Positions 1 through 64,000 of a stretch of 64,000 bases of DNA are shown here, piece by piece. Origin of the DNA: Enterobacteriaceae bacterium. Its GTDB lineage: Bacteria > Pseudomonadota > Gammaproteobacteria > Enterobacterales > Enterobacteriaceae. The notes under the pieces are model-generated. The model had not been told where the DNA came from, made no database searches, and was given only the letters and a program-made list of their open reading frames with translations. How positions within the stretch are numbered: the first letter of the stretch is position 1; each line of letters opens with the position of its first letter. The position numbers and the translations under genes were made by a program. The stretch covers positions 62,001-126,000 of the forward strand of contig JAISKF010000032.1 of NCBI GenBank assembly GCA_031261005.1, given 5' to 3'.

Positions 1-929
1 CTCGCTTAGGCGACAGCCCATTCTTTGTGATCGAAGCTGACGAATACGACACCGCTTTCTTCGATAAGCGTTCCAAATTTGTTCATTATTGCCCGCGTAC
101 TTTAGTCTTAAATAATTTGGAATTTGATCACGCAGATATTTTTGAAGATCTGCGGGCAATTCAAAAACAGTTCCATCATTTAGTGCGTCTGGTTCCTCGT
201 CAGGGAAAAATTATGCTTCCTGAAAGTGATACCAATTTAAAACAAGTCATTAGTATGGGCTGCTGGAGCGAGCTTGAAACAACGGGTGATGGTCAGTCAT
301 GGTCAACACATCAATTAACCCCTGATGCCAGCCATTATCAAGTATTGTTCAATAGCGAAGTCGTTGGTGAAGTGAACTGGTCGCTAGTCGGTGAACATAA
401 TATGCAAAACGGCTTGATGGCAGTTGCAGCAGCGCGCCACGTTGGTATCCAACCGCATGATGCTTGTCAGGCTTTGAATGATTTTATCAATGCACGCCGC
501 CGGTTAGAATTGCGCGGTGAAGTTAACGGTATTGCGATTTATGATGATTTCGCGCATCACCCTACCGCAATTTTAGCTACTTTATCAGCGCTGCGAAGCA
601 AAGTTGGCAGTACAGCGCGTATTCTTACAGTGCTGGAACCGCGCTCAAATACCATGAAGATGGGCGTTAATAAAAACGATCTGGCACCCGCTTTTGGTCG
701 GGCTGATGAAGTATTTATGTTTCAGCCAGCGAATCTAGCGTGGCAAGTTTCCGATGTAACTGATGCTTGTATTCAGCCAGCACATTGGTCAGGCGATTTA
801 GATGCACTGGTTGATATGATTGTGGATAGCACACAACCCGGCGATAACATTTTAGTAATGAGTAACGGTGGTTTCGGCGGTATCCATGAGAAATTACTGG
901 CAGGCTTGAAGAAAAAACAAGTGCAATAG
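1..929 (+). CDS. mpl: UDP-N-acetylmuramate:L-alanyl-gamma-D-glutamyl-meso-diaminopimelate ligase, 3' part
   Basis: Murein peptide ligase of the Mur ligase family. In E. coli it re-attaches the recycled tripeptide L-Ala-D-Glu-mDap to UDP-MurNAc in the cytoplasm. The gene is cut by the window start: the reading frame is open from base 3, and the GTG at 27 is an internal Val codon (…FFVIEADEYDTAFF…), not a start. About 309 of the usual ~457 residues are present, covering the central ATPase and C-terminal domains. The N-terminal ATP-binding loop lies outside the window. Visible motifs are EADEYDTAF, NNLEFDHADIF, YDDFAHHPTAI and LEPRSNTMKMG. The last agree almost residue for residue with E. coli Mpl as I recall it. 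A repeat element starts just after the TAG stop. Confidence 0.93.
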   Translation, partial: RLGDSPFFVIEADEYDTAFFDKRSKFVHYCPRTLVLNNLEFDHADIFEDLRAIQKQFHHLVRLVPRQGKIMLPESDTNLKQVISMGCWSELETTGDGQSWSTHQLTPDASHYQVLFNSEVVGEVNWSLVGEHNMQNGLMAVAAARHVGIQPHDACQALNDFINARRRLELRGEVNGIAIYDDFAHHPTAILATLSALRSKVGSTARILTVLEPRSNTMKMGVNKNDLAPAFGRADEVFMFQPANLAWQVSDVTDACIQPAHWSGDLDALVDMIVDSTQPGDNILVMSNGGFGGIHEKLLAGLKKKQVQ

Positions 930-942
930 TTGGTATTGTTAA

Positions 943-1072
943 ACTATATCCACGATAAATTTCAAATAATTACATGATTTTTGCGTAGGGCGGCAGATTA
1001 CCGCCCTACGTATTATTCTTTATTATTAATTTATTGTTTTTACCACTTTCTTATCCAAACCTGAGATTAACT
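943..1072 (+). repeat. Palindromic intergenic repeat, copy R1
   Basis: One of nine related copies in the window. It has the shared flank CGATAAATTTCAAATAATTA, then a GC-rich hairpin at 984-1009 (GTAGGGCGGCAG…CCGCCCTAC), then the AT-rich right flank ending in TTATCCAAACCTGAGATTAA. Only one of the two inner hairpins is present, so this is a shortened copy. It fills most of the mpl to tRNA spacer. The rest of that spacer, up to the tRNA promoter, shows no supported gene. Confidence 0.8.
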
Positions 1073-1246
1073 AACCAACGGGCATGGCGATCATCTCTGG
1101 TTTTTTCATTGCCTAAAATAATGAATTATCAAATAGATAATTGTCCAGTCACGGCACACTCACTCTCACCACATTTAATAATGCTGCTTTCAATAAATAC
1201 AATCACCTACAACTGTTCAGAAAACAGACGTTTACTCAAGTAGCTA

Positions 1247-1276
1247 TGGACGAAGCGCCAACGATTACCGTATAAT
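1247..1276 (+). promoter_or_regulatory. Predicted sigma70 promoter of tRNA-Ile
   Basis: A perfect -10 TATAAT at 1271-1276 lies 11 nt before the tRNA. A -35-like TGGACG at 1247-1252 sits 18 nt upstream of it. The GC-rich CCCCGCC after the -10 resembles the discriminator of a stable-RNA promoter. No experimental start site is implied. Confidence 0.65.
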
Positions 1277-1287
1277 CCCCGCCACTC

Positions 1288-1363
1288 GGCCCCTTAGCTC
1301 AGTGGTTAGAGCAGGCGACTCATAATCGCTTGGTCCCCCGTTCAAGCCGGGGAGGGGCCACCA
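1288..1363 (+). tRNA. ileX: tRNA-Ile2 (anticodon CAU, read AUA after lysidine modification)
   Basis: A 76-nt cloverleaf with CCA encoded at 1361-1363. The acceptor stem is GGCCCCT/AGGGGCC and the anticodon loop is CTCATAA with CAT at 1321-1323. The T arm is CCCCG-TTCAAGC-CGGGG. The body matches E. coli ileX/ileY rather than elongator or initiator tRNA-Met. It therefore should be the minor isoleucine tRNA whose C34 is changed to lysidine by TilS. It is a single gene with its own promoter and terminator. Confidence 0.9.
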
Positions 1364-1390
1364 AAATTTAGCTTTGAATACATATAATTA

Positions 1391-1416
1391 AGCCCACTTT
1401 GTTAAGTGGGCTTTTT
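1391..1416 (+). terminator. Rho-independent terminator after tRNA-Ile
   Basis: A perfect 9-bp stem AGCCCACTT/AAGTGGGCT (1391-1399 with 1404-1412) has a 4-nt loop and is followed by a run of T. Confidence 0.9.
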
Positions 1417-1479
1417 GTTGTTTATCGCAAAGTGGCTGTGAAATGGCAGTAAATTTTTGCTGCCATACCAGATTCCCAC

Positions 1480-3192
1480 CTACATCAACGTCACCGCTAA
1501 TTCAGCGTTTTCTTGCAGGCGATAAATTGGTAGATATTGTGATTTTATCTCGCTGGCGGTTGGGGTTTTAGGTGTTGCTTTTTTCTTCACGGCTGAGGTT
1601 TTGGCTGGCAGGTTGATCAGACCGTTGGAGGCGAAGCTGCTTTGGCTTTCCGGTTCCAGCGCGGCGATGATCAGATTCGCTAACGGTTGTTGCATCGGGA
1701 TATAGTAGTAACCGGCGGTGAGCGCTAAGTCCGTTTCTTCAACTTGTGTGGTGACTTGCACGATCTTATTACCTGCTTTACTTACACTACCGCTAACATC
1801 TTTTTTATTCGCGTTGTTGCGCTGTGCCAGACTGTATAATTGCGCTTTTATTTTCTGCGGTTGGTTGACTACATAAACTTCCACACCTAATGCTTGTAGA
1901 TGCTGTGCGGCTTTTTTCTCGGTTGGTGCTAATAAATAAGCGTAAGGACGCGCGCGGGTAATAACTGGCGTGATGTTTAGTGAAGAGTTCCAATCCACAT
2001 TAATTTTCACGCCATCGGCAGTTTTCGCATCAATCATAGCAATGGTGCGTTTTTCTGGCGTGGCTTGACCTTTAACCACCATTGCACCTTGCCCTGCCTC
2101 ATTAGCGATTTCGCGGCGAATATCTTTGCCTAGTGCGATTAAATCACTGCTGCTTTTCGCGGCAGTTTTCACCAGTGTTTGCATCGCCACCAGTTGAGTA
2201 TAAACACGGCGGGCATAATGAGCTTTACCCAACCCTACGCCGCGGCTTTCCAGCAGAAACGAAATAGAGTTACGCAGCCCTGCAATATTTCGTAGTGTAT
2301 CTGCCTCAATCCCGCCCATTGATAAGGTTTTATCCTTTATATTGGCTTTATCAGTGGTGAAATACCAGGAATGAGTCAGTCCGTTACTTTCAAAGGTAGT
2401 AACGATATTTTCGCGGAATGGTTTATCCATAATTTTCATCAAACTGGCAGGCAGATTATTGGTAGTTGCTTGCTGGAACATGGCATCATAACGCTGTAGT
2501 GCGTTAAATTTTTCCAGCCAGACACCAATAGGGCTGTATTCATGAGAATCTAAAACTACATCAGGCTGATACTGATTGAATACATTAGCAATCGCGCGGC
2601 TTTCTGGTGAGCGTAATAACAGATGGTCTCGGTTAAGGTTGATTCCGTTTGCTAAATCGTGAGTGAAACTTTCTGCGCCATCAGGATTGGCGCGCGGGAT
2701 TATCAGGACATTGATTTGAGAAAGCACATCGCCCTCTTTGCCCTGAGCTAAACTTTTCGCATAAGCCAGAGCGGCTTCGCCCGGTGCGGGTTCATCGCCA
2801 TTTTGCAGAGCAATAATCAGTACCGTTGGCTTACCATTTTTCAGCAAAATTTCTGGCGTAGCGCTGTTTGAATCGGAAAAGATCAGTAATGGAATGGATT
2901 TACCTTTCTGCGAATGCCCGATAATACTAACTTTTAATTGATTTGTGGTTTTACTGAGCTGCTGAATAAAATCTTCCATCTCTTTTTGGGAAGTAAAATC
3001 TTTCTTATCTTCAGCAAATGCTGGCGTTCCCATATCCACCAATGTTGGCGCGGGGAATTGCTTCACGATCGCTGGCATTTCTTGATAATTCTTCGCCGGA
3101 TCATATTTAGCCAGCCCGCTAACAGGCATTAACATTAAACCAAGCACGCAAGGATACAACGCCGATAGTACCGTGCGGGTAAAACACTTCAT
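1480..3192 (-). CDS. Secreted M14-family zinc carboxypeptidase-like protein
   Basis: A 570-residue protein with an N-terminal signal peptide (residues ~1-28, hydrophobic core VLGLMLMPVSGLA), so probably periplasmic. Residues ~80-340 form an M14 (carboxypeptidase A-like) domain. Candidate catalytic residues are E134 (in NGDEPAPGE), R167/N169 (PRANPDG), N187-R188-D189 (INLNRD), the zinc ligand H217 (DSHEY) and the general base E315 (FLLESRG). The oddity is position 131: the first zinc ligand of HxxE is Asn (codon AAT), giving QNGDE where HGDE is usual. The C-terminal ~230 residues form a family-specific region. A GGGAG ribosome site precedes the ATG. The gene stands alone and no E. coli K-12 orthologue is recognised. 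Substrate unknown. Confidence 0.8.
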   Translation of the reverse strand: MKCFTRTVLSALYPCVLGLMLMPVSGLAKYDPAKNYQEMPAIVKQFPAPTLVDMGTPAFAEDKKDFTSQKEMEDFIQQLSKTTNQLKVSIIGHSQKGKSIPLLIFSDSNSATPEILLKNGKPTVLIIALQNGDEPAPGEAALAYAKSLAQGKEGDVLSQINVLIIPRANPDGAESFTHDLANGINLNRDHLLLRSPESRAIANVFNQYQPDVVLDSHEYSPIGVWLEKFNALQRYDAMFQQATTNNLPASLMKIMDKPFRENIVTTFESNGLTHSWYFTTDKANIKDKTLSMGGIEADTLRNIAGLRNSISFLLESRGVGLGKAHYARRVYTQLVAMQTLVKTAAKSSSDLIALGKDIRREIANEAGQGAMVVKGQATPEKRTIAMIDAKTADGVKINVDWNSSLNITPVITRARPYAYLLAPTEKKAAQHLQALGVEVYVVNQPQKIKAQLYSLAQRNNANKKDVSGSVSKAGNKIVQVTTQVEETDLALTAGYYYIPMQQPLANLIIAALEPESQSSFASNGLINLPAKTSAVKKKATPKTPTASEIKSQYLPIYRLQENAELAVTLM

Positions 3193-3394
3193 TAGGTATC
3201 TCCCGAAAAGAAAAATTTATTTATTTTAGTTTTGCGACATTCATTACGCGGTGTTTACTTCATTATTTTCAACAGCCAACAACAATCGTGAGCGAAATCG
3301 AAAACCTTTCCATCAGCACTTAACAAACTAAAGACAATATTACTCTATTACGCCCTAAATTGATTTATTCGCAGCAGCAAGATGTGCATAAAAA

Positions 3395-3556
3395 ATGAAA
3401 CAAGCAGATGTTGCCCGCAATGCTGCACATCTATCTCACATCTCCCGTCCGCGCACGTCTGATGTGGTGAATAAAAAAGCCGGTAAATTCACTATTGATG
3501 CTTTAGTGAATATGTTAAATCGCATCGGTAAGCTGGTAAATGTTTCTGTCAGGTAA
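3395..3556 (+). pseudogene. Truncated XRE-type helix-turn-helix (HigA/antitoxin-like) gene remnant
   Basis: A 53-codon frame (MKQADVARNAA… to …LVNVSVR) ending in TAA. It resembles the C-terminal two thirds of small XRE antitoxins of the HigA/COG5606 type: QADVAR (helix 1), RPRTSDVVNKKAGKFTIDAL (recognition helix and turn) and VNMLNRIGK. Such proteins are normally ~90-110 residues. An in-frame TAA stands directly before this ATG and no Shine-Dalgarno is visible. No toxin gene lies beside it. I read it as a decayed fragment of a former toxin-antitoxin or regulator gene; a functional 53-residue protein cannot be excluded. Confidence 0.6.
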
Positions 3557-3754
3557 TACCTGATAACAAATAATTCTAAAAATAAATTATTTTTCAATAA
3601 GATAATTTCATATTACATCACTATTCACTTTGCACATAAAATGATTCAACAAATAATATATCAATATTTTATATTGAAAATATCGAAAAATAATCGTTAA
3701 AAATAGAGATTAATATATAAATTTCCATAAAATAAAAAATAAAACTCTTGATTA

Positions 3755-3778
3755 TTAATTGTAAAAAATTACAATTAA
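3755..3778. promoter_or_regulatory. Perfect inverted repeat upstream of cyoA (candidate operator)
   Basis: TTAATTGTAA-AAAA-TTACAATTAA is a perfect 10-bp inverted repeat with a 4-nt centre, 187 nt before the cyoA ATG. It lies in a very AT-rich stretch (3560-3830), which should contain the cyo promoter. In E. coli cyo is repressed by ArcA under oxygen limitation, but this palindrome is not a clear match to the ArcA direct-repeat box, so the regulator is unknown. The rest of the 3193-3965 gap holds the XRE remnant and nothing else I can support. Confidence 0.5.
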
Positions 3779-3965
3779 ATAACATAAATTTAGTATTATT
3801 TACATAAATGCAACTTTTCCATAGAATTAGCCCTACTATCTGAACCTGTTTATTGAGGTTCGTAATACTGCAAAGCGCTTCGCGTTTTGTTCTAACGTAC
3901 TTTTTATGAGGTGCTGTTTATCAAGTACTTTATGTGAAAGTACAGTGTCATGAGGCCGTTGATCA

Positions 3966-4853
3966 ATGAGACTCAAACAATGCAATAAGTTTTCTAAAGT
4001 GCTACTGCTCGGACTCGCTGGCTTACTGCTCAGCGGTTGTGATATGGCATTGATGAATCCGAAAGGGCAGATCGGGATGGAGCAGAGATCCCTGATCATA
4101 ACAGCGATTATCTTGATGTTAATCGTTGTTATTCCTGCCATTTTTATGACTTTTCTCTTCGCATGGAAATATCGCGAATCCAACAAAAACGCGAAATATA
4201 CGCCGAACTGGGCGCACTCAAAAAAAGTAGAGATGGTGGTTTGGGGGATTCCCTGCATCATCATTTTAATATTAGGAACGTTGACGTGGAAAACCACGCA
4301 AGCGCTCGATCCACGCAAGCCGATCCCAAGTGAAGCGACGACCATTACTATTGAAGCCGTTTCAATGGACTGGAAGTGGCTGTTTATCTATCCGGATCTT
4401 GGCATTGCCAGCGTTAATGAACTCTCTTTCCCTGATAACGTGCCGGTAAAATTCAAAATCACCTCCGACACGGTGATGAACTCTTTCTTTATTCCCCGCC
4501 TCGGCAGCCAGATTTATGCGATGGCTGGCATGCAAAATATTGTGCATTTAATCGCCAATGAAAAAGGTATTTATCCCGGCATGTCGGCGAACTATAGCGG
4601 TAAGGGATTTTCCGGAATGAAGTTCAATGCCATTGTCACTTCGCAAGAAGATTTCAATAAATGGGTTGAGAAAGTCAGACAATCGCCGAATCAATTGCAA
4701 TGGGCGGATTACAACCAACTTGCTGCACCAAGCGAAAACAATAGTGTTGAGTATTTCTCAACCGTTAAGCCTGATCTGTACCTCGATATTATTAATAAAT
4801 ACATGGGTATGGATATGAGCAAGCACTCACATCATTCTGGAATCGAGGAATAA
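3966..4853 (+). CDS. cyoA: Cytochrome bo3 ubiquinol oxidase subunit II
   Basis: Subunit II of the proton-pumping quinol oxidase; 295 residues (E. coli 315). Residues 1-25 are a lipoprotein signal with lipobox LSGC, so Cys25 should be acylated after cleavage. Two membrane helices follow (~43-65 and ~85-107), then a periplasmic cupredoxin-fold domain (~115-295) containing [12 protein letters not shown]. As in other quinol oxidases, the CuA-binding cysteines of cytochrome c oxidases are missing. It is first of five genes cyoABCDE; cyoB starts 3 nt after its stop. Confidence 0.96.
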
Positions 4854-4856
4854 ACG

Positions 4857-6854
4857 ATGTTAGGAAAATTAACGCTTGATGCCATTCCTTACCATGAGCC
4901 GATTATCATGGGTGCGGTTGGCTTCATTATTATCGGCGGGATCGCACTGCTGGCACTGATCACTTATTTCGGCAAATGGAAATGGCTGTGGAAAGAGTGG
5001 TTAACCAGCGTCGATCATAAAAAAATCGGTGTAATGTACATTCTGGTGGCGATCGTTATGCTGCTGCGCGGTTTTTCCGATGCCATTATGATGCGTACTC
5101 AATTGGCAGTCGCGGCTGCGACTGCGGGTGACGGTTTCTTGCCGCCGCATCACTATGATCAGATCTTCACCGCTCATGGCGTGATTATGATCTTTTTTAT
5201 GGCGATGCCGTTCGTGATCGGGTTAATGAATATCGTCGTACCACTGCAAATCGGCGCGCGTGATGTGGCATACCCATTCCTGAATTCCCTAAGTTTCTGG
5301 TTGTTTGTCGCGGGTGTGGTGCTCATTAATATTTCGCTGGGTGTCGGTGAATTCGCGCAAACTGGTTGGCTGGCTTATCCGCCGCTTTCGGGCAAGGTGT
5401 ACAATCCGGGCGTCGGGGTCGATTACTGGATATGGAGTCTGCAAATATCAGGAGTCGGGACGTTGCTCACTGGTGTGAACTTCTTTGTTACTATTTTGAA
5501 AATGCGTACACCAGGCATGAAGATGATGCAGATGCCAGTATTCACCTGGACTGCGCTATGTTCTAACGTGCTGATTATTGCTTCGTTCCCGATTCTGACG
5601 GCAACCATTGCCATGCTGACATTAGATCGTTATCTCGGTTTCCATTTCTTTACCAACGATCTCGGCGGCAATCAGATGATGTACGTTAATCTGATTTGGG
5701 CATGGGGACACCCTGAAGTTTATATTCTAATCCTGCCTTGTTTTGGTATTTACTCCGAAGTTGTCGCCACTTTCAGTAAAAAGCAGCTATTCGGTTATAC
5801 CTCGCTGGTTTGGGCAACTATCGTCATTACCCTGCTGTCATTTATCGTTTGGCTGCATCACTTCTTTACGATGGGTGCTGGCGCGAACGTTAACGCTTTC
5901 TTTGGTATCGCCACGATGATTATCTCCATACCGACTGGGGTGAAGATATTCAACTGGCTATTTACCATGTATCAGGGTCGTATCCAGTTCTCGACACCCA
6001 TCATGTGGACACTCGGCTTTTTGGTAACATTCAGCGTTGGCGGTATGACTGGCGTGCTGTTAGCAGTTCCGGGAGCAAACTATGTGCTGCATAACAGCCT
6101 GTTCCTGATTGCTCACTTCCATAATGTGATTATCGGCGGTGTAGTATTCGGCTGTCTGGCTGGTTTCAACTACTGGTTTCCGAAAGCGTTTGGTTTCAAG
6201 CTGAACGAAAAACTGGGTAAATGTGCGTTTTGGTTCTGGATTATCGGCTTCTTCGTTGCCTTTATGCCGCTGTACGCACTGGGCTTTATGGGAATGACGC
6301 GCCGTTTGAACTATAGCCTGCAACCAGAGTGGACATCTTTACTGGTCGTTGCTGCTATCGGTGCAGTATTGATCGCTATTGGTATTGCCTGCCAAATTCT
6401 GCAATTAATCGTCAGTATTAAAGATCGCAACAAGAATCGCGATGTAACCGGCGATCCGTGGGGCGGGCGCACGCTGGAATGGTCAACGTCTTCTCCGGCT
6501 CCGTTCTATAACTTCGCTCATCTGCCAAGCGTCAAAGGTATCGATGCGTTCTTTGCCATGAAACAAGATGGCACCGCTTATCAGCGTCCGGCAAGCTATG
6601 AGCCGATCCACATGCCTAAAAATACCGGTGTCGGAGTGATTATTGCCGCATTCAGCGTGGTATTTGGCTTCGCGATGGTATGGGAAATCTGGTGGATGGC
6701 GTTGGTCGGTTTTATCGGTATCGCAGTGACTTATATTGCTTATACCTTTAATGATGACACTGAATATTTCGTCCCTGTGGACGAGATCGAAAAAATCGAA
6801 AACCAGAATTTTGCAAAACTTAATCAGGCTGGGGTGATAAATCATGGCAACTGA
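4857..6854 (+). CDS. cyoB: Cytochrome bo3 ubiquinol oxidase subunit I
   Basis: Catalytic subunit of the haem-copper oxidase; 665 residues (E. coli 663) with about 15 membrane helices. It oxidises ubiquinol, reduces oxygen and pumps protons. Visible residues, by analogy with E. coli and offset by +1 after an inserted residue near 90: R71 and D75 of the quinone site (RGFSDA), H99/Q102 (PPHHYDQ), H107 low-spin haem ligand (TAHG), H285-Y289 (WGHPEVY, CuB ligand and cross-linked Tyr), H334-H335 (WLHHFF, CuB) and H420/H422 (AHFHNV, haem ligands). The key set is complete, so the oxidase should be active. It overlaps cyoC by 11 nt. Confidence 0.98.
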
Positions 6855-7482
6855 TACTTTGATCAATCCAGGCACGATCAATCCAAACACGCATCAGCAT
6901 CATAATGAACATGATGGGCATGACGACAGCAGCGCCAAAACCGTTTTTGGGTTCTGGATCTACTTGATGAGCGACTGTATTTTGTTTGCCGCTGTTTTTG
7001 CCACCTATGTTGTATTAAGCACAGGTATTGCAGATGGTCCGGCGGGTAAAGACATCTTTGAGCTGCCTTATGTTCTCGGGGAAACTGCCTTACTGCTGTT
7101 AAGCAGCTTTACTTACGGCATGGCAATCATCGCCATGCACAGCGGCAAAAAGAGTCAGGTGATTGGTTGGTTAGTGATTACTTTCCTGTTCGGTTTAGGC
7201 TTTATCGGCATGGAAGTCAACGAGTTCCATCTGCTCATCAGTGAAGGCTTTGGTCCATCGACCAGCGCGTTCTTATCTGGTTTCTTTACCTTAGTAGGTA
7301 CTCACGGACTGCACGTCACGCTGGGGCTGATCTGGATGGTGATTATGATGATTCAAGTCGCCCAAAAAGGATTAACACCAAAAAACAACGCCCGTTTAAT
7401 GTGCCTGAGCCTGTTCTGGCACTTTCTGGACGTTATCTGGATCTGTGTATTTACCGTTGTTTATCTGATGGGGACTATCTAA
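6844..7482 (+). CDS. cyoC: Cytochrome bo3 ubiquinol oxidase subunit III
   Basis: A 212-residue integral membrane subunit (E. coli 204) of the COX3 family with five predicted helices after a His-rich cytoplasmic N-terminus ([11 protein letters not shown]). Conserved segments include [15 protein letters not shown] and [11 protein letters not shown]. It is part of the oxidase core and helps subunit I assembly. Its start lies inside the end of cyoB, and its TAA directly abuts the ATG of cyoD, which points to translational coupling. Confidence 0.96.
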
Positions 7483-7815
7483 ATGAAAAATACCGCTGTA
7501 GATGCTTCCGGCGCGAGTCATGGCTCCGTTAAGTCCTATCTGATCGGGTTTGTTCTCTCGGTAATTCTGACGGCGATCCCGTTCTGGCTAGTGATGACTG
7601 GTGCTGCTGCGCCGTCAACGCTGGCTGTAGCCATCTCTTTGTTTGCCATAGTGCAGATTGTGGTTCATCTGGTCTATTTCCTGCACATGAACTCTAAATC
7701 TGAGGGCGGCTGGAACTTGGTTGCCTTGATGTTTACCGTGCTGATCATCGCCATTGTGGTTATTGGTTCGTTATGGATTATGTACAACCTCAATATCAAC
7801 ATGATGGTTCAATAA
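7483..7815 (+). CDS. cyoD: Cytochrome bo3 ubiquinol oxidase subunit IV
   Basis: A 110-residue protein (E. coli 109) with three membrane helices (~18-38, 46-65, 78-100) and the conserved HLVYFLHMN segment. It is a small accessory subunit that assists CuB site assembly. It directly follows cyoC with no spacer. The cyoE reading frame stays open into this gene, but the true cyoE start is downstream. Confidence 0.95.
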
Positions 7816-7841
7816 GTGCGACACAAAGAAGATCGATTCAG

Positions 7842-8732
7842 ATGATGAAAAAGTATCTGTTAGTCACCAAGCCGGGGATCATCTTTGGCAATATGGTTTC
7901 AGTCATTGGGGGATTCCTGCTCGCCTCACAAGGGCGAGTGGATTTCTCTCTGCTGTTTGCCACGATTATCGGGGTTTCCTTAGTCGTTGCCTCTGGCTGT
8001 GTATTTAACAACTACATCGATCGGGATATTGATCGCCTGATGGAGAGAACCAAAAACCGTGTGCTGGTTAAAGGGCTGATTTCTCCTTTAGTGACGCTGG
8101 TTTATGCCAGTGTATTGGGGATCGTCGGCTTTGTGCTGCTTTATCTTTTCACCAATCTGTTAGCCGTTGAGTTCGCACTGTTGGGATTTGTGGTTTACGT
8201 CGGGCTGTACAGTTTGTACCTAAAACGAAAATCCGTTTATGGTACGCTGGTTGGCAGTTTGTCAGGCGCAGCGCCGCCGGTGATTGGTTACTGCGCGGTC
8301 AGCAACCAGTTTGATACCGGTGCGCTGTTATTGCTGGTGATTTTCAGCTTATGGCAAATGCCGCACTCCTATGCTATCGCAATCTTCCGCTATAAGGATT
8401 ATCTGGCGGCATCAATACCTGTTCTGCCGGTGAAACGCGGAATTTCTGTCACTAAAAATCATATTACGCTGTATATCATCGGCTTTATCATTGCCGCTTT
8501 AATGCTCGGTATTAGCGGCTATGCCGGTTATAGCTATTTGTTTGTCGCCGCGATTGTCGGTATTGGCTGGCTGATCATGGCGTTAATGGGCTATACCGCT
8601 GCCGATAATCGTATCTGGGCGCGCAAGCTGTTTATCTTTTCTATTGTGGCGATTACCACATTAAGCATCATGATGTCGGTTGATTATTCTCAGGCGACAT
8701 CTACCGAATCATTGCTGACTTTTGTTTGGTAA
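7842..8732 (+). CDS. cyoE: Protohaem IX farnesyltransferase (haem O synthase)
   Basis: A UbiA-family prenyltransferase that makes haem O for the oxidase by adding farnesyl to haem B; 296 residues, the same length as E. coli CyoE. The start at 7842 ([12 protein letters not shown]) was preferred over an upstream in-frame ATG at 7773, which would lie inside cyoD and add 23 unmatched residues. The two Asp-rich prenyl-diphosphate motifs are [15 protein letters not shown] (~60-75) and a second region around [17 protein letters not shown]. About seven to nine membrane helices. Last gene of the operon, followed by a terminator. Confidence 0.96.
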
Positions 8733-8769
8733 CTGCCCTTTTAATTGAGAAATAACCCATTGAAAAAAA

Positions 8770-8809
8770 AGGGATACGGTTGATAAATATTCAGCCGTAT
8801 CCCTATTTT
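8770..8809 (+). terminator. Terminator of the cyo operon
   Basis: A 9-bp stem GGGATACGG/CCGTATCCC (8771-8779 with 8795-8803) is preceded by eight A and followed by TATTTTC. It sits 37 nt after cyoE and separates the operon from yajR. Confidence 0.8.
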
Positions 8810-8927
8810 CATCACTTCGGCACACTACGGCTAATCTCCTCTGTGCCAGCCCGCCATAATAAGCCGAGTTTTTAGCGATATTTGAAGTCGTGTTTGCAAT
8901 AACAGTTGAGGTGACGGTCAAAGCAAT

Positions 8928-10307
8928 ATGAATGATTACAACATGACGCCGCAAGAGCGCCGCGCAACATGGGGACTTGGGCTGGTATTCTCATTACGCA
9001 TGTTAGGCATGTTTATGGTTTTGCCGGTGCTGACAACTTATGGCATGGCGTTGTCCGGTGCGACTAAGCCGCTTATTGGTATTGCTATTGGTATTTATGG
9101 GCTGACACAAGCGATTTTCCAGATCCCTTTTGGTCTGATGTCAGATCGTATTGGACGCAAGCCGTTAATCGTCGGCGGATTGCTCATTTTCGCTATTGGC
9201 AGCGTTATTGCCGCACTGAGTAACTCGATTTGGGGCATTATTCTTGGTCGGGCTTTACAGGGATCAGGTGCAATTGCAGCAGCAGTGATGGCGCTGTTAT
9301 CGGATCTCACCCGCGAACAAAATCGGACTAAAGCGATGGCATTTATTGGCGTCAGTTTTGGTATCACTTTTGCCATTGCGATGGTGTCAGGTCCGATTGT
9401 CACTCATGCCTTTGGGTTAAACGCGCTGTTTTGGGGAATTGCGCTGCTGGCGCTATTCGGAATTGTGCTAACAATCACATTAGTGCCGAATCCATCGAAA
9501 CATCGGTTAAACCGTGAATCCAGCATGGTTAAAGGCAGTTTTCGTAACGTGCTGCATAACCGTCAATTAATGAAGCTGAATTTTGGTATTTTGTGTTTGC
9601 ATACTTTACTAATGGCGACATTTCTCGCTCTGCCGGTAGCTCTGGAAAATGCTGGTTTCATGCCTGCCGATCACTGGAAAGTGTATTTAATCACTATGCT
9701 GATTTCTTTTATTGCTGTTGTGCCTTTCATTATCATGGCTGAAAAAAAACGTAAGATGAAACAGGTATTTTTAATCTGCATCATTTTGCTTTTTATTGCA
9801 GAAGCTATACTTTTTTCCGACAGACAGCACTTATGGGTGTTATTTATCGGCGTTCAATTATTTTTTATCGCTTTCAATGTAATGGAAGCCATTTTACCGT
9901 CACTAATCAGTAAAGAAGCTCCGGCAGGCTATAAAGGTACAGCGATGGGCGTTTACTCCACCAGCCAGTTTATCGGTGTAGCGCTGGGCGGCAGTTTGGG
10001 CGGCTGGTTATTTGGTCTGAATGGAGTAAGTGCGGTATTTATAGGCTGCGTGATACTTTGTGTATTGTGGTTCGTTCTTAGTACCACGATGCAGCAACCG
10101 CCTTATGTCAGCAGCTTACGAATTGAATTACCGCCTGATGCGCTGAACAACAGCTTATTAGCCGATAAGTTACAAATGCAGGCTGGCGTAAATGAAGTCG
10201 TCATTGTGCCGGAAGAACAATCCGCTTATATAAAAATTGAAGCAGATAAAACCAGTCGGGCAAAGTTAGAACAGTTAATTAGTGCATATCAGCCGCAACC
10301 AATTTAA
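8928..10307 (+). CDS. yajR: MFS transporter YajR
   Basis: A 459-residue major facilitator superfamily transporter, closely matching E. coli YajR (454 aa). It has 12 membrane helices, the MFS signature motif A LMSDRIGRKPLI (~72-83) and a soluble C-terminal YAM domain (~390-459, from SSLRIELPPDAL to AYIKIEADKT). That extra domain is typical of YajR. Substrate is not established. It follows the cyo operon as in E. coli but is separated by a terminator, so it is probably transcribed on its own. The start chosen is MNDYNMTPQERR, as in E. coli. Confidence 0.93.
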   Translation: MNDYNMTPQERRATWGLGLVFSLRMLGMFMVLPVLTTYGMALSGATKPLIGIAIGIYGLTQAIFQIPFGLMSDRIGRKPLIVGGLLIFAIGSVIAALSNSIWGIILGRALQGSGAIAAAVMALLSDLTREQNRTKAMAFIGVSFGITFAIAMVSGPIVTHAFGLNALFWGIALLALFGIVLTITLVPNPSKHRLNRESSMVKGSFRNVLHNRQLMKLNFGILCLHTLLMATFLALPVALENAGFMPADHWKVYLITMLISFIAVVPFIIMAEKKRKMKQVFLICIILLFIAEAILFSDRQHLWVLFIGVQLFFIAFNVMEAILPSLISKEAPAGYKGTAMGVYSTSQFIGVALGGSLGGWLFGLNGVSAVFIGCVILCVLWFVLSTTMQQPPYVSSLRIELPPDALNNSLLADKLQMQAGVNEVVIVPEEQSAYIKIEADKTSRAKLEQLISAYQPQPI

Positions 10308-10391
10308 TCTAATGAAATGTACGATACGGAATTAATTCAGTAACGTCGTGAATAACATTATTATTAATTTATAACAATAAGTTGGTGACAC

Positions 10392-11348
10392 ATGAAAATT
10401 ATTATATTAGACGGATACACTCTCAACCCTGGTGATATTTCCTGGCATGATATTGAGCAGTTAGGTCAAGTCACGGTGTATGACCGCACACCGGCTGATC
10501 TCATTGTTGAACGTATTGGTGATGCTGAAATTGTACTAACCAATAAAACACCGATCACCGCACAAATCCTTGAACAATGCCCATCGATTAAATTTATCGG
10601 CGTACTGGCAACGGGTTACAACGTGGTAGATATTCAAGCCGCGCGTCAGAAAAATATTGCTGTCAGTAATGTACCAAGCTACAGCTCCATGTCTGTGGCG
10701 CAGTTAAGTACCGCACTACTGCTGGAACTGTGTCATCACGTAGGTGAACACAGCAATGATGTGCATTCTGGCAGTTGGGCTAACAGCATCGATTTCTGTT
10801 ACTGGAATTCGCCGCTGATTGAGCTGATGGGCAAGAAATTAGGCTTAATTGGCTACGGGCAAATCGGATCAGCATTTGCAAAAGTGGCATTAGCATTAGG
10901 CATGGAGATTCTGGTGTATACACCAAGCCAGAAAAAAGGCATCGAGCAGCCTAATTTGCACGTTGTCAGTCTTGATCAATTATTAGCAGAATCCGATGTT
11001 ATCAGCCTGCATTGCCCGCTTACCGCACAAAATACCGGAATGATTAATCAAAGTAATATCGCCAAAATGAAAGATGGCGTAATGCTGATTAACACTTCTC
11101 GCGGCGGTTTGATTGTTGAACAAGATCTGGCTGATGCGTTAAATAGCGGTAAAGTTGCTGGCGCAGGTGTCGATGTACTCTCGGTTGAACCGCCATCTAA
11201 AAATAACCCGTTGTTAAGCGCCCGCAACTGCATCATCACACCGCATATCGCCTGGGCACCAAAAGAAGCGCGTCTGCGTTTGATGGAAATTACCGTTGAG
11301 AATGTGAAACGCTATATTGCAGGCAATCCGCAGAATGTAGTGAATTGA
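10392..11348 (+). CDS. D-2-hydroxyacid dehydrogenase, NAD(P)-dependent
   Basis: A 318-residue protein of the D-isomer-specific 2-hydroxyacid dehydrogenase family, which interconverts 2-oxoacids and D-2-hydroxyacids such as hydroxypyruvate and D-glycerate. The nucleotide-binding loop is LGLIGYGQIGSAFA (~150-163). Catalytic residues are visible as Arg in NTSRGGL, Glu in SVEPPS and His in TPHIAWAP. The N-terminal half carries the substrate-binding GVLATGYNVVD segment. The family contains many substrate types, so the exact substrate is not assigned; a glycerate dehydrogenase-like role is plausible. GGTGA precedes the ATG. Single gene, followed by repeat R2. Confidence 0.88.
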   Translation: MKIIILDGYTLNPGDISWHDIEQLGQVTVYDRTPADLIVERIGDAEIVLTNKTPITAQILEQCPSIKFIGVLATGYNVVDIQAARQKNIAVSNVPSYSSMSVAQLSTALLLELCHHVGEHSNDVHSGSWANSIDFCYWNSPLIELMGKKLGLIGYGQIGSAFAKVALALGMEILVYTPSQKKGIEQPNLHVVSLDQLLAESDVISLHCPLTAQNTGMINQSNIAKMKDGVMLINTSRGGLIVEQDLADALNSGKVAGAGVDVLSVEPPSKNNPLLSARNCIITPHIAWAPKEARLRLMEITVENVKRYIAGNPQNVVN

Positions 11349-11352
11349 TTCG

Positions 11353-11475
11353 TTAATCTGAATTTCGGATAAGAAATTATATTATTATAAATTTCAAACA
11401 ATTATATCATTTTCTGTATGGGCGACAACCTGTCGCCCGTGAACCTACCGCGTTGTTAATGCGGGCGGCAGATTA
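11353..11475 (+). repeat. Palindromic intergenic repeat, copy R2 (3' truncated)
   Basis: It begins with the family end TTAATCTGAATTTCGGATAA, then AAATTATATTATTATAAATTTCAAA, a degenerate hairpin (GGGCGACAACCTGTCGCCC, 11421-11439) and GCGGGCGGCAGATTA. There it stops, and the last bases form the TAA stop codon (complement of 11473-11475) of the minus-strand gene that follows. The right half of the element is missing. Confidence 0.75.
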
Positions 11476-12243
11476 TTTCAGTAAATCAAACACTTTATCG
11501 GTGAAATAATTTACATCAAGCACGTAATCTTGTCCCATTAGTTGACCACGACCATACCAGTTAATACCACCCAGCATTAAGCTCAAGCCTTGAATATCAA
11601 AGTTGAACAAATAACCTGTTGAGCAGGTGAACGTAAACTGCGTATTTTGCATTTGCAATAAATTAAAATTCAGACCTTTTTGGTAATGTGCCTGAACACG
11701 CTCCAGATAAACGGGTGCTAATGAGCTGAATAAACGAATAATTTCATCACGATAACCATCGAGTGTCAGGTCTTCTGGCAGTAAACGTGCAATCAGCGCA
11801 AACAGATCACAGTTTGCCAGTGCAATAGCGAGCTTCGTCGTTAATGATGCAGTGAGTTTTTCCTGATTAATCGCAACTTCGGTCTTGCCGTCTTTATTTT
11901 TCGGTTTGTCTTTTACTGGCTCAAGGAATTCAGCCAGATTCGGCGCAATCAGTACGGTGCTGGCAATGTAAGCAGCACAAGCGGTTACTTGCGCTGGTCG
12001 TCTTTCGCCGATAAACAGCGCAAAATCATTAGTCGCCGTCGCTTCAATCTTGTGTTCTTTTAAGTAATTCACCAGATCGGCATCGGTCTTCTCACCACGA
12101 ACGTAAGCACACAGAATATTCATGTGCCCATCATGACGTCCACCGTTAAACGTTGGTGCAAGTGACATCACGGCAGTTTGAATAATAGGTAAGGCTGGGA
12201 TTGGTAGAATGTTTTGAGCTTTAGTCATGTTTAAGTCGTCCAT
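11473..12243 (-). CDS. Unrecognised protein of 256 residues
   Basis: No family recognised. The protein looks soluble: no signal peptide and no clear membrane helix. It has a Lys-rich insert around residues 110-125 (VKDKPKNKDGKTE) and a C-terminal part rich in aromatic and hydrophobic residues with FNFDIQGLSLMLGGINWYGRGQLMG. The N-terminus NGGRHDGHMNILCAYVRGEKTDADL is mildly distinctive. Composition and codon use look like those of the neighbours, so I take it as a real gene. The start is uncertain: ATG at 12243 has no clear Shine-Dalgarno, while ATG at 12228 (MTKAQNIL) has a weak GGAC upstream. It stands alone between repeats R2 and R3; its stop codon overlaps R2. Confidence 0.65.
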   Translation of the reverse strand: MDDLNMTKAQNILPIPALPIIQTAVMSLAPTFNGGRHDGHMNILCAYVRGEKTDADLVNYLKEHKIEATATNDFALFIGERRPAQVTACAAYIASTVLIAPNLAEFLEPVKDKPKNKDGKTEVAINQEKLTASLTTKLAIALANCDLFALIARLLPEDLTLDGYRDEIIRLFSSLAPVYLERVQAHYQKGLNFNLLQMQNTQFTFTCSTGYLFNFDIQGLSLMLGGINWYGRGQLMGQDYVLDVNYFTDKVFDLLK

Positions 12244-12331
12244 TTCATAAGAGATAATTCAAGATTCATTTTACTCCGTTTTACCGGCAGAGATGGTGTT
12301 TATCCGCCAGAAAACGCCTTTAATATATTAA

Positions 12332-12490
12332 TAAACCTGAGCTTTGAATAAGAAGTTATATTTTTACGATAAATTTCAAATGATTATGCAATTTTTCGTA
12401 GAGACAACAATCCGCCGCCATACAAATTATTCTTTATTATCAATATATTAATTTATTATTTTTACTATTTCCTTATCTAAACCTGAGTTT
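12332..12490 (+). repeat. Palindromic intergenic repeat, copy R3 (both ends present, core decayed)
   Basis: Left end TAAACCTGAGCTTTGAATAA, then ACGATAAATTTCAAATGATTA, a degenerate core (CGTAGAGACAAC…CCGCCGCCATAC), then the AT-rich arm TTATTCTTTATTATCAATAT and right end TTATCTAAACCTGAGTTT. Reverse-complementing the right end gives an imperfect match to the left end (shared TTT..ATAAG). The inner GC-rich hairpins have largely lost pairing. It occupies most of the 12244-12607 gap, which otherwise holds only the deaD terminator. Confidence 0.75.
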
Positions 12491-12520
12491 GCATTAATAG
12501 AACTAGCATAGCTGGATAAA

Positions 12521-12555
12521 TAAAAAAACGCCAGATGACTATCACCTGACGTTTT
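12521..12555 (-). terminator. Terminator of deaD
   Basis: A 12-bp stem (12527-12538 with 12542-12553, two wobble pairs) with a 3-nt loop. Read on the minus strand it ends in GCGTTTTTTTA, a good T tract, 53 nt after the deaD stop. Confidence 0.8.
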
Positions 12556-12607
12556 GATGTTTTTCATTGATATTTAAAGGATAATTAGCCTTTAAACATA
12601 CCAATAA

Positions 12608-14500
12608 TTACTCATTACCACCATAAGAGCGACGACGCGGTGCGCTGTTACTGCTATCGCGGCTACCTGCATCGCGACGAGGACCGCGAGACTGACCGTC
12701 ACGGCTGCCGTTGCTGCGATCATTACGATCACCGCGACCGCCACCGAATGAACGACGTTCTCCGCCGCCATCACGACGTCCGCCGCCGCGACGCGCTTCA
12801 CCTGCGGGTGCATCACCAATCAGTTGCATATTTAACGGTTTGTTTAATACGCGCGTTTTAGTGAAATGCTGTAATAACTCGGCTGGCATACCTTTTGGCA
12901 GTTCAATGGTTGAGTGCGCGGCATACAGCTTAATGTTACCGATATAACGGCTGCTGATGTCACCTTCGTTAGCAATTGCACCCACAATATGACGAACCTC
13001 AACACCATCATCACGACCAACTTCGATACGGTACATTTCCATATCGCCCACATCACGGCGTTCACGGCGCGGTGCAGAGTCGCGATCACCGCGATCGCCA
13101 CGCTCACGACGACCAAAACGATCATTGCTGCGTTCATCACGATCACGCGATTCACGGCGCGGGCGGCGATCAATCGGCGCATCTGGCGGCAGAATTAATG
13201 GACGTTCACCCTGCGCCATCTTCAACAGTGCTGCGGCTAATGTTTCAATATCCTGCTCTTCGGCTGGCTGTAACTTAGCCAGTAATGCACGGTATTGATC
13301 CAGATCGCTGCTTTCCAGTTGTTGATTCACACGAGTAGAAAACTTCTCTAAACGACGTTTACTTAACAGTTCGCCTGATGGCAGATCCACTTCCGGAATC
13401 GCGATCTTCATGATGCGTTCGATATTACGCAGCAGACGGCGTTCGCGGTTTTCCACAAACAGTAGCGCACGACCGGCACGACCAGCACGACCGGTACGAC
13501 CAATACGGTGAACGTAAGATTCGGAGTCCATCGGAATATCGTAGTTAACCACTAAGCTAATACGATCAACGTCCAGACCGCGAGCGGCAACATCGGTGGC
13601 GATCAAAATATCTAAGCGACCATTTTTCAGACGCTCCAGCGTTTGCTCACGCAATGCCTGATTCATATCGCCATTCAGCGCTGCACTGTTATAACCGCTG
13701 CGTTCTAAGGCTTCCGCGACTTCCAGCGTTGCATTTTTGGTACGCACGAAAATAATCGCTGCATCAAAATCTTCTGCTTCAAGGAAACGCACCAGCGCTT
13801 CGTTTTTACGCATACCGTACACCGTCCAGTAGCTCTGGCTGATGTCAGGTCGAGTCACTACGTTAGACTGAATGCGAACTTCCTGTGGATCTTTCATGAA
13901 ACGGCGAGTAATACGGCGAATCGCTTCCGGCATCGTTGCAGAGAACAGCGCGGTCTGATGATCGGCTGGGATCTGCGCCATAATGGTTTCAACGTCTTCG
14001 ATGAAGCCCATGCGTAACATTTCATCAGCTTCGTCCAGAACCAGACCTTTCAGTTTGGATAAGTCCAGCGTGCCGCGTTTCAGGTGATCTAACAAACGAC
14101 CCGGTGTACCGACCACAATTTGCGGTCCCTGACGCAGTGCGCGCAGTTGAACGTCATAACGCTGACCGCCATAAAGCGCGACAACGCGAACATTGGACAT
14201 GTGTTTTGCGTATTCAGTACAGGCTTCTGCAACCTGAACCGCTAATTCACGAGTTGGCGCTAATACTAAAACCTGCGGGCAGGCAAGATCAGCTTGAATA
14301 TTATTTAGAAACGGCAAGGCAAATGCCGCGGTTTTACCGCTACCAGTCTGCGCCATGCCTAATACATCGCGGCCTGCCAGTAGGTTAGGAATACAAGCCG
14401 ACTGAATCGGGGACGGTTTTTCGTATCCCATATCGGTCAGCGCTTTTAATAAAGGGGCTGATAAGCCTAAATCAGCAAAAGAGGTTTCGATCTCAGACAT
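12608..14500 (-). CDS. deaD: ATP-dependent RNA helicase DeaD (CsdA)
   Basis: A DEAD-box helicase; in E. coli it aids 50S assembly and mRNA unwinding in the cold. 630 residues (E. coli 629). Helicase motifs: Q motif near 25-32, I AQTGSGKT (50-57), Ia PTRELA (81-86), II DEAD (155-158), III SAT, and [13 protein letters not shown]. The DbpA-like RNA-binding domain follows (~480-560). A long Arg/Gly/Asp-rich tail contains [10 protein letters not shown] and RGDRNDRS repeats. The start at 14500 (MSEIETSF) was chosen over an in-frame GTG at 14515, because that GTGAGG is itself the Shine-Dalgarno. It lies downstream of pnp and nlpI as in E. coli. Confidence 0.95.
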
Positions 14501-14600
14501 GTGTACGTGCCTCACTAAAAATGGCGGCCAGTCTACATACCTTATTGAGAAAATACTCAGTCATTTTCATTTAAAAGTGTGAACCAGCTCAAATTGGATT

Positions 14601-14665
14601 AAAAAACGAATAGCAAAACCGTCCTTGCCTGCAAGCTGCATCACAAGGTCGTTTTGACATATTCG
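14601..14665 (-). terminator. Extended hairpin and terminator after nlpI
   Basis: A long interrupted stem pairs CGAATA-CAAAAC-CCTTG on the plus strand (from 14607) with CAAGG-GTTTTG-TATTCG (to 14665). Read on the minus strand it ends in ATTCGTTTTTTAATC. It lies directly after nlpI and would separate it at least partly from deaD. Confidence 0.65.
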
Positions 14666-14670
14666 TCGAT

Positions 14671-15561
14671 CTATTTTTTATCCGATTCTGATAGGTCGTC
14701 TTGTTCTAGCCCAAACAAGGCTAATTCCAACAATGCATAGCGGTGCTCAACAAAATTATGTACGTTGTTGGCAACCGTCAGTTTGAACAACGCCACGGCG
14801 GTGTTCTTGTCCCCCAGACTCAGGTAGTGTTTACCTAAATAGAAGTCAGTTTCACTGAGATGCTCAGCGAGCGAAGTGTTATCCGTTGCTTCTTCCTGTA
14901 GGCGAGTAATCAGTGTTTTTTCACTGATTTTGCCTAAGTAGAATTCCACTATATTCCACCCCCACGTTCCTTTTTCAGCCATTGCATAGCGCTCTTGAAG
15001 CGCGGCTTTTGCTTTGCCTGCGTCGATCTCTTTTTCAGCTAAATACAGCCATAGAGAACGAAAAGGATCGTTCGGGTCGTCATGATAAAACGCCAGCAGA
15101 TCATCCTGCGCTAAAAAGTAGCGACCACCATAATATAAGGCGATCCCTCGGTTTAAACGCGCGTAGTTATAAGTTGGATCAAGCTCTAATACAGAATCAA
15201 ACGCATCATAAGCAGCATCAAAATTGCCGCCTTGCGTCAGATATATTCCTAAGTAGTTAAACGCTTCTGGAATATCAGGACGAATCATTAACGCTTGCGA
15301 AAAGTCGTTACGCGCCAGTGCCCGCAGCCCAAGGCTATCAAACAGCACACCGCGTTCGTACAAGAGCTGCGCTCGCTCATCACCTGATAATACTTGGCTC
15401 GCAAGGATCTGCTCCATGCGCGCCAACATCACTTCCTGTTGCAGCGTCGGCTGCAATGGAATTGCCAAAACACCATATTTACGCCCTTCAAGGTTGCCAC
15501 ATCCTGTTAACAGAATGGCTGTTGCGACAACAATGCAGCACCAGCGCAAAATAGGCTTCAT
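14671..15561 (-). CDS. nlpI: Outer-membrane lipoprotein NlpI
   Basis: A TPR lipoprotein; in E. coli it is the adaptor that brings the murein endopeptidase MepS to the protease Prc and scaffolds peptidoglycan enzymes. 296 residues (E. coli 294). The start at 15561 (MKPILRWC) was chosen from the GGGAG site and from the E. coli N-terminus; a longer in-frame start upstream would break the signal peptide. Lipobox LLTGC puts the lipidated residue at Cys21. TPR units are visible at [41 protein letters not shown] and [18 protein letters not shown]. It sits between pnp and deaD, the usual enterobacterial order. Confidence 0.95.
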
Positions 15562-15720
15562 TTCAACTCCCGGAGACAAACATGGGATAGGTTTCCTGCT
15601 ATCCACTTGCTTTTACACAAGAACGCCCTGTTCCAGTTATACAAGCGGTGTCCTGTCATGCTGCGATAAGACACCGTGTAATTATTTGCGATCAATCTCA
15701 ATAAAGAGATGATTGCGGTC

Positions 15721-17838
15721 TTACTCTTCAGATGTAGCTGGCGCGCCCTGAGCTGGTGTATTCGCTTCTTTAATACTTAAACGAATACGCCCTTGACGGT
15801 CAACTTCCATCACTTTCACCTGTACTTCCTGACCTAATTGCAGGTAGTCAGATACTTTCTCTACACGCTTGTCAGCGATTTGAGAAATGTGAACCAAACC
15901 TTCTTTACCGCCAACGATAGAAACGAAAGCACCGAAATCAACAATGCGCGTAACTTTACCGGCATAAATGCGATTAACTTCGACGTCAGCAGTGATTTCT
16001 TCGATGCGGCGGATAGCGTGCTGCGCTTTATCACCGTCGGTCGCAGCAATCTTCACTGTACCGTCATCTTCAATTTCGATTGTTGTACCGGTTTCTTCGG
16101 TCAGTGCACGAATTACCGCACCACCTTTACCGATCACGTCCTTGATTTTCTCTGGATTGATCTTAATGGTGTGAATACGCGGAGCAAATTCAGAAATATC
16201 ACCGCGCGGAGCAGAAATCGCTTGCTCCATCACGCCAAGAATGTGCAGACGCGCACCTTTAGCCTGATTCAGAGCCACTTTCATGATCTCACGAGTAATA
16301 CCTTCGATTTTGATGTCCATTTGCAGCGCAGAGATACCGTCACGGCTACCGGCAACTTTAAAGTCCATATCACCTAAGTGATCTTCATCACCTAAAATGT
16401 CAGACAGAACAACAAAGTTTTCATCATTTTTCACTAAGCCCATCGCGATACCCGCAACAGCAGACTTAATTGGCACACCGGCGTCCATCAATGCTAATGA
16501 AGCGCCGCACACAGAAGCCATCGATGAAGAACCGTTAGATTCAGTAATTTCTGATACCACACGAACGGTATATGGGAAATCAGCTTGATCCGGCATTACC
16601 GCTAATACGCCGCGTTTTGCTAAACGACCATGACCAATTTCACGGCGTTTAGGTGAGCCGACCATGCCGGTTTCACCAACAGAATACGGAGGGAAGTTAT
16701 AGTGGAACAGAAAGCTATCAGTACGTTCACCGGTCAGCTCATCAATATTCTGTGCATCACGAGCCGTACCTAATGTTGCAACAACCAGAGCTTGCGTTTC
16801 ACCGCGAGTAAACAGTGCAGAACCATGAGTACGCGGCAACACACCGGTACGCACGTCCAGACCACGGATCATGTCTTTTTCACGGCCATCGATACGAGGT
16901 TCACCGCGTAATACGCGACTGCGAACAACATTTTTCTCAATACTGCCCAGCATATCGCCGATTTCACTTTCATTTAATTCAGCATTTTCAGCAGTTAGCG
17001 CAGCGGTAACGTCAGCTTTGATAGCATCAACTTGGGCATAACGTTCTTGTTTGTCAGTGATACGGTAAGCATCACCTAAACGCGCGGTTGCCAGTGCTTC
17101 AACTTGGGCATACAGCACTTGGTTGGTTTCCGGCGCGTGCCATTCCCATTTAGGTTTACCGGCTTCAGCAACGAGTGCATTGATATTTTCAATTACCACT
17201 TGTTGTTGTTCATGACCGAACATAACTGCGCCCAGCATTTGCTCTTCGCTCAGTAATTCAGCTTCTGATTCAACCATCAGTACTGCACTTTTCGTACCGG
17301 CAACAACCAGATCCAGACGGCTTTCTTTCAGCTCGTCCATTGTTGGGTTCAGAGCATATTGACCGTTGATGAAACCAACACGCGCAGCACCGATTGGACC
17401 ATTGAATGGAATACCTGACAGCGCTAGCGCCGCGGAAGTACCAATCATCGCGACAATATCCGGGCTAACTTGCGGATTCACAGAAACCACAGTGGCAATA
17501 ACCTGAACTTCATTCAGGAAACCTTCCGGAAACAGCGGACGAATTGGGCGGTCAATCAGACGCGCGATCAGCGTTTCGCCTTCACTTGGACGACCTTCAC
17601 GACGGAAGAAACCGCCAGGGATACGACCAGCCGCGTAAGTACGCTCTTGATAGTTAACCGTTAATGGAAAGAAGCCCTGACCTTCTTTGGCTTTTTTCGC
17701 ACCAACAACAGTCACAAATACTGCGGTGTCATCAACATTAACCATAACAGCAGCAGTTGCCTGACGAGCCATCATACCGGTTTCTAACGTCACGGTATGC
17801 TGACCATATTTAAATTGACGAACAATCGGATTCAGCAA
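15721..17838 (-). CDS. pnp: Polyribonucleotide nucleotidyltransferase (PNPase)
   Basis: A phosphorolytic 3'-5' exoribonuclease, core of the RNA degradosome; 705 residues (E. coli 711). Domain order: first RNase PH domain (~1-215), helical linker, second RNase PH domain (~310-545) with [10 protein letters not shown] and [18 protein letters not shown] domain (~553-610, [12 protein letters not shown]), and S1 domain (~620-690, [15 protein letters not shown]). It lies downstream of rpsO with the leader hairpin that in E. coli mediates RNase III- and PNPase-dependent autoregulation. Confidence 0.97.
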
Positions 17839-17923
17839 ATTATTTTCCTTCTTTTTATTGTAAGCCAGGTAATTATTTACTTATCACCGGCTCATTTCAT
17901 TTTTCTTCTAACTGCGTCCTCAC

Positions 17924-17972
17924 GACTAATGAAAATACTGATTTCCCAACGCTATCAATACTTTCATTAGCC
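17924..17972 (-). promoter_or_regulatory. pnp leader stem-loop (RNase III / autoregulation hairpin)
   Basis: A 19-bp stem with only wobble or single mismatches pairs 17924-17942 with 17954-17972 in the rpsO-pnp spacer, about 85 nt before the pnp start. Position and form match the E. coli pnp leader duplex that RNase III cleaves and PNPase then degrades to lower its own expression. That role is inferred from E. coli. Confidence 0.7.
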
Positions 17973-18044
17973 GCGCGAATCTCTGCACCAGAAGACCCCA
18001 AAAAACTAACTCTCTATGATACTGCTATTTATCATTTAATCCTA

Positions 18045-18073
18045 GAAAAAAGGGACCATAGTAGGTCCCTTTC
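18045..18073 (-). terminator. rpsO terminator/attenuator
   Basis: A stem AGGGACC/GGTCCCT (18051-18057 with 18064-18070), extended by A-T pairs. On the minus strand it is followed by CTTTTTTC. Located 18 nt after the rpsO stop. It corresponds to the partial terminator between rpsO and pnp in E. coli. Confidence 0.88.
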
Positions 18074-18090
18074 TCCTGAAACTCATCGAC

Positions 18091-18360
18091 TTAGCGACGC
18101 AGACCCAGACTAGCAATCAGTTGAGTATAACGCGCGCTGTCTTTACGCTTCAGATAGTCCAGCAGCTTACGACGCTGAGAAACCATACGCAGCAGACCAC
18201 GACGGCTGTGGTGATCTTTTTTGTGTTCAGCAAAGTGACCTTGCAGATGGTTGATTTGTGCAGTCAGCAGAGCGACTTGAACTTCTGTTGAACCACTGTC
18301 GTTTGCACCACGACCATACTCAGCAACGATTTTAGCTTTCGCTTCAACGCTTAGAGACAT
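18091..18360 (-). CDS. rpsO: 30S ribosomal protein S15
   Basis: 89 residues, the exact length of E. coli S15. It binds the 16S rRNA central domain and bridges to 23S. The S15 signature runs through [34 protein letters not shown] promoter is visible upstream. In E. coli rpsO directly follows truB; here about 8.2 kb of opposite-strand genes stand between them, so rpsO-pnp must rely on its own promoter. Confidence 0.98.
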
Positions 18361-18438
18361 AATAGAACTCCGATTCTTGGGAATATAATAAAACAGGTGC
18401 CGATCTCTAATTCAGCAACCCAATACATAAGCTGACGT

Positions 18439-18467
18439 ATACTACGCCTCACCATGCCAGATAGCAA
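18439..18467 (-). promoter_or_regulatory. Predicted sigma70 promoter of rpsO
   Basis: On the minus strand, -35 TTGCTA (18462-18467), a 17-nt spacer and -10 TAGTAT (18439-18444), about 80 nt before the rpsO start. Confidence 0.7.
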
Positions 18468-18561
18468 GCTGGCGAACCGGTTAGCCTATAAAATTTATCG
18501 AACAAAACCAATAACTGTCACCAATAACCGTTAACTACAACAATTATTAACACATTAACAA

Positions 18562-18605
18562 TTTCCCATAAAATACATTAGCTACCTAATATATTTTATG
18601 GGAAA
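18562..18605. repeat. 44-nt near-perfect palindrome between rpsO and the membrane operon
   Basis: Arms of 20 nt (18562-18581 and 18586-18605) pair with one mismatch around a CTAC loop; the outer sequence is TTTCCCATAAAATA. It lies in the 18361-18846 gap between two divergent units. It could be an operator for a dimeric regulator or a transcript hairpin. It is not a member of the R1-R9 family. Confidence 0.75.
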
Positions 18606-18612
18606 ACGTAAG

Positions 18613-18704
18613 ATTTTATATCAAAAATGCACAAATCTTCTTTTCATAAAATCCTCTGGTGAGATATTATATCGAAAATTTGCAAATCCTCTTTTCATAA
18701 AAAT
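18613..18704. repeat. Pair of ~40-nt direct repeats upstream of the membrane operon
   Basis: Copy 1 at 18613-18652 and copy 2 at 18664-18704 share TTATATC-AAAA…CAAATC-TCTTTTCATAAAA with about six differences, at a spacing of about 51 nt. They lie 143-234 nt before the first gene of the plus-strand operon and may be tandem regulator sites. No promoter could be placed with confidence. Confidence 0.6.
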
Positions 18705-18846
18705 ATGATCATCGTTCCTCAATTCCCCGCTAAATTTGATTTTCTGGGTGCTGTAGGTTTTAGCTAAAATAATTTTTTGAATATATGGATTTGGTCAATG
18801 TTTTTTATAGACCATAAACTCCCTAAGGAAGAAAGAGAAACACACT

Positions 18847-19653
18847 ATGACTCAACAAGACCATAACCCTTACACTCCACCAGAATCTAGCGTCGAAGAC
18901 GTGACAGTGGTACTTGATAAAGCGGAAACCTTTATCCCTGGCGGTCAAGCTGTTCCTGCCGGTGAGGGCGTGAACTGGATTACTGAAGCCTGGAACTTAA
19001 TGAAACCTAAATTAGGCATGTGGGTTGTTCTGGGTATTGTCCTGTTCGTAATTCTGATGATTATCAATTTCATCCCATTCCTGAACATTTTAGCTGCTGT
19101 TATTATGCCAATTTTCGTTGGCGGCATTATTGCTATCTGTGAAAAGCAACGTATGACTGGTGAAGTTGACCTTGGTTTGCTGTTCTCTGGTTTCCAAAAG
19201 AATCTGGGGGCACTGCTGGGTGTCGGCGCTATTATGTTCGGTATCATAATTTTGGCGTTTATTGTGATGTTCGTTGTTGGCGGTAGCGCTTTACTAGCAA
19301 TGGCAATGGGTTCACAAGCGGGCGGCGATCCTTCAATGGCAATGGCTGGCGCAAGCGGCGGTATGATGTTCCTCGCTTTCCTGCTAATGATGGTTATCAC
19401 TCTGGTTGGTTATGCGTTAACCTGGTTTGCGCCAGCATTAATCGTTGTTCACAACCTGCCTTTAGGTCAGGCTGTTTCTATGAGCCTGTCTGCTGTTAAA
19501 AAGAACATTATTCCCGGTCTGCTGTTCTTTCTGGTAATGGGTATCATTATGTTGATTTCAGCCTTACCTTTTGGTTTAGGTCTGCTCATCACCATGCCTC
19601 TGTTCTTTATTACTTACTACTCGACTTACCGTAGTCTGTTTATCGTTAAGTAA
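18847..19653 (+). CDS. BPSS1780-like integral membrane protein
   Basis: 268 residues: a cytoplasmic N-terminus (~1-55, NPYTPPESSVED) followed by about five to six strongly hydrophobic helices (~57-80, 81-98, 118-150, 170-198, 220-245, 246-262) and Gly/Ala/Met-rich loops (MAMGSQAGGDPSMAMAGASGG). It resembles proteins annotated as the BPSS1780 membrane family. Function unknown. First gene of the plus-strand set inserted between rpsO and truB. A strong hairpin separates it from the RDD gene. GGAAGAAAGAG upstream of the ATG is a plausible ribosome site. Confidence 0.75.
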   Translation: MTQQDHNPYTPPESSVEDVTVVLDKAETFIPGGQAVPAGEGVNWITEAWNLMKPKLGMWVVLGIVLFVILMIINFIPFLNILAAVIMPIFVGGIIAICEKQRMTGEVDLGLLFSGFQKNLGALLGVGAIMFGIIILAFIVMFVVGGSALLAMAMGSQAGGDPSMAMAGASGGMMFLAFLLMMVITLVGYALTWFAPALIVVHNLPLGQAVSMSLSAVKKNIIPGLLFFLVMGIIMLISALPFGLGLLITMPLFFITYYSTYRSLFIVK

Positions 19654-19664
19654 TTTTCAGAGAT

Positions 19665-19688
19665 AAAGCCGGACCGCTGTCCGGCTTT
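19665..19688 (+). terminator. Strong hairpin between the BPSS1780-like and RDD genes
   Basis: A perfect 10-bp stem AAAGCCGGAC/GTCCGGCTTT with loop CGCT, followed by AATATATG. It has only three T after the stem. It ends 5 nt before the RDD start codon, leaving no room for a normal Shine-Dalgarno outside the hairpin. It may act as a partial terminator or as a control on translation of the next gene. Confidence 0.65.
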
Positions 19689-19693
19689 AATAT

Positions 19694-20389
19694 ATGATGC
19701 TTGATACGGTTCGTGACATCACTACACCGGAGCTAATCGAGATCCGATTGCACCCTGCCGGATTTCTGTCCCGTGGCTTTGCTTTTTTTATTGATACTAT
19801 CCTACGCTGGCTCTTAATACTGCTTATCGCAATACCCTCTATGTTTATTGGTGATTTGGGCATTGGGCTATTTCTGATTTCAATTTTTCTTATTGAATGG
19901 TTTTACCCGGTCTTTTTCGAAGTGCTATTTAAAGGAAAGACACCAGGTAAACGCCTTGTGGGCTTAAAAGTACTTAATGACAATGGAACACCCATTAGTC
20001 TAAGTCCTTCTATCATTCGTAATTTTCTACGTTTTGCCGATTTTTTCCCGCTTTTCTATCTGTTTGGTCTAATCGCTATGTTGACCAACAAAGAATTTCG
20101 CCGTTTAGGGGATATTGTGGCGGGTACTATAGTGGTTTATACCGAACCCGTAGCCAGAGGCTTTAGCGTGCCGGAAGCCATACCGGTTTCTCCCGATTTT
20201 CCATTATCGCGCGATACGCAAAAAACCATTGTCTCCTTTGCCGAGCGTTCAGTGGGTTTGACAAAGTCCAGACAGGAAGAGCTGGCAGCATTGCTGCCGC
20301 AATTATCACAAACAATACACCCGCAAGAACCTCAGGGTGCAGCACGCCTTATCAGCCTTGCTAACTTTTTGATAGGACGCAAACCATGA
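19694..20389 (+). CDS. RDD family membrane protein
   Basis: 231 residues. The RDD domain (~15-150) has the usual pattern: Arg and Asp in the first helix (LSRGFAFFIDTILRW, ~24-39), a second hydrophobic stretch, then LFKGKTPGKRLVGLKVLNDNGTPI and a third helix ending in RLGDIVAGTIVVY. The C-terminal ~75 residues are soluble. The family's role is unresolved; some members are linked to ion or compatible-solute transport. The ATG at 19694 or 19697 has no clear ribosome site because the preceding hairpin occupies that region. Its TGA overlaps the ATG of the next gene (ATGA). Confidence 0.82.
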   Translation: MMLDTVRDITTPELIEIRLHPAGFLSRGFAFFIDTILRWLLILLIAIPSMFIGDLGIGLFLISIFLIEWFYPVFFEVLFKGKTPGKRLVGLKVLNDNGTPISLSPSIIRNFLRFADFFPLFYLFGLIAMLTNKEFRRLGDIVAGTIVVYTEPVARGFSVPEAIPVSPDFPLSRDTQKTIVSFAERSVGLTKSRQEELAALLPQLSQTIHPQEPQGAARLISLANFLIGRKP

Positions 20390-21384
20390 AGCAGGAACGC
20401 TTCGAGGCATTACATCAGGCGGAATGGAAAGCCTTTGAAAACTGGTTAGGTCACCATCTGAAAATTATAAAAAATCAGAATGGAACTGTCTCTCAGCAAC
20501 CTTTTGCCAATCACGAGATGCCACAGCGCTATCGAAACCTTTGCCAACATTTGGCTATCGCCCGCGATCGCGGTTACAGCCTGTTACTGGTTGAACGGTT
20601 ACATAATTTGGTTCAGTCAGGACACGACATCTTATATCGTGCCAACAGTGATATAAGCGGCAGAATGCTGAACTATATTGCCGGTGGATTTGCCGCCGAC
20701 CTGCGAGCTAATCTTCGCTGGGTACTTCTGTCTACGCTTCTTATTGTTGGACCATGGATCATTATGATGGTGGTTATTCACCTGTGGCCTGATTTTATCT
20801 ACGTGGTTATTGCTCCTGATGATATTCACCAGATAGATGAAATGTACAACAATGATGATGCCTTTGACTATGGTGCAAGTATCCTGCGTGACTCCGGTTC
20901 TAACTGGAAAATGTTTGGCTTCTATATTTATAACAATATCAGTATTGCTTTCAGGGCTTTTGCTGGCGGTTTGTTGGCAGGTTTGGGTACGGTTTATACG
21001 CTGGTATACAATGGAATCCACATCGGAGCTTTTGAAGCGAGACTGGTCAATATTGGCGCTGGGCGCAACTTCTATTCGTTTGTTCTTGGTCATACCGCAT
21101 TTGAAATTGGCGGGATAATTATTTCTGGTGCGACCGGATTAAAGCTGGGCTGGAGCTTGATTATGCCAGGTCGTCTGAGTCGCCCTGATTCATTGAAAAC
21201 TACGGCGCGTTCAGTACTGGGGCTGATTTGCGGCAGCGGTATTATGTTATTGATCGCCGCGATGATTGAAGCATTCTGGTCACCACATAATTTCCCTCTA
21301 CCGATAAAAATTGCTGGCGGTGTCATTACACTGTTTCTGCTGCTCAGCTATTTTATTTTTACAGGACGCCGCCATGCAGCTTGA
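20386..21384 (+). CDS. SpoIIM (stage II sporulation protein M)-like membrane protein
   Basis: 332 residues. The N-terminal soluble helical part (~1-100) starts MKQERFEALHQAEWKAFENWL. About six membrane helices follow (~118-140, 178-212, 225-245, 275-292, 305-328) with FRAFAGGLLAGLGTVYTLVYNGIHIGAF and LGHTAFEIGGIIISGATGLKLG, the conserved SpoIIM/DUF95 core. In Bacillus SpoIIM forms part of the DMP engulfment complex. In non-sporulating Gram-negatives such genes sit with RDD, DUF4129, MoxR and DUF58 genes, as here. It overlaps the RDD gene by 4 nt and the next gene by 11 nt. Confidence 0.85.
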   Translation: MKQERFEALHQAEWKAFENWLGHHLKIIKNQNGTVSQQPFANHEMPQRYRNLCQHLAIARDRGYSLLLVERLHNLVQSGHDILYRANSDISGRMLNYIAGGFAADLRANLRWVLLSTLLIVGPWIIMMVVIHLWPDFIYVVIAPDDIHQIDEMYNNDDAFDYGASILRDSGSNWKMFGFYIYNNISIAFRAFAGGLLAGLGTVYTLVYNGIHIGAFEARLVNIGAGRNFYSFVLGHTAFEIGGIIISGATGLKLGWSLIMPGRLSRPDSLKTTARSVLGLICGSGIMLLIAAMIEAFWSPHNFPLPIKIAGGVITLFLLLSYFIFTGRRHAA

Positions 21385-22906
21385 TCATTTAGCTATTGTG
21401 CTACGTACCAGATCAGCCAATGAAGCCATTGATTTAGGCGTTCGAATGGCTATGTATTGGTTCAAGCCGCTCTATATTGCGTGGTTATGTTTTTCTTTAC
21501 CGATAATAGGCTTGTTGTTTGGTTTATCCTGTTACTGGGCTGAATTTAGTTATATCGGTATCTATCTGCTGATTTGGTGGATAAAACCGATGCTTGACCG
21601 TATGGCGCTATTTGTTATCAGCAGGGCAGTATTTGGTGCCACCCCAACATTACGCCAAAGCATGAAAGCAATTCCCTCATTACTCTTCAAAACCAGATTA
21701 ATTCGGGCACTCACTTGGGCACGATTCTCACCCTATCGTTCACTGACGCTACCGGTTGATGTTCTTGAGGGTATTAAAGGTCACAACGCCAGAATAAGAC
21801 GTAAAACAATTTCAAACTACATCGGTATTAATGCCGCCGTATTAACGCTGTTTGGTTTTGTGGTTGAAAAGGTGTTTCCTGTCTGCGCTATCGCTTTCGT
21901 CGCCATAATATCTATTGATAACAATAGCTATACCGACGATTTGCTAAACGACTTGTGGTTCAACGATGTTAATTACTATTCAATTATGGCGCTGGGATTC
22001 TACATTTTAGGTATCTTATTGTGGGAACCTATTTATATCGCCGCTGGTTTTTCGCTTTATTTAAAAAGACGCAGTGATATTGAAGCCTGGGATATTGAGC
22101 TGGAATTTCGCAAAATAGAAAAACGAAGCCGCATGACTTCATCAACTTTGTTGAGTACTTTGTTGCTTGTGCTAACGATTGGTATCTCTGGCTACTCTTC
22201 CCATAGCTACGCCAGCCAGAACAATTCTGCAACCAGACAAGAAACCATTACCAACGCACCTGAAAAATTACAGCAAATATTAAAACAACCGGAATATGGC
22301 AGAAAAGAAGTCAGAAAGCAGTTGACGTTTATACAAGAAAAAAAGGTGAAGAAGCCCAATAAAAAACCGGATTTCTCACCGCCACCTATTTTATCTAACT
22401 CTAATCGTACATTACTGGCTTTGACGGGAGCGGGTCAGTGGATACTTTGGGGAGTTCTGGCTTTAGTGGTTATCGCTATTGTCTACTTTATTATTATTCG
22501 CTTACCCGATATTCGAGGGCGAAACGGTCAGAAAATGGTTCCTCCGGTACAAATTGCCGGATTAGATATTCAACCCGAATCCCTGCCTGAGAATATCGCC
22601 GAAGTTGCTCTGTCGATGATTCACTCCGGCGATTTACGCGCAGCGCTCAGCCTGTTATTTCGCGGCTCTTTATCAGTCCTTGCACATCGGGATCGAGTCA
22701 TGTTTCGCTCTTCTGATACTGAACAGGACTGTATCCATTTAGTCAAACGCGCTGAACTTAACAGCGCAGCTTTCTTTATTAAATTAACTCAGCTTTGGCT
22801 GGCACAGGCATACGCGCATCGCTCTCCTGACATCACAAAGTTAGAACAACTTTGCCGAGAGTGGCCAACTCACTACGATCATCAATCTCAGTGGAAAGTC
22901 AGTTAA
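21374..22906 (+). CDS. DUF4129-type multipass membrane protein
   Basis: 510 residues. Several membrane helices lie in the N-terminal half (~33-78, 150-185, 205-230, 258-278). They are followed by RRSDIEAWDIELEFRKI at ~235-255, a polar segment (~280-355), one more helix (~357-382) and a soluble C-terminal helical domain (~400-510; ALSMIHSGDLRAALSLLFRGSLSVLA) of DUF4129 type. The start at 21374 (MQLDHLAIVLRT) was chosen over an in-frame ATG at 21311, which lies deep inside the SpoIIM-like gene. It lacks an obvious transglutaminase domain, unlike TgpA-type relatives. Function unknown. Confidence 0.75.
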   Translation: MQLDHLAIVLRTRSANEAIDLGVRMAMYWFKPLYIAWLCFSLPIIGLLFGLSCYWAEFSYIGIYLLIWWIKPMLDRMALFVISRAVFGATPTLRQSMKAIPSLLFKTRLIRALTWARFSPYRSLTLPVDVLEGIKGHNARIRRKTISNYIGINAAVLTLFGFVVEKVFPVCAIAFVAIISIDNNSYTDDLLNDLWFNDVNYYSIMALGFYILGILLWEPIYIAAGFSLYLKRRSDIEAWDIELEFRKIEKRSRMTSSTLLSTLLLVLTIGISGYSSHSYASQNNSATRQETITNAPEKLQQILKQPEYGRKEVRKQLTFIQEKKVKKPNKKPDFSPPPILSNSNRTLLALTGAGQWILWGVLALVVIAIVYFIIIRLPDIRGRNGQKMVPPVQIAGLDIQPESLPENIAEVALSMIHSGDLRAALSLLFRGSLSVLAHRDRVMFRSSDTEQDCIHLVKRAELNSAAFFIKLTQLWLAQAYAHRSPDITKLEQLCREWPTHYDHQSQWKVS

Positions 22907-22908
22907 TC

Positions 22909-24162
22909 ATGTCAGCGGATAATGTGAAAAAGAGCAGCAGCCCATTGCCGATTTTGGCAATTTTATTTATCGTCATCGCCGGTCTGGTAATTTACTTCTA
23001 TCAACAACTTGAGTGGAAAGAAAAAGAAGTTACCACACCGCCCAGTTGGAAAGTTATCACTAATAATTACTACACCGCAGAGCAACTACTCAATAAGTCT
23101 GGTTATCAGGTTAAAACTATTGGTGATTCGTTGTCATTGAATAAGTTACCGGCTAAATCAACCTTAGTATTATTCAATCCTGATGGCTTACTTAAAGAGT
23201 CCACACAAAAAACTAAGCTGATGAATTGGGTTAGTAAAGGTGGTCATCTGGTTATTTCGCCTCTTGAAGATAAAGACAGTATCGACCTACAGGAGCTATT
23301 TGATATTTATCTGAAGAATGAATGTAACAATGGTGATAAATGTGACACTAAAAAAGCGCCAGTTGAGTCAGTTACAGTCAAACAACCTAAAAAAGAAAAT
23401 AATGCACAAATCAAAAAACGAGATGGTATGCCAATTGTTTTTGAAAAAGACAAGATGAGAGCGGATTTAGCTGACACACCTCGTTTTTATGTAGACTGGG
23501 AAACCACCGAAAACGTTCCGGAATCAACAAAAAATAAATGGGACATTATCAGCCGTTTTCAGTTTGAACAGGGTTGGGTTACGGTTGTGCCGCTCGAACT
23601 GTTTGATAATAATGATATTAAGCAATATGACCATGCCAAACTCTGGTTACATGTTGCTACGCTGCCGGACAGAAACGATACTCTCTATCTGGTTCGTTAT
23701 GCCGCGTCACCAAGTCTGTTGAGCTGGCTGATTGAACATGTATTTTACACATTACTGGCATTTGGACTTTGTATCTTACTGGTGCTGTGGCGTTATATTC
23801 CTCGTTTTGGCGCGCTTATCCCTACGCCGCCGCCTGCCCGCCCCAGCCTTACCGAACATTTAAGGGCTGTAGCTGACTTCCATCTGCATAATAACGACTA
23901 TGAACAGCTAGTTGCCCCACTGAGGGAAGACGTACTGCGCCTGCTACAGCCATTACGCATTCAGTATCCTGACCAATACAGCGATGCCCGACTTATTGAA
24001 CATATTACTCATTATGACATCGGGCTTATTACTCAGGTGATAGAAGTGGAAGCTCAAAACCTGAACCAATTTACTCAGTCAGTCCAAACCCTGTGCCTGC
24101 TGATCGACCGATTATACTCACTGCAAAACAGTTCGAGTAGGAGACTAAACTATGGAATTTAA
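22909..24162 (+). CDS. DUF4350-type membrane-anchored protein
   Basis: 417 residues starting MSADNVKKSS at 22909, 2 nt after the previous stop. One helix at ~14-33, a large probably extracytoplasmic domain (~34-280) with STLVLFNPDGLL and MNWVSKGGHLVISPLED, which fits the GATase-like fold assigned to DUF4350, then a second helix (~281-305, WLIEHVFYTLLAFGLCILLVLW). The cytoplasmic C-terminal part (~310-417) contains PTPPPARPSLTEHLRAVADF. A Lys-rich stretch at ~160-185 is a likely linker. It overlaps the MoxR gene by 11 nt. No enzymatic function is known to me. Confidence 0.75.
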   Translation: MSADNVKKSSSPLPILAILFIVIAGLVIYFYQQLEWKEKEVTTPPSWKVITNNYYTAEQLLNKSGYQVKTIGDSLSLNKLPAKSTLVLFNPDGLLKESTQKTKLMNWVSKGGHLVISPLEDKDSIDLQELFDIYLKNECNNGDKCDTKKAPVESVTVKQPKKENNAQIKKRDGMPIVFEKDKMRADLADTPRFYVDWETTENVPESTKNKWDIISRFQFEQGWVTVVPLELFDNNDIKQYDHAKLWLHVATLPDRNDTLYLVRYAASPSLLSWLIEHVFYTLLAFGLCILLVLWRYIPRFGALIPTPPPARPSLTEHLRAVADFHLHNNDYEQLVAPLREDVLRLLQPLRIQYPDQYSDARLIEHITHYDIGLITQVIEVEAQNLNQFTQSVQTLCLLIDRLYSLQNSSSRRLNYGI

Positions 24163-25168
24163 CTCAACGGACAGCCATTTTTCACCATCCGCTCCCGTAC
24201 CGTCTATCCCGACAACCCCACAGGAGACAACGGACATTGTTCTGCGTATTCAGGAACAGATCCACAAGGTATTTATTGGTCAGGAATATGTTGTAGAGCA
24301 GATCCTTTGCGCCCTGCTGGCTGGTGGTCACGTGCTGCTTGAGGGAGTTCCGGGACTGGGGAAAACTTTACTGGCAAAAGCACTGGCACAGACCTGTAGC
24401 TGTCACTCATCACGTATTCAGTTTACTCCGGACTTAATGCCCGCCGACGTTACCGGTCATATGTTTTATGACATGAAAGCATCCGAATTTGTAGTTCGCC
24501 GTGGTCCCGTATTTACTAACCTGATGCTGGCAGATGAAATTAACCGTGCTCCGGCAAAAACCCAAGCCGCGCTATTAGAAGTGATGCAGGAAGGTCAGGT
24601 TACTATTGAGGGAGAAACGGTTCAGCTTTCACCTCCTTTTTTAGTTATTGCGACACAAAACCCAATCGAGCAAGATGGAACTTATGCTCTGCCGGAAGCT
24701 CAATTAGACAGATTTTTACTTCACGTCATGTTTGACTACCCGACAGAACAAGAAGAGCTGGCATTAGCCGCCAGTACCTTTGATCGCGTTGGTAATCATC
24801 TGGACGTTGATAAAATAGAAGCGGTTGCCAGTCCGGAAATGATTGTTGCTTTACAAAAAATTACCGCAAATATTCGGGTTGATGACAGCGTACTAAATTA
24901 CGCATTAAACATTGTCAGAACAACGCGTAACTGGCCGGGTATCAGAACCGGAGCAGGGCCTCGCGGCGGTATCGCCCTCATTCGTTCAGCTCGTGCCAGC
25001 GCTATATTAGCGGGTCGCGACTTTGTAGCACCTGATGATGTAAAGCAGCAGGCAATACCAACATTGCGCCACCGTATTACCCTTTCACCTGATGCAGAAA
25101 TTGAGGGGCTGACAAAAGAACACATTCTCAACCGCCTGTTAGACCAAATTGAGGCGCCGCGCAGATGA
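24152..25168 (+). CDS. MoxR-type AAA+ ATPase
   Basis: 338 residues. Walker A GVPGLGKT (65-72), Walker B LMLADE (124-129), then INRAPAKTQAALLEVMQEGQVTIEG, sensor 1 ATQNPIEQDGTYALPEAQLDRF and a C-terminal lid with GAGPRGGIALIRSARA. These are all hallmarks of the MoxR family, chaperone-like ATPases that act with VWA or DUF58 partners to mature protein complexes. The gene is translationally coupled on both sides: it starts inside the DUF4350 gene and overlaps the DUF58 start by ATGA. An AGGAG site precedes the start. Confidence 0.93.
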   Translation: MEFNSTDSHFSPSAPVPSIPTTPQETTDIVLRIQEQIHKVFIGQEYVVEQILCALLAGGHVLLEGVPGLGKTLLAKALAQTCSCHSSRIQFTPDLMPADVTGHMFYDMKASEFVVRRGPVFTNLMLADEINRAPAKTQAALLEVMQEGQVTIEGETVQLSPPFLVIATQNPIEQDGTYALPEAQLDRFLLHVMFDYPTEQEELALAASTFDRVGNHLDVDKIEAVASPEMIVALQKITANIRVDDSVLNYALNIVRTTRNWPGIRTGAGPRGGIALIRSARASAILAGRDFVAPDDVKQQAIPTLRHRITLSPDAEIEGLTKEHILNRLLDQIEAPRR

Positions 25169-26469
25169 TTCTGCCATCTAACCGGCTACTGGTGCTTGGC
25201 GGTCTTTGGTTCTGCGGGTCAATACCCGCAGCGATCGTACCTTTCCTGTTTCCTGTCTGGCTGATAAGCGGCACAGCACTTTTGCTGCTGGCTACGCTGG
25301 ACGCCATCGGTTTATATCGGCAGCCGTTACCGGTTATTGAACGTGAAGTCGCGGGCAGCTTACCACAAACCATTTGGCGGAACGTGACCTTATATGTCAC
25401 CTCTCAGGTCTCCGTATGTCAAAAAATTCAATTAAAAGATAGCCCACCGGAAAAGTGTGAATATGATGATAAAGCCATTCATCTGAAACTTACGCCCCCG
25501 CAGGTTTCTCAAGTTGTTTACCGAATCAAGCCACTAATGCGAGGCGATTTATGGTTTGATCGCGTTCACCTACGTCTGTTTTCCCCTTTGCAACTATGGC
25601 AACGTCAGGCATTGGTTGGCTCAAGGCAAAAAGTGAGTGTCTTTCCAAACTTTGCACCAATAACTCAAATGGCACTGCAAACAACGATTACTCAGGCAGG
25701 TATGGGATTTCATAAATTCCGTAAACGGGGTCAGGGTATGGAGTTTGAACAACTGCGTGAATATCGCAGTGGCGATACGATGCAGCAAATAGACTGGAAA
25801 GCCACCACCCGAATGAGGAAAATGATCTCCAGAGAATATCAGGATGAGCGTAATCAGCGCATTATTATGATGCTGGACTGCGGGCGGCGCATGGGTGCCA
25901 GCGAAGGCGAACTAATGCATTTTGACCATGCACTAAACGCCGTATTGCTGCTTTCTTATGTTGGGCTACGCTATGGTGATTCAGTAGGTTTGATAACTCT
26001 GGGTGGTTCGGAACGCTATTTGCCACCGGTCCGTTCAGTTAACGCGATTAATCAGGTACTACATGAAGTGTACGATCTGCAACCTACTCTATCCAGTAGC
26101 GATTTTGAAGTCGCCGCCCAATCACTGATTACCAGAGAACGTAAGCGCTCACTGATAGTTCTGTTTACCAATTTAAGAGATGAAGATGAACAAAGCCTGC
26201 TGGATGCGGTAAAACTTCTGAGTAAGCGTCATCTGGTGCTGGTTGCCAGCCTGCGAGAAACCGAACTGGATAATGCCGCTTCAATGCCGATTAATAATCA
26301 ACAAGATGCAGCTCTGCGTGCTGCGGCTGCGAGCTACCAGTCCAAGCGACAGGCAGTATTAACGCGGTTGCGTAGTGCCGGAATACTTTGTCTTGATGTT
26401 CAGCCGCAGCAATTAGCAGTTGAGAGTGTAAATAGGTATCTGGCGATTAAAGCAGCGGGACAATTGTAG
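25165..26469 (+). CDS. DUF58 domain protein (VWA-like partner of MoxR)
   Basis: 434 residues. Two membrane helices at the N-terminus (~8-25, 27-47), then a beta-rich region, then the DUF58 core with GQGMEFEQLREYRSGDTMQQ (190-209) and IDWKATTR. A VWA-like segment follows (IIMMLDCGRRMG, ~233-244; MIDAS-like spacing with later SLIVLFTNLRDED). DUF58 proteins usually lie next to MoxR ATPases and are thought to be their substrates or adaptors. Last gene of the plus-strand operon, followed by a terminator and the convergent truB. Confidence 0.9.
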   Translation: MILPSNRLLVLGGLWFCGSIPAAIVPFLFPVWLISGTALLLLATLDAIGLYRQPLPVIEREVAGSLPQTIWRNVTLYVTSQVSVCQKIQLKDSPPEKCEYDDKAIHLKLTPPQVSQVVYRIKPLMRGDLWFDRVHLRLFSPLQLWQRQALVGSRQKVSVFPNFAPITQMALQTTITQAGMGFHKFRKRGQGMEFEQLREYRSGDTMQQIDWKATTRMRKMISREYQDERNQRIIMMLDCGRRMGASEGELMHFDHALNAVLLLSYVGLRYGDSVGLITLGGSERYLPPVRSVNAINQVLHEVYDLQPTLSSSDFEVAAQSLITRERKRSLIVLFTNLRDEDEQSLLDAVKLLSKRHLVLVASLRETELDNAASMPINNQQDAALRAAAASYQSKRQAVLTRLRSAGILCLDVQPQQLAVESVNRYLAIKAAGQL

Positions 26470-26542
26470 TTGAGATGCTGTAGTTGAAACTCAGCAATTG
26501 ATGATGCCATTTAAATGGTACAAAGACACGATAAATGGCACA

Positions 26543-26568
26543 AGGGCACGATATTCGTGCCTTTTTGT
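26543..26568 (+). terminator. Terminator of the MoxR/DUF58 operon
   Basis: A 7-bp stem GGCACGA/TCGTGCC (26545-26551 with 26555-26561) with a TAT loop and a TTTTTGTTC tail on the plus strand. It lies 73 nt after the DUF58 stop and 16 nt before the convergent truB stop. Confidence 0.85.
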
Positions 26569-26584
26569 TCTTTAATTAACGAGA

Positions 26585-27532
26585 CTATTCAACTGGATTT
26601 TCAACCACTAAACGACGCGGCGCTACGCGACCATCATCATCAATTTTACCCACGCCGATAAACTCATGCTCGTCACCTACCGTGAGCCGCACCAGCCCGC
26701 TGCGCGGCGCGCCAGAGACTTGTACCGCTTGCCCCTGCTTAACATATACACCCATCACGGGCAGTAAGTTCACTTCGGGGAAATCTGCCACAGCGCTATC
26801 CATCGGCAATAACAGCGCGTCCAGTTCCGGCGCAGCAGAGCGTTCTGCTGCCAGCGCATCATTAACGATTTGCTGTAATTGCTCCAGTGTAACCATTCGT
26901 TCTGGCGGATAATCAGCAACATTCAGGCGGCGCAGATAGATGACATGAGCGCCGCAACCGAGCAATTCACCTAAATCATCAATAATACTGCGGATATACG
27001 TCCCTTTTGAGCAATGGATTTCCAGCTCCAGTTCATCATCTTGCCAGCGGATAAATTTCAGCTCATATACGGTGATTTTGCGAGATTCACGCGGGACTTC
27101 GATACCTTGTCTGGCGTATTCATACAAAGGTTTGCCCTGATATTTCAGCGCGGAATACATTGATGGAATCTGATCGCTTTCACCGCGAAACTGTTCTAAT
27201 GCGGCATCGAGCTGATCCTGCGAAAAATTCACCGGCCGTTCAGCGATCACTTCGCCATCAGAGTCCGATGTATCCGTTCTCTGCCCTAAACGTGCGATAA
27301 CACGATAACGTTTATCAGCATCGAGCAAAAATTGGGAAAATTTTGTAGCTTCACCAAGACAAATCGGCAACATACCTGTCGCCAGTGGATCTAACGCACC
27401 GGTATGACCTGCTCTGTTGGCATTATAGAGGCGTTTTACTTTTTGCAGCACATCGTTAGAACCCATGCCGGTTGGTTTATCCAACAATAAAACGCCATGA
27501 ATATCACGACCGCGACGACGAGGGCGACTCAT
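26585..27532 (-). CDS. truB: tRNA pseudouridine(55) synthase TruB
   Basis: Makes pseudouridine 55 in the T loop of tRNAs; 315 residues (E. coli 314). The catalytic Asp is D48 in [11 protein letters not shown]. The N-terminal [15 protein letters not shown] and a C-terminal PUA-like domain (~250-315) are present. Its ATG overlaps the rbfA stop (TAATG). In E. coli rpsO follows directly; here truB is the last gene of its operon and meets the inserted plus-strand operon tail to tail. Confidence 0.97.
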
Positions 27533-27933
27533 TACGCTTTGTCCTCGCCCTCACCCGCCGCTGCGCGACGTTCGGCATCATTTTTAACAACACTGGTGAC
27601 CAGATTTGACATACGCATACCCTCCACCAGCGAGTTATCATATGCAAAGGTCAGTTCAGGAATAACACGCAGACGCATCGCTTTACCTAACAATGAACGA
27701 ATAAAACCCGCTGCATCATGTAATGCTTTCAGACCGGCTTTAATCGCCGCTTCGTCATTATCATTAAGAAAAGTCACGAAAACTTTTGCGTAAGCTAAAT
27801 CGCGTGAAACTTCTACACCAGAAACCGTTGCCATGCCAATACGCGGATCTTTCACTTCACGCTGCAAAATGATCGCGATCTCTTTTTGCATTTCCTGCGC
27901 TACGCGCTGAGTTCGGCTAAATTCTCTTGCCAT
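27532..27933 (-). CDS. rbfA: 30S ribosome-binding factor RbfA
   Basis: 133 residues (E. coli 133). A late 30S maturation factor and cold-shock protein that binds near helix 1 of 16S rRNA. The single KH-like domain is recognisable from [37 protein letters not shown] and the [10 protein letters not shown] strand. It lies between infB and truB and overlaps truB by one base. Confidence 0.96.
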
Positions 27934-27953
27934 TCTCTATTCTCCAAAAATGA

Positions 27954-27973
27954 GGGGGGCGTATTCGCCCCCC
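27954..27973 (-). terminator. GC-rich hairpin between infB and rbfA
   Basis: A perfect 8-bp stem GGGGGGCG/CGCCCCCC with a TATT loop. On the minus strand it is followed by TCATTTTTGG. It lies 28 nt after the infB stop. It may be a partial terminator or an mRNA-stabilising element within the operon. Confidence 0.6.
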
Positions 27974-28001
27974 AAATGGATAGTATATTAAGCCATGATC
28001 A

Positions 28002-30692
28002 TTAAGCGATAGAACGCTTAACCTCGATAACTTCAAATACTTCGATGAGGTCACCGACACGAACATCATTATAGTTCTTCACGCCGATACCGCATTCCAT
28101 ACCGTTGCGAACTTCGTTAGCATCATCTTTAAAGCGGCGCAGAGATTCCAGCTCACCCTCATAGATAACAACGTTGTCGCGCAGTACACGGATTGGGTTA
28201 TGACGTTTAACCACACCCTCTGTCACCATACAACCAGCGATTGAACCAAACTTCGGTGAACGGAATACATCTCGTACTTCTGCCAGACCGATAATCTGCT
28301 GTTTGTATTCAGGTGCCAGCATACCGCTCATGGCTTGTTTCACTTCGTCAATCAAATCATAGATGACGGAGTAATAACGCAGATCTAAGTTTTCTGCTTC
28401 CACCACTTTACGAGCGGAGGCATCAGCACGGACGTTAAAGCCAAGAATAATAGCATTAGATGCGGCGGCTAATGTTGCATCAGTTTCAGTGATACCACCA
28501 ACACCCGTACCGACAATCTTCACTTTCACTTCATCAGTAGAAAGATTTTGCAGTGCATCGCTAATAGCTTCAGAAGAACCCTGTACGTCAGCTTTCAGCA
28601 CGATATTCAGTTCAGAAACATCACCTTCTTCCATGTTAGCGAACATGTTTTCCAGTTTAGATTTCTGCTGACGAGCTAGTTTCACTTCACGGAATTTACC
28701 CTGACGATACAGCGCTACTTCACGCGCTTTCTTCTCATCACGTACCACTGTCGCTTCATCACCCGCCGCAGGAACGGCTGACAACCCTAAAATCTCAACT
28801 GGGATAGATGGACCGGCTTCAATGATTTCATGACCCACTTCATCGCGCATTGCACGAACACGACCATACTCAAAGCCGCACAGTACGATGTCGCCTTTGT
28901 GTAAAGTCCCTTCCTGAACCAGAACAGTCGCAACAGGACCGCGACCTTTATCCAGAAACGATTCGATAACAACACCGCTTGCCATACCTGCACGCACTGC
29001 TTTCAGTTCCAGAACTTCAGCTTGCAACAAAATAGCATTCAGTAAGTCATCAATACCCGTACCGACTTTCGCAGAAACAGGGATAAACTGAGTATCACCG
29101 CCCCACTCTTCCGGCAGTACGTTGTACTGAGCTAATTCGTTTTTAACGCGATCCATATCCGCTTCCGGCTTATCGATCTTGTTAACTGCAACAACTAAAG
29201 GCACTTTCGCTGCTTTAGCATGTTGGATTGCTTCGATAGTTTGCGGCATTACGCCGTCATCAGCAGCAACAACCAGTACGACAATATCGGTAGCCTGAGC
29301 ACCGCGAGCACGCATTGAGGTAAACGCGGCATGTCCCGGTGTATCCAAGAAAGTGATCATACCGTTGTCAGTTTCAACATGGTAAGCACCGATATGCTGA
29401 GTAATACCGCCTGCTTCACCGGAAGCCACTTTGGTTGAACGAATATAATCCAGCAGTGATGTTTTACCGTGGTCAACGTGACCCATGATAGTAACAACCG
29501 GCGCACGCGGCTCCAGTGCTGCATCAATATCACGGTCACTCATCAGTGCTTCTTCTAGTTCGTTTTCACGACGCAGAATCACTTTATGACCCATTTCTTC
29601 CGCAACCAGTTGAGCAGTTTCCTGATCGATAACTTGGTTGATGGTCGCCATTGCGCCCAGCTTCATCATGGTTTTAATAACCTGAGAGCCTTTCACTGCC
29701 ATTTTATTAGCAAGTTCTGCAACAGTAATGGTTTCACCGATGATTACATCGCGGTTAACAACTTGAGCCGGTTTGTGGAAACTATGCTGCAATGCACTTG
29801 GTTTGCGTTTGCCTTTACCGCCGCGCGTAACAGCGCGGGCTTCTTCACGATCAGCTTTAGATTCAGAAAGTTTATTTCCTTTCTTCGGCTTACCGGATTT
29901 ACCGCCGCGAGCACGGCGTTCGCCTTCCACTTTGCGGTCGTTTTCATCTTCGGCTTCACGCGCGTGATGAGAAGTCGTCACATGATAATCGGAGACATCT
30001 TCCTCAACCGGTTCAGCCGCCCAACGACCTTCATTTTCTTCCGCCATTTTGCGCGCTTCTTCAGCAACACGTTTGGCTTCTTCTTCAACTTTGCGCTTGG
30101 CTTCTTCTTCAACTTTACGTTGCAGTACCGCCGCTTCAGCTTCACGACGCGCTTTTTCAGTCTGCGCTGGCTTTTCAGCTTTTACCGTAGGCTTGTTATT
30201 AGCGGGCTTGTTGGCTGGTTTAGCTTTTACTTTCGCTTTCTCGTCTGCCGCTTTCTTAGCAGCAGCATCACGCTTGGCTTTTTCTTCCGCTTCGCGTTTC
30301 GCTTTCTCTTCAGCAGCACGTTTAGCTTGCTCTTCTGCTTCACGTTTCGCCTGTTCTTCAGCCTCACGTTTAGCTTGTTCCTCTGCTTCCTGAGCTTCTT
30401 GTGAATCACGATTCACATAAGTGCGTTTTTTACGCACTTCAATTTGTACGGATTTGCTTTTGCCACCGGTACTTGGAACGCTCAAGGTGCTGCGAGTCTT
30501 ACGCTGCAACGTAAGTTTACCTGGCGCATTACCATGATCATGGTTTAGATGCGTCAATAATGTTTCTTTTTCCTGCTGGGTCACAGAATCTGACGCAGAC
30601 TTTTTAATACCTGCATCAGCGAACTGCTGCAACAGGCGGTCTACCGGAGTCTGAATCTCTTCGGCCAGCGATTTAATGGTTACTTCTGACAT
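28002..30692 (-). CDS. infB: Translation initiation factor IF-2
   Basis: 896 residues (E. coli 890). A GTPase that places fMet-tRNA on the 30S subunit. Parts: N-terminal IF2N domain ([13 protein letters not shown]…), a long charged linker (~85-330) with many REAEEQAK-type heptads, a second IF2N domain, the G domain with [12 protein letters not shown] (~G1), DTPGHAAF (G3) and VNKID (G4), then domains II-IV ending in [11 protein letters not shown]. The start at 30692 was taken from the E. coli N-terminus; an upstream in-frame start at 30743 would overlap nusA. Shorter isoforms from internal starts, as in E. coli, are possible but not shown. Confidence 0.97.
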
Positions 30693-30715
30693 GCTGTTCC
30701 TTCCTGCTACAGTAA

Positions 30716-32206
30716 TTACTCTTGATCGTCGCCAAACCAACAAATATTGCGTGCTGCCATAATCAGCTCACCAGCTTTTTCACTGGTCATACCGTCAATA
30801 TCAGTCAAGTCATCAACGCCTTGCTCTGCAAGGTCTTCCAACGTACAAACACCTTTTGCAGCCAGTTTGTACGCCATAGAACGGTCAAGATTCGGCAGAC
30901 TTAATAAATCCTCTGCCGGTTTGTTGTCGCCAAGGCTTTCTTCTTGTGCTAATGCCAGCGTGGTTAACGCATTTTTAGCACGAGTACGTAACGCTTCAAT
31001 GGTCTCTTCATCAAGACCATCGATTTCTAATAGCTCTTTCACCGGCACATAAGCCAGCTCTTCCAGAGATGAGAAACCTTCCTGAACCAGCACGGTGGCG
31101 AAATCTTCGTCAATATCCAGGTACTTAGTAAAGGTATCAATAGCAGCGTACGCTTCTGCCTGATGTTTAGCTTGTAACTCTTCGGTGGTCATGACGTTCA
31201 GATCCCAACCAGTAAGCTGAGAGGCTAAACGGACGTTTTGACCATTACGACCAATCGCCTGAGCCAGATTGCTGGCTTCAACAGCGATGTCCATGTTGTG
31301 TCTATCTTCATCAACGACGATAGAGGCAACATCTGCGGGTGCCATCGCATTAATCACGAACTGCGCTGGATTATCGTCCCACAGCACAATATCGATACGC
31401 TCACCGCCTAATTCGCTAGAAACGGCTTGAACGCGCGCGCCGCGCATACCCACGCAAGCACCAACGGGATCGATACGTTTATCGTTAGTTTTCACCGCAA
31501 TTTTCGCACGAGAACCCGGATCACGCGCTGCCGCTTTAATCTCAATCACTTCTTCGCCGATTTCCGGTACTTCAATGCGGAATAATTCAATCAGCATTTC
31601 AGGGCGAGAGCGGCTGACAAAAAGTTGTGCGCCGCGCGCTTCAGGACGAACAATGTAAAGAACACCGCGGACACGATCACCCGGACGGAAGTTCTCACGC
31701 GGTAACATATCTTCACGACCGATAACCGCTTCAGCATTGCTACCTAAATCGAGAATGATGCTGTCGCGGTTCACTTTTTTCACCACACCAGTAACAATTT
31801 CGCCTTCATATTCGCGGAATTGTTCAACAACCATTGCGCGTTCGGCTTCGCGTACTTTTTGTACGATAACCTGTTTTGCCGTTTGCGTTGTGATGCGGTC
31901 AAAAGTAACGGATTCAATTTGATCTTCAACGAAGTCGCCAACTTGAATTTCCGGTTCGTCAAGACGCGCGGCATCAAGCGTAATTTCACGAGTTGGCTGG
32001 GTGACGGTATCAACAACCATCCAACGGCGGAAAGTATCGAAATCACCAGAACGGTGATCGATGCTTACACGAACGTCAATATCTTGCTCATACTTTTTCT
32101 TTGTTGCCGTAGCCAGAGCTGTTTCTAGCGCCTCGAAAATTTTCTCACGAGGGAGTGCCTTTTCATTAGAAACCGCCTCAACAACAGCCAGAATCTCTTT
32201 ATTCAT
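30716..32206 (-). CDS. nusA: Transcription termination/antitermination factor NusA
   Basis: 496 residues (E. coli 495). Binds RNA polymerase and modulates pausing, termination and antitermination. Domain order: N-terminal RNAP-binding domain (~1-130), S1 (~135-200, [21 protein letters not shown]), KH1 and KH2 (~200-345; [27 protein letters not shown] and [13 protein letters not shown]), and two acidic AR repeats (~360-420 and 435-495). It lies between rimP and infB as in E. coli. Confidence 0.97.
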
Positions 32207-32227
32207 CTAGTTGCCTCTATATGAGCT

Positions 32228-32680
32228 CTAAAAGTGGGGAACCAAGTTCGCTTTCTGAATATTGCTCAGGGCGAACACTTCATCTTTACCTTCAACATTA
32301 AGGGTTATCATTTCACCCTCAACGGATTTGATCGTTCCTACCCATCTACGACGGTTTTGTACGCCCATGCGTAGTGTCAGGCTAACTTCTTCACCGATAA
32401 AACGTTGGTAATGTGCTGCATTGAACAGCGGTCTTTCCAAACCCGGAGAAGAAACTTCCAAGTTGTATGCAGTAGTGATCGGATCTTCAACATCCAGAAC
32501 AGCACTAACCTGATAGCTTACATCAGCACAATCATCAACATTGATGCCCGCGTCGCTATCAATATAAATACGCAGTGTCGATTGACGACCGCGAATAAAC
32601 TCAATGCCAACCAGTTCAAAACCTAATGCTTCTACTGGCGCACTAATCAATTCTGTTAACTTCTGCTCTAGCGTGGCCAA
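32228..32680 (-). CDS. rimP: Ribosome maturation factor RimP
   Basis: 150 residues with the start set at a TTG codon (32680, [11 protein letters not shown]). This gives exactly the E. coli length, and E. coli rimP also uses a non-ATG start. The sequence GGGGGTGGGA just upstream can serve as a Shine-Dalgarno. An ATG-like start at 32710 would add ten residues with no counterpart. The conserved core [21 protein letters not shown] and [10 protein letters not shown] are present. First protein gene after metY; needed for 30S assembly. Confidence 0.94.
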
Positions 32681-32738
32681 TCCCACCCCCAAGACATAAA
32701 AAAAGGGCATAAAGCCCAGTGATTCTGTTGCCTGATAA

Positions 32739-32769
32739 CAAAAAACCCCGATTAAGTCGGGGCTTTTTG
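32739..32769 (-). terminator. Terminator-like hairpin between metY and rimP
   Basis: A stem CCCCGA/TCGGGG (32746-32751 with 32757-32762), extended by flanking A/T pairs. On the minus strand it is followed by GGTTTTTTGTT. It lies between the initiator tRNA and rimP, where it could partly separate tRNA and mRNA levels. Confidence 0.82.
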
Positions 32770-32868
32770 TAACTGGGCCCTGTTTCTGAATCAGCGATTG
32801 AGCGGCTGAAACAGCTTAGCCTCTTTTCGAATAGTCACTTTATTATTTGAAAACAAACTAGGAAGAAT

Positions 32869-32945
<77 letters not shown>

Positions 32946-32961
32946 TCCGATATAGGTGCGT

Positions 32962-32990
32962 ATAATACGCTAACCACCTACAAAACGCAA
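32962..32990 (-). promoter_or_regulatory. Predicted sigma70 promoter of the metY operon
   Basis: On the minus strand, -35 TTGCGT (32985-32990), a 17-nt spacer and -10 TATTAT (32962-32967), 17 nt before the tRNA. The divergent btsT control region begins on the other side. Confidence 0.7.
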
Positions 32991-33167
32991 ATACAGACAA
33001 GGATCAAGAGAAGAATAAAAGTTATGCTGCTAATTAAATGAAGTTACCCGTTTAGCGCGTTGTTATCTGGCTATTTTACAGTACTTTGCTGGCTATCTTC
33101 TGCACAATCTTTGCACGATTATTTCTACGTTTTGTCCATTGATGCCATTTTATCTTTTTTAGAGCTA

Positions 33168-33217
33168 ACCACTTAGTCTCAAATTTTGACCGCTTAGCCC
33201 AAATATAGAACCACTAA
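33168..33217 (+). promoter_or_regulatory. Three direct repeats matching the BtsR (LytTR) binding motif
   Basis: ACCACTTA (33168-33175), ACCGCTTA (33189-33196) and ACCACTAA (33210-33217) are separated by exactly 13 nt each, i.e. two helical turns centre to centre. The first two match the motif ACC(G/A)CT(C/T)A with 13-bp spacing reported for E. coli BtsR (YehT), the response regulator that activates btsT on pyruvate; the third differs at one base. The start of btsT is 175 nt downstream. A small hairpin (TTCCTCC/GGAGGAA, 33276-33299) lies in the presumed leader. Nothing else is supported in the 32991-33392 gap. Confidence 0.8.
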
Positions 33218-33392
33218 CCAAAATTGAGATATTCACAGTTTGACTTAATATAAATAATGGCTCGTCGCTATTATCTTCCTCCAACTATTGGCGGAGGAAA
33301 TTACGTTTATCCGGGTAGGCAGTAATCTACTTAACTCGACATATAACCGGATAGATTATTTAATTTTCCAGACAGGAATAAAAGGAAACCTC

Positions 33393-35549
33393 ATGAAAAG
33401 AGAGGGTATTTTAAAACATATCCCTTGGGTGTTGCTGGCGATAGTTGCCGCAGCTTGCTTAGGCGTGATTGCATTACGCCGCGGCGAGCATATCAGTGCC
33501 CTGTGGATTATCGTTGCTTCGGTATCGGTCTATTTAGTAGCGTACCGTTACTATAGCCTCTACATCGCGACTAAAGTGATGCAGTTGGATCCGACGCGCG
33601 CAACTCCGGCAGTCGTCAATAACGACGGTCTTAACTATGTACCAACCAATAAAAACGTATTGTTTGGTCACCACTTCGCCGCTATCGCTGGTGCGGGCCC
33701 GCTGGTTGGTCCTGTATTGGCTGCACAGGTTGGTTATCTGCCAGGTACATTATGGCTGTTAGCTGGTGTGGTATTAGCGGGTGCGGTACAGGACTTCATC
33801 GTACTGTTCATCTCTGTACGCCGTAACGGTGCATCTTTGGGCGAAATCATCAAAAAGGAAATGGGTCCGGTTCCGGGAACTATCGCGCTGTTCGGCTGCT
33901 TCCTGATTATGATCATTATCCTCGCGGTGTTGGCTCTTATCGTGGTAAAAGCCTTAGCAGAAAGTCCATGGGGCGTGTTCACAGTATGTTCTACTGTGCC
34001 AATCGCGCTGTTTATGGGTCTTTACATGCGCTATATCCGTCCGGGCCGTGTAGGTGAAGTTGCTGTTATCGGTATTGTACTGTTAATCGCTTCTATCTGG
34101 TTCGGTGGTGTTATTGCTGCTGATCCATTCTGGGGTCCTGCGCTGACATTCAAAGATACAACCATCACTTATACACTGATTGGTTACTCTTTCATTTCAG
34201 CTTTACTGCCTGTATGGCTGATTCTGGCACCTCGTGATTATCTGGCTACTTTCCTGAAAATCGGCGTTATCGTTGGTTTAGCGATTGGTATCGTAATCCT
34301 GAATCCAGAACTGAAAATGCCAGCATTAACTCAATTCATTGATGGTACTGGTCCAGTCTGGAAAGGTGCTCTGTTCCCATTCCTGTTTATTACCATTGCT
34401 TGTGGTGCTGTTTCTGGTTTCCACGCATTGATCTCTTCTGGTACAACACCAAAACTGCTGGCTTGCGAAACCGATGCTCGTTTTATCGGTTACGGCGCAA
34501 TGCTGATGGAATCTTTCGTTGCTATCATGGCTTTGGTTGCGGCTTCTATTATCGAACCAGGTCTGTACTTTGCAATGAACGTACCGCCAGCAGGATTAGG
34601 TATCACTATGCCTGACCTGCACAGACTGGGTACTGAAGATGCACCAATGATCTTAGCTTCACTGAACGATGTTACTGCTCACGCAGCAGCAACCATCAGC
34701 TCTTGGGGCTTCGTCATCAGTCCGGATGAAATTCTGCAAACTGCAAAAGACATTGGTGAAACTTCTGTACTGAACCGTGCTGGTGGTGCGCCTACTCTGG
34801 CAGTTGGTATCGCTCACGTATTCCATCAGGTTCTTCCTGGTGAAGGTATGATGGGCTTCTGGTATCACTTCGGTATTCTGTTTGAAGCACTGTTCATTCT
34901 GACTGCGTTGGACGCCGGTACTCGTTCTGGCCGCTTTATGCTGCAAGATTTACTGGGTAACTTCGTTCCATTCCTGAAGAAAACTGACTCACTGGTTGCT
35001 GGTATCATCGGTACTGCTGGTTGCGTTGGTTTGTGGGGCTACCTGCTGTATCAAGGCGTGGTTGATCCATTGGGCGGCGTTAAGAGTTTGTGGCCTCTGT
35101 TCGGTATCTCCAACCAGATGTTAGCTGCTGTGGCTCTGATTCTGGCTACCGTTGTCTTCATTAAGATGAAACGTGCTCAATACATTTGGGTTACAGTGAT
35201 CCCAGCTATTTGGCTGCTGATCTGTACAACTTATGCACTGGGACTGAAACTTATCAGCAACGATCCATCACTGGACGGTTTCTTCTTCGCTGCTAACAAG
35301 TTCAACCAAAAAATCATTGAAGCTGGTGCTGACGTACCTGCGAAACAGCTTGCTGACTGGCATCACATTGTCATCAACAACTATACTAATGCCGGTATCA
35401 GTATTCTGTTCCTGCTCGTTGTTTACAGCATTCTGTTCTACGGTATCAAAGTTGGTATGGCTGCATACAAGAAACCAGAACGCACTGATCAGGAAACGCC
35501 TTATGTGCCAGTTCCTGAAGGTGGGATTCAAATTTCTTCGCACCACTAA
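33393..35549 (+). CDS. btsT: Pyruvate:proton symporter BtsT (YjiY), CstA family
   Basis: 718 residues (E. coli BtsT 716). A CstA-family transporter with about 17-18 membrane helices that takes up pyruvate. Conserved stretches are FGHHFAAIAGAGPLVGPVLA, ACGAVSGFHALISSGTTPK and WPLFGISNQMLAA. It is closer to E. coli BtsT than to CstA in the N-terminal GILKHIPWVLLAI and the C-terminal ETPYVPVPEGGIQISSHH. The start at 33393 has the ribosome site AGGAAA; an in-frame TTG at 33288 would add 35 residues absent from E. coli. Followed by yjiX and yjiA as in E. coli. Confidence 0.95.
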   Translation: MKREGILKHIPWVLLAIVAAACLGVIALRRGEHISALWIIVASVSVYLVAYRYYSLYIATKVMQLDPTRATPAVVNNDGLNYVPTNKNVLFGHHFAAIAGAGPLVGPVLAAQVGYLPGTLWLLAGVVLAGAVQDFIVLFISVRRNGASLGEIIKKEMGPVPGTIALFGCFLIMIIILAVLALIVVKALAESPWGVFTVCSTVPIALFMGLYMRYIRPGRVGEVAVIGIVLLIASIWFGGVIAADPFWGPALTFKDTTITYTLIGYSFISALLPVWLILAPRDYLATFLKIGVIVGLAIGIVILNPELKMPALTQFIDGTGPVWKGALFPFLFITIACGAVSGFHALISSGTTPKLLACETDARFIGYGAMLMESFVAIMALVAASIIEPGLYFAMNVPPAGLGITMPDLHRLGTEDAPMILASLNDVTAHAAATISSWGFVISPDEILQTAKDIGETSVLNRAGGAPTLAVGIAHVFHQVLPGEGMMGFWYHFGILFEALFILTALDAGTRSGRFMLQDLLGNFVPFLKKTDSLVAGIIGTAGCVGLWGYLLYQGVVDPLGGVKSLWPLFGISNQMLAAVALILATVVFIKMKRAQYIWVTVIPAIWLLICTTYALGLKLISNDPSLDGFFFAANKFNQKIIEAGADVPAKQLADWHHIVINNYTNAGISILFLLVVYSILFYGIKVGMAAYKKPERTDQETPYVPVPEGGIQISSHH

Positions 35550-35622
35550 TCAATAGTGATTTAATGGATACGCTGCATAATGTGAATTAAATCGTATTCA
35601 AAACCACTGAAGATCTGATACT

Positions 35623-35650
35623 AATGGGCGCAGCGAATACTGCGCCCATT
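35623..35650 (+). terminator. Hairpin between btsT and yjiX
   Basis: A perfect 11-bp stem AATGGGCGCAG/CTGCGCCCATT with a 6-nt loop, followed by CTTAAC. The poor T tract suggests a partial terminator or 3'-end stabiliser that lowers yjiX-yjiA expression relative to btsT. Confidence 0.65.
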
Positions 35651-35718
35651 CTTAACTCAGGCTTACAGAGAATCTATGCAGTTGTATTTATTAGACAAGA
35701 AAAAGTTGGGAGAGAGAA

Positions 35719-35922
35719 ATGTTCGGAAGTCTCGGTCAGGCAGGTAAATATCTAGGGCAAGCAGCGCGTATGCTGATTGGTGTACCAGACTATGATACTT
35801 ACGTTGAGCATATAAAAGTCACCCACCCAGAGCAAACACCAATGACCTACGAAGAATTTTTCCGCGAACGCCAGCAATCTCGCTACGGCGGTGATGGCAA
35901 AGGCGGTATGCGCTGCTGTTAA
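35719..35922 (+). CDS. yjiX: YbdD/YjiX family small protein
   Basis: 67 residues, the usual length for the family. Contains [18 protein letters not shown] and [17 protein letters not shown], ending in RCC. Paralogues follow the CstA-type transporters (btsT-yjiX and cstA-ybdD) and are thought to assist transporter activity. A GGGAGAGAG ribosome site precedes the ATG. Confidence 0.93.
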
Positions 35923-35982
35923 TATCGTGAGTTAATATACAAAACGATTAATCAGCCGCTAATCATCAATTGAGGACACCAC

Positions 35983-36948
35983 ATGAAACCCATTGCAGTC
36001 ACCATTTTGACAGGCTTTTTGGGTTCAGGTAAAACCACGCTATTACGTCATATCCTGAACGAAAATCACGGTTACAAAATTGCAGTTATCGAAAACGAAT
36101 TCGGTGAAGTACCCATCGATAACACGATTATTGGCGATCGCGCCAGCCGTATTACAACGTTAAGCAATGGTTGTATCTGTTGCAGTATCTCTAACGAATT
36201 AGAAAATGCGCTGTTAGATCTCATTGACGGCATCGATAATGACCAACTCGAATTCGATCGGCTTATTATTGAATGCACCGGTATGGCTGATCCCGGACCT
36301 ATTACACAAACTTTCTTCGCTCATGAAGTTATCTGCCAACGTTTTCTGCTTGATGGCATATTAACATTAGTGGACGCCGTTCATGCCGATCAGCAGCTCA
36401 CCCAGTTTCCTATTGCACAAGCACAAGTCGGTTACGCCGACCGCATTCTGCTGACCAAAACCGATGTCGCACCCGATACCGATGCCCTAAGCCAACGTCT
36501 ACAACTTATGAACGCCCGTGCGCCGATTTATAAAGTAGTCAATGGCGATATTGATCTCAGCATCTTATTTGACATTGAGGGCTTTGTGCTAAATGACAAA
36601 CTAAACGTCACTACACCAACCCCCGTATTCCGCCGCATTGCACAACCACAGAATAATATTCAGTCGATTGTGGTTTATCTCGATAAACCCGTAGAACTGA
36701 TGCAAATCTCCGATGTAATGGAAAATCTCCTGCTGACTTTTGCTGATAACCTGCTGCGTTACAAAGGGATTCTATCAATAAAAGATGATACCCGCCGCCT
36801 ACTGTTCCAGGGTGTACAACGCCTGTACAACGCCGACTGGGATCGCGACTGGCAGCCTGATGAAGAACGCAAAAGCACACTGGTATTTATCGGTATTAAT
36901 TTACCGGAAGAAGAGATACGAACGAAGTTTGCAGAGTTGGAAAGCTAA
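35983..36948 (+). CDS. yjiA: G3E-family GTPase/metallochaperone YjiA
   Basis: 321 residues (E. coli 318). P-loop GFLGSGKTTL (11-20), the metal-binding CxCC motif C64-I-C66-C67 typical of COG0523 GTPases, and the base-recognition LTKTD. The C-terminal CobW-type domain covers ~220-320. E. coli YjiA binds zinc and other divalent metals; its client is unknown. It completes the btsT-yjiX-yjiA set. Repeat R4 lies just downstream, before the convergent fliR. Confidence 0.93.
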   Translation: MKPIAVTILTGFLGSGKTTLLRHILNENHGYKIAVIENEFGEVPIDNTIIGDRASRITTLSNGCICCSISNELENALLDLIDGIDNDQLEFDRLIIECTGMADPGPITQTFFAHEVICQRFLLDGILTLVDAVHADQQLTQFPIAQAQVGYADRILLTKTDVAPDTDALSQRLQLMNARAPIYKVVNGDIDLSILFDIEGFVLNDKLNVTTPTPVFRRIAQPQNNIQSIVVYLDKPVELMQISDVMENLLLTFADNLLRYKGILSIKDDTRRLLFQGVQRLYNADWDRDWQPDEERKSTLVFIGINLPEEEIRTKFAELES

Positions 36949-36967
36949 TTTATTGTTTGGATATGGA

Positions 36968-37109
36968 GAGAATAATAATTTGTAGAGGCGGCTGTTAACC
37001 GCCCGCTAAACCACAGTGAAATCAACGGGCGGCAGGTTGCCGCCCCTACAAAAAAACATATAATCAATTGAAATTTATCGTAAAAAACACAGTTCCCTAT
37101 CCGAAGTTA
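36968..37109 (-). repeat. Palindromic intergenic repeat, copy R4
   Basis: Lies in reverse orientation relative to R1. Core hairpins GGCGGCTGTTAACCGCC and GGGCGGCAGGTTGCCGCCC, outer arms GTAGAGGCGG/CCGCCCCTAC, then TTGAAATTTATCGTAA and an end resembling TTATCCGAAGTT. The last ~13 bases lie within fliR and supply its final codons and stop (see findings). Confidence 0.85.
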
Positions 37110-37894
37110 AATTGCCTCAGAAAACCAAACAATACTTGCCCCAAATTATCGAACATATTCGCCGTTAACAGCTCAAAATAAGGGCTCAGGGTGTACATAA
37201 TCAGGGACAGAGCCATCATGCCTACCGTAAGAGATAAGGGAAAGCCGATGACAAAAACAGATAACTGCGGCGTCAGGCGATTGAGCAATCCCAACGTCAG
37301 GTTCAGACATAGCAATAGCGCCACCACAGGCAATCCCAGCATAAGACCGTCAGAAAAAATTCGCCCTGCTGACTGTACCAATGACAGGCTGCCTGATGCA
37401 CCCGGAAAGTCAGCACTGATCGGCAAAACCTGGAAACTACCTGCCACAATATCGATCAAATACAGATGACCGTTAAATGTCAGAAACAGCAACACTGCCA
37501 GCACGTTCAACAGTCGGGCTATCACCGGTATATTTTGCCCGCCGCTTGGATCGTAAAACGTGGCAAAAGATAATCCCATCTGCAAGCCGATAATTTCTCC
37601 CGCATGGCGCACAGCAACAAATATCAGTTGTGCGGAAAGCCCCATAGCAATGCCGATAACCAGTTGTTGCACACCAGTCAGTAAGCCGACAAGAGAAAAA
37701 ATACCGATGTCGTTTTCCGGCAATGCCGGAGCGATCAAAAAAGTCACTATCAGCGCCAGACCGATTTTGACCTTTTTATTCACCTCTTTTTCATTAAAGA
37801 CCGGTGCGGTACTAAACAGGGCAAGAATTCGCAGAAATGGCCAGAAGAACTGGCTGATATGCAGGTACAAAGAAGCGAGAGATAGTGTCAGCAT
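37097..37894 (-). CDS. fliR: Flagellar export gate protein FliR
   Basis: 265 residues (E. coli 261). An integral membrane component of the type III export gate with FliP and FliQ, in the basal body centre. Several hydrophobic helices; conserved IGLQMGLSFATFYDP and PVVALLLCLNLTLGLLNRLTPQLSVFVIGFPL. Last gene of the minus-strand fliL-R group, 2 nt after fliQ. Its last residues (FNFG) and the TAG stop are encoded within the end of repeat R4, so the C-terminus may have been changed by the repeat. Confidence 0.96.
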   Translation of the reverse strand: MLTLSLASLYLHISQFFWPFLRILALFSTAPVFNEKEVNKKVKIGLALIVTFLIAPALPENDIGIFSLVGLLTGVQQLVIGIAMGLSAQLIFVAVRHAGEIIGLQMGLSFATFYDPSGGQNIPVIARLLNVLAVLLFLTFNGHLYLIDIVAGSFQVLPISADFPGASGSLSLVQSAGRIFSDGLMLGLPVVALLLCLNLTLGLLNRLTPQLSVFVIGFPLSLTVGMMALSLIMYTLSPYFELLTANMFDNLGQVLFGFLRQFNFG

Positions 37895-37896
37895 GG

Positions 37897-38166
37897 TTAA
37901 TGGATAATATAAGGCAGGCTGTCAAACAGCGAACGCATATAATCCAAAAATAGCGCTAACATCCACGGTCCAAGAACAGTAATCACCGCGACAATCAACA
38001 GAATCTTGGGGATAAAAGACAGCGTCATTTCATTGATCTGCGTGGCGGACTGCAAAATGCTAATCACCAGCCCTGCCACCAGCGCTGCCAGCAACAAAGG
38101 GGCAGCAATGAGCAAACCAATCTTAATCGCCTGAAACCCCATAGCCATCACACTTTCAGGCGTCAT
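37897..38166 (-). CDS. fliQ: Flagellar export gate protein FliQ
   Basis: 89 residues, the E. coli length. Two membrane helices (~15-37 and ~52-75) with the family pattern MTPESVMAMGFQAIKIGL and ILQSATQINEMTLSFIPKI. Four copies assemble around FliP in the export gate. 12 nt after fliP and 2 nt before fliR. Confidence 0.97.
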   Translation of the reverse strand: MTPESVMAMGFQAIKIGLLIAAPLLLAALVAGLVISILQSATQINEMTLSFIPKILLIVAVITVLGPWMLALFLDYMRSLFDSLPYIIH

Positions 38167-38178
38167 AACATTCTCCTG

Positions 38179-38937
38179 TCAGCTAAAAAAGCTCTGAGCC
38201 AGTGAGCCAACCAGCAGTTGCCAGCCGTCCACCAGCACGAACAGCATGAGTTTAAATGGCAGCGAAATAGTCGCAGGCGGCACCATCATCATTCCCAATG
38301 CCATCAGTACACTAGCGACCACCAGATCGATGATTAAAAACGGCAGAAAGACCGTAAAACCAATCTGAAACCCCGTTTTTAACTCACTGGTGACGAATGC
38401 CGGAACCAGAATACGCAAAGGAACGTCGTCCTGACTGTCAAAATTAGCCTGATGAGCAATACGGGTATAGAGCGCCAGATCATCTTCGCGCGTCTGCTGC
38501 AACATAAATTCCCGCAAAGGCTGCGCCCCTTTTTGTAGGGCAGTTTCCATCGTGATTTCATCTTGGGATAACGGTAACCATGCTTCGTCGTAGATTCGGT
38601 TAAATACCGGAGACATCACGAAAAAGGTCATGAACAGCGCTAGCCCCAACAACACTTGGTTTGGCGGCGTAGATGCCGTTCCCAATGCGTTCCGCAATAG
38701 CCCCAACACAATCACAATACGGGTAAAGCCAGTCATCATCAGTAACGCCGCAGGCAAAAGAGTTAATGACGTCAGCAGTATTAACGTCTGCACTGGCAGC
38801 GACCAGCCATCTCCGTTGTTCGATTGAGTCAAGAGAATATCGCTGTTTGCCGCAAGTGCAGCCTGAGCTGGCAACAGTAAGATGACAGCCGTCAATAAAG
38901 CGCGCAGACTGAATCTCAGACATGTTTTCACATTCAT
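38179..38937 (-). CDS. fliP: Flagellar export gate protein FliP
   Basis: 252 residues (E. coli 245). A cleavable signal peptide (~1-29, ending AALAA), as is usual for FliP, then four helices with [29 protein letters not shown] and [17 protein letters not shown]. Forms the FliP5 core of the export channel. Its start overlaps the fliO stop (ATGA). Confidence 0.97.
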
Positions 38938-39335
38938 TTCCGACCGCCAGAACGCCGTTGCGTGATGCTGTTAAGCAACACCGTTTGAAAATGATCACTT
39001 ATGGACGATGCCGCTGTTTTTTCATTACGGGTTTCATCGCTGGTTTTCTTTTCCATCGTTTTCAGGCAGGTAATATTCTCAGCGGTCACTCCCAACAATA
39101 ACCACTGATCATCAATCTCTACCACAACCAGACGTTCACGAGGACCGAGTGACAGGCTGTACTTCACGCGAAAAAGCGAGTTTCCCCGCAGCCGCCCCGT
39201 TGTCACACCGACGCGGCGTAAAAACCAGATCACGACAACAAAAATCAGAAGTATCAAACCCAGAATCCCGCTCATACTCAGCCACACTGAATAGGTGTCA
39301 GCGGCGGTATGAGCAACTTGCGTTCCGTCCATCAT
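38934..39335 (-). CDS. fliO: Flagellar export apparatus assembly protein FliO
   Basis: 133 residues. One membrane helix near the N-terminus (~20-42, [19 protein letters not shown]) and a cytoplasmic domain with [28 protein letters not shown]. In Salmonella FliO is a scaffold for FliP assembly. It overlaps fliN at its start (TAATG) and fliP at its end, so translation is tightly coupled. FliO varies among species; identity rests on the motif and position. Confidence 0.93.
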
Positions 39336-39736
39336 TAGCGGCTCAGACGGTGCATTCGTTCAGATGGCGTAATAATCTCGGTGATGCGAATCCCGAACTT
39401 GTCGGACACCACCACCACTTCACCCTGAGCGATCAGATAACCGTTAATCAGAATATCCAGCGGCTCACCTGCCAACCCGTCCAAAGTAACAATAGAACCT
39501 TGACTAAGGCGCAGCAGCTCTTTAATCGTCATTTTGGTACGTCCCAACTCCACGGTCATTTTTACCGGAATGTCGAGAACTAAACTCATATCTTCTGAAA
39601 AATTTGCCGCTGCATCGTCCAGCGCCATCGATGAAGCGCCAGAACTTTCCGCCGCTTGTTGTTCGCTCATGGCTTCCGCCCAGAGATCGTCTACCGCAGG
39701 GGTATCTGTGCCAGCAGGCTTTTCATTATCGCTCAT
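39335..39736 (-). CDS. fliN: Flagellar motor switch protein FliN
   Basis: 133 residues (E. coli 137). The C-terminal SpoA domain (~55-130) has LVLDIPVKMTVELGRTKMTIKELLRLSQGSIVTLDGLAGEPLDILING. The N-terminus is acidic and variable. Forms the lower C-ring and binds FliH during export. 7 nt after fliM. Confidence 0.97.
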   Translation of the reverse strand: MSDNEKPAGTDTPAVDDLWAEAMSEQQAAESSGASSMALDDAAANFSEDMSLVLDIPVKMTVELGRTKMTIKELLRLSQGSIVTLDGLAGEPLDILINGYLIAQGEVVVVSDKFGIRITEIITPSERMHRLSR

Positions 39737-39743
39737 GCGAGCC

Positions 39744-40754
39744 TCACTCCTTTTTCAAAGATAACAATGCAGAGTTAAACAATTTTTCCACCTGCAAAGC
39801 ATATTGATTGTTGACGCCGCCATATTTCCCCGACAATACCGGAACACCATCAACAAACGCCTCAACGCTTTCCGGCTTGTCCAGCGGAATAATGTCTTGT
39901 GGTTTCAGGTTCATCACCTGCGACAGGCGGGTAGAAATGTCCGCCAGCTTAACCATCAGCTCCAGCTCCGTATCCCGAACCTGACTAGCCAGCGTGCTAC
40001 GCCAGTGCTTATTCTCCTGACGGGAATTCTCCAACGGAGGATTGGTAAGCAGCTCGCGCAGGGGTTCAATAATGCTAAACGGGATACAAATATCCAGTTC
40101 ACCGCTGTAAGAGCCGATTTCGACATAAAACGGCGTGGTCACTACAATGTCGTTCGGCGAGGAGGTAATGTTAGTAAATTTGACCTGTAGCTCAGAACGC
40201 ACATATTCCGTTTTCAAACTGAATATCGTGCTCCAGGCATCATCGTAGGCTTCCTGCGCCATCGACAACATGCGCTGAATAATGCGCTGTTCCGTCGGAG
40301 TAAATTCCCGACCATCAGCTTTAGTCTGAAAACGCCCATCGCCGCCAAACAGGTTTTCTACCGACATAAAAACCAGACTGGGCGAAAAAACAAACAATGC
40401 CGTGCCGCGCAGCGGATTCAGATGAACCAAGTTGAGGTTGGTCATCACCGGCAGGTTGCGGGCAAACTCATGGTATGGCTGAATTTTAATACCACCAGCG
40501 GTAACATCAGGGCTACGGCGCAAAATATTAAACAGCCCCATACGGAACTGACGGGCAAAACGCTCATTGATCATTTCCAATGAATGTAAACGCTCACGGA
40601 TCACCCGACGCTGCGTATTGGGATCGTAAGGACGAATATCGCCCTCCAAGTCCATTTTTGCGTGAGCTATCTCGTCTCCACTGTCCTCACCGTCACCGCC
40701 GTTCAGCAAACGGTCTATTTCATCCTGCGATAGGATACTGTCAGACATACTCAT
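39744..40754 (-). CDS. fliM: Flagellar motor switch protein FliM
   Basis: 336 residues (E. coli 334). The N-terminal CheY-P binding peptide ILSQDEIDRLLNG (~7-19) is intact, followed by the FliG-binding middle domain (GGIKIQPYHEFARNLPVMTNLNLVH) and a C-terminal SpoA domain with IIPLDKPESVEAFVDGVPVLSG. Its ATG overlaps the fliL stop (TAATG). Confidence 0.97.
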   Translation of the reverse strand: MSMSDSILSQDEIDRLLNGGDGEDSGDEIAHAKMDLEGDIRPYDPNTQRRVIRERLHSLEMINERFARQFRMGLFNILRRSPDVTAGGIKIQPYHEFARNLPVMTNLNLVHLNPLRGTALFVFSPSLVFMSVENLFGGDGRFQTKADGREFTPTEQRIIQRMLSMAQEAYDDAWSTIFSLKTEYVRSELQVKFTNITSSPNDIVVTTPFYVEIGSYSGELDICIPFSIIEPLRELLTNPPLENSRQENKHWRSTLASQVRDTELELMVKLADISTRLSQVMNLKPQDIIPLDKPESVEAFVDGVPVLSGKYGGVNNQYALQVEKLFNSALLSLKKE

Positions 40755-41257
40755 TACCGTAAGATAAAGGCATTAAATAAAACATCTGTGACGCCTACCG
40801 ACTGCTTTCCGGCTAGCGGATCACTGATAGTATTTTTGATCTGCTCAATTAGCTGTACCTTTCCGTCATCTGTCGTCAATGTTGTTGCCGTTTGCTGTGC
40901 AAAGAGCAGTAACAAGCGGCTGCGAACTTCCGGCAGAAATTTTTCTAACGTTTCTTTCGCTTGATTATCCTGTAGCCGCAAAGTCAGCCCGATATACAAA
41001 ACGTGATCGCTGTTATCCGATTCCGGTTTCAGGCTGACGGTAAAGGTCTCTAACGGCACGTACACGGGTGCGGTTTCATGTTGCACAACGGACGTTTCCC
41101 CAGTTACATTTTCCGCTACTTGCGATTTCACTTCTTTTATTTCTAGCCAGATGTAACCCGCCAACACACAGACTCCAGCCAAGAGCAGTAATACCAGCAG
41201 AATAACCAACGTGCGTTTTTTACTGCCCTGCGTCGTTTTCTGTTTCTCTTTCGCCAT
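40754..41257 (-). CDS. fliL: Flagellar basal body-associated protein FliL
   Basis: 167 residues (E. coli 154). A single membrane anchor (~17-37, TLVILLVLLLLAGVCVLAGYIW) after a basic N-terminus, and a periplasmic stomatin/SPFH-like domain with VPLETFTVSLKPESDNSDHVLYIGLTLRL. It surrounds the stator. First gene of the fliLMNOPQR group, preceded by a 144-nt spacer with a hairpin, matching the separate operon of E. coli. Confidence 0.94.
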   Translation of the reverse strand: MAKEKQKTTQGSKKRTLVILLVLLLLAGVCVLAGYIWLEIKEVKSQVAENVTGETSVVQHETAPVYVPLETFTVSLKPESDNSDHVLYIGLTLRLQDNQAKETLEKFLPEVRSRLLLLFAQQTATTLTTDDGKVQLIEQIKNTISDPLAGKQSVGVTDVLFNAFILR

Positions 41258-41353
41258 CAGATAAATAAGCCCTGTAATTAAATAATCTGCGCCCGAAAAA
41301 AGAGCGCCCTGCTGGAAAAAACATTTTATTACACCCCTTGCGAGGACAATTCC

Positions 41354-41397
41354 TTAAAAAAGCGCCGTTTCTGTCAGTATCCTGACAGATAGCCGCC
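41354..41397 (-). terminator. Hairpin with T tract between fliK and fliL
   Basis: A perfect inner stem CTGTCAG/CTGACAG (41371-41377 with 41382-41388), partly extended by GGCG/CGCC pairs. On the minus strand it is followed by CTTTTTTAAGG. It would end the fliF-K transcript and separate it from fliL-R. Confidence 0.65.
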
Positions 41398-41401
41398 ATT
41401 C

Positions 41402-42598
41402 TCAGACGAACGTGTTGATCTCTTGGGAATAACTGAGCATACGTGAAACCAGCGCAGGCTCATCTATTAACGCTTCGTCATCAGCGCTATCATTTTTGTC
41501 CATACCCCAAGCGCCATGCTCCGAATGCGCTGACTCCTGAGATGATGCGGTATCCGCGCCTACACTGCTTTGCCCTAGTTGGACTCCAGACTCCGCCAAC
41601 GAAGTTCTCAAATGCGGCATTGCCGACTCCAGCGCGGCACGCACCTGATGATCGCCGGTCACAAAATGCAACTGCGCCTGATCGTTATTCAAACGCAGGC
41701 TGATCTTCAACGCACCCAGCTCTTTGGGGTGCAGACGCAGTTCAGCATGGTGGACACCATCACGGGTAAAACAGGCAATCTGCTGCCCTAACGCTTGCTG
41801 CCATGCGGTGGTTCCGACTTCCGGCGCTAGTATTCCCTGCGACACCGTAGGGGGCGATACGGGTACGGCTGAGGAGGTCTGAGTCACTTTTACGCTACCC
41901 ATCGGTAACGAATGCTGCGCCATTGACGAAAAGACGTGCGTCGATCCGCCAGAATCACGCATCAGCGCAGCCGACGCGTCGTCTTTAGCGATTTGCAGCG
42001 GCTCACCGTCCGTTATACCGGCTTTGTTCAACGTATCAGGTGTATTGTTCGATGAATCAATAGTTGAATTGAGAGACGAATTTATAAACGAATTTATAAA
42101 AATAGCAGCAGGCGTCTGTGCGACTTTCAGAACTGGCACGCGTTCGGTTAAAACCGAACGCGGCGTTTTCGGTACAAAAACAGTCGCCTGAGATAACGGC
42201 GCTGCTGATGCTAACGGCGCTTCGCGCATCAATAATGTAGCGTTCTGTTGATGTGCTGACAGTTGAGTAGCAGCCAGCCCGACTGAGTTTTCAGCGTCGA
42301 GCGCGCCCTCTTTTGCCGCAGGCATTGCTGACGTATCTATGTTCGGCGGCGTCATCTCTTCGGGCAGCAAAGTCAACAACGGTGAAAGAATTGCCGCGTT
42401 GTCTGGCGAACCTGCCATGCTGTTTTCATCTTCTGGAGAAAAATGCTTAGTGTCGCCTGCATCGTTTTCCGTCAAGGAAGATATTCCCGACAACAGTTTT
42501 TTGCCTAACTCAGCAGCAAAATCGGTTGTCTCATCAACTGATGACGCATGTTTCCGCATCGTCTCAGTCGGCGCAATCGGTTGTGTGTTGACTATCAT
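41402..42598 (-). CDS. fliK: Flagellar hook-length control protein FliK
   Basis: 398 residues (E. coli 375). A long, poorly conserved N-terminal ruler part rich in Ser, Thr, Ala and Pro (including a repetitive FINSFINSSLNSTIDSS stretch), then the conserved C-terminal substrate-switch domain (~265-360) with HAELRLHPKELGALKISLRL. Secreted to measure the hook and switch FlhB specificity. Start at 42598 (MIVNTQPIAP) chosen from the GAGGAA site 8 nt upstream; the longer frame from 42631 overlaps fliJ. Confidence 0.92.
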   Translation of the reverse strand: MIVNTQPIAPTETMRKHASSVDETTDFAAELGKKLLSGISSLTENDAGDTKHFSPEDENSMAGSPDNAAILSPLLTLLPEEMTPPNIDTSAMPAAKEGALDAENSVGLAATQLSAHQQNATLLMREAPLASAAPLSQATVFVPKTPRSVLTERVPVLKVAQTPAAIFINSFINSSLNSTIDSSNNTPDTLNKAGITDGEPLQIAKDDASAALMRDSGGSTHVFSSMAQHSLPMGSVKVTQTSSAVPVSPPTVSQGILAPEVGTTAWQQALGQQIACFTRDGVHHAELRLHPKELGALKISLRLNNDQAQLHFVTGDHQVRAALESAMPHLRTSLAESGVQLGQSSVGADTASSQESAHSEHGAWGMDKNDSADDEALIDEPALVSRMLSYSQEINTFV

Positions 42599-42599
42599 G

Positions 42600-43043
42600 T
42601 TATGCTTTCCTCTGGCTTGCGCGACGGGCAAACTCGTCCATCATTTTCTGTTCCTGCCGGTTCTCTTTCAGCTCTCGCTGCTCGTCAGCGCGTTGTTTCA
42701 GCGTTTCAAATGCTTTCAAACGCTGCCGATCTTTTTGCCAGACAGACAGCGTATCTTCCACTGCATTCCGGCGAGCGGAAACCTCATGCGCCTGCTGCGC
42801 GACCACACGCCCCAATGCGCCAATAAACCCCTGATACGTTTGTAAAGTAACAACCGACACCCCTTTCTCTGCGATGTTGTCCTGTAGCCGTCGGCGATAT
42901 TCATGTTCGTAATCCTGTAACTGCGTCAGGCGATCACTTTCATCGGCATGTTTTTGCCGCGCCCGTCCCAGCCGTGTCGTGGTGTCATTGAGTTTCTGCT
43001 CTGCAAGATTACACAGCACATTTATTGGCGAAGATGCAGACAT
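42600..43043 (-). CDS. fliJ: Flagellar export chaperone FliJ
   Basis: 147 residues, the E. coli length. Almost entirely helical coiled coil, with many Arg, Gln and Glu (RARQKHADESDRLTQLQDYEHEYRRRLQDN). Sits like the gamma subunit in the FliI hexamer and links it to FlhA. One base separates its stop from the fliK ATG. Confidence 0.94.
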   Translation of the reverse strand: MSASSPINVLCNLAEQKLNDTTTRLGRARQKHADESDRLTQLQDYEHEYRRRLQDNIAEKGVSVVTLQTYQGFIGALGRVVAQQAHEVSARRNAVEDTLSVWQKDRQRLKAFETLKQRADEQRELKENRQEQKMMDEFARRASQRKA

Positions 43044-43052
43044 GGCTATCCG

Positions 43053-44441
43053 TTACTCCTTACCTGATGTCGTACTGTCATCAGGAAACAGTGCCGCCAG
43101 TCGGTTATACGACACATCGTATTCGCAGCTCTCATTAATGCCCTGTTGCAGATAGCGCTCCATTTCCGGATACAGCGCAATAGCCTGATCCAGTAAAGGA
43201 TCGCTGCCTGCGGCATAAGCACCGACGCTGACCAAATCACGGTTACGCTGCCAGGATGACAGCAGTTGTTTAAAACGTTGCACTTTGCGGTACTGAGACT
43301 GTTCCGTTAGCTCGGTCATAACGCGGCTTATTGATGCCTCAATATCGATCGCCGGATAGTGCCCCGCCTCTGCCAAACGCCGTGACAAAACGATATGCCC
43401 GTCGAGGATCGCCCGCGCAGAATCAGCAATCGGATCTTGCTGATCGTCCCCCTCCGTCAAAACCGTATAAAATGCCGTAATCGAACCGCCGCCCTTGATA
43501 CCGTTACCGGCGCGCTCAACCAACGCAGGAAGACGGGCAAATACCGATGGCGGATAACCTTTGGTGGCTGGCGGTTCGCCAATGGCTAACGCAATTTCGC
43601 GCTGTGCCATGGCATAACGCGTCAGTGAATCCATGATCAGCAATACGTCTTTACCACGATCACGAAAGTCTTCCGCGATACGCGTGGCGTATACCGCCCC
43701 CTGCATACGCAACACAGGGGAGACGTCCGCCGGAGCTGCAATCACAACGGAACGCTGTAATCCGGCATGACCTAAGATATTTTCGATAAAATCTTTTACT
43801 TCACGCCCGCGCTCGCCAATTAGCCCAACGACAATAACGTCCGCTTTGGTATAACGCGCCATCATTCCCAGCAGCACGCTTTTACCCACGCCGGAACCAG
43901 CAAACAGTCCCATACGCTGCCCGCGTCCAACGGTTAACAGTCCGTTAATGGCGCGAACGCCGACATCGAGAACGTGCTTAATGGGATCGCGCTGCAATGG
44001 ATTAAAAGGAGGCGTAAATAGTGCGCGGTGTTCACCGGTTTCTGGAGGAGGCAAACCATCAAGCGGGTGCGCGCTGGCGTCCAGTACACGCCCCAGCAAA
44101 GCTGGTCCTAACGGCAATTGTTTGCCTTGCGAACTGCCCTCAGCACTATCTGGAGCATAAACACGAGCGTCGGGCAAAATGCCATCGACATTTTCCAATG
44201 GCATCAGGTACAGCGTATGACCGTTAAACCCGACGACTTCACTTTCAACAATACGCTTTTCCTGTGTACTGCCGCATTCAACAATACACAGCGTACCGAT
44301 AGGCAGCTTGAGTCCTACTGCCTCCATCACTAGTCCTGTAGCCCGCGTCAATTTACCGTACCGGCGGTATGTCGGTAGCGTCTCCATGCGCGCTTCATGC
44401 TGTGTGATTGCGCCCAGCCAGTTTTTCAGACGGGAGGTCAT
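43053..44441 (-). CDS. fliI: Flagellum-specific export ATPase FliI
   Basis: 462 residues (E. coli 457). An F1-beta-like ATPase. Walker A AGSGVGKS (181-188), Walker B region [21 protein letters not shown], and the export-specific [20 protein letters not shown]. Energises docking and unfolding of export substrates together with FliH and FliJ. Its start overlaps the fliH stop by 4 nt (ATGA). Confidence 0.97.
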
Positions 44442-45154
44442 CGTTCCCCCTCACTTCGGCTAAGGGAGCAAAGCGCCTGCCAGCGCGTCTCAAGGGAGGC
44501 ATCAAGCTCTCCTTCTTCTGTACTAATGCGACAACCGCCCGGCAAAATGTGAGGATCGATACACAGCTCCCAGTGATGATCTGCCAGCAATTTTTCCAAC
44601 TGCTTGCGGGTCGCTTCCGGCTCTTCTGCACTGATCCACAGCCTGACTGAACCGTTCAACAACGAATCTTCATTCAACCGCTGCCGAATGTCTGCAAGCA
44701 GGGCAGCGTTCGTTTTTCCGCTGATAATATAATCACCAATCACCGCACGAGCCGCCGTCAAAGCCACCTGAACCAATCGCGATGGAATGACACTATCGAG
44801 GTTATCCAACGAATCCTGAAACGCGTCCAATAGACGGGAAAATTGCGCCGCCTGCTGTTCTTGCTGCGCCAATCCTGCGGCAATTCCTTGCGCTAATCCC
44901 TCTTCGCGCCCTTGCTGATAGCCTGCGTCATATCCCTGCTTGCGTCCCTCTTCTTCTCCTTTCTGTAGCCCTTGAGTACGACCGTTTTGTTCAGCCTGCT
45001 GACGCAGACGGGTCAACTCAGCTTGTTGCATTGCCTCTGTGGTCAAATCGCTTACCGGCTCGCATTCAGAGCGGGAAAATACATCAAGCGGGGCTATCTC
45101 ATCCAGCAGGTTATCTGGTTTCCAGCGCTGCCAAAGGCGATTAGACGTAGACAT
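44438..45154 (-). CDS. fliH: Flagellar assembly protein FliH
   Basis: 238 residues (E. coli 228). Regulator of FliI. The GxxxG-type helix is evident in the repeated pattern [17 protein letters not shown] and [19 protein letters not shown] (~62-97). The N-terminal [11 protein letters not shown] is the FliN/FlhA-binding segment with conserved Trp. Start at 45154 (MSTSNRLW) chosen because GGAGGCGAAG lies just before it; the in-frame GTG at 45166 is part of that site. Overlaps fliG by 14 nt. Confidence 0.94.
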
Positions 45155-46127
45155 CTTCGCCTCCACCCAGAACGACCTCGCCGGATTCTGCCAGACGACG
45201 CACTACCAGCAGGATCGCTTTCTGCTCTGCTTCCACTTGGGACATGCGTACCGGTCCGCGCGAATCCAAATCGTCGCGCATAATGTCGGACTGGCGTTTT
45301 GACATATTGCGGAAAAATTTCTCACGCAGCGCCGGAGCCGCGCCTTTCATTGCCACAATCAGAGATTCGCTCTCAATCTCCTGCAAAATACGCCGGATAC
45401 TGCGATCCTCGATCTCCACCAGATTTTCAAACAGGAACATTTCATCAATGATTTTCTGCGCCAGTTCTTGATCAAACTCACGCACCGCTTCAATCGCCGC
45501 TTCTTCCTGCTGAGTTTTCATCAGGTTAAGAAGTTCAGCCGCAGGACGTATCCCGCCCATTTTGTTACGTTTGAGGTTTTGCCCGTGCAGCAGATTGTTC
45601 AATACTTCCGTCAGTTCTTGCAGCGCGACCGGCTGTACCCCGCCGAAAGTGGCGATACGCAGCATAATGTCGTTACGTTCGCGATCGTCAAAGCGTTCCA
45701 GCACATCGGCAGCCTGAGCGCGTTTGAGATGGATCAGAATGGTGGCGATAATCTGCGGGTGTTCGTCCCGAATCAGATCAAAGACCATATTCGGTTCCAT
45801 GAAGTTCAGGGTCTCAATGCCATCGCTGCTATTTTGTGATTCCAGCAGATCGTCCAGCAGTGAGAACGCCCGTTCTTCACCCAGCGCTTTCACCAATACA
45901 TTACGCAGATACTCGTTGGTATTAATGCTGATGGCAGCATATTCGCCGGAATCACGCTGAAACTCTTGCATAACCTGAGCAAGCTGTTCATGGGTGAACG
46001 TATTCATACTGACCATTGCGCTGCTGATCTGCGTGACCTCGTGAGTATTGAGGTGCTTAAACACTTCGGCGGCTCGTTCGTCACCGAGCGTCAGCATGAT
46101 AATGGCACTTCTTTCTGCGGCATTCAT
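45141..46127 (-). CDS. fliG: Flagellar motor switch protein FliG
   Basis: 328 residues (E. coli 331). N domain binds FliF; the middle domain has [25 protein letters not shown] (EHPQ motif). The C-terminal domain carries the torque helix residues in [24 protein letters not shown] and [21 protein letters not shown]. Start at 46127 (MNAAERSA), which overlaps the fliF TGA (ATGA); the frame remains open further upstream but within fliF. Confidence 0.96.
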
Positions 46128-47851
46128 GATGACTTCTGCTCCTTGTTGAGCCACTGGCGAATCACCAGCGCAATAATTTGTGGTTCTTGATCTGCCATAT
46201 CACGCAGATTCAGCGTACTTAACTCAGTATCCAAGCGCTGCTGCGCCTTTTCCCTCTCTTTACTTTCTTTTTTGCTCCGCTTCTCGTTGATCTCTGTCTG
46301 CCGAATTTCTTTTTCCAGCTCCAGCCGTTGTAAAGCCATTTCCTGATGTTTTATCCAGAAAGGTTGAACCGCTTTGCGCCACAATACCCATGCGATCAGC
46401 GCGACAAACAGATAACGCGCCGCAGCTAACAACAGGTTGATAAATTCAGGCTGCTTCCACAGCGGAATCGGTGCTACTTCATCTTGCGTACTAAACGGCA
46501 TGTTCACCACGTTCAGTGTGTCGTCGCGGCTGGCGGAGTAACCCATCGCTTCTTTTACTAAGGTGTTAATTTGTTCCATTTGCACTTCTGTCAGTGCTTC
46601 TGGTGTGCCTTTTTCTCCCGGCAGATAGTTCACAACTACCGCGACGGACAGCCGCTCCACCGTGCCGGTATTTCGTTTGATATGCGTCAGAGTACGATTC
46701 AGCTCATAGTTGGTGGTGTCGCTCTGACTCTGGTTATAAGGGACCAACGGCGCAGCCTGAGGAACTGGCGTCGTAGCTGGCGCGTTTTTCTCTGCGTTTG
46801 CGGTTGCAGCAGCTTTGCCTTTTTTTCCTGCGGTTGCGGCAGTCTTCTCAGGCGCGGGCTGTTCAATCGGCGCACTTGTTGGTGCTGACGGCTGATTGCT
46901 CAACGCCCCCGGTACACCGCCTGCGCCGCCTTTTCCGCCCTGTTCGGAATGGCTGCTCTGGCGACTGCGTACCGACATTTTGTCCGGCGAATTGTTGGGC
47001 TGATATTGTTCCGCTGTCTGTTCATGCTGGGTAAAATCGATCTGCGCCGTGACTTGCGTCTGCACATTCTGGCTTCCGACAAGCGGCGAGAGGATCGCCT
47101 GAATGCGGTTCTGATAATCCGTTTCTACGTCTTGCGTGTACTTTAACTGTGATGTCTGCGCCGCCTGCGCGCCGTTTTGCGTCAGCAGTCGTCCCGCTTG
47201 ATCTACGATAGTGACTTTCTCCGCACTCAACCCTGGTACTGCACTGGCGATCATGTAGGTAATGGCGTTGACCTGTCCGGTGTCCAATGTGCGACCGCTG
47301 TTTAAATTCAGCGTAACTGACGCCGACGGTGATTTTTGTTCACGAATAAACAGAGAGGGTTTAGGCATCGCCAAATGAACGCGGGCAGTCTGCACCAGCC
47401 CCAGCGTTTCAATAGTTCTCGACAGTTCTCCCTCCAGCGCACGCTGGAAATTAACCTGTTCATTGAACTGGCTGAGACCAAACTTTTCCTGATCCAGCAG
47501 TTCAAAACCAACCGAACCGCCTTTAGGCAGCCCTTGCTGCGCCAATTTCAGGCGCACTTCATATACCCGTTCTTGGGGAATCATGATTGCGCCGTTCTGT
47601 TCTGCAAACCGATAAGGTACTTGCATCTGTGTAAGCTGGGTGACAATCGCGCCCCCATCTTGTTCACTGATATTACTGTACAGCACCCGATAATCTGGCG
47701 TTCTGACCCAAAATAGCAGGGCTATCACCACGGAAATAGCAGCCGCAGCGGAAACCATGAACAGTATTCTTGGATTAGCGCGAATACGATCAAACATTGC
47801 CGTTATATCAACAGTATTGTTTTTCTTATCACTCTGGGTTGTGGCACTCAT
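46124..47851 (-). CDS. fliF: Flagellar MS-ring protein FliF
   Basis: 575 residues (E. coli 552). Two membrane helices (~32-52 and ~460-480) flank a large periplasmic part with the RBM domains ([24 protein letters not shown]…, [30 protein letters not shown]). The C-terminal cytoplasmic tail (~545-575) binds FliG. An Ala/Pro/Lys-rich insert at ~315-375 ([18 protein letters not shown]) makes it longer than E. coli FliF. First gene of the minus-strand operon, divergent from fliE. Confidence 0.96.
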
Positions 47852-48079
47852 GCCATGATCCTGTAGAAAATAGATGATGCAAAATCAGAACCAGAGGCAG
47901 TCACAAACTCACGCTCTGGTGATGGATAACGGAAGATCCGTAAAAATCTTGTAGGCGTATTATCGTCCAGAACTTGCCGTTCCTAAGTGGTAATAAAGCG
48001 GAGTTTATGTCTGCTTTTCACACAATACCCTTTCATTACCACCGTGATAGACTGAATTACGTTAAATATCGGGATAAAA

Positions 48080-48235
48080 CGCTAATAAAGAATAATTTGT
48101 AGAGGCGGCAATTAAACTGCTGCCTATTGATTTCACAGTGGTTTGGCGGGCGGCAGATTGCCGCCCTACGAAAAATCATATAATCATTTGAAATTAATAA
48201 TAAAAATATAATTTCTTATCCGAAATTCAGATTAT
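48080..48235 (-). repeat. Palindromic intergenic repeat, copy R5
   Basis: Reverse orientation. Left AATAATTTGTAGAGGCGGCA, a partly decayed first hairpin, second hairpin GGGCGGCAGATTGCCGCCC (48148-48166), then ATAATCATTTGAAATTAATA and right end TTCTTATCCGAAATTCAGAT. It lies in the fliF/fliE divergent spacer (47852-48256), between the presumed fliF promoter area and the fliE start. The remaining 47852-48079 contains no clear promoter match that I can defend. Confidence 0.85.
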
Positions 48236-48256
48236 TTAAGTAAGGGGGTCACGCGA

Positions 48257-48598
48257 ATGTCTATGAATACAATCGGCAATGTCTTAGAACAGATCAAGTT
48301 TCAGGACGAAAAAGCGCTACGACCGTCATTTGACAGTATTCCGTCATTTAACAATGCACTTTCCGTTGATAAACCGTCACGATTTTCTGACCTTTTATTC
48401 AACAGTATTAACGCCATTAGTCAGACTCAAAATACGGCAAAACAGCAGACGCAAGATTATCTGGCTGGCGCTCCTGACATTGGTTTGAACGATGTTATGG
48501 TCTCTTTGCAGAAATCATCATTATCCCTGAACTTCGGCGTTCAGGTGCGTAATAAATTGGTTAGCGCTTATCAGGATATTATGAATATGGCGGTATAA
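48257..48598 (+). CDS. fliE: Flagellar hook-basal body protein FliE
   Basis: 113 residues (E. coli 104). Links the MS ring and export gate to the proximal rod. The conserved C-terminal half shows FSDLLFNSINAISQTQNTAKQQTQDYLAG and DIGLNDVMVSLQKSSLSLNFGVQVRNKLVSAYQDIMNMAV. It is divergent from fliF as in E. coli. It starts MSMNT (second Met is an alternative) and is bracketed by repeats R5 and R6. Confidence 0.95.
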   Translation: MSMNTIGNVLEQIKFQDEKALRPSFDSIPSFNNALSVDKPSRFSDLLFNSINAISQTQNTAKQQTQDYLAGAPDIGLNDVMVSLQKSSLSLNFGVQVRNKLVSAYQDIMNMAV

Positions 48599-48634
48599 AA
48601 CCGCCACTGATATTCACCGCCATAGCATTACAAA

Positions 48635-48716
48635 TATACCCGTCATTTTTCAAGTTGCAGCGATGTCGGCTGCTTTCACTCACCAGAGTCAGCCTGCAAC
48701 TTGAAAGTTAAAAGTT
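48635..48716. repeat. Second type of palindromic intergenic repeat (Yersinia/Serratia-like)
   Basis: TATACCCGTCATTTTTCAAGTTGCAG … CAGCCTGCAACTTGAAAG forms a perfect 13-bp stem (48648-48660 with 48694-48706) around a 33-nt loop with GGCTGCTTTCACTCAC. The sequence resembles a repeat I know to be common between genes in Yersinia, Serratia and Pectobacterium. It is unrelated to R1-R9. Only this copy was noticed in the window. Confidence 0.7.
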
Positions 48717-48732
48717 GAAAACTTTTGGGATT

Positions 48733-48859
48733 CGTAAGGACACCCGTTGATTTCACGGTAATTTAGCGGTCAACAAATTGCCGCCTTACGGGAAATAACA
48801 TAATCATTTGAAATTTATCGTAATAATATAGCTGGTTGTCCGAAACTCAGGTTAATTAG
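48733..48859 (-). repeat. Palindromic intergenic repeat, copy R6
   Basis: Reverse orientation. Core GTAAGGACACCCGTTGATTTC … GCGGTCAACAAATTGCCGCCTTAC, then ATAATCATTTGAAATTTATC and right end GTCCGAAACTCAGGTTAATT. The first inner hairpin is lost; the outer arms GTAAGG/CCTTAC still pair. With R5 it forms a direct pair of copies flanking fliE. Confidence 0.8.
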
Positions 48860-48893
48860 CTCTTTCTATCAATTAGAGGCTGTGCTCCAAGAT

Positions 48894-49736
48894 ATGAATA
48901 ACGCCGCTGAACGTTCCCTGCCCATTCAGGATACGCTGACAGAAAGTGAGTTAGCGCGGATCAGTGCGCTTATTTATCAACGGGCAGGTATCGTACTAAA
49001 CGGTCAGAAAAAAGATATGGTCTATAACCGTTTATCCCGTCGGCTACGCGAGCTGGGCATGCACCGCTTTAACGATTATATGTCCTTGCTGGAAGCCGAT
49101 CACGGCACTTCGGAATGGCAGATCTTTATTAACGCAATGACGACCAATCTGACCTCTTTTTTCCGTGAGGCTTACCACTTCCCGCTGCTCGCTAAACATG
49201 CCCAAACACGCCGCGGAATGTACAACGTCTGGTGCGCTGCCGCCTCAACCGGTGAAGAGCCGCTTTCCATCGCGATTACACTGGAAGAGACACTGGGTCC
49301 TGGCATCACTCCCAGAGTCATCGCGACAGATATTGATACCGATGTTCTCAGCAAGGCGCGTAATGGCGTTTACCGCCTGAGCGATCTGGATAATCTGACC
49401 GAACAGCAGAAAAAAAACGGGTTTCTGCGCGGAACCGGTTCTCATAAAGACAAAGTGAAAGCGAAAAAATCCCTGCTGTCCACCATTCACTACAAGCGTC
49501 TGAACTTGATTGATCCGCAATGGGATATTCCAGCGCCGTTCGACGCCATATTTTGCCGTAACGTCATGATTTATTTTGACAAAGAAACTCAGGAACAACT
49601 GATGCAACGCTTTGCCAAAATGTTGAAACCTGGCGGAATCCTGTTTGTCGGACATTCCGAGCATTTCGGCACTAGCAATGGTCCTTTTCGCCTGCGCGGA
49701 CAGTCGGTCTATGGTTTGGCAGAGGAAAATCAATGA
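48894..49736 (+). CDS. cheR: Chemotaxis protein methyltransferase CheR
   Basis: 280 residues (E. coli 286). Uses S-adenosylmethionine to methylate glutamates of chemoreceptors. The N-terminal helical domain has [30 protein letters not shown]. The SAM-binding motif is [17 protein letters not shown], with [14 protein letters not shown] and [13 protein letters not shown] later. Start uncertain: ATG at 48894 or GTG at 48882, which is closer to AGAGG. Its TGA overlaps the cheB ATG. No receptor gene precedes it, unlike the tar-tap-cheR order of E. coli. Confidence 0.93.
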
Positions 49737-50785
49737 GAAAAATAAAAGTGCTATGCGTAGATGATTCCGCTCTGATCCGCAATATCATGACTCGAATTGT
49801 AAATCAGCAACCGGATATGGAGATGGTCGCTACCGCTCTCGATCCTATCGTAGCGCGTGACCTTATCAAGAAACACAATCCAGACGTCTTGACGCTGGAC
49901 GTGGAAATGCCCCGCATGGACGGTTTAGATTTTCTGGAACGTTTGATGCGTCTGCGCCCGATGCCGGTGGTCATGCTCTCTTCGCTGACCCAAAAAGGTT
50001 CCGATATTACGCTCAGTGCATTAGAGCTTGGTGCCGTGGATTTTGTCACCAAGCCTCAAATGGGTCTACAGGAGGGCATGGAACAGTACAGCGAAATGAT
50101 CGTGGAGAAAATTCGTATCGCTGCCAACGGACGCCTGCGTCTTCCTCAACGCGGCATCGCGCCGCCGCCTGCCCGTATCACCTCTATTCCATTGATTGGC
50201 AGTGAGAAAATCATCGCCATCGGCGCATCTACCGGCGGAACAGAAGCGCTGCGTCAGGTTTTGCTGCCAATGCCGCCAAGCTGCCCTGGTATCGTGATAG
50301 CTCAACACATGCCTCCTGGATTTACCCGCTCTTTTGCACAACGCCTGGACCGACTCTGCCAGCTTTCCGTTAAAGAAGCGGAAGAGGGAGACCGCGTGCT
50401 ACCAGGGCATGTCTATATCGCCCCCGGCGGGTTGCATACGGAACTGATACGCAGCGGCGCTAACTACCATATCCGTCTCAAAGATGCGCCGCCGGTAAAT
50501 CGTCATCGTCCATCAGTAGATACGCTGTTCTACTCCGTGGCGCAATGCGCTGGCCGTAACGCCGTTGGCGTCATTCTAACCGGTATGGGCCATGACGGGG
50601 CTCTTGGTCTGCTTGCCATGCGCGAGGCAGGCGCTCGCACGCTGGCACAGAGCGAACGTACCTGCGTGGTATTCGGTATGCCGCGCGAAGCTATTGCAAT
50701 GAATGCCGTGACAGAAACGGCGGATCTGGAGCAGATGAGCCAGCAGATCCTTAACAACGTAACCGGTCAAGCCCGCCGGATCTAA
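49733..50785 (+). CDS. cheB: Chemotaxis response regulator methylesterase/glutamine deamidase CheB
   Basis: 350 residues (E. coli 349). Receiver domain with the phosphorylation site D56 ([12 protein letters not shown]), a linker, and a C-terminal methylesterase domain with the catalytic triad S166 (IGASTGG), H192 (AQHMPPGFT) and D288 (TGMGHDGA). Removes receptor methyl groups; active when phosphorylated by CheA. Start overlaps cheR by 4 nt. Followed by 85 nt of short tandem repeats before cheY. Confidence 0.97.
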
Positions 50786-50787
50786 TC

Positions 50788-50841
50788 TTTTGCACATTAA
50801 CCTTTGTGCATTAATTTTTGTACATTATTTATACATTAACC
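50788..50841 (+). repeat. Four degenerate short tandem repeats between cheB and cheY
   Basis: Units of about 13-14 nt, each ending in ACATTA or GCATTA: TTTTGCACATTAACC, TTTGTGCATTAAT, TTTTGTACATTATT and TATACATTAACC. They occupy the cheB-cheY spacer in the otherwise overlapping cheRBYZ group. No known function. Confidence 0.55.
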
Positions 50842-50870
50842 AGCGAATTAATATTTTTTCAGGAAACACT

Positions 50871-51260
50871 ATGGCAGACAAAAACTTACGCTTTCTGGTT
50901 GTTGATGATTTCTCAACGATGCGTCGCATCATACGCAACCTGCTGAAAGATCTCGGTTTCAATAATGTTGAAGAGGCGGAAGATGGTCAAGATGCCCTGA
51001 CCCGTCTGCGTAGCAGTCATTTTGATTTTGTTATCAGCGATTGGAACATGCCCAACATGGACGGACTGCAACTGTTGTCGGAAATCCGCAATGATGCCAA
51101 CTTCGGCAAAATGCCGGTGCTGATGGTGACGGCAGAAGCCAAGAAAGAAAACATCGTTGCCGCCGCACAAGCTGGTGCCAGCGGCTATGTGGTGAAACCG
51201 TTTACCGCCGCTACGCTGGAAGAGAAACTCAACAAAATTTTTGAAAAAATCGGGAAATGA
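50871..51260 (+). CDS. cheY: Chemotaxis response regulator CheY
   Basis: 129 residues, the E. coli length. A single receiver domain: acidic pocket D12-D13, phosphorylation site D57 ([12 protein letters not shown]), T87 (MVTAEA) and K109 (YVVKPF). CheY-P binds FliM and switches rotation to clockwise. Start at 50871 chosen for its AGGAAAC site and conserved [14 protein letters not shown]; an upstream in-frame ATG at 50790 lies in the tandem repeats. Overlaps cheZ by 4 nt. Confidence 0.98.
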
Positions 51261-51907
51261 TCATGAACATGCCATCGGGTCCCTCGTCAGAAGACAACTT
51301 TAAAAACATCTTTTCCCGCATCGGTCATCTGACGCGTCTGCTGCGCGATAGCCTCATCTCTCTGGGATTAGATAGAGCCATCATGGACGTGTCGGAAGCG
51401 ATACCTGATGCCCGCGACCGTCTAAGCTATGTGGTGGGCAAAACTTCGCAGGCAGCCGATCGGGTGCTGACTTGCGTCGAGCAGGCTCGTCCGCTTCAAG
51501 AAGATCTCAGCACGCAGGCTGATCGGCTGACCGAACGTTGGGACGCGTGGTTTGATGCGCCGGTACACCTGCCAGAAGCGCGTGAACTGGTGATTGATAC
51601 CCGCCAATTTCTTCGGCAGACGCCGGAAGTGGCGCGTCAGACCAATGAGCGGCTGATGGAAATTATGATGGCGCAGGATTTTCAGGATCTAACCGGTCAG
51701 GTGATTCAGCGCATGATGTCCTTAATTGAAGTGATAGAGAAAGAGTTGATTCAGGTTTTGGTGGAAAATATTCCAGAAACCGAAGTGGCTAAAGTAGCTG
51801 ATTCACCCGAACTGCTGAAGAACGGACCACAAATCGACCACGGTCAGCCGGGTGTCGTTGCCACACAGGATCAGGTTGATGATCTGCTTGAAAGTCTGGG
51901 ATTTTAA
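51257..51907 (+). CDS. cheZ: CheY-P phosphatase CheZ
   Basis: 216 residues (E. coli 214). A long four-helix hairpin. Active-site segment [13 protein letters not shown] with D144 and Q148 (E. coli D143/Q147). The C-terminal CheY-binding peptide [11 protein letters not shown] is intact. Dephosphorylates CheY-P. Its ATG overlaps the cheY stop; ATG codons at 51263 and 51269 are alternatives. 89 nt separate it from flhB, with nothing notable in between. Confidence 0.96.
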
Positions 51908-51996
51908 ACCTGTGCATGGCGGTTACATCAGTAACCGTTTTGCCAGTTTGATCTCTCCGCGCCCTTTGTTTCCTTTGTTACCTCTTTGGTCTCGTT

Positions 51997-53148
51997 ATGT
52001 CAGAAGAAAGTGACAATGAAAAAACGGAAGAACCCACACCCCATCGGCGAGAGAAAGCCAGAGAAGAAGGGCAGATTCCCCGTTCAAAAGAACTCAGCTC
52101 CCTACTAATGCTGCTGATGGGCTGGTCATTAATGATGGCTGGCGGTGAACGGCTAGTGCGGATTCTGATGCAAATGCTGCATGGCGGTCTGACTTTTAGC
52201 AAATTGCAGATACAAGAGCCGCTGACCATGCTGCATCAGTTGCACACGCTGCTGAATCTGATGGTCTCTGCCCTACTGCCTTTCTTGCTGGGGCTGTTTC
52301 TGACCGGAGTCGTCTCTCCGCTACTGATTGGCGGGCTGCACTTTGGCAAGAAAATCTTAAAACTGGATCTAAAGCGGCTAAACCCGTTGTCAGGTCTAAA
52401 GCGCATGGTGTCAGCACAGGTCGCTTCTGAACTGCTGAAAAGCATACTGAAAGTGCTTCTCGTCGGCAGCGCTTGTGGACTGTACCTGTTTAATACTAAA
52501 ACCCATTTTATCCAGTTGGTTAACGCCCCTGTGCATGAGGCTCTGGCAAGCACGATGAAGATGATCCTGCACGGTCTGTTGTTGGTGATTCTGTTCCTGC
52601 TGCCGGTAGCTGGCTATGACATTTTTTACCAGATTTTCAGCAACCTGAAAAAGCTGCGAATGACACGCCAAGAGATCCGCGATGAGTTTAAACAGCAAGA
52701 GGGTGATCCGCACATCAAGAACCGGATTAAGCAACTACAGCGAGCCGCTGCACGCAGCCGAATGATGTCCGACGTCCCTGACGCCGATGTCATTGTGAAT
52801 AACCCGACACATTATTCCGTCGCGCTGTCTTACAAGGAACTCGGCATGAGCGCCCCGATAGTTCTCGCCAAAGGCGCAGGCGAAACCGCTTTGCGAATCC
52901 GTGAACTGGCGGAAGAGCATCGTATCCCAATGCTTGAAGCACCGCCGCTTGCCAGAGCGCTATATCGACACGGCGAAATGGGCAAGCCAATCCCAACGGA
53001 GCTGTATAGCGCCGTTGCCGAAGTCCTTGCCTGGGTTTACGGTCTGAGGCGCTGGCGTCACAGCGGTGGAACGCGTCCGCCTGCCCCGCGCAACCTGCCA
53101 GTGCCAGAGAAACTGGATTTTGAACAGGAGATAAAGAATCATGACTGA
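51997..53148 (+). CDS. flhB: Flagellar export switch protein FlhB
   Basis: 383 residues (E. coli 382). An N-terminal charged segment (SEESDNEKTEEPTPHRREKAREEGQIPRS), four membrane helices (~32-50, 88-112, 142-165, 185-210) and a cytoplasmic domain with the autocleavage motif N269-P270-T271-H272 (VNNPTHYSVAL). Controls the hook-to-filament substrate switch with FliK. It overlaps flhA by 8 nt. Confidence 0.97.
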   Translation: MSEESDNEKTEEPTPHRREKAREEGQIPRSKELSSLLMLLMGWSLMMAGGERLVRILMQMLHGGLTFSKLQIQEPLTMLHQLHTLLNLMVSALLPFLLGLFLTGVVSPLLIGGLHFGKKILKLDLKRLNPLSGLKRMVSAQVASELLKSILKVLLVGSACGLYLFNTKTHFIQLVNAPVHEALASTMKMILHGLLLVILFLLPVAGYDIFYQIFSNLKKLRMTRQEIRDEFKQQEGDPHIKNRIKQLQRAAARSRMMSDVPDADVIVNNPTHYSVALSYKELGMSAPIVLAKGAGETALRIRELAEEHRIPMLEAPPLARALYRHGEMGKPIPTELYSAVAEVLAWVYGLRRWRHSGGTRPPAPRNLPVPEKLDFEQEIKNHD

Positions 53149-55237
53149 TATTGCCAGTAAATTACGTTTACCCCGACTAAAGGATACACAGTGGCAAATC
53201 CTCGCCGGACCAGTACTCATCATGATGATCCTCGCCATGATGGTACTGCCGCTGCCCGTTTTTCTGCTGGATACGCTGTTTACCTTTAACATTGTACTTT
53301 CGCTGATGATATTGCTGGTCTCGATGTTCACCCGCAATACGTTGGATTTTTCCGCCTTTCCTACCGTGCTGCTGTTTGCCACCCTGTTAAGGCTCGCGCT
53401 GAACATTGCTTCTACGCGTATTATTCTGATGGAAGGGCATACAGGGGCGGGAGCAGCAGGTCAAGTAATTGAAGCCTTTGGTAATTTTCTGGTCGGCGGC
53501 AATTTTGCCATCGGCATCGTCGTATTTGCCATTCTGATCATCATTAACTTTATGGTGATTACCAAAGGGGCTGGACGTATTGCTGAAGTTGGCGCTCGTT
53601 TTGTATTAGACGGTATGCCCGGTAAACAAATGGCGATTGATGCTGATTTGAATGCAGGTCTGATCGGTGAAGCCGAAGCCCGAAGCCGACGTAATGAAGT
53701 CACCCAAGAGTCCGATTTTTACGGTTCGATGGACGGTGCCAGTAAGTTTGTGCGCGGTGATGCCATCGCCGGTTTGCTGATCATGGCAGTTAACGTCATC
53801 GGCGGTCTGAGCATTGGCGTGCTGCAACATGGTATGTCGCTGGGGGAAGCCGGTGAAACCTATACTTTGCTGACTATCGGTGATGGTCTGGTCGCCCAAA
53901 TCCCCGCGCTGATCATCTCTACTGCCGCTGGTGTTATCGTAACCCGCGTGGCTACCGAGCAAGATGTCGGTGAACAGATGGTCGGTCAGTTATTCCAAAA
54001 CCCACAAGTGATGCTGCTGGCTGCTGCCGTTATTGGCTTGCTGGGGTTGATCCCCGGTATGCCTAACTTTGTGTTCTTACTTTTCACCATCGCGTTGCTT
54101 GGCATTGCCTGGTGGCTGCGCGGACGACAGATGCAGGCTAATTCCCCCGCCAGTGAGGAGAAAAACCGTAGCGATGCCCAAACTGAAGCAGCGCGTGCGG
54201 CAACCGAAGCATCATGGGCAGATGTGCAAATGGAAGACGTACTAGGGTTGGAGGTCGGTTATCGGCTGATCCCGCTGGTAGACAGCGAGCAGGACGGTCA
54301 ACTGCTGACACGAGTTCGAGGAATTCGCAGAAAATTCGCCCAAGAAATGGGTTTCCTGCCGCCGTCGGTACACATTTGTGACAATCTGGATCTGGCACCT
54401 GGCGACTACCGGATTCTACTCAAAGGAGTAGAAATCGGTCGCGGAGAAATTCAGCCTGAGCGCTGGCTGGCAATCAACCCTGGCTGTGCCGAAGACGAAT
54501 TGCCCGGCACGCCATGTCAAGATCCCGCCTTTGGTCTGCCAGCTTGCTGGATCGACGAAGTGCTGCGTGAGCAAGCCCAAACTCTAGGTTACACGGTGGT
54601 AGACCCAAGCTCCGTTGTCGCGACCCATTTAAATCATTTGATCGCCCTGAATACCGGCGAGTTGTTTGGTCGTCAGGAAGCCCAGCAGTTGTTGGAGCGC
54701 ATTACCAAAGAAATGCCGAAGCTGGTAGAAGACCTGATCCCCAGTGTCATTTCTCTGACCCAATTCCACAAAGTACTGCAAAATCTGCTATCGGAGCGTA
54801 TTGCGATCCGTGATATGCGTACCATTATTGATACGCTGGCGGAATTTGCCCCAGTGCTGACCGATCCTGACGAACTGACCGCTCAGGTGCGCGTCCGTTT
54901 GGGGCGGGCGATCACTCAACAATGGTTTAGCAACAACGGGGAGATCAAAGTTATTGGTCTGGATAGTTCGCTGGAAAAATTGCTTATCCAAGCCATTCAA
55001 AACGGCAGTGCGATTGAACCAGGCATCGCCGACAACCTGATAAAACAGGCTGAGCAGGCGATCATGGAACAAAACGCGCTGAATATTACTCCGGTTCTGC
55101 TGGTTGCTGCCCCGCTGCGCGCCATGCTATCGCGTTTCCTGCGTCGGGTATTCCCGCAATTAGTAGTGCTTTCCACGCAGGAAATCAGCCACGACCGTAC
55201 CGTACAGATGACGACCATTATTGGAGGACAACGATGA
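53141..55237 (+). CDS. flhA: Flagellar export gate protein FlhA
   Basis: 698 residues (E. coli 692). Eight N-terminal membrane helices (to ~330) with the FHIPEP loop region AEVGARFVLDGMPGKQMAIDADLNAGLI. The large C-terminal cytoplasmic domain (~350-698) docks chaperone-substrate complexes. The nonameric ring drives proton-powered export. Overlaps flhB and flhE (4 nt), so flhBAE is one unit, here directly joined to cheRBYZ. Confidence 0.97.
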   Translation: MTDIASKLRLPRLKDTQWQILAGPVLIMMILAMMVLPLPVFLLDTLFTFNIVLSLMILLVSMFTRNTLDFSAFPTVLLFATLLRLALNIASTRIILMEGHTGAGAAGQVIEAFGNFLVGGNFAIGIVVFAILIIINFMVITKGAGRIAEVGARFVLDGMPGKQMAIDADLNAGLIGEAEARSRRNEVTQESDFYGSMDGASKFVRGDAIAGLLIMAVNVIGGLSIGVLQHGMSLGEAGETYTLLTIGDGLVAQIPALIISTAAGVIVTRVATEQDVGEQMVGQLFQNPQVMLLAAAVIGLLGLIPGMPNFVFLLFTIALLGIAWWLRGRQMQANSPASEEKNRSDAQTEAARAATEASWADVQMEDVLGLEVGYRLIPLVDSEQDGQLLTRVRGIRRKFAQEMGFLPPSVHICDNLDLAPGDYRILLKGVEIGRGEIQPERWLAINPGCAEDELPGTPCQDPAFGLPACWIDEVLREQAQTLGYTVVDPSSVVATHLNHLIALNTGELFGRQEAQQLLERITKEMPKLVEDLIPSVISLTQFHKVLQNLLSERIAIRDMRTIIDTLAEFAPVLTDPDELTAQVRVRLGRAITQQWFSNNGEIKVIGLDSSLEKLLIQAIQNGSAIEPGIADNLIKQAEQAIMEQNALNITPVLLVAAPLRAMLSRFLRRVFPQLVVLSTQEISHDRTVQMTTIIGGQR

Positions 55238-55653
55238 ACCGACATGCTCTGATCGCATGCTCTTTCGCTCTGCTGCTCGTCCTGCCGTCAGCCGCTAATG
55301 CTGCCAACGGCGGCAGTTGGGATAAACAATCTGCTGGCGGTATTGTCAGCATGGGTCAGCAACTATTAGTTGGTCATACGCTTCGCTCGCCGCAGAAAAT
55401 TCCACGCGGTGCGATGTTAAAACAGATCGCATGGAAGATAACCCTACTCTCTCCTCCCCCAACGGGGCTGGAGATCAAACTTTGTAATCAACATCAATGC
55501 CTGTCGCTGCCAAGCCTCACCGGTCATCTGATGCTTAAACACGCCATGTCACCGTCTGGAGATTTTCGTTTCATTTATTTCGTCAATCGCCAAGGGCAAT
55601 TACGCCCGCCACTGAACGTGGTTAGCAATCAGCTAACCATCAGTTATCGTTGA
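55234..55653 (+). CDS. flhE: Flagellar protein FlhE
   Basis: 139 residues (E. coli 130). An N-terminal signal peptide (~1-23, FALLLVLPSAANA) and a small periplasmic domain with GGSWDKQSAGGIVSMGQQLLVGHTLRSP. A CxxxxxC-like pair lies at LCNQHQCLSLP. FlhE is confined to enterobacteria and is thought to limit proton leak through the export gate. Last gene of the plus-strand cheR-flhE run; repeat R7 follows. Confidence 0.92.
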   Translation: MNRHALIACSFALLLVLPSAANAANGGSWDKQSAGGIVSMGQQLLVGHTLRSPQKIPRGAMLKQIAWKITLLSPPPTGLEIKLCNQHQCLSLPSLTGHLMLKHAMSPSGDFRFIYFVNRQGQLRPPLNVVSNQLTISYR

Positions 55654-55683
55654 TTTTTTATTTTGGGTAGTTTTTGGGAGATA

Positions 55684-55830
55684 GGATAAACGGCTATAAT
55701 TATTACGATAAATTTCAAATAATTATATGGTTCTTGCGTAGGGGCGGTTGTTAACCGCCCGCCAAACCACGATGAAATAAACGGGCGGCAGGTTGCCTGC
55801 CCCTACAAATTATTCTTTTTTATCAATAAA
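55684..55830 (+). repeat. Palindromic intergenic repeat, copy R7 (well preserved core)
   Basis: Forward orientation. ACGATAAATTTCAAATAATT, outer arms GTAGGGG (55738-55744) and CCCCTAC (55800-55806), inner hairpin 1 GGGCGGTTGTTAACCGCCC (55742-55760) and inner hairpin 2 from GGGCGGCAGGTTGCC (55783 on). Bases 55717-55791 are a perfect reverse complement of 58317-58391 in R8. It fills the flhE-fliT convergent spacer, where it could also act as a bidirectional terminator. Confidence 0.9.
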
Positions 55831-55845
55831 ATGAAAGGCTGTAGG

Positions 55846-56172
55846 TTATTGGACAGAATAAAATTGACTGAATCTTGCGCCCTGACTCAGGGAGGACATT
55901 TTTTGCGTTAAGTTATTTAGCTTAACTTTCAAGATACGGGAAATCTCTGTTCCATTATCCATAATCTGAATCAGGATCATTTTGATACGCTCTTTTTCTT
56001 CGTGGGAAAGCTCTTCCATATCCAGCTTTTCAGGAAGATCCTGCATTTTAATCACATAACATTCTGCCAGCTTCGTAAATCTGTCCCATTGCTCCTGCTG
56101 CGCCTTATTAAGGAGGAGCATATTCATTTCGTACAGTTCATGGAAATAACAGACAATCGACTCAGCCATCAT
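55846..56172 (-). CDS. fliT: Flagellar chaperone FliT
   Basis: 108 residues with the start at 56172 (MMAESIVCYFHEL); E. coli 121. All-helical: YEMNMLLLNKAQQEQWDRFTKLAECYVIKMQDLPE. Export chaperone of the cap protein FliD and, in Salmonella, an inhibitor of FlhDC. The family is poorly conserved; identity rests on the fliD-fliS-fliT order and helical pattern. The frame is open 24 nt further, into fliS. Its stop is 16 nt from repeat R7. Confidence 0.88.
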   Translation of the reverse strand: MMAESIVCYFHELYEMNMLLLNKAQQEQWDRFTKLAECYVIKMQDLPEKLDMEELSHEEKERIKMILIQIMDNGTEISRILKVKLNNLTQKMSSLSQGARFSQFYSVQ

Positions 56173-56185
56173 GTTTCCGCTTCTG

Positions 56186-56569
56186 TTAAGGAGCAATTTC
56201 TTTCCATGTCTCTGCCTGTCTCATTAACAGTTCATCAACATGGGCAAAGAGTTCCGGTTTATTGTTCAAGTTAGCCTGTAACAATGTCCGCGACATATAT
56301 TCATAGAGTTGTTCAAGATCAGCGGCAATCGCCTTGCCTTTTTCATGATCCAGAGCTGCCCGTAAGCCATTATCTATAATGTTAATGGCTTTCGATACCA
56401 TCTCTCCGCGACGTGCCGTGTTCCCCTGTTCAGAATAGATTTTGGCTCGCAAGATGGCATTATGTGCGCCCTCATATAGCATGGAAATTAATTGATGAGG
56501 CGTTGCTCCCGATAGTTTGCTCTCAAGAGAAACTTGAGCGTAGGCGTTGATACCCTGTGCTGCGTACAT
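56186..56569 (-). CDS. fliS: Flagellin export chaperone FliS
   Basis: 127 residues (E. coli 136). Binds the C-terminus of flagellin and stops early polymerisation. Conserved QGINAYAQVSLESKLSGATPHQLISMLYEGAHNAI and NIIDNGLRAALDHEKGKAIAADLEQLYEYMSRTLLQANL. Between fliD and fliT on the minus strand, 13 nt before fliT. Confidence 0.96.
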   Translation of the reverse strand: MYAAQGINAYAQVSLESKLSGATPHQLISMLYEGAHNAILRAKIYSEQGNTARRGEMVSKAINIIDNGLRAALDHEKGKAIAADLEQLYEYMSRTLLQANLNNKPELFAHVDELLMRQAETWKEIAP

Positions 56570-56584
56570 ATCCTGCTCCGCTAA

Positions 56585-56607
56585 CCGGCGGGAAAAATGC
56601 CCGCCGG
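56585..56607 (-). terminator. Hairpin between fliD and fliS
   Basis: A perfect 8-bp stem CCGGCGGG/CCCGCCGG with a 7-nt A-rich loop, 11 nt after the fliD stop and about 15 nt before fliS. No T tract follows, so it is more likely an RNA-stabilising or expression-tuning element than a full terminator. Confidence 0.55.
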
Positions 56608-56617
56608 AAATTAAAAA

Positions 56618-58108
56618 TTACAAGGTTGCTAACAAAGAGTTCAGCGCTGAACTCATGCTGTTCATTTTTGACATGACGCTGTCTAAACTTTGGAACTGTA
56701 TACGATAGCGTTCTATTTGGGCATCAATCTGTTTTTGCATTTTGTCGATCTGCTGCTGTGCCAACTTCGACTGGGAATCCAGACTGTCGGTCGCTGCGTT
56801 GATGAGACCGACTTGGCTGTCTTTCCCATCGCCGATATAGTTGGTGATGATTGACTTCAAACGCGTCGCTAACCCCTCACTATCACCACGACCGATAAAC
56901 ATATTGGCGATCTGTTTAGGATCATCGGCAATGGCTTTATCCAGTTTATCTTCATCAAGCGTCATCTCACCGGTAGCCGCATCGATCTTGATCCCCAAAT
57001 TGGCTAACGAGCCATAGTCAGCATCGGCATCACCATAAACGCCATTGAGCGCGGAACGAATTTCCCCCACTAAACTACGTAAGGTAGAATCCCCCATCAG
57101 CGCACCGCTCTTGCTGTTCATCGTCGCCACCGACTCCTTGTCCAGCCCTGATGTATCGTTCTGGACATATTTACTTGCTGCCGACATCTGTTTCACCAGC
57201 GCGTTGTACTGACTGACAAACTCTTTCAGACCCTCTTTAATCGCAGAGTTATTTGGCGTTAACGTCAGTTGTTCCGATTTGAAATCGCCGTTGTTATCCT
57301 TTTCTGAGACAGTGTTCAGTTTCAGCGTGATCCCGTCGAGAATATCGGTGATGTGGTTGCCGGAACGGGTGTAATCACTGCCGTCTACACGCAGTTTCGC
57401 ATCTTGTGCGTCCGCCACTGAGATCATCTTGTCATTGACACCTGCGTCACCTGCGATCGGTTTGCCATCTGTATCTAAATGCTGACCGCCAGCAGAGGTA
57501 TTCAGAATATTACCTAGAGCATCGTCACCGTCCACCTTAACGCTCATTTCTCCATCAGTACCGGTTTTCTTGGAACTAAGCACTAGCTGATAGCCATCAT
57601 TGGTACGTTGTACCGAAGCATTAACATCACCATTTTTCTTATTAATGGCTTTAGCAATTTGGTTTAGCGATGTCTCATCATCTTTCAGCTCCACTTTCAT
57701 TTCGGAACCATCATGCTGCTTGATGGTGACAGTGCGCGTTCCGCCCTTTTGATCGCCAAGAGCGCTATCGGCATTTTCCTGCGCCTGTGTCTTTAACTTA
57801 TGCGCCGCAGCCATCTGCTGCACGGTAATTTCGTGGCTGTCTGCCAGCGCTCCGCTATCGGCGGTGGCGGTAAATGCCTTATTGCTGCTAACAGAAAGCG
57901 TATTAAACGCATCACTGCCCAGCGATTTCACACTCTTTTGTAACGAAGATAAAAGGCTGGAAATCTGCCCCCACGCCGATATTTTGGCACTATAGCTCTT
58001 CTTCAGGTTGGTATAAGGATTCAGGCGGGTTTGTTCGCTGGCTTTCAGTTTTTCAAGCATTGTTGCGGTATCCAGCCCAGAGCCGATACCCAGAGATGAT
58101 ATGCCCAT
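56618..58108 (-). CDS. fliD: Flagellar filament cap protein FliD
   Basis: 496 residues (E. coli 468). The N-terminal segment starts MGISSLGIGSGLDTATMLEKLKASEQTRLNPYTNLKKSYSAKIS; the C-terminal coiled coil ends in KMQKQIDAQIERYRIQFQSLDSVMSKMNSMSSALNSLLATL. The central region (~70-350) is Asp/Gly-rich and variable, as in other caps. Promotes flagellin folding at the filament tip. A sigma28-like promoter lies 50 nt upstream. Confidence 0.96.
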   Translation of the reverse strand: MGISSLGIGSGLDTATMLEKLKASEQTRLNPYTNLKKSYSAKISAWGQISSLLSSLQKSVKSLGSDAFNTLSVSSNKAFTATADSGALADSHEITVQQMAAAHKLKTQAQENADSALGDQKGGTRTVTIKQHDGSEMKVELKDDETSLNQIAKAINKKNGDVNASVQRTNDGYQLVLSSKKTGTDGEMSVKVDGDDALGNILNTSAGGQHLDTDGKPIAGDAGVNDKMISVADAQDAKLRVDGSDYTRSGNHITDILDGITLKLNTVSEKDNNGDFKSEQLTLTPNNSAIKEGLKEFVSQYNALVKQMSAASKYVQNDTSGLDKESVATMNSKSGALMGDSTLRSLVGEIRSALNGVYGDADADYGSLANLGIKIDAATGEMTLDEDKLDKAIADDPKQIANMFIGRGDSEGLATRLKSIITNYIGDGKDSQVGLINAATDSLDSQSKLAQQQIDKMQKQIDAQIERYRIQFQSLDSVMSKMNSMSSALNSLLATL

Positions 58109-58157
58109 ATATTCTCCTTTCAGAAATAGGATATTTAGAATATGTTTCTTCTCTAAG

Positions 58158-58184
58158 CTATCGGCTTGCGGAAATAAAAGATTA
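58158..58184 (-). promoter_or_regulatory. Predicted sigma28 (FliA) promoter of fliDST
   Basis: On the minus strand, -35 TAAT (58181-58184), a 15-nt spacer and -10 GCCGATAG (58158-58165). The class III consensus is TAAA-N15-GCCGATAA. It lies 50 nt before the fliD start codon. Confidence 0.8.
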
Positions 58185-58250
58185 ATTTTTTACCTGCTGA
58201 CCTGCGAAGTAATAACAAGGTACGGATTTGCGTTTGGCATTTATCATTAA

Positions 58251-58435
58251 TTAACCTCAGGTTAGGATAAAAAATAATAAATTAATCTATTGATAATAAT
58301 TTGTAGGGACGGCAATCTGCCGCCCGTTTATTTCATCGTGGTTTGGCGGGCGGTTAACAACCGCCCCTACGCAAGAACCATATAATTATTTTAAATTTGT
58401 TGCAATAATATAATTTTATCCAAAGTTCAGGTTAA
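58251..58435 (-). repeat. Palindromic intergenic repeat, copy R8 (full length, both ends)
   Basis: 185 bp with terminal inverted repeats: left TTAACCTCAGGTTAGGATAA, right (reverse complement) TTAACCTGAACTTTGGATAA. Outer arms GTAGGG (58303-58308) and CCCTAC (58365-58370) enclose hairpins GGGACGGCAATCTGCCGCCC and GGGCGGTTAACAACCGCCC (58348-58366). It lies in the fliD/fliC divergent spacer (58109-58695), between the two sigma28 promoters. Best copy for defining the element's limits. Confidence 0.9.
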
Positions 58436-58587
58436 TTAGTTTAAATGCCGTCATTTATTATTGCTATTCGGCGAATAGATATTATCACGCCCAAAAACGT
58501 TATTTAATTACGCCGTTTGACGCTAAGAAAAATATCCTTTTATATCAATCCGACTACGCGATAAATCATTTTTTTCACGTAAAACAT

Positions 58588-58614
58588 TTCAGTCATTTTT
58601 TTACGTGCCGATGT
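58588..58614 (+). promoter_or_regulatory. Possible sigma28 (FliA) promoter of fliC
   Basis: The -10 element GCCGATGT is at 58607-58614. At 15 nt upstream lies TTCA (58588-58591), a weak match to the TAAA -35. It is 82 nt before the fliC start, a normal leader length. The poor -35 makes this less certain than the fliD promoter. Confidence 0.55.
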
Positions 58615-58695
58615 TTTAAGTATGCGAACGGAAAACCGCATAATCTTTCTGTATAACAAACTGTGGTGATACCACTTAATTGAGGAAATAATCCT

Positions 58696-59958
58696 ATGTC
58701 ACAGGTTATTAATACTAACGCCTTGAGTCTGGTTGCCCAAAACAACCTAAACAAATCACAATCTGCACTAGGAACCGCTATTGAGCGTCTGTCTTCCGGT
58801 CTGCGTATCAACAGCGCAAAAGATGACGCTGCGGGTCAAGCTATCAGCAACCGCTTCACTGCAAACATCAACGGTCTGAGTCAAGCGTCCCGTAACGCCA
58901 ACGATGGTATCTCCATTGCACAAACCACTGAAGGCGCTCTGAACGAAATCAATGACAACCTGCAAAACATTCGTCGTCTGAGCGTACAAGCGGCAAACGG
59001 CACTAACTCCGATTCTGACCGTCAATCTATCCAAGATGAGATCGACGCGCGTCTGGCTGAAATCAACCGTATCTCTGAACAAACTGAATTCAACGGTGTA
59101 AAAGTCCTCAGTAAAGATCAAAAATTAACTATTCAGGTCGGTGCTAACGATAATCAGACTATTGATATTGATTTGAATAAAATGGACGCAGAAAGTTTGG
59201 GTATGGAAGGTTTCGTCGTGGGTAAAGACGTTGACGCCAGCACGCTGAAAGACACTGGCGGCAAGGCAATGGTGAATGCCGGTTATAACTATGATGCCAG
59301 TAAAGTTACTGACAGTAACACTACCCCAGCAACCTTTGCAGATATTGTGAAAGATGAGGACGGCACTCTGTACGCAAAAACCAGCAACGGTGATTTTGCT
59401 GCTCTTGTCGATAACAAAGACGGCACGTTTAGTGCTAACTCTGGCACAACGGTCTCCCCGAAAGGCAATACGACTTCCGTAAATGGTAATGAAGCGAAAG
59501 TAGAAGTTGGTGTGACAGGACTTGGCGCTAACGATAAACTGCTGAGCGATAGTAAAGGCAATTACTATATTCAAGACAGTAATGGTGATCTGAAACGCGC
59601 AGAGATCAAACCTGACGCAGCAGCTCCGACGACCGCTGACGCTACAGCTAGCGCTACCGGCAAAACCCTGATCACTGAGACGACTGCCGATCCGCTGGCA
59701 ACCATTGATAAAGCAATCGCTGGCGTTAGCAAATTGCTTTCCGGTCTGGGTGCAGTACAAAACCGTTTCGGTTCGGTTATCAGTAATCTTGGCAGCACTG
59801 TTAACAATCTGTCTCAGTCTCGCTCTCGTATTTTAGATGCCGATTTCGCTTCTGAAGTATCAGAAATGAGCCGTGCAAATATCCTGCAATCTGCGGGTAC
59901 AACCGTACTGGCGCAGGCAAACCAAGTACCACAAAACGTTCTGTCCCTGCTGCGTTAA
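58696..59958 (+). CDS. fliC: Flagellin FliC
   Basis: 420 residues. Conserved D0/D1 ends: N-terminal MSQVINTNALSLVAQNNLNK and RLSSGLRINSAKDDAAGQAI, the TLR5-recognised region with NLQNIRRLSVQAANG (~93-107), and a C-terminal NRFGSVISNLGSTVNNLSQS to VLSLLR. The middle (~165-330) is a short Asp/Asn/Gly/Thr-rich variable domain. One flagellin gene in this window. AGGAAATAATCCT precedes the ATG. It is flanked by repeats R8 and R9 in opposite orientation. Confidence 0.98.
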   Translation: MSQVINTNALSLVAQNNLNKSQSALGTAIERLSSGLRINSAKDDAAGQAISNRFTANINGLSQASRNANDGISIAQTTEGALNEINDNLQNIRRLSVQAANGTNSDSDRQSIQDEIDARLAEINRISEQTEFNGVKVLSKDQKLTIQVGANDNQTIDIDLNKMDAESLGMEGFVVGKDVDASTLKDTGGKAMVNAGYNYDASKVTDSNTTPATFADIVKDEDGTLYAKTSNGDFAALVDNKDGTFSANSGTTVSPKGNTTSVNGNEAKVEVGVTGLGANDKLLSDSKGNYYIQDSNGDLKRAEIKPDAAAPTTADATASATGKTLITETTADPLATIDKAIAGVSKLLSGLGAVQNRFGSVISNLGSTVNNLSQSRSRILDADFASEVSEMSRANILQSAGTTVLAQANQVPQNVLSLLR

Positions 59959-59967
59959 TACGTAATT

Positions 59968-59993
59968 CTGCCGGTGAGCTTTTTCATCGGCAG
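59968..59993 (+). terminator. Hairpin after fliC
   Basis: A 9-bp stem CTGCCGGTG/CATCGGCAG (one G-T pair) with an AGCTTTTT loop, 9 nt after the fliC stop. It lacks a T tract after the stem; its place and strength suggest the fliC transcript end. Confidence 0.6.
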
Positions 59994-59995
59994 CC

Positions 59996-60104
59996 TCCAA
60001 ACCACCATAAAATCAACGGGCGGCAGATTGCCGCCCCTGTTAATTATCATCAATCGATTAATTTATTACTTTTCTCATTTTCTTATCTAAACCTGAAGTT
60101 AACT
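59996..60104 (+). repeat. Palindromic intergenic repeat, copy R9 (5' truncated)
   Basis: Forward orientation. It begins inside the core at CCAAACCACCATAAAATCAA, then hairpin GGGCGGCAGATTGCCGCCCC (60018 on), AT-rich arm ATTAATTTATTACTTTTCTC and right end TTATCTAAACCTGAAGTTAA. The left half is missing; the break point is next to the fliC hairpin. It lies in the fliC/cheW convergent spacer. Confidence 0.85.
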
Positions 60105-60127
60105 CAGATTAAACATCAAAAAACAGG

Positions 60128-60163
60128 CGTAAAAATGCCGATCAGCGAGAACGGATCGGCATG
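60128..60163 (-). terminator. Terminator of the motA-motB-cheA-cheW operon
   Basis: A perfect 9-bp stem ATGCCGATC/GATCGGCAT (60135-60143 with 60154-60162). On the minus strand it is followed by TTTTTACGCC. It lies 25 nt after the cheW stop. Confidence 0.82.
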
Positions 60164-60187
60164 ATGCAGGAATAGCGGGTTATCGAC

Positions 60188-60694
60188 TCAGTTATACGCG
60201 GCGTCTGCGGTCTTTTCTATCAGCGCCATTTCTTCACTGTTAAGCAATTTTTCGATGTCAACCAGAATCAGCATACGCTCTTCCAGAGCGCCTAGCCCAA
60301 GCAGGTACTCTGTTGATAACGTTACGCTTAGATCCGGCGCAGGGCGGATCTGCTCTGCGCTCAGTGATAGCACATCAGATACGCCATCGACGACAATCCC
60401 CACTTTTCGATTCGCGAGGCTCAGAACAATCACCACAGTATTGTCGTCAAATTCTGCCGAATCGAGACGGAATTTGACGCGCAGATCGACGATAGGCACG
60501 ATCACTCCGCGCAGATTAGTCACGCCGGTAATAAAATCCGGCGTATTGGCAATGCGAGTTACCCGCTCATAGCTGCGGATTTCCTGAACTTTCAGGATCT
60601 CAATGCCGTACTCTTCCTGACCAAGAGTAAATACAAGGTATTCATTTCCCGCGTTATCGTGGGTAAGCTGCTTTTCTGTATCAGATAAATTCAT
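60188..60694 (-). CDS. cheW: Chemotaxis coupling protein CheW
   Basis: 168 residues (E. coli 167). An SH3-like fold that couples receptors to Che[47 protein letters not shown] and [10 protein letters not shown]. Start at 60694 ([10 protein letters not shown]); an in-frame start at 60739 would run into cheA. Last gene of the mot-che operon. Its usual partners, the receptors, are not encoded in the window. Confidence 0.96.
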
Positions 60695-60722
60695 TGTAGT
60701 ACCTTTTTTTCCTGCTCTGGGT

Positions 60723-62714
60723 TCAGCCAGCTTCGGCAATCAGTTGTTGGTTTTTTGCCAGAGACGTCAGGGCTGCAATATCAAGGATCAGAGCTACACT
60801 TCCGTCCCCTAAAATAGTTGCAGCAGAAATACCTGGCACTTTGCGATAGTTTTGTTCAAGGTTTTTGACGACGACTTGATGCTGTCCAATCAGTTGATCC
60901 ACCAGCAAGGCATAGCGGTTACCGGCGCTCTGCACGATAACGGCAATCCCATCTTTGATGTCGCGGGAATCACTGTCGATACTGAACAACTGGTGCAATT
61001 CGATCAACGGCAGATACTCTTCACGCACCTGTAACATCAGCTCGCCGCCCGTCATTCGGTACAGCGGCATTTCAGACAGCATCAGCGATTCCATCACCGT
61101 TCCAAGCGGTAGAACATAAATTTCTGATCCTACCCGTACCGACATTCCGTCCAGAATAGCCAGCGTCAACGGCAGAATGATGCGGATCGTAGTACCCCGT
61201 CCCTGCTCAGAGTGGATAGTAACGTGACCGCCCATTTCCTGAATGTTACGTCTGACGACGTCCATTCCCACTCCGCGACCAGATACATCGGTCACTTTTT
61301 CCGCCGTAGAGAAACCGGCAGCAAAAATCAGCAGCCAAACTTCGTCATCGCTCATAGCGTCACTGACCGATAGCCCTTGCGAGTGCGCTCTGGCAAGAAT
61401 TTTTTCGCGGCTCAAACCTGCGCCGTCGTCCACCACTTCGATCACAATGTTGCCGCCATGATGCTCTGCTGATAGCGTCAGACTGCCTTTATCCGGTTTA
61501 CCGTTGGCTCGACGGACTTCCACCGATTCGATGCCGTGGTCGAGACTATTACGTACCAAGTGCGTCATCGGATCGATAATGCGTTCAATCAGGCTCTTAT
61601 CCAGCTCAGCCGATCCCCCTAACAGCGTCAGCTCAACTTCTTTATTTAGCTTACCTGCCAGATCGTGTACTAAGCGCGGGAAACGGCTAAAGACATATTC
61701 CATCGGCATCATTCGAATGGACATTACCGATTCCTGCAAGTCACGCGCATTGCGCTCTAACTGCACAATGCTGTTCATCAGCGCATCGTGATTGGTCTGC
61801 TCCAACGCGCCGGAAAGCTGTGTCAGCATCGCTTGGGTGATGATCAGCTCACCCACCTGATTAATGATTTGGTCAACTTTTTCTACTGCGACGCGAATAC
61901 TGCCGGATTCGGCACTCTGCGCGTGTGTTCCCGCCCGTGGACGGTGGGCTGCCGGAGCAGTAGAAGATGAGGTCTCCGATGAAGCGGGAAGCGGTGTTTC
62001 CGGTACAGTTGCTTTAACGTCCACTTTTGGCGCTGGCGCAGCATTGTCAGATACCTGCGGATCTTCCGTTATCGTGATCTGTTCTGATTCCAGCACAAAA
62101 CACAGCACTGCCTGAATATCGTCCGCAGACACCGTTGTCACCAAGCGCGCCTGTAGACTATCTCCCTGATGTTGTAATTCGCTGACCGTCCCCATCGTTT
62201 CCAGTTCTTGCGTCAATGGCTGGCGATCTTTTTCTTGCAGCCCGCTTAGAGTGACGGTGAGCACTTTGCCTGCATCGCTCACCGATGACGCCATTACAGG
62301 AGGCGCGGATTCTGGCACGGCGGCTGATTGATTCTCCAGTGCTATCGTCCTCAGGGCTTCGCAAATATAGCGGAAGCTATCCTGATCCGGCTCCTGAGAG
62401 GATTTATAGGCATCGAGCTGATCCTGCATAATATCTTTACTCTCCAGAAACAGATTAATGAGATTATCGTTTAGCTGAAGAGCGCCACTGCGTGCATCGT
62501 CCAGCAGATTTTCCAGAATATGGGTCGTTTCCTGTAAAACAGTAAAACCAAAAGTACCCGCTCCGCCTTTAATGGAGTGCGCGGCGCGGAAAATAGCGTT
62601 CAGGCTTTCTCGATCCGGTTCACCCGGATTAAGTTCCAGCAGATGGCTTTCCATATCGGCAAGAAGCTCATCTGCTTCGTCAAAAAAGGTCTGATAAAAC
62701 TCGCTGATGTCCAT
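60723..62714 (-). CDS. cheA: Chemotaxis sensor histidine kinase CheA
   Basis: 663 residues (E. coli 654). P1 HPt domain with the phosphorylated H46 ([14 protein letters not shown]. coli H48), P2 CheY-binding domain (~155-225), P3 dimerisation (~260-320), P4 kinase with the N box [11 protein letters not shown] and G boxes VDDGAGLS and [18 protein letters not shown], and P5 CheW-like domain (~510-650). A Pro/Ala/Ser-rich linker lies at ~225-260. Start at 62714 ([11 protein letters not shown]), one base after the motB stop; the frame continues upstream inside motB and was rejected. Confidence 0.97.
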
Positions 62715-62715
62715 C

Positions 62716-63654
62716 TTATTTCGCATTCTCCTCAGTAGTATTATCATGAGCGTCAAGAATTGGCGGAGTGACGGTGTTCTCCGATACATCAGAAGCGGAA
62801 ACAGCATTTTGAGGTTGCAGCAGAACATCTTCCTGAAGGATCTGTTGTTCCTTTTCCGGGCTAAGTGCCAAAATGCTGATACGCCGGTTAATCGGGTCAT
62901 CTGCTTTAGTACCGGTTTGGCTCATGGTATCGGCGGTTCCGATTACTCGCAGAAACTTGTCGTTCGCTAATCCGCTGTTTACCAATATCCGACGCGCTGC
63001 GTTAGCGCGGTCGGAAGAAAGTTCCCAATTGCTGTAACCCGATTCCCCATTGGCATAAGGCAGCGAATCCGTATGACCGGTCATATTGATACGGTTAGGT
63101 AGCTCATTGAGTATGGGTACAAGCGCTTGCAGAATACTCACCATATAAGGATCTGGTATGCGTCCTCCCACCGGAAACATCGGTCGATCTTTACTGTCGG
63201 TTATCTGAATCAATAACCCGTCTTTCGTCACCGAAAGCAGCAGGCTGGATTTAAAATTATTCAATCGGGGATCGGTATTGATCAGGCTTTCCAGCTTCTC
63301 CCGCGCACGTTGCAAACTCTGCTTCCCTTTGAAGTCATCCCTCTTTGTTACAGTTTTCTTCATCACTTCGCCCTGCTGTCGAATAACATCTTCCCCGCCG
63401 CCAGGAATAACGCTGTCACTCAGGCTATTTCTGTCGCCCTGTGCTATCGATACTTTTAAAGGCATTTTGAAGTATTCGGCGATCTGCTGACGCTGTTCCG
63501 GACTGGACGATGACAATAGCCACATCACCAGAAAGAACGCCATCATTGCTGTCATAAAGTCCGCATAGGCGATTTTCCAGGAACCGCTATGATGCCCGCT
63601 TTTATGGCTGCCGGACTTGCGTACCACCATTACAGGATTATGATTGTTCTTCAT
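62716..63654 (-). CDS. motB: Flagellar stator protein MotB
   Basis: 312 residues (E. coli 308). One membrane helix with the proton-binding D32 (AYADFMTAMMAFFLVMWLLS), a plug segment, and a periplasmic OmpA-like peptidoglycan-binding domain (~160-275, NMTGHTDSLPYANGESGYSNWELSSDRANAARRIL). With MotA it forms the torque-generating proton channel. Overlaps motA by 4 nt. Confidence 0.97.
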   Translation of the reverse strand: MKNNHNPVMVVRKSGSHKSGHHSGSWKIAYADFMTAMMAFFLVMWLLSSSSPEQRQQIAEYFKMPLKVSIAQGDRNSLSDSVIPGGGEDVIRQQGEVMKKTVTKRDDFKGKQSLQRAREKLESLINTDPRLNNFKSSLLLSVTKDGLLIQITDSKDRPMFPVGGRIPDPYMVSILQALVPILNELPNRINMTGHTDSLPYANGESGYSNWELSSDRANAARRILVNSGLANDKFLRVIGTADTMSQTGTKADDPINRRISILALSPEKEQQILQEDVLLQPQNAVSASDVSENTVTPPILDAHDNTTEENAK

Positions 63655-64000
63655 GGCGCGTTATCCGCTGTCGGACTGCTAGCTGACTGTTTAGCCTGAC
63701 GAACATGTTCTTCAAGTTCGGTAAAACTAGGGCGCTCGCTGGAGTAAAGCGTTTTGCGGCCGAATTCAATCGCAATCTGCGGCGCATAGCCGTTAACACT
63801 AGACAGCAGCGTGGTTTTGATACATTGCAGCACTTTGATGTGTTCTGAACTTTTCTGACGCAGCAACGTTGCTAATGGCAGCACTAAACCGTAAGCCATC
63901 AGAATTCCAAGAAACGTTCCGACCATCGCATGTGCGATCAGTTCACCCAGTTCCGCAGCGGGTCGATCGGCGGAAGCCAGCGCATTCACCACGCCCATTA
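63651..64000 (-). CDS. motA: Flagellar stator protein MotA, C-terminal part (cut by window end)
   Basis: About 116 C-terminal residues of an expected ~295; the gene runs past the window end. MGVVNALASADRPAAELGELIAHAMVGTFLGILMAYGLVLPLATLLRQKS contains the last two helices with the conserved Pro-rich and Gly-rich positions, followed by NGYAPQIAIEFGRKTLYSSERPSFTELEEHVR. Very close to the E. coli MotA C-terminus. The operon promoter and motA start are outside the window. Confidence 0.96.
   Translation of the reverse strand, partial: MGVVNALASADRPAAELGELIAHAMVGTFLGILMAYGLVLPLATLLRQKSSEHIKVLQCIKTTLLSSVNGYAPQIAIEFGRKTLYSSERPSFTELEEHVRQAKQSASSPTADNAP

Follow-up and report, generated by a model that had tools for sequence, protein, structure and literature searches.

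An inverted pair of MITE-like palindromes with GTAG-tagged hairpins around the flagellar genes fliT, fliS and fliD in an Enterobacteriaceae genome

Is a long perfect inverted repeat around flagellar genes the mark of an invertible segment, or is it ordinary repeat DNA that happens to lie in opposite orientations? The question arises in a 64-kb stretch of DNA (hereafter the window), in which positions 55717-55791, read on the minus strand, are identical to positions 58317-58391 on the plus strand. Exact comparison confirms the first-pass annotation on this point: the match is 75 bp long and cannot be extended at either end. Without gaps the arms reach 104 nt at 93% identity (55699-55802 and 58306-58409, spacing 2503), and in direct orientation the longest run common to both sides is 10 bp. 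Also as annotated, the pair encloses three genes, all of them on the minus strand and inside 55717-58391. These are fliT (55846-56196; NCBIfam PRK10548 with an E value of 2e-9, which is below the cut-off, and syntenic with FliT of relatives), fliS (56186-56569; NCBIfam fliS, 101 bits for a cut-off of 54) and fliD (56618-58108; NCBIfam PRK08032 FliD, 371 bits, just under the cut-off of 387). The length of the match is far beyond chance, yet it is accounted for by the repeat family to which both sides belong.

The two sides are parts of larger elements, R7 and R8. The profile-matched part of R7 covers 55682-55830 on the minus strand (nhmmer profile match of 116 bits, together with a covariance-model match). 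R7 is a pair of GTAG-tagged hairpins with degenerate outer ends, and it occupies the convergent gap between flhE and fliT. R8 (58248-58438, plus strand, nhmmer profile match of 146 bits) is nearly full length, retains both inverted ends (TTAATTAACCTCAGG... and ...TTCAGGTTAATTA) and sits in the divergent gap between fliD and fliC. With considerable confidence, we assign both R7 and R8 to a non-coding MITE-like palindrome that is dispersed in many copies and built around facing REP hairpins with GTAG tags. As at least some 145 such copies are dispersed in the genome, the pair is most likely plain repeat DNA rather than a flagellar switch. The striking perfect inverted repeat around these flagellar genes is thus explained by a genome-wide repeat family.

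According to iterated profiles, built on genome stretches taken from around copies, the element is an imperfect palindrome of approximately 200 bp, and its inverted ends, TTAATTAACCTCAGGTTTGGATAAG and CTTATCCGAAGTTCAGGTTAATTAA, measure about 25 bp. Most copies match the profile over nearly its full length on both strands, which indicates that the element is palindromic and has inverted ends. Its core, the most conserved part across the family, comprises two facing GTAG-tagged hairpins, GTAGGGGCGG...CCGCCCCTAC. The stems are of the GGCA/TGCC, GACA/TGTC or GGTT/AACC types, each of which is found on either side, and both arms of a stem switch together. In these stems 96.8% of cells are paired, and double changes number 59, as opposed to 19 in shuffles. 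At the level of sequence, such paired changes support conservation of the putative hairpins or, alternatively, the exchange of whole hairpins between copies. The predicted RNA folds of R7 and R8 are likewise strong hairpins, with z scores of about -2.9 and -3.4. A search of Rfam with the repeat returned nothing relevant. A phage origin was also considered and rejected, as the repeat had no match in phage records.

Several counts document the abundance of the family. R8 used as a DNA query yields at least 57 matches in its own genome, and 116 distinct copies were found in the fetched stretches. The covariance model of the core gives at least 150 matches in the 2.76-Mb genome, or at least about 145 distinct ones after removal of those matched on both strands, which is a lower bound. 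The tagged-hairpin pattern (GTAGGGGCGGTTGTTAACCGCC-type) occurs 242 times, against 0 for the reversed control, and the end pattern 137 times. Several copies are located at contig ends, which is what breaks of the assembly at repeats would produce. Some copies are arranged in tandem with a spacing of approximately 163-183 bp, on contigs C23 (L025, 23700-25000), C48 (L036) and C1 (L080 and L081), and the copies of such arrays resemble each other more than unlinked copies do.

The first-pass annotation had already placed the pair within a repeat family, and further copies are indeed present in the window as well as elsewhere in the genome. The window contains nine, including R7 and R8, all in gaps between long ORFs. 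Profile matches place the others at 947-1073 (minus strand), 11352-11474 (minus strand, in the convergent gap between ORFs that end at 11348 on the plus and 11473 on the minus strand), 12330-12491 (degenerate, no strand assigned), 36948-37109 (plus strand, in the convergent gap between ORFs that end at 36948 on the plus and 37097 on the minus strand), 48067-48238 (plus strand, upstream of ORF 48257-48598), 48741-48858 (plus strand, upstream of ORF 48882-49736) and 59996-60104 (minus strand, between the end of fliC at 59958 and ORF 60188-60739). The copies at 11352-11474, 36948-37109 and 55682-55830 span their convergent gaps almost exactly, up to both stop codons, and look as if they had been placed as shared 3' ends of both genes.

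The design of the element recalls the GTAG-tagged REPs and their dimers (BIMEs) of Di Nocera et al. 2013 (PMC3733652). By description, which is the level of this comparison, the two have in common the GTAG tag next to an 8-bp GC-rich stem with a 3-nt loop, head-to-head dimers with GTAG on the outside, compensatory stem variants, high copy number in intergenic positions including convergent gaps, and tandem clusters (PMC3733652). The overall design is the same as in A. variabilis, where GTAG-15 dimers occur inside long palindromes (PMC3733652). Association of GTAG REPs with RAYT genes is frequent, not universal, and the enterobacterial GTAG-3 family is confined to the Escherichia-Salmonella-Klebsiella cluster (PMC3733652). 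The present family differs in that no copy could be seen to flank a RAYT gene, no RAYT transposase having been found in this genome. As for MITEs, the element, at approximately 200 bp with ends of about 25 bp, is within the usual limits of 70-300 bp and terminal inverted repeats of 15-30 bp, and it has no coding capacity. It resembles the enterobacterial MITEs ERIC/RU-1 (127 bp), YPAL/RU-2 (167-168 bp) and RU-3 (103 bp) in being short, non-coding, palindromic and dispersed between genes (PMC2759123). Inspected by eye, the printed sequences of RU-2 and RU-3 contain neither the ends nor the core found here, while ERIC was compared by description (PMC2759123). The family is best filed as a lineage-restricted REP-dimer or MITE-like family, and its palindromes of some 200 bp, with a GTAG-hairpin dimer and mix-and-match stems, make a useful addition to the REP/MITE catalogue.

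How then did two copies 2.5 kb apart come to have 75 identical bp? The first-pass annotation held that other copies differ more from each other, and that the pair is therefore recent or homogenised by gene conversion. As to the length of the exact run it was correct, since that of R7 and R8 is the longest among 6,635 copy pairs; the next are of 69 bp, between R7 and an unlinked copy, and of 67 and 64 bp in other unlinked pairs. By aligned core, however, the nearest copy to R7 is an unlinked one (C10:52136), with 75 identities out of 76 as against 74 out of 76 for R8, and in three unlinked pairs the likeness equals or exceeds that of R7 and R8. In alignments of approximately 200 bp, some of which take in sequence outside the elements, R7 and R8 have 75% identity, which does not exceed the likeness of either to other copies. 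R7, R8, C10:52136 and C10:58812 have the GTTTATTTCATCG and CGCAAGAACCATATAATTATTT variants in common, and membership of this subfamily of four, half of it here and half on contig C10, accounts for most of the R7-R8 identity. The fact that neighbours hold the longest exact run is at most a hint of a local effect.

Two such effects deserve consideration. R7 and R8 might derive one from the other by local transposition or duplication, an origin that we regard as not very likely; they belong to the same subfamily at close range, and its two remaining members are also neighbours, 6.7 kb apart, but the outer parts of R7 and R8 are as different as those of unlinked copies. Alternatively, local gene conversion between older insertions might have created the identity. 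The outer parts, which diverge more sharply than the identical core, fit such an event, as does the record run of a neighbouring pair. Likeness is also higher among copies less than 1 kb apart than among unlinked ones (mean 0.80 versus 0.72, p = 0.004), though the former are tandem units. At distances of 1-15 kb, which concern about 46 of the 3,486 compared pairs, likeness is not significantly higher than between unlinked copies (p = 0.07 with the R7-R8 pair and 0.10 without it). Across the family no other part of the element is as conserved as the core, and since the core of R7 differs from that of an unlinked copy at one position fewer than from that of R8, local homogenisation is not needed. 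Gene conversion is thus an unlikely source of the identity, and the annotated choice between recency and conversion is weakly supported. A permutation p of 0 for the clustering of R7-R8 differences was set aside: unrelated flanks enter into it, and it takes no account of the family-wide conservation of the core.

Could the pair nevertheless work as a phase-variation switch, in which fliTSD is flipped by recombination of R7 with R8 and the expression of fliD or fliC changes, as the first-pass annotation proposed? The minimum usually quoted for RecA recombination in E. coli is 20-30 bp, which the 75 bp of perfect inverted identity exceeds, and with only 10 bp of direct identity the main expected outcome is inversion rather than deletion. 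The promoters argue against it. A candidate sigma28-like fliD promoter, TAATCTTT-N11-GCCGATAG, lies inside the segment between R8 and fliD (58157-58184, minus strand, 5' end near 58184) and matches TAAAGTTT-N11-GCCGATAA at 13 of 16 positions. The best candidate for fliC, a weak site with 10 of 16 matches and a GCCGATGT -10, lies outside (58588-58614, plus strand, upstream of fliC). Both are consensus matches only, of a kind that at the level of 12 of 16 occurs 19 times in the window. With these positions, inversion would separate neither gene from its promoter: that of fliD would travel with fliD, and the fliC candidate would stay with fliC. The proposed effect on expression is therefore not supported.

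The enzymatic evidence goes in the same direction. No recombinase gene is visible near the segment, from 48 to 64 kb of the window, and the single Resolvase-family gene of the genome, which codes for a 183-aa protein, is on contig C36. By eye, AGGTTT..GGATAA appeared common to the repeat ends and to Gin-type sites, but ungapped comparison led us to reject serine-invertase sites, as no site between 55.0 and 60.2 kb comes as close as 9 mismatches to gix or hix. In three relatives' loci with the same flhA-flhE-fliTSD-fliC order (L097, L098 and Rahnella L011), fliTSD has the orientation of the window without variation, and the repeats are absent there. The locus does resemble the Salmonella hin/fljBA switch and the C. 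difficile flg switch with RecV (PMC5386303) in having inverted repeats beside flagellar genes. In those systems, however, a dedicated recombinase turns a promoter or leader around relative to its gene, whereas here the genes would take their promoter with them and no recombinase gene lies alongside. Of the hallmarks of a phase switch looked for here, the bounding inverted repeats are present, but neither a nearby recombinase or its sites nor a promoter that inversion would separate from its gene, and such a function is highly improbable. We consider it just as hard to believe that R7 and R8 recombine often in growing cells and maintain a subpopulation in which inverted fliTSD reads toward fliC; if this were so, frequent inversion would alter cap and chaperone levels. 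Rare RecA-mediated inversion of fliTSD is possible, and any such event would carry fliD along with its own promoter.

To return to the dispersed family, its copies would have arrived by transposition in trans and be tolerated in intergenic gaps, and those at gene ends may terminate transcripts or stabilise them by forming hairpins in the RNA. The 75 bp common to R7 and R8 would stem from one recent subfamily with two further copies on contig C10, perhaps aided by a local hop or conversion, and their inverted placement around fliTSD would be incidental. No cognate transposase was found in the genome, whose assembly is 94% complete. Y1_Tnp has a single match, to an IS200-like protein of 148 aa, and no family copy is present in the 1.5 kb fetched around its gene. 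A RAYT was rejected as mobiliser on the grounds that this IS200-like gene was the only one found, an absence that is not final at 94% completeness. In a test for target-site duplications, 4 of 30 copies had matching 4-mers, a number reached by 135 of 2000 shuffles.

The family appears to be restricted to this lineage. With the 14 best candidates per genome considered, so that weak relatives of the family could escape, the covariance model of the core found essentially nothing in 294 relatives. The single weak match (L128, G130:C4:363838-363949, E 5e-5) is in another genus. R8 as a DNA query had no match in 59 relatives, and the profile search of relatives' fli loci detected no copy (best E 0.56). 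The divergent arrangement of fliC and fliD is found in nearly every Enterobacteriaceae locus that shows both genes. One locus of the family (L120, G014) has them co-directional, unlike the rest, and so do three loci of other families (L123-L125).

Two minor observations concern neighbouring genes. On contig C36 (L143, 5857-7225), the 183-aa serine recombinase is followed by a 235-aa protein, which we take to resemble a phage Mom-type protein, and its neighbours presumably resemble defence genes of the dndB, dndC and dndD types. In the window, the short ORF 48257-48598, which we assume to be fliE-like from its sequence and position, is flanked by the family copies at 48067-48238 and 48741-48858.
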